A stretch of DNA of 18,817 nucleotides, taken from Oehlia diaphana (Eukaryota > Glomeromycota > Glomeromycetes > Glomerales > Glomeraceae). The stretch spans positions 1 to 18,817 of the forward strand of contig QZLH01002633.1 in the NCBI GenBank assembly GCA_003833135.1, given 5' to 3'. The translations under genes were made by a program, and so were the position numbers. The notes beneath the pieces were generated by a model that worked only from the letters and a program-made list of their open reading frames with translations, had not been told where the DNA came from and did no database searches. Positions 1-18,817 of this stretch are shown piece by piece; the first letter of the stretch is position 1; the number at the start of each line of letters is the position of its first letter.

Positions 1-2
1 GC

Positions 3-199
3 CCCTTCCCTTTGGTGGTGGGTCTCATGTCTTATTATCAACATGACAGTACCTCTGCACGAGTTTGATCACTCACGATATATCGTTAATGTCAGTTGAT
101 AGTAGGCATGGGGGCTTGAATCTGTCTTTTCTACAAAGCTTACTTAGAGTACTCGAGTCTTCTAACATAATTTTTACCATATATTCTATTTTTTAGATT
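3..199. repeat. Direct repeat, copy 1 (partner at 461-655)
   Basis: About 195 bp, nearly identical to the copy starting at 461; the spacing is 458 bp. The copies differ by a 2-bp indel (AA at 169-170) and a few substitutions, and similarity stops in a T-rich stretch before position 200. Copy 1 reaches the window edge, so a longer array may continue to the left. The repeat holds a perfect 12-bp palindrome, ACGATATATCGT, at 74-85. No coding potential is evident. It may be a tandemly duplicated non-coding repeat or part of an LTR-like element; the sequence here does not decide. Confidence 0.9.
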
Positions 200-460
200 T
201 CATGATTTACATAAAGTTTTTAAATCTTAATCTTCAAAAGCCTTGGAAAATTTCTATTTAGTAATGGGAAATTAGTATTGATAACTTTATTGATTTTTTA
301 CTAATTTGGTAAGTGGAAATGACTAAGCTGGGATGTATAAGGGAGTTGTGCACCTAGAGTGCTTTGGTTATCCTCCTCTTCTAGGAGTCTGGTTACCTTA
401 ATGAGAAAAATAGAAAAATAATAATGTCTCAAGCTATGTCGCAGACTTCTGTATGTGGGG

Positions 461-655
461 CCCTTCCCTTTGGTGGTGGGTCTCATGTCTTATTATCAAC
501 ATGACAGTACCTCTGCACGAGTTTGATCACTCACGATATATCGTTAATGTCAGTTGATAGTAGGCATGGGGGCTTGAATCTGTCTTTTCTACAAAGCTTA
601 CTTAGAGTACTCGAGTCTTCTAACATTTTTTACCATATATTCTATTTTTCAGATT
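461..655. repeat. Direct repeat, copy 2 (partner at 3-199)
   Basis: This is the second copy of the repeat at the left edge. The 261-bp spacer between the copies (200-460) resembles neither copy and holds no convincing gene. Similarity extends about 30 bp past the TGTTAG-like boundary seen on the minus strand, which argues against simple LTR termini. Confidence 0.9.
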
Positions 656-657
656 AC

Positions 658-1944
658 TTAGGCAATAAATAAACTAACAAGAAAGTCTTGGAAATCCTTC
701 TAAATTTGAAGAATAGATTTTTTATTTCTGGAGATCAGATGATTAAATTTCATTTTTTAAGAAATGAATTTTATTATGAGATTTTTTTTCCACAATTTAT
801 GCTTTATTTTTGTGATTATTAATATATTAATAAATTATTCAAATATTATTTTAATATTTATGCAAATTTTTATTCATTTTATTTTTGTAAAAGTACTTCA
901 AAAGAACATATCAAAGTAGAAAGAAAAATTCATTCAATTAGATATTATGTCAACAATTTTTTGTTGTAAAAGGGTCATGCAATGATTAATTTTTAAGGAA
1001 ATAAAGTCAAATTTTGTAAGGCAATTACATTACTTTATTGCTATCAAATGGATTTCACAAGTATTGTGCAAGCATTATTAAAAATTAATATTAATTTGCC
1101 TTATTTGAATGGCTCTCATTAAAATTTAATTTTGTTATAATGAATCCATTAATTATGTTTATCTTTAAAGTATAAACTTATACATTGCAATATAAGCGTA
1201 GCTGACTGATCAACAGAATAATCACGTTTATTAACACGTGATTATTTTTGTATGAACGTAAGTTCTTTATCATCTAATAAATAATTTACAGTTGTGTAAA
1301 ATCTTGCACTTTTTTTTTTAATAAAACTATCTAAAGAATAGTTTTGTTACGTAAAATACTATCATTGTATTAAAAAGACCATTGTTTCCACTTTAGAAAA
1401 GACTTTAGAACATTTATGAATGAAAATGTGCACATTATATATAGAGGTCCAATGAATAAACTTATTAAAAATTCTTGGAGTACATATGTAAATAATAGAA
1501 AAAAAAAACAAAGAAGTTTAAAAAAATAAAAAGTCTGTTACTTATATTTTATTAATTAGCGAATGATTTTATTTCTAATTTTGTGATTTCATATATACAA
1601 AAATAATATAATTATTACACATTTTATATAAATACAATCGGTTGCATTATTTACTAGTTTAATATGTTGGATGTAATTCCATAGCAATCGATATTCGCGT
1701 TGTGGTTGAGTTTAGGTAGAACATAATATTAAGAAATTTTTTTCTAATACCGCTTTTTAATGCCAAATTAATTAATTGCATTATAATATTATATAATCCG
1801 TAAATTTTGGAATCACTTATTCGGTAAATAATATACTTTTGTTACGTTACGTTAGAATTGATACTATATGAGGGAATTTCTTTATGTCATGTTGATGATA
1901 ATGATCTAACGAACATTATTATAACATAATACTGAATGGCCTAA
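658..1944. other. AT-rich intergenic DNA, no gene seen
   Basis: Long A/T runs and frequent stops in all frames. The only clear structure is the hairpin at 1217-1246. No RNA gene, splice-flanked exon or transposon terminus was recognised. Confidence 0.6.
1217..1246. repeat. Perfect 11-bp inverted repeat
   Basis: The arms AATAATCACGT (1217-1227) and ACGTGATTATT (1236-1246) pair perfectly around an 8-nt loop, and the right arm contains the E-box-like CACGTG. It could be a chance hairpin, a factor-binding site or the core of a small relic element. Confidence 0.7.
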
Positions 1945-2826
1945 GGCAGGGCCCGGGCCTTGGGGCGATGGGGGAATCAAACAAATACAGCACTTCGATA
2001 TGATGATGACTTTGAAAAGGTTGAATTTTGGGGTTATCCGGTCTTGTTCAAGGAAGTAGATATGAAAATGATAACAAAACAATAGGATTATTTTAAAAGG
2101 GTTGTCTTTGTAAAATTGGAGTGGTAAATAAATAATCAGATTATTTTAATGTTAAATAATCTATTTTAGCTTTAATATTCTCTAATTTATTCATTTTAAT
2201 TAATAAAGTTGATTAAAGAAACAATTCCTGAATACTGGTATGGAATTGACTTTATAGAACATGTTGTTTTGGTTCTTATTGTACCAGATGAAGTATTAAT
2301 ATGGAGAATTGTTTGCTAAATCAATCTCATAACTTCGGGACAAATATAATCACGTACAAGTAATACAAAGTATAAAAAAATAATATATACAAATGATTAC
2401 ATCATCATTATTCAAATATAAATATTCATTCTTTGATTAAGCAACTTTTAACGCCAATGGTTCAGAATCACGGAAATACCCCAAAATTTGTCCATCATAT
2501 CCGTCACGTCAATTGATCAAGATATCAAGTGTTACTGTCAAATATGACTACTAAACATTGGTATTTTAACTTTTAATGCGAAACTTGATATATATCATTA
2601 CCTAATGATTATATACACAAACAAATTAAAGCTCCGTCATTAGATTCATTTTACACTTGGATATTAATATGAACAAGGAATTGGAAATCATAAATTGTAT
2701 AAAGAAACTGTCAAAGGAGGAAATTGTGATGCTGAAAAGGGCCTTACATTATTATATAAACATTGTACAAATTATTTGAGTAATAATAAATGTTTAGAGG
2801 TTAAAAAGAATTTGAAATTCTTGTAA
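1945..2826. pseudogene. Possible scattered coding relics, unidentified
   Basis: Four short open stretches read more like protein than the surrounding AT-rich DNA. On plus: 1945-2082, continuing past a TAG to 2124 (contains FEKVEFWGYPVLFKEVD and, after the stop, DYFKRVVFVKLEW); 2200-2319 (contains IPEYWYGIDFIEHVV); 2668-2826 (contains NCDAEKGLTLLYKHC). On minus: 2547-2437 (contains RDGYDGQILGYFRDSEP), interrupted by one TGA. None has a convincing start, and their lengths are within chance expectation at this base composition. The case rests on residue composition alone. No family was recognised. Confidence 0.25.
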
Positions 2827-2879
2827 CTATTATAAGTGAATACTCGGACTGAATAATCTTTCTTGTTTTAAATCTCACC

Positions 2880-3205
2880 AAAGGCCTACAAACGGGACTC
2901 GGAACCGGATTTGAGCCGGAAAACTTTCTTTCAAAATTCACAAGTTGGTTGTTACCCGGCCACAAGATTTTTCGTTAAACCTAGGTTTTCGTGATTCCGG
3001 CCAAAATCGCCTTAATTCTGGCCGAAATTAAACTGGCCAAAATTAAGTTGGCCGATTTTTTTGTACAACAAATTGATATACAGTAATAATAGTCCGGGTC
3101 CGAGCCGGGCCGGGTTTTAGTATATTGAGTTCAGGCTGGGCCGGGCCGGGCTCTTTAGGTTAATTTCCAAGTGCAGGCCGGAGGTCAATACAGACCTCTG
3201 GTCTT
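2880..3205. repeat. CCGG/GGCC-rich degenerate repeat patch
   Basis: A GC-rich island in AT-rich DNA. It contains GGCCAAAAT/GGCCGAAATTAA words repeated from 2998 to 3055, then two runs of GCCGGGCCGGG (around 3103-3113 and 3140-3151), and ends in a hairpin whose arms CCGGAGGTC (3178-3186) and GACCTCTGG (3193-3201) pair apart from one G-T. It resembles the word-repeat subterminal regions of the hAT relics elsewhere in this window, but no paired termini were found. It is probably a degraded transposon end. Confidence 0.55.
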
Positions 3206-3512
3206 CACATTATTGTTTTCACAGATTATTTTTTTTTCGCGTTTTTTTGATTTAATAAATAAAAAATAATGATTTAAATTTATTGATAATATATAATAAA
3301 TAAAAAAAAAAAATTATTTAAATTACAAACTAAGAAATGTGTAAAATATTTTACTACTCTAGCCTTAGTGTTTAAATAATCCAATAAAATTTTCAATATT
3401 GTTTGTTTGTAAATATAAGTTTTAAAATCCATCTAAAAAAGTAATATATACAAATAATATAAATTAGTAATTAAGATATTATCTAAACAATATTAAGAAA
3501 AATATTAAGAAA
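3206..3512. other. AT-rich 3' flank of the kinase gene
   Basis: Downstream of the kinase stop codon on the minus strand. It is low-complexity A/T sequence that presumably holds the 3' UTR and polyadenylation region. Nothing more specific could be supported. Confidence 0.4.
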
Positions 3513-5706
3513 CTAACCATCAGGAATCTCAAATTCATCTTGATCTTCTGAATGAAGGTTTGGATTATTATGTATTTCATCACCATCTATAAAGGACAAA
3601 AGTTTTTAATTTAAACATTGCAAAAAATAAAATGAAAATTTAGAACAAAATAAATTTTACTTACCATTAACTGATCCTTTCATTTGTTGCATTGTTTCTT
3701 TCTTATGATCATTTTGAATGTCTAAATAAATAATATTATAATAAATGTTGCTTAATAAACATTATTATATAAAATAGTATTACTTACCATTCTTTGAACT
3801 TATTTGTAAACGATTAAATAATTCAGATAATCTTTTACTACCACCTAAAATTGAAATAAATTTGTATCATTATTTCAAAAATTTGAATATATAAATAAAT
3901 TACCTTTAAAAATACTATTTATTTTTGATGTTTTATTAATCTTCTCATCGTTTGAATTATTAAAATCTTCAACTAAAAAACGAAAATTTGATTAATAAAT
4001 ATTTAATCAAATGAAATACTTAATAAATACCTACTATTATCAGGAATATTAAAATCATATGCTTTACTATGAAATGCTATTTAAAAAATAAGAAAAATAG
4101 GTTATAAGTAAATTATTATAATAATTAATAAAATAACAATAAAAAAGTTAACCTTCTTGTTCTTCTATATAATATCATTTAAATTAAAAAAAAAATTAGT
4201 AATGTCATCATATCTTAATCAATAAAAAAAAAACTTAATAAATAATACCTTCTGTTGCATTTTTTGGTTCGGGTAAATTCTCAAATTGATGAACTTTGCT
4301 CGTAAATAATCTGCTGCTTACGTAATTTGTGCTAGTTTTTATTTCAAAATTATTCACTGCTTTTGGCTGGAAAAATTCATCTGGGATATTTTGATATGAT
4401 AGATGAATTTTCGATATTTTTTCTTGAAGAGATTCAATATCAAGTCTTTTTAATGGATCAGCATCCCAACATTGTACCATTAAATTTTTATATTCTAAAG
4501 GAATATCTGACATAATTTCTGGTCTCATACCATTAATTATATCCATTGCAAGATTATAATCATCATGCTTATAATTAATAAATGGTGGTTGTCCAGATGA
4601 AATTTCCCACATAAGTATTGCAATACTATAAATATCAGATGCAAAAGTATATCCTTTTCCAATAATAACTTCTGGTGCTATGTAAGGGAGATTTCCATAT
4701 ATACTTTTTGATGATTTATCAGCAGGTCCACAAAATCCAAGATCACTAATATTCCAAAAATCATTAAATTGTGAAAATAATATATTTACAGAGTGCAAAT
4801 CTCTATGAATTGCCTTCTCCAAATGAATCCCAAATAGTGCAACAGTTATTCAAAAGTAATTTTAATTCTTTCTTTCCATGTAAGTTGATTATAATTTTGC
4901 TGTAAATAATTTCTTAAATCCATATCCATTTTTCTCATTACAAGCATATAATTTCCATTTGATAAATCTTGTGTTAAACCAAAACATTTGACAATTGCTG
5001 TCCAATTATTACCTATAGTTAAATGTGATTTAGTCTAAATGATAACATCCATTGTTAATACAAAAAACATTAAATATCATAAAAAAACTTAAAATATAAT
5101 CATACTGTATGTACCTCTTCAAACCAACTTTGATTTGCGTTTTCAAACATTTTCTAATTTTTTAAGTATTACTTTAATAGTTTTAGATCTTTTTAATTGC
5201 TGTTCCTTACAATTCCAGTTTTTATATCTTCCACCAATCCACGTTGCTGTATAAATTTCAGAAAATCCACCTTTTGTTAGATATTTAATATTTTCTAGAT
5301 TATTATATGGAAACCATTCAACTATTCTACTTGGCTTAAGCGCTTCCGATTGACATTTCTGTATTAAATTATCAATATCATTATTTCCGGATGTCCAATT
5401 TTTAAAATTTGCTTTTAAATAATTTCGAACACAATATTCACAATATAATGTAGCTAAACATTCTTGTTTACAATTTTCACAAATTCTTTTTGTTCCTGAA
5501 TTAGCATTAACTTTATTTCGGTCATAAGTTTTAGTTATGTAATTTATTGCTTCAGTTTTTTCATCATCTGTAAGAAGTTTATCATCAAGAATAAATTGTT
5601 TTTGAAATTCATATTGTTTGTGAATGTCAGTGTGAATATTATAATCAATTAACGTATATGCTCTATGCGCTGTTGCATAAACTAATTCTCCTCGAATAGT
5701 AGACAT
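3513..5706 (-). CDS. TKL-type protein kinase, 8 exons, two frame-breaking indels
   Basis: Proposed exons, minus strand: 5706-5115, 5034-4249, 4164-4153, 4076-4035, 3972-3904, 3844-3788, 3721-3665, 3586-3513; every intron is GT-AG. If the frame is read through two 1-nt indels the product is 562 residues. Visible parts: Cys cluster CxxCx3Cx5CxxC (76-92); glycine loop TKGGFSEIY (144-152); VAIK-type Lys182; HRDLHSVN with Asp276 and Asn281; DLG in place of DFG (295-297); APE (317-319). All catalytic residues are present, so this is an active-type Ser/Thr or dual-specificity kinase of the AM-fungal expansion, probably cytoplasmic signalling; substrate unknown. Frame breaks: one extra T in the TTT at 5145-5147 (after LENV) and one missing A at 4849-4850 (before ITVALFGIH). 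They are +1 and -1, both in homopolymers, so they may be assembly errors, or the gene is decaying. The ATG at 5706 is the first in frame. A hAT transposon end begins 15 bp upstream. Confidence 0.9.
4153..4164 (-). other. 12-nt micro-exon (exon 3) of the kinase
   Basis: AAGAACAAGAAG lies between an ATATAG acceptor and a GTTAAC donor. It is entered and left in phase 1, so it adds exactly four residues and joins ...NATE to EEQE to AFHSKAYDF. The joined tail matches my recollection of tails in this fungal kinase family, which supports the micro-exon over simple exon 2 read-through (which would end in GIIY and a stop). Confidence 0.75.
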
Positions 5707-5877
5707 AATGCAATTTTTATTAGTGCTCGCATAATTCGGGTCTAACCCGGATAATTCAATCCGAGTGAATTTTAAATCGGGTCGGTATTAACAATTTTAA
5801 TAACCCGTGACCGCATGACCCGACCCGTCGGGTCGGGTCATTCATTTCCTTGACTCGAGTTTTGACCCGAATTAGAC

Positions 5878-5969
5878 CCGGATGATAATTAAATCACTGA
5901 ATACATATTGATTACACGTTAANGATCCGGATGATAATTAAATCTGAATACATATTGATTACACGTTAA
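5878..5969. repeat. Short tandem duplication beside an ambiguous base
   Basis: CCGGATGATAATTAAAT... at 5878-5922 is repeated at 5927-5969 with a 2-bp deletion. The copies are separated by four bases that start with the N at 5923. A misassembled join is as likely as a real duplication. Confidence 0.8.
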
Positions 5970-6130
5970 ATATTGTTTACGTTATAATTGTGTTAGACAA
6001 ATGAGGTAATATATTCCCACCTAGCAAAAATAGCTAGACTACCTTGCAATTACAGATATGCATATGAATTATTTGTTTTAATTATTAACATTGCATTAAC
6101 TAATAAGTTGATTTTGATGATTAATAAAGC

Positions 6131-6223
6131 CCAGTAGAAAGAGTATTTTCCAGTGGAACCGATTTGATAGCTGCAAAAAGATGTAGTCTTGAAGCAGATA
6201 CAATTAGAGCATGCAGTGTTTAA
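6131..6223 (+). pseudogene. hAT transposase C-terminal dimerisation remnant (element A)
   Basis: Thirty codons without interruption, then TAA. The motif PVERVFSSGTDL...KRCSL...TIRAC is the conserved hAT dimerisation core that lies close to the C-terminus of Ac/hobo-type transposases. The N-terminal finger, DDE-type core and insertion domain are missing, so it cannot be active. The better-preserved reading frame here compared with element B suggests a younger copy or a later insertion. Confidence 0.85.
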
Positions 6224-6597
6224 AGTCCTGGCAGACACAAAATATAGTCAAAAGCAAGTGATACAATTTCGATTTTATAATTCAAATATAAANAGATATC
6301 TTTAGATTCGTGCTTAGCATTAGGTTTAATAATAAAAAGTTAAAAGACCTATATGATTAACTTGTAGGTCAATTACCTTGTTTTATTAAAAACATTATAT
6401 TTGAAAAAAATATTTTTGATATATTACTAAGTATACAGTATATTATCCAATGAAAATTACTAAACTTTCAGGTCTAACCTGGGTTATTCGAATTAAATAT
6501 ATTCGGGTCGGATTAAAATTGGATCATTTCTATTTTTGCCGGGTCAAGTCAGATAAACTCTCCAAACCCGACCGAATCTGACCCGGTAGGAGCACTA

Positions 6598-7775
6598 AGA
6601 ATAACGATTTCGAAGTTACTGATGCTGGTATACCGTACAAACATGTATGATACACAGCTTATGAAGAGTTGCATCCACCTTAGACACTCTGGCTTTCAGT
6701 GCTATCACTACATTTAAGAGGAGCGGTCGTAATAATTAGCATTTGTGTAATAATAAAGCCTTTAAACTAAATGTCTCATGATGGCGATCACACCAAACAT
6801 TATAATCCAATTGGTGGCATCTGAGCGACTAATATAATGTTATGTATGAGATATTAATAAAGAAAATGCGTCAAGCAATTGATTGATCATTGACTGAAAT
6901 TAATACTGGTACAGAATGTTGACAATTAAATCAATTAAATGAATAACTCTTTCCGAAATTTTGCAAATCCGCAGTAAAATTATTGGTTTTTTTTTTCATG
7001 TTATTCTTTGACTCACAATAATATCTTCAACTTATCCTAAAAGAAACACAGAGAGGTTACATAAATCGGAGAAGCAAGTATGTTCTTCGACAGTTTCAAG
7101 AAATTACAAGAGGCTACTGGCACTGGTCGGTCAAAACTGAGTTCTGAGTAGAGGAAGCAAAAACGGGAAATGGTACTAATAGTCCAAAGGGGGAGTAGGG
7201 ATGATGGAAAAAAGAAAGAAGTGCAAAAAGTAGTGAATTGATTAGTTGCAGATAATTTTAATAATGAAGTGGGTCCGTAAGAATTTGAGAAAATTTTTAA
7301 ATCAAGTATATGTATGTGTTATTTTTAGGAATTACATAATTCTTTCTTTTCATATATTTCTCTCTTTAATTGTTAATCCTTCTTGAAATATATCAAGTTA
7401 CAACTTTTACAACCGTATACAAATAGAAATAGTCTTAAAAAAATTATAATTAATCGTGTTTGTATTTTTTTTATGTTGAACTATTCAAATTTTAGACCAT
7501 TTTTACGATATAATATTTATTTATACAAAGTATAATGATAATTTTTTTAAAAGTATGTATAATATTTTATTTAATTTTGTTTCATTTATACAAAAAAACT
7601 AAGAAATAAAAATAAATAAACAAAAATAATAAATGAGTTGAATAAATCTTGAAAGCTAATTCTCTTTAAAGCATTTTTTTATAAATAAAAACGCGGTAAA
7701 GATCATTTAATTTACGTTAAATTAAATAAAAATAAAAAATAAATAAATTCCAAAACAATTATATCCTCTTATTCC
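6598..7775. other. Intergenic DNA, unassigned; weak coding relics near 6600-6760
   Basis: Just past element A the plus strand reads NDFEVTDAGIPYKHV, a stop, YTAYEELHPP, a stop, TLWLSVLSLHLRG (about 6601-6765): protein-like but interrupted and unidentified. From about 7260 the sequence becomes plain A/T-rich. No gene, RNA or transposon end was recognised. Confidence 0.35.
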
Positions 7776-8342
7776 TTAGGGAGAATTCTGGAATTCCATG
7801 TCTTGCTTATCATAAGAAACAGTTCCGTTTACTGCTGTATTATGAACGTCATTATTTGAATATACTTGGGAAGTAGGTTGAGTATTATCGAAGGATAGTT
7901 GTTGAATATCATTTTGTTGATAAACAGGATGTTGGACTTGTTGCTGAATCTGTTGTCGAATTAGAGATTGTAAATTATAATGATCAGGTAAAAGGTAATC
8001 AGGGATATGAGATAGATTAATTCCATTATTCAAGAGTTGAACATTTTCTGACGGATTTAATTCAGAATAAATAACACGATATATACGAGTATCATTTGGT
8101 AAATGAAAATAAAACTCAAATATATTATGAGGCGCAGGTGTTGTAAAATTAATAGTATTATTAATGTGCAAGGTATTTAAATTCGTATCAGATACTCCAA
8201 CATTGTTAATTAAAGTATGTTGGATGTTTTTATTGTTATTATTATTATTATTATTAGGAATTTGTTGAGGAGCGGTATTATTTCTAGTTTGATCCATTAG
8301 TAAATTATAGAAATCGCGTGTATTTTGGTTATTTGAATTCAT
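7776..8342 (-). CDS. Asn/Gln-rich protein of unknown function
   Basis: A single-exon frame of 188 codons from ATG at 8342 to TAA at 7776. The frame is open for eight more codons upstream but has no other ATG. Residues 30-37 are eight consecutive Asn, encoded by a trinucleotide repeat near 8234-8257. A middle segment (about 72-122) is less biased and may be folded, with FEFYFHLPNDTRIYRVIY and IPDYLLPDHYN. Residues 126-150 are Gln-rich (IRQQIQQQVQ). There is no signal peptide or membrane segment, so it is intracellular; such composition is common in fungal transcription regulators, but I do not recognise the family. A damaged copy of its 3' end lies inverted at 10046-10207, which shows the sequence has been duplicated and supports it being, or having been, a real gene. 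Confidence 0.7.
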   Translation of the reverse strand: MNSNNQNTRDFYNLLMDQTRNNTAPQQIPNNNNNNNNKNIQHTLINNVGVSDTNLNTLHINNTINFTTPAPHNIFEFYFHLPNDTRIYRVIYSELNPSENVQLLNNGINLSHIPDYLLPDHYNLQSLIRQQIQQQVQHPVYQQNDIQQLSFDNTQPTSQVYSNNDVHNTAVNGTVSYDKQDMEFQNSP

Positions 8343-8585
8343 GTTGATCAAAAACCAAATGAACAATAATAATTAATATAATTATATAATTATATAATTA
8401 GGAAATATAAAATTTGAAAGCAAACTAATTTTTTATTCTTTAGATGGAAAGTTTTTCTTTTGACAGGAAAGAATTGGCTTTATTTATATACGATTGAGTT
8501 CCTCAAAAACCAGTTCTCACTTTCAGATATTTCTTATTTTAGAAATACTGAATGAGGTGATCATTCTATATTATATAAGGGTTTT
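8343..8585 (-). promoter_or_regulatory. Upstream region of the Asn/Gln-rich gene
   Basis: ATTATATAATTATATAAT at 8381-8398 is a perfect A/T palindrome 40-57 nt upstream of the ATG and could serve as a TATA-like element for the minus-strand gene. The rest shows no recognisable signal. Confidence 0.35.
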
Positions 8586-8876
8586 GTTTTTTATCGCACC
8601 TGCGTTATGTCGCACCCCTATAATATGTTACATATAAAAGTCAAAAATGACATTCAAAATCCTTTTTGATATATTAAGAAAACTTGTAGAGCGGGTCAAA
8701 AATACGCATAGTATAAGGTTTCTTGTAGTACATAGTAAGTGCATAAGGTCTCACGCCAGGATTTTTTAAAAAATGGGAAATCTTAACGAATTCATGTGAT
8801 CAAAATGATCGACATAATTAATATATAAAAATTACCAAAAAAGGGGGATGCGACATATCGCAGGAGCGAAAAACAG
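8586..8876. mobile_element. Small TIR element (MITE), class uncertain
   Basis: The left arm at 8586-8619 (GTTTTTTATCGCACCTGCG, then TTATGTCGCACCCCT) is matched by the inverted right arm at 8842-8876 (on the minus strand CTGTTTTTCGCTCCTGCG, then ATATGTCGCATCCCC). Arms are about 33 bp with a few mismatches and the interior is non-coding. No target duplication is obvious. The right arm overlaps the start of the next element by about 3 bp, so the exact ends are uncertain. Confidence 0.75.
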
Positions 8877-9045
8877 TCAGCTCTCGACAACGAATTTTTC
8901 CGAACACGTGACATATAAACAATCGAATACGACCGTAACTCTCGTTATAACGAATCAACCAATTAAATTCTTTAAAATTCTTCGCTATAACCTTATAACG
9001 AACTGAGATGAAACCCGGAGGGTTCGTTATATCGAGAGCCGACTG
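8874..9045. mobile_element. pogo/Tc1-like MITE (CAGTC ends)
   Basis: 172 bp with termini CAGTCAGCTCTCGACA-ACGAA and, inverted, CAGTCGGCTCTCGATATAACGAA, followed on the right by TA (9046-9047). The left TA is not present (AA instead), perhaps because it inserted next to or into the preceding element. The palindrome TCGTTATAACGA lies inside at 8942-8953 and repeats the terminal motif. CAGT ends with a TA target are typical of Tc1/mariner and pogo/Fot1 families. It has no coding capacity. Confidence 0.75.
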
Positions 9046-9047
9046 TA

Positions 9048-10045
9048 TAGGGTTTAATACATAAATGTGATATTCTCGATTTTATCAGATTTTTACTAAT
9101 CCATTTTTGGAAATATAAACAAAGCGGGGATGGTAAATTTAGCAATGTAACAAAGCGGGATGGTGAGGGTATTAATCCGGTATTCCCCATAACATAAATA
9201 ATTATGATAATCCCCTGTCGCACTAGTGTCACTCATGATCACCATACTAATTTTTAAAATTGCGAGTAACTGAGTTTATAAATGACCAGGAATCCTCGTT
9301 TACTTATTTTCCGGCCTCATATACCCTGAAGCGTATCACTCATTAAATATTAACTATTTTAACCTAAAATTAGTAATTTCCCGCATCGGACAGAAAAATT
9401 CCTTTATGAATATATATCGAATTTTTGTGAAACAAAGTGAAATCCATATTTAATTTAATTACATGCGTAAACAATTAATCATATTGCGAGAAAAGTGTGT
9501 TTTACCCATGAAATAAATAATACTTATATATGTAAAAAATTTGTAAAAATGTTTCATAATGTAAAATATGCTTAAAATTATTTAGTATCTGTTAAAGACA
9601 TTATGGAAATTTTTGAAAAATAAGTTCCCTACCATCGAGTTCAAGGTGCAGATTGCATATATGGAGTTTATTGATTTTCTTTTGAATTTTTATAATTAGC
9701 TTTAAAGAATATCAAATTAAACATTCAGTAGAAGATATACAATAAAAATTAAAAAGTATTCAAAATAAAACGAAGTAAAAAAAAAAATTTTCGTCAATAT
9801 TTACTAATTATTACATTTGTAAAGGTAGTTCGAATACCAATGAGAAAAAATAGTAATGTTTTATATTTCATTTTTCAGTTAATGATTCAGAATTATCACT
9901 TGAGGAAGAATTAGGGTTGTGAAATTGTGTATTAATAACGAGCGACAAGCTTCTGTAAAATTTTCTAAACTCGAGAGGTATTAACTGCGCCGCAGCTCTT
10001 AATGAAATAGAATAATTATCTTCATAGAAAGGATGTCTTTTACTA
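9048..10045. other. Intergenic DNA; one unassigned frame on minus at 9868-10056
   Basis: Mostly A/T-rich. The near-repeat AACAAAGCGGGRATGGT occurs twice around 9118 and 9149. On the minus strand 10056-9868 is open and ends in a Ser-rich tail (NPNSSSSDNSESLTEK), with RAAAQLIPLEFRKFYRSLS in the middle. It has no ATG (it would begin with TTG), so it could only be a last exon or a relic. No family was recognised. Confidence 0.35.
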
Positions 10046-10207
10046 TTATTAGACAACTAATTCCTACGATAATCCTATTTATCAGCAAAATGATATTCAG
10101 CAACAATCCTTCGATAATACTCAATCTACTTCCCAAATACCTACAGTAACGGAACTGTTTCTTACAATATGCAAGATACGAGGAATACAGGATTCCAGAA
10201 TTCTTCC
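10046..10207 (+). pseudogene. Broken inverted copy of the Asn/Gln-rich gene 3' end
   Basis: The plus strand reads PIYQQNDIQQQSFDNTQSTS and, after a deletion of about 24 bp and a frame change, NGTVSYNMQDTRNTGFQNSS then TAA. This parallels PVYQQNDIQQLSFDNTQPTS and NGTVSYDKQDMEFQNSP of the minus-strand gene at 7776-8342. Similarity fades to the left near IIRQLI. Only the last third of the gene is present, in opposite orientation 1.7 kb away, so it is a degenerate duplicate rather than a functional gene. Confidence 0.85.
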
Positions 10208-11679
10208 TAAGAGCTAAAGACTCTATCAATACATTTTTTGTGTAAAATGAACGAAATACAGTATTTCCTCCTTTTTTTATGTTACTTGCTTTTAAAGTTC
10301 GAACTTCGAAATAAAAGTTCCATCATGAATGACAACTCATTTTTTTTCTTTATACAACTAAGCTAAAATATTTAATTTAAGTTATTAAATTAGCTTTAAT
10401 CTTACATTACTATAAATTTTTTAACATAACCATATGGTTCTTATCAATATTATTTTACTAGGGAACGGTAACCGTTGGAAATCCGGAGCGATAACTGAAA
10501 AGCGAAATTATTAACTTTAATTAAACACGGGGTAATTCGAATAAAAAGAATATATATCAAAAAAAAAAATAAAGGATGTTTCGTCATTATAATACTCGGT
10601 TTAAACAAAATTATATTATGTTACATTTATTTTCGTTAAGTTTGTTTATTTTTCGAATAAATAGAAAATTGAATAAATAAGTATAGTTTACTAGTTATTA
10701 ATTAAAAATTAACGAATCATCAAATAAACAGTTTTTGTTCTATTTTTATCACATGCATAAACAAAGAGTAATGTGTAACCGAAAGAACCAATACGAATAG
10801 ATGGCCATCGACTCGCACAGTGAGCTGGCAGACAACGGGACATTTGTGGAACCGATACGAATAGTATATAGTCCTTCGCTTCGCTCCGGACTAATAAATT
10901 GAGGGTAATATAAGAAATTTAGCTTTTGCAAACTTTAATTTCTTGTGTAAAGTTTATTTATTTTATTTCATTCCATTTAATTTCGTTTCATTTCATTTTA
11001 TTATTTTTCGATTATTTTGTTTTATTTTTTCTTGATTTTTTTATAATTAGGACAAAATGTTCAATAAAAATGAAATTCATTTTTTTTTTATAAAAATTAC
11101 TCAATTATTTTTGAAGATCCGATAGTTCAATATAAAGCAATCTAAATAAATATTCGCTTAAAACTTTCTAATTTGTATACTGCGGATATATTTGATATAT
11201 TTTTAACGTAAATAACATCTTTTTTCGATAAATTTTTTATGAGAAATTTTATCAAAAAGATAAAATTAAATTTACTTTTAACAAAAGACTTCTTCTCTTT
11301 GTTCACTGAATTGATGCTATATACTGTATTTATAACCAAATGATACTAAGAAGAAGTTATATTAATATAATGAGCGTTTTTTTAATTATTAGTTACTACA
11401 TTATTTGTTTGTCCCTGTAACAAATTTACCACGTGAATATGAAACATTTACGGAAAAAAAATCAAAGTAACTTTGGATAATTTCCATGTATTTAGTGTAT
11501 TTAGGCCATAAAATTCGTGAATATGATACACATACAGGAAATATCATGAAATAAAGAATATAAATTATTAATAATATTGCAAATAATTACAGATTTTAAA
11601 GTAATTAATGACTTAGATTGAAGCACTATTACTGTATTTTCGGCTAATTTCTGAATCGGCTGATTATTAACACCCAACA
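10208..11679. other. AT-rich intergenic DNA with minor repeats
   Basis: No gene was supported. Small structures: palindrome AACGGT-A-ACCGTT at 10464-10476; ACGAATAG-containing near-repeats GAACCRATACGAATAG near 10786 and 10850; a GC-rich palindromic cluster ending GTCCTTCGCTTCGCTCCGGAC near 10873; and a loose direct repeat around CGTGAATATGA near 11434 and 11516. Confidence 0.5.
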
Positions 11680-13266
11680 ATGGTGACTTTACCGCAAATA
11701 AACACCTTTATCATCTTCCGCCTGTTTATAACTACTAATACCAGGTTCATGTACTATTACGGTTCACTTGTAGGGTTTGTCTCTTTGGTTAATAAATATA
11801 ACTTTTTAGCGAAAGCCGTTAAAATTCTTGTAAATAATTCATATTATTTATCATTCACTCATTTACGAATCGCTTTTGGATCGTTAAATATCAAAAAACA
11901 ATACTATATCGTTGCAAATATTTGATATAAGCCTGTATAACGACTAAAAATCACCTGAACGGAGATTTCGTTCTATCTATTGACGGAATATTTGTAACTT
12001 ATTCACTTATTATGAATATCATATTTTAAAAGTATTTCTGATTTTCGTTTATCTCATCATACTTTAAAATACCCAAGTAGATTCAGTCATTCAGGTTAAC
12101 TGATCCAACTCAATTTTTCAATGACTTATATGTACATAACATAAAGTTAACCATTTTAAGCTTTAAATACTCCAGCTAATTATAATTTATATATATCAAT
12201 TATGACTTCGTTTTTTCTGTTCTCCTTTCTTAATATCTCTTTTCTTTACTTTTACAGTGCTTGTCATTTTTTTCACCTTTATCAACTCACTGATTTTTAT
12301 CTGGGTGATGTGTATAAATTTTTCTAATCCATAATTTGGTTATTTCTCTTTAATACAATTAACCTCTGAGGAGACAATGCAGTTAAGTGATCACCATCAG
12401 ATCATTACTATTTAGTATCAGGCACGTGAAGATCTAGTGTTGGACTATCTTGTGAAACTATCGATAACGCGCTTTTCGAAGTCGTAATATATTAAAAAAA
12501 TGGTCTTAAATAGGTGGTAAATAAGTGTTAAAAATTATCGAAAATTGGCCAAAAAACCAATTCAATATATTTTTTCGATACATTAAATACTGTTTGACAA
12601 CAAATTTGCCAATTTTTTTTTTTTATTCATTAATAAATATATAAAAAGAATTCCATTATGAAAAATCGTTGTAATAAATATAATTATTTATCAAGATTTA
12701 TACAACTATGTGAAATTTGTGGTCTGATGGATTGGATGTAATTTTGGGATTGTATTACAAATGAGTTATAGGTTTAAGAAATGATTTTGACTCATTGGTT
12801 GATAATCGGGTTTAGTTTCTGTGTCTTGAAGATACAGTGATTATGTTTTTTGATTGTTTTTTGCAAGATTTAGGATTTGAAGACTCTGTAATTTGAAATT
12901 AGACATTAAGCATATTAAGCATTTGAGGTCGTTGAATAATTTATTGGCATAAATAGCCTTCTTTTTGATTAATGACATAAGCACGTCTTTATGTTTGCAC
13001 GGAAAGTGATAATATTGTAGGGAAATAAAAAGGTTTTTGTATTCTATTGGATTTGTAAGCAATTCGTTCAAAAAATAAAAATTTATTTTTGATTAAGGGA
13101 AAAAACTTTATTCGTATTCTTCTAGGGAGAACTTATGTAAAAAATGTGCGAGAATTGTAACTGATTTGGAATTTGTTGTTGATTGATTTGTTTGTAGATT
13201 TGTATCCAAAAGCGGAAATAAATATAATAAAAAATATTGTCTATAATAATATCAAATTATCGCATA
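11680..13266. other. AT-rich intergenic DNA, no supported gene
   Basis: A plus frame with a real ATG at 11680 runs 81 codons, and a minus frame without an ATG spans 13071-12841 (contains YYHFPCKHKDVLMSLIKKK). Both lengths are expected by chance at this base composition and neither is recognisable. The minus frame looks somewhat protein-like and could be a relic. Confidence 0.45.
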
Positions 13267-13400
13267 CAGTATATCTGACAGTGTTGGCATTTGGCCGCGG
13301 CCAAGATTTTTTTGGCCATTTTGGCCACGGCCAAACCGCCAAACGGCCAACGGCCAACCCCGGCCAAACGGCCAATGTGCCAACACTGCTAATAGTACTG
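13267..13400. mobile_element. TA-flanked pogo/Tc1-like MITE with TGGCC array
   Basis: 134 bp flanked by TA on both sides (13265-13266, 13401-13402). The left end starts CAGTATATCTGACAGTGTTG and the inverted right end CAGTACTATTAGCAGTGTTG; both continue into GCA...TTGGCC, giving imperfect TIRs of about 30 bp. The core is packed with TGGCC/GGCCA words (13290-13375), so nearly the whole element could fold into one hairpin. Its CAGT ends and TA target fit Tc1/mariner-type mobilisation. It has no coding capacity. Confidence 0.85.
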
Positions 13401-13402
13401 TA

Positions 13403-13983
13403 TATCACATGATATAATCCGCAACTTTATTTAAACTTAAGCTTTTCTTTTGACTTTTTTTGACTTTTTTTAACTTTTCTTTCATTTTTCCCTTTTCAAC
13501 ATTCATTTATTTTCTTTCTTTTGGTTTGTTCTTGGGAATTGTAAGTTTCCGTAACTTTTTACTTTTATTTTATTTTAACAAGACATTACCAACGAATTTG
13601 TTTCTTTTTTTAGGTTTTTCTTGAACATGCAGGATTTTGTGCGGTAGTATTTTTTACTTTAATTTGCTTTACTTAATAAATTGTTGACTAACAGTTTTTT
13701 TTAGGCGATTTTTCTAGCTCTTGAGCACGCGGGAAATTTGGTGAAGAGGAGTTTTTTACACAAACAGTTACTAAAAATTCATTTTCTTCTTTTTTTTAGA
13801 CATACACTTCTAATTTTGAAGCATCCAAATTTCAGGCAAGTTTCTGAAAATATTTTGAAAACTTTCAAGTAAAAAAAAATGATTTTTAATTTTAATCTTC
13901 GTAGATCTCTAGAACCTAATTTACTAAAACCTACAGAATGTAAAAATAATAAAATTTTTGATTTTCAACAAATTTCTCAATAT
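13403..13983. other. T-rich intergenic DNA, no gene seen
   Basis: Pyrimidine-rich tracts with several TTTTTTAG-type acceptor-like sites (around 13614, 13705, 13799), but the intervening segments carry no convincing open exon. Nothing else was recognised. Confidence 0.4.
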
Positions 13984-14125
13984 TAGTGCTCCGTACGGGT
14001 CGGATCAGACCCGGGTGATCGACCCGACTCGAATTTTGAATCGAATCGGGATTAATCATTTTAATGACTTGTAACCCGCCCGATCCGTCGGGTTAGGGTC
14101 GTACTGTTGTTTTGACCCAGATCAA

Positions 14126-14586
14126 CCCGGGTGAGCACATCTGAAATGGGTGTCAGGTTGACGGCGCAGTGTGGCGCAGTAATTTCAAAAAAATTAAGTT
14201 AAAGATTTTCTTTTTAATGTAATGTTTTCAAATTTACACATTAGATGTAATTTCATCTGTTTTACAAATTCACTTATAAATGGAAGGAGGTTTTGGAAGT
14301 AGTTTTTGACTTTAGTATATAACAACTGATTTTATCGTCTTTGCCGATCATTTCCAAAATTGGATTTGTCGAAAAAACAGTTATTGTTAAATAACTCAAA
14401 AATGGCTGTCTAAACCACCCGTATATACTCTAAGTAAATTTGCAGAACGGACGAAAATAAATCTAATATAGTAATTTAAAGGTGTTATTTTAAATAAAAA
14501 AAATTGCAATTTAATTTTTTTGGAAAATATCGCTGCGCCACACTGCGCCGTCAACCTGACACACATTTCAGACGTGCCCCGGGTGA
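14126..14586. mobile_element. Mutator-like MITE with 9-bp target duplication
   Basis: Element at 14135-14577 (443 bp) flanked by the perfect direct repeat CCCGGGTGA at 14126-14134 and 14578-14586. TIRs of 45 bp (14135-14179 and 14533-14577) match at 43 positions; they begin GCACRTCTGAAATGKGTGTC and include GGCGCAGTGTGGCGCAG. A 9-bp target duplication with long TIRs starting in G is the signature of Mutator-like (MULE) transposition. The interior is A/T-rich and non-coding. It inserted into hAT element B, so it is younger than that insertion. Confidence 0.9.
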
Positions 14587-14669
14587 CCCAGATGACGCAG
14601 TTTTTCCCCATCATTAAGCCACGAAATGTGAGTTTTCTTGTAAAAAACTTTATTAATGAATAAGAAATA

Positions 14670-14888
14670 ATGTCTGAGACTATTGATATTGCTGAACCAA
14701 CAAATCAACTCGGAAAAAATAAAGATGCAAATATGCATCATGAAGTCATGTGTCTTAACTGTTCGTAAGTAAAAGTTTTTATTGTATTTAATTTAAAATA
14801 TATATTTAATATTATTTCATAATTCTTTTTAAAACTCTAGAGTTAATAAGACTTGGTTACGGAAAATTGGTGACTCCAATACGTTCAA
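14670..14888 (+). pseudogene. hAT transposase N-terminal remnant with BED-finger-like motif
   Basis: ATG at 14670 opens 95 nt (starts MSETIDIAEPTNQLGK, ends HHEVMCLNC) to a strong GTAAGT donor at 14765. The matching CTCTAG acceptor at 14840 gives a 76-nt intron, and the frame continues in phase as SVNKTWLRKIGDSNTFK from 14841. CxxC followed by a Trp and a (D/T)SNTFK/L helix start is the pattern of the BED zinc finger that opens many hAT transposases; the later His pair is missing. GATA-type fingers share the C-x-N-C opening and were considered, but the hAT context favours BED. The frame then runs into an internal deletion. Confidence 0.6.
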
Positions 14889-14908
14889 GGTGATAATATT
14901 ATTGAATA

Positions 14909-15040
14909 AGTGTTCCAGTAGAACGAATTTTTTCTGGTGGAGCTGATCTACTGGCAACAAAATGATGCAGCCTTAAAACATAAACTGTTCGTGCATGTAT
15001 GAGTTTGGAATCTTCAGTTGGTGAGTGTGAAAAATCAAAG
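14909..15040 (+). pseudogene. hAT transposase C-terminal dimerisation remnant (element B)
   Basis: From 14909 the plus strand reads SVPVERIFSGGADLLATK, TGA (14963-14965), CSLKT, TAA (14981-14983), then TVRACMSLESSVGECEK. This is the hAT dimerisation core; both stops sit where element A has Arg and Asp/Glu-type residues, so they are single-base decays. It is clearly a dead transposase end. Confidence 0.85.
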
Positions 15041-15317
15041 AAATTTAAACTGAATTTTATATTAATTAATAAATAAACATTATTACAATAAAAATTGTAA
15101 AATTTTTCGTAAAAAAATTGCGTAACTTGACGATTAATTTAGCTGATCATAAATTTAATATAAATTCGAGTTTGACCCGGTTAAACTATGATCGGGTCGA
15201 GTCAAGTTCGGGTTACACGGTTGATCGATCCGAATTTTCAAGTCGAATCACATGAATATTCGAGTCGAATTCAAATTTCCCTTAAACCCGACCCAACCCG
15301 ACCCGTTAGGAGCACGA

Positions 15318-16479
15318 CAAAGAATAATAAATTTTATAAAATAACTGCTTTATTAATTGAATTTTAATTTTATTAAAGGTATAAATGAATAAAAATAAAA
15401 ATAAATTACGTAATTTTAGTATAATATGTTTAATATGTGAAATCGTAATTGTGTTTTTAAAAAAACAATTGTCTCAATTAAGATAAATTACGTGATAAAT
15501 GTAATAATTGTAAAATAAAGAAAATATTATGCAAAAAGTAAATTAAATATAATAAACATAAAATTTAATTTTCTATTAATTTATTTATTAGCACATATTT
15601 TTTTTTTGCAGTTAAATCAAAATATTTTTGTAAATCATTTTTGTAATTTAATTTCGGGAAAATGTCCATGGGAAATCGTTGTCGGGAAAGGTTACATCGG
15701 GAAAATGGATGTCGGAAAATCGTTCCGCTATATTATGCATTATATATAATATATATAAAGAACATTTTTCTTTGTAGAAAAAAAATGTCAATATTTTTTT
15801 TAATTGTTAGGATTTTTAGTATTTAGAAAAAAGTATTTCTTCCTTGTTCCTCTTAGTTTTTTTTTTAAACATTTAGCAGTTTGGTGATATACTAACATCT
15901 CTTAATGATAATAATAAGAATAATAAGATGATGAAATATTTTAAAAGAATTCTTAAAAGGATTTTATCGTCAAGTTATAAAAATTGAAATTACGTAATTA
16001 CGTAATATTTGAAAATATTTTAGTGGGATACTAGGTACAAGATTATCTAATTATTAATAAAAAAGTCCTATTATAATCATATTAAATTAATGAAAGAACA
16101 TGAATCCGGTAACTAATATTTATGCTCTTGATGTGCCGTGATTAATTTGTACTAATTTGATGTGATGTAAATTAAGAATAATCTTATTACTCTCCGAATA
16201 GGTAACCACTCATTTTAGGATTAGCTCCGCGCATCTCTTCAGGGCCAGAATTACATAATGCCGCTTGGCAAAAGGCTACACGTTATTTTGGTCACCTTTT
16301 ATGTATTACTTTGTTTATGAATTTTTTAAAAATTGTTTTTTTTACTCTTTAATCTGAACGGAAGATTTATAATTTTTGTTTTTATTATTGTATGAGAATT
16401 CACGGAAATAATTTGTTTTTTTTATTAAAAATATTAATTATTAATAATGTTTTTAGTAACAAATTTTTCGTAAATATCA
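15318..16479. other. AT-rich intergenic DNA with TCGGGAAA cluster
   Basis: From 15650 to 15725 the word TCGGGAAA/TCGGAAAA occurs four times, related to the TTCGGCGAAATG word in the tandem units further right. A perfect 18-bp palindrome lies at 15989-16006. A GC-richer patch at 16195-16300 is open in more than one frame on each strand (plus: GLAPRISSGPELHNAAWQK; minus: AALCNSGPEEMRGANPKMSG) but was not identified. Confidence 0.45.
15989..16006. promoter_or_regulatory. 18-bp palindrome with two TTACGTAA sites
   Basis: ATTACGTAATTACGTAAT is a perfect palindrome made of two adjacent TTACGTAA octamers, the preferred site of fungal AP-1-like (Yap/Pap1) bZIP factors. It lies about 1.4 kb from the nearest gene start, so a regulatory role is only a possibility. 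Confidence 0.4.
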
Positions 16480-17190
16480 CTTTCGGCGAAATGTTGTTGT
16501 TTCAATGAACCCTAGTTCGGATTTCGGATATCCTAATTAGACATAGATGACAAGTTTATCCAAACAAGGATCGAAATCCGATCGATACTTACTTTTCTTA
16601 TAATATTGTCATTTTTTAATTAATTTTTTTTAATGACCAAGTTAATCAGGTGTGGAATTACGAATATTTTGGAAAAATATGGTTTGAAATTTTCGGTGAG
16701 ATGAGCTTCGGTAAAAGAATTTCGGCGAAATGTGTCTCGGTGTTCAATGAACCCTAATTCGGATTTCGGATATCCTAATAAGACATAGATGACAAGTTTA
16801 TCTATCCTAATTAGACATAATTCAAATAAGGATCGAACCTGATTGATACTTACTTTTCTTATAATATTGACATTTTTTAATTAATTTTTTTTTTAATGAC
16901 CAAGTTAATCAGGTTTCGTGGAATTACGAATATTTTGGAAAAATATGGTTTGAAATTTTCGGTGAGATGAGCTTCGGTAAAAGAATTTCGGCGAAATGTG
17001 TCTCGGTGTTCAATGAAACCCTAAATCGAATTCAGATATCCTAATTAGGCATAGATAACAGGTTTATCCAACCAAATAAGGATCGAAACCCGATTGATAC
17101 TTACTTTTCTTATAATATTGTCATTTTATAATTAATTTTTTTTCTTTTAATGACAGTTAATCAGTTTTTGTAGAATTACAAAAATATAAT
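16480..17190. repeat. Tandem repeat, three units of ~242-266 bp
   Basis: Units start with TTCAATGAACCCTARTTCGG at 16501, 16743 and 17009, so the spacings are 242 and 266 bp; the third is partial and fades near 17190. The second unit carries an extra ~24 bp that duplicates TATCCTAATTAGACATA. Each unit boundary carries TTTCGGCGAAATG. The array ends about 250 bp upstream of the secreted-protein ATG. Confidence 0.9.
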
Positions 17191-17323
17191 TAAATTATTT
17201 TTAATTGATCGATTAATCAATCAATGGAAAAAATAATTAAATGTTAATTATCTCAACTTCATTTGATAGAATAAAAAAAATAAAAGAAGGAAATGAATTT
17301 GTTTATCATAACTTGGTAAAATG

Positions 17324-17330
17324 TATAAAT
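17324..17330 (+). promoter_or_regulatory. Candidate TATA box of the secreted-protein gene
   Basis: TATAAAT lies 107 nt upstream of the ATG at 17437 and is followed by pyrimidine-rich stretches (TTTACCTTTTTTTAC, TTTCTTTCC) just before the coding region, a normal fungal promoter arrangement. Confidence 0.5.
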
Positions 17331-17436
17331 AATGGCATGAAAATGATTTTAATAATATCAAAAAAATAATATTCTTTACCTTTTTTTACAAGAATAAATC
17401 AAAATTTCACATTTCTTTCCATATCATTCTCAGAAT

Positions 17437-17943
17437 ATGTTTGCTCAATTATATATTATATATATATTCTTTTTAGTTTCGGCTGTAGTAGGAGTACCTG
17501 TAGAAAATTTACGAAATCAGACTTTTAGCACTGATAGTATTAAATTTATACCCACTAAGCCTAGATGCACTGATCCTATTTATACTAAATATATAAGCTC
17601 CGTTTGTGCTACAAGGAAATCAGCGAGGGTTACATGTGAATCTTATGATCTTCCAGGCACAATTGTAGATACTCATTTTAGCTGTGGAGAAGGCGAATCT
17701 TGTATTGATATTACCTCAAATGATGCATTTTGTGTTGATGAAAACAGTAAGCTTGTTCAAGAATGGGAAAATAATCATGTTGATGGAAGAGTATGTTCAG
17801 CACCTGTTTTAATAGTGCCACCACCAAATCTTTTTAGTCTTGCAGCTGGAATAACAACATATTCAACAACTGGGGATCCAATACAAGTAACTTCGCTAGA
17901 AGCAAGATATGATGATAAAAATTCAGATGATTATACAGAATAA
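17437..17943 (+). CDS. Small secreted Cys-rich protein, effector candidate
   Basis: 168 residues from ATG. Residues 1-19 form a clear signal peptide (hydrophobic IIYIFFLVSAVVG, cleavage near G19/V20). The mature part has seven Cys (44, 57, 67, 83, 89, 99, 120), one N-glycosylation site (NQT, 27-29) and a proline cluster (PPP, 128-130), and it lacks a membrane segment. It therefore enters the secretory pathway and is probably exported; the size and Cys content match effector-like proteins of mycorrhizal fungi. No family was recognised. The odd Cys count and acidic end suggest the 3' end may not be final: 18015-18067 could encode an extra hydrophobic last exon. A TATA box and a tandem-repeat array lie upstream. 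Confidence 0.8.
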   Translation: MFAQLYIIYIFFLVSAVVGVPVENLRNQTFSTDSIKFIPTKPRCTDPIYTKYISSVCATRKSARVTCESYDLPGTIVDTHFSCGEGESCIDITSNDAFCVDENSKLVQEWENNHVDGRVCSAPVLIVPPPNLFSLAAGITTYSTTGDPIQVTSLEARYDDKNSDDYTE

Positions 17944-18014
17944 CAAAATAATTAACAGCTTCAATATTAAACAAGAAAATTTTTCTCAATATATAAGTTT
18001 CTGCTTTACTGCAG

Positions 18015-18067
18015 GTACTACACAGGAAGTACAAGCTGTAGCTGCTCTAGGACTTGTTGCACTATGA
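18015..18067 (+). other. Possible alternative or lost last exon of the secreted protein
   Basis: After a strong acceptor (TTTCTGCTTTACTGCAG, ending 18014) the sequence reads GTTQEVQAVAALGLVAL then TGA in phase 1. The natural phase-1 joint would be after ...DDYT (around 17937), where the expected GT is absent (GAATAA instead), so a donor may have been lost. Alternatively the canonical GT at 17887 joins in phase 0 to GAAGTA at 18026 (after ACACAG), giving ...GDPIQ + EVQAVAALGLVAL. The hydrophobic tail is conspicuous against the A/T-rich flank. Confidence 0.45.
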
Positions 18068-18519
18068 TTTTTTTTTATGTTAATTATTTTGCATTCGTTA
18101 TAAACAGAATATATATTTTTTTTTAATGTATGGTTTTAATACCAAATATAAGTGTGAACAAACTGCTTTAAATTCTTTTTACAAAATTTGAAATTTAATG
18201 AAATCTTATTATAAAATTTGATATAATCTCTATATTTTTGATTGTAATTAATTTTTTTTAAACAAAAATTATATATCACATCACTGATGTTCAACACCAC
18301 AGCTATACGTATTATTTATTTTTTTTATTTATTAATATAATTCTTCGTTCTATATTAATAGATGTTTCCAATAATAAAATATTTATGATTCATATTGCCT
18401 TCAACAATAAAAATTGTTCCTTTGTAATCTTTTCTCACTATTTTTTTTTTTTCAAATAGTACGGTTAGAATTTAAAAACAAAAAAAATTTATATTGAAAA
18501 TCTACCTTGGTTTCGTAAG
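18068..18519. other. AT-rich 3' flank, no gene seen
   Basis: Poly-T and A/T-rich sequence with AATAAA-type hexamers near 18373 and 18407 that could serve polyadenylation of the upstream gene. No other feature was recognised. Confidence 0.4.
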
Positions 18520-18817
18520 TAGAGATGGAAGCGGCTCATTCGGCTCGATTTTGGTTCACCGTCGGCTTACCATCGACTTGCATTAAGCAAAATGTGTGCT
18601 TCTTGCGTCAAATTAAAGACACAAGTAGTGCATGTGATGACGATCAATCAAAAAAAATTTGATTGGCCATCAACCAATAGTTGGTTAATAATCGCCATAA
18701 TTTTGATGTCGATCCTATTTTGAGCCTTTTCCGAAGTCGGTTTGGAGTCGGCTCGGCTCAATTTTTAAAAGTTAATAAAATTATTTCTAACTAATAAATT
18801 TCTTCTTTTTTTGATTA
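18520..18817 (+). mobile_element. hAT-like terminus with CGGCTC words, partial
   Basis: TAGAGATGG at 18520 fits the hAT terminal pattern (YARNG, and TAGAGATGG-like ends are common), and GC-rich CGGCTC words follow at 18530-18550 and again at 18740-18758, as subterminal arrays do in elements A and B. A hairpin (CAATCAAA/TTTGATTG) lies near 18646-18666. No inverse right end appears before the window closes, so the element is partial or continues beyond. Confidence 0.4.

What the first reader, a model, noticed from the sequence alone, without database searches (positions are those of the whole stretch)
3587..4248. Kinase tail built from five symmetrical phase-1 exons, all multiples of three
Exons 3-7 are 12, 42, 69, 57 and 57 nt, and every intron from 2 to 7 is phase 1. 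Any subset of these exons can be skipped without breaking the frame, so one gene could make up to 32 tail variants behind a constant kinase domain. In a family with many copies this would be a cheap way to diversify docking or regulation.
Basis: partly seen in the sequence, partly recalled or inferred. Interest (0 to 1): 0.75.

Follow-up and report, generated by a model that had tools for sequence, protein, structure and literature searches.

The report
Fungal kinase tail of in-frame exons
A fungal kinase gene ends in a floppy tail made of six tiny exons that can each be copied or lost without upsetting the reading frame; many sister genes share this build, and there is good evidence that it let evolution vary the tails but none yet that the cell mixes them by splicing.

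Summary
Exons 3-7 (12, 42, 69, 57, 57 nt) with phase-1 introns are as described. The genome is that of Rhizophagus (Oehlia) diaphanus or something very close. In 47 paralogous loci, 253 of 263 mapped tail exons are phase 1-1. One paralog carries a mixed array of seven exon-7-type and five exon-8-type exons, 11 of 12 phase 1-1. The tail is predicted disordered. Exons 4 and 8 share a short HS...[FL]xIPD motif and have the lowest omega of the parts measured. The splicing claim is untested: all 9 R. diaphanus models matched to a fetched locus contain every module mapped there, fungi show little exon skipping (PMC6142364, passages), and models lacking a module are few. I read the design as gene-level, frame-neutral exon duplication and length drift. 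The window copy has two frame breaks, so it is a poor witness for isoforms.

The parts
5115..5706 (-). Exon 1: ATG at 5704-5706 to the donor at 5114; N-terminal region with Cys pairs and start of the kinase N-lobe; frame break near 5144
   Evidence: Read; aligns with annotated Rhizophagus kinases
4249..5034 (-). Exon 2: rest of the kinase domain; second frame break near 4847; ends ACA GAA G| at 4249 (phase 1)
   Evidence: Pfam PF00069 83.2 bits and PF07714 80.2 bits over 4250-4849
4153..4164 (-). Exon 3 (12 nt, phase 1-1), EEQE microexon
4035..4076 (-). Exon 4 (42 nt, phase 1-1), AFHSKAYDFNIPDN motif; lowest omega of the parts measured
3904..3972 (-). Exon 5 (69 nt, phase 1-1)
3788..3844 (-). 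Exon 6 (57 nt, phase 1-1)
3665..3721 (-). Exon 7 (57 nt, phase 1-1)
3518..3586 (-).
3422..3432 (-). Exon 9 (11 nt incl. stop), DGF* terminal microexon
   Evidence: annotated relatives end IPDDGF

Best explanation
This is one copy of a much-amplified arbuscular-mycorrhizal-fungus kinase family whose C-terminal tail is a string of class 1-1 exons encoding a disordered chain with two related short motifs (exon 4 and exon 8) separated by variable spacers (exons 5-7). Shown: exon structure, its conservation in paralogs, whole-exon duplication in some paralogs, purifying selection strongest on exons 4 and 8, predicted disorder. Inferred: because every boundary is phase 1, unequal recombination can add or drop exons without a frameshift, and because the product is disordered it tolerates the change, so the family diversifies its tails gene by gene; the two motifs are probably docking or regulatory sites. 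Most transcripts are expected to include all exons.
For: 253 of 263 mapped tail exons phase 1-1 in 47 loci, all six modules found in 33 of 47; L080 with seven e7-type and five e8-type exons, 11 of 12 phase 1-1; duplicated e6-e7 in L050; annotated R. irregularis proteins with repeated cassettes P0002, P0027, P0028 and P0032; e4-e8 profile match P 4e-4, score reached by 0 of 100 column shuffles, the other nine module pairs P 0.03-0.6; omega e4 0.20, e8 0.32, e5-e7 0.50-0.65, kinase halves 0.41 and 0.58 (modules of the first map); tail pLDDT under 50 over 395-540 of P0001; full-inclusion models for 9 of 9 matched R. diaphanus genes.
Against: No RNA data; the models may hide minor isoforms. Clean whole-exon loss in DNA is weaker than duplication: several apparent losses in the first map proved to be GC-donor or short exons, and 14 of 47 loci had a module my map did not find, some through limits of the map. 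My module references were cut at phase-1 borders, which favours phase-1 calls. The e4-e8 likeness is short (13 columns, HHalign probability only 34.7%, ten pairs tested) and could be convergence. Omega pairs are not independent, and the bootstrap range of e8 (0.25-0.43) overlaps that of the N-terminal kinase half (0.37-0.45).
Confidence: 0.68

Rival explanations
1. Regulated exon skipping: a single gene makes a set of tail variants (up to 32, or 64 with exon 8) behind a constant kinase, as schistosome micro-exon genes make variant secreted proteins.
For: All combinations stay in frame. Of 15 pairs of listed proteins at least 95% identical outside gaps, two R. clarus pairs (98.2% and 95.8%) differ by exon 7 (P0026/P0038, P0059/P0120) and P0091/P0095, otherwise 100% identical, differ by 5 aa at the exon 5/6 border. 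Module absences fall on module borders. GC donors occur only on e6 and e7 in the map (6 of 263 donors).
Against: None of 9 matched R. diaphanus models skips a mapped module. Of the other 12 pairs, seven have the same tail and five differ at the tail end (one of them also by an insertion before e4). Fungi have comparatively low exon skipping, and enrichment for frame-preserving skipping is reported for animals (PMC6142364, abstract and passages). Gene callers can miss microexons and GC donors. The 95.8% pair may be two genes.
Confidence: 0.17
2. Intron retention, common in non-animal eukaryotes, truncates the tail at varied points, giving graded loss of the exon 5-9 part and its second motif.
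For: Retention of any of introns 2-8 in the window meets an in-frame stop inside the intron (intron 2; introns 3-8); in paralogs 184 of 191 mapped introns between adjacent modules would do so (first map). P0100 appears to read on past exon 8 where P0109, 99.3% identical, ends in DGF.
Against: Stops are expected by chance in AT-rich introns of 59-85 nt; no RNA data.
Confidence: 0.08
3. The window copy is a pseudogene and its neat exons are only an inherited relic.
For: Two frame breaks in short homopolymer runs near 5144 and 4847; V in place of the nearly invariant G of the HRDLHSGN loop.
Against: Omega against the six nearest paralogs 0.36-0.61, much like that among five of those paralogs (0.33-0.58); tail splice sites and tail frame intact; single-base homopolymer breaks are also typical assembly errors. 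It would not change the family-level result.
Confidence: 0.07

Closest known systems
Class 1-1 (symmetric phase-1) exon modules and exon shuffling, best known in animal extracellular proteins (recalled, no call)
   Same: Modules bounded by phase-1 introns, multiplied within a gene (L080)
   Different: Here the modules are short stretches of a disordered kinase tail in a fungus, not folded extracellular domains; transfer to unrelated genes was not shown
Schistosome micro-exon genes (MEGs)
   Same: Very small symmetric exons that allow frame-neutral alternative splicing (PMC4350168, passages)
   Different: MEGs have most of the coding region in such exons, are found in secretions or glands and appear restricted to platyhelminths (same passages); here only the tail is so built, behind a kinase domain, and splice variants are not demonstrated
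Amplified kinase families of Rhizophagus
   Same: High-copy serine/threonine/tyrosine kinase genes; expanded families that occasionally form tandem arrays (PMC8647823, passages); Pfam PF07714/PF00069
   Different: The exon design of the tail is not mentioned in the passages I saw; I did not read the whole paper

Membership tests
Protein kinase, PF07714/PF00069 (amplified Rhizophagus kinase family) | Kinase domain above the curated Pfam cut-off | tested here: met
   Exon 2 of the window: PF00069 83.2 bits (cut-off 31.7), PF07714 80.2 (23.1); relative P0001 108.7 and 122.4
Protein kinase, PF07714/PF00069 (amplified Rhizophagus kinase family) | Intact reading frame in this copy | tested here: not met
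   Two frame breaks near 5144 and 4847; assembly error not excluded
Class 1-1 exon modules | Each module exon bounded by phase-1 introns | tested here: met
   Window e3-e8; 253 of 263 exons in 47 loci
Class 1-1 exon modules | Tandem duplication of modules in frame | tested here: met
   L080, 11 of 12 e7/e8-type exons phase 1-1; L050
Class 1-1 exon modules | Module transferred into non-homologous genes | not tested
   Only kinase loci were examined; P0002 has no kinase match at E 0.001 but may be a fragmentary model
Alternatively spliced cassette exons | RNA showing both inclusion and skipping | not testable with these tools
   No RNA data; annotation pairs only
Schistosome-type micro-exon gene | Most of the coding region in very small symmetric exons | tested here: not met
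   Exons 1 and 2 are 592 and 786 nt; only the last about 105 residues are so built
Schistosome-type micro-exon gene | Secreted product | not tested
   No signal-peptide prediction was run

The most novel reading that the evidence does not exclude
A fungal, MEG-like system: dozens of symbiont kinase genes share a tail of exchangeable microexon cassettes, and regulated skipping (helped by GC donors on exons 6 and 7) sets the number and spacing of two related docking motifs, giving a combinatorial kinase-partner code in a fungus.
Probability: 0.14. Interest if true: 0.78.

Novelty: new variant of a known kind. Interest (0 to 1): 0.5.

Why it matters
It turns an unexplained feature of a hugely amplified symbiont kinase family, its variable tails, into a testable design: constant catalytic domain, two conserved tail motifs, and frame-neutral exon cassettes that can be counted, skipped or multiplied. 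It also gives a clean fungal case for asking whether symmetric exons are exploited by splicing or only by evolution, and it warns that microexons and GC donors can make annotated kinase tails unreliable.

Tried and rejected
Whole-exon loss as the main source of tail variety: my first map suggested many losses, but several were GC-donor or short exons and vanished in the second map, so I no longer claim frequent loss.

Dual coding of exon 6: L067 and L068 can be read in two frames through acceptors and donors shifted by 4 nt (read by eye). Since the ancestral-frame reading there needs only a GC donor, I treat the other frame in P0111, P0114 and P0115 as a likely modelling artefact, not a finding; this was not tested.

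Minor (U12-type) introns as the reason for phase 1: R. irregularis has them with a phase bias away from 0 (PMC10639083, passages), but the donor consensus here is GTAAGT/GTAATT-like, so I did not pursue it; no minor-intron scoring was run.

Cis docking of the tail on the kinase: the AlphaFold model gives no confident tail position, so it neither supports nor excludes it. Only one structure was predicted; no fold search was run. The search of solved structures found only kinase-domain relatives among the 60 of 563 shown.

Literature: searches listed no title that describes this tail or splice isoforms of these kinases; I saw listings only, apart from four papers (PMC6142364, PMC10639083, PMC4350168, PMC8647823) of which I saw search passages. 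The library is open-access only.

Full report
What was checked. The minus strand of 3422-5706 holds a kinase gene. Exons 3-7 have exactly the lengths reported and are bounded by AG/GT, with a phase-1 intron on both sides. Exon 4 has a second possible donor 4 nt further on that would shift the frame; 42 nt is also the commonest exon-4 length in the paralogs (35 of 46).

The sequence at its end reads GATG|GTTAGT: a phase-1 donor that overlaps the TAG taken as the stop. After an 85-nt intron comes AG|ATGGATTTTAA, which completes the frame as D-G-F-stop. Among 39 paralog loci with a mapped exon 8 (the window included), 37 have a phase-1 donor within 4 nt of the same place and 18 have an xGF* microexon downstream. 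Of 97 aligned annotated tails, 43 end in DGF. So the tail most likely has six symmetric exons and a terminal microexon. This is inference from sequence; no junction reads were available.

Where it comes from. The window is contig C1641 of a 108.8-Mb assembly. Ten of the 120 listed homologous proteins (of 264 found) are named Rhizophagus diaphanus; seven match fetched loci of this genome at 99-100%, two at 93-97%, and one (P0063) has no close match among the fetched loci. The taxonomy now calls the species Oehlia diaphana.

Paralogs. A search of the genome with the exon-2 protein gave 150 scored matches, a lower bound. I mapped the tails of 47 of them, the window included (30 loci cut out by that search and 17 fetched; L061 and L062 were dropped as duplicates of L032 and L033). 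Candidate exons in all three phases were scored against module peptides taken from annotated proteins. In the second map, which allows GC donors, 253 of 263 exons are phase 1-1, and 33 of 47 loci have all six modules. Three cautions: the reference peptides were cut at phase-1 borders, which favours that result; a few mapped exons are probably spurious (for instance a second e3 in L043); and a missing module is often a miss of the map, since the annotated models matching L036, L047 and L076 contain modules it lacked. By eye, seven loci of a sister subfamily with another tail also show a phase-1 intron after the NLPEPKN anchor.

Duplication. L080 (C595, downstream of an exon-2 match of 64% identity) has e3, e4 and e5, then seven e7-type and five e8-type exons, mostly 69 nt and mostly alternating: 15 module exons found, 14 of them phase 1-1 and the last one uncertain (58 nt, phases 1-2). 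L050 has extra 6-7 cassettes. Annotated R. irregularis proteins P0002, P0027, P0028 and P0032 show repeated cassettes too. This is direct evidence that the symmetric exons have been multiplied in frame.

Tail properties. A model of P0001 built on 61 sequences gives pLDDT below 50 for residues 395-540, which includes the whole tail. Exon 4 and exon 8 profiles match over 13 columns (HS...[FL]xIPD) with P 4e-4, HHalign probability 34.7%; 0 of 100 column shuffles reach the score, and the other nine pairs give P 0.03 to 0.6. Pairwise omega, on the exons of the first map, is 0.20 for e4 (bootstrap 0.14-0.29), 0.32 for e8 (0.25-0.43), 0.52, 0.50 and 0.65 for e5, e6 and e7, and 0.41 (0.37-0.45) and 0.58 (0.53-0.65) for the N- and C-terminal parts of the kinase exon. 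e4 and e8 are each below the C-terminal kinase part in 200 of 200 bootstraps, and e8 is below all of e5-e7 in 193 of 200; e8 is not clearly below the N-terminal kinase part. So all modules behave as translated sequence and the two motif exons have the lowest values.

Splicing. Each of the nine matched R. diaphanus models contains all modules mapped in its locus, read by eye. Among 97 aligned proteins (names seen: R. irregularis, R. clarus, R. diaphanus, Glomus cerebriforme), 3 lack e3, 5 e6, 8 e7, 3 e8, none e4 or e5. Of 15 pairs of listed proteins at least 95% identical outside gaps, two R. clarus pairs differ by e7, one R. irregularis pair by five residues at the e5/e6 border, five differ at the tail end, and seven have the same tail. 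Some of these may be isoforms. But e3 is tiny and some e6/e7 donors are GC (6 of 263 in the map, all on e6 or e7; L067 probably as well), which gene callers can miss; against that, model P0053 includes the GC-donor e6 of L079, so this artefact is not universal. The database is clustered at 90% identity, so many isoform pairs would be hidden. A survey of 65 eukaryotes found comparatively low exon skipping in fungi (PMC6142364, abstract and passages). I therefore keep regulated skipping as a minority reading.

The window copy. Frames break near 5144 and near 4847. Among the 30 best matches, the open frame over exon 2 is 258-309 aa in 28 and 1374 aa in one, against 204 here; lower in the list of 150 there are shorter frames and matches with internal stops. 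Omega of this copy against its nearest paralogs is normal, so the breaks are recent or are assembly errors. It also has V for the nearly invariant G in HRDLHSGN.

Verdict. Its demonstrated use is evolutionary. Its use by alternative splicing remains open and is cheaply testable with existing RNA reads.

Noticed in passing
L067, L068 exon 6: Exon 6 can be read in two frames, both 48 nt and phase 1-1, through acceptors and donors shifted by 4 nt; the ancestral frame needs a GC donor. Annotated relatives exist in both readings (P0084 against P0115).
   Followed up: partly
Exons 6 and 7 of L052, L068, L069, L072, L079: GC-AG introns occur in these tails, all on e6 or e7 donors (6 of 263); the R. 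diaphanus model P0053 includes the one of L079.
   Followed up: partly
47 paralog loci: Synonymous divergence is lower in the kinase exon (pS 0.25-0.31) than in tail exons (0.35-0.47), as if gene conversion homogenised the kinase part; kinase and tail distances correlate only moderately (Spearman 0.56, 603 pairs).
   Followed up: no
window 3-173 and 461-631: A 171-nt direct repeat, 99% identical, start-to-start spacing 458.
   Followed up: no
window 17398-17943 (+): 181-aa open frame whose first Met is followed by a hydrophobic stretch and then a cysteine-containing region, looking like a secreted protein; no Pfam match at E 0.1.
   Followed up: no
window 7779-8372 (-): 198-aa asparagine-rich open frame without a Pfam match at E 0.1.
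   Followed up: no
L007, L015, L018, L025, L026, L028, L029: A sister subfamily with the same NLPEPKN-like anchor but another tail (SLQIDISQLKI-like in some) also has phase-1 tail introns, read by eye.
   Followed up: partly
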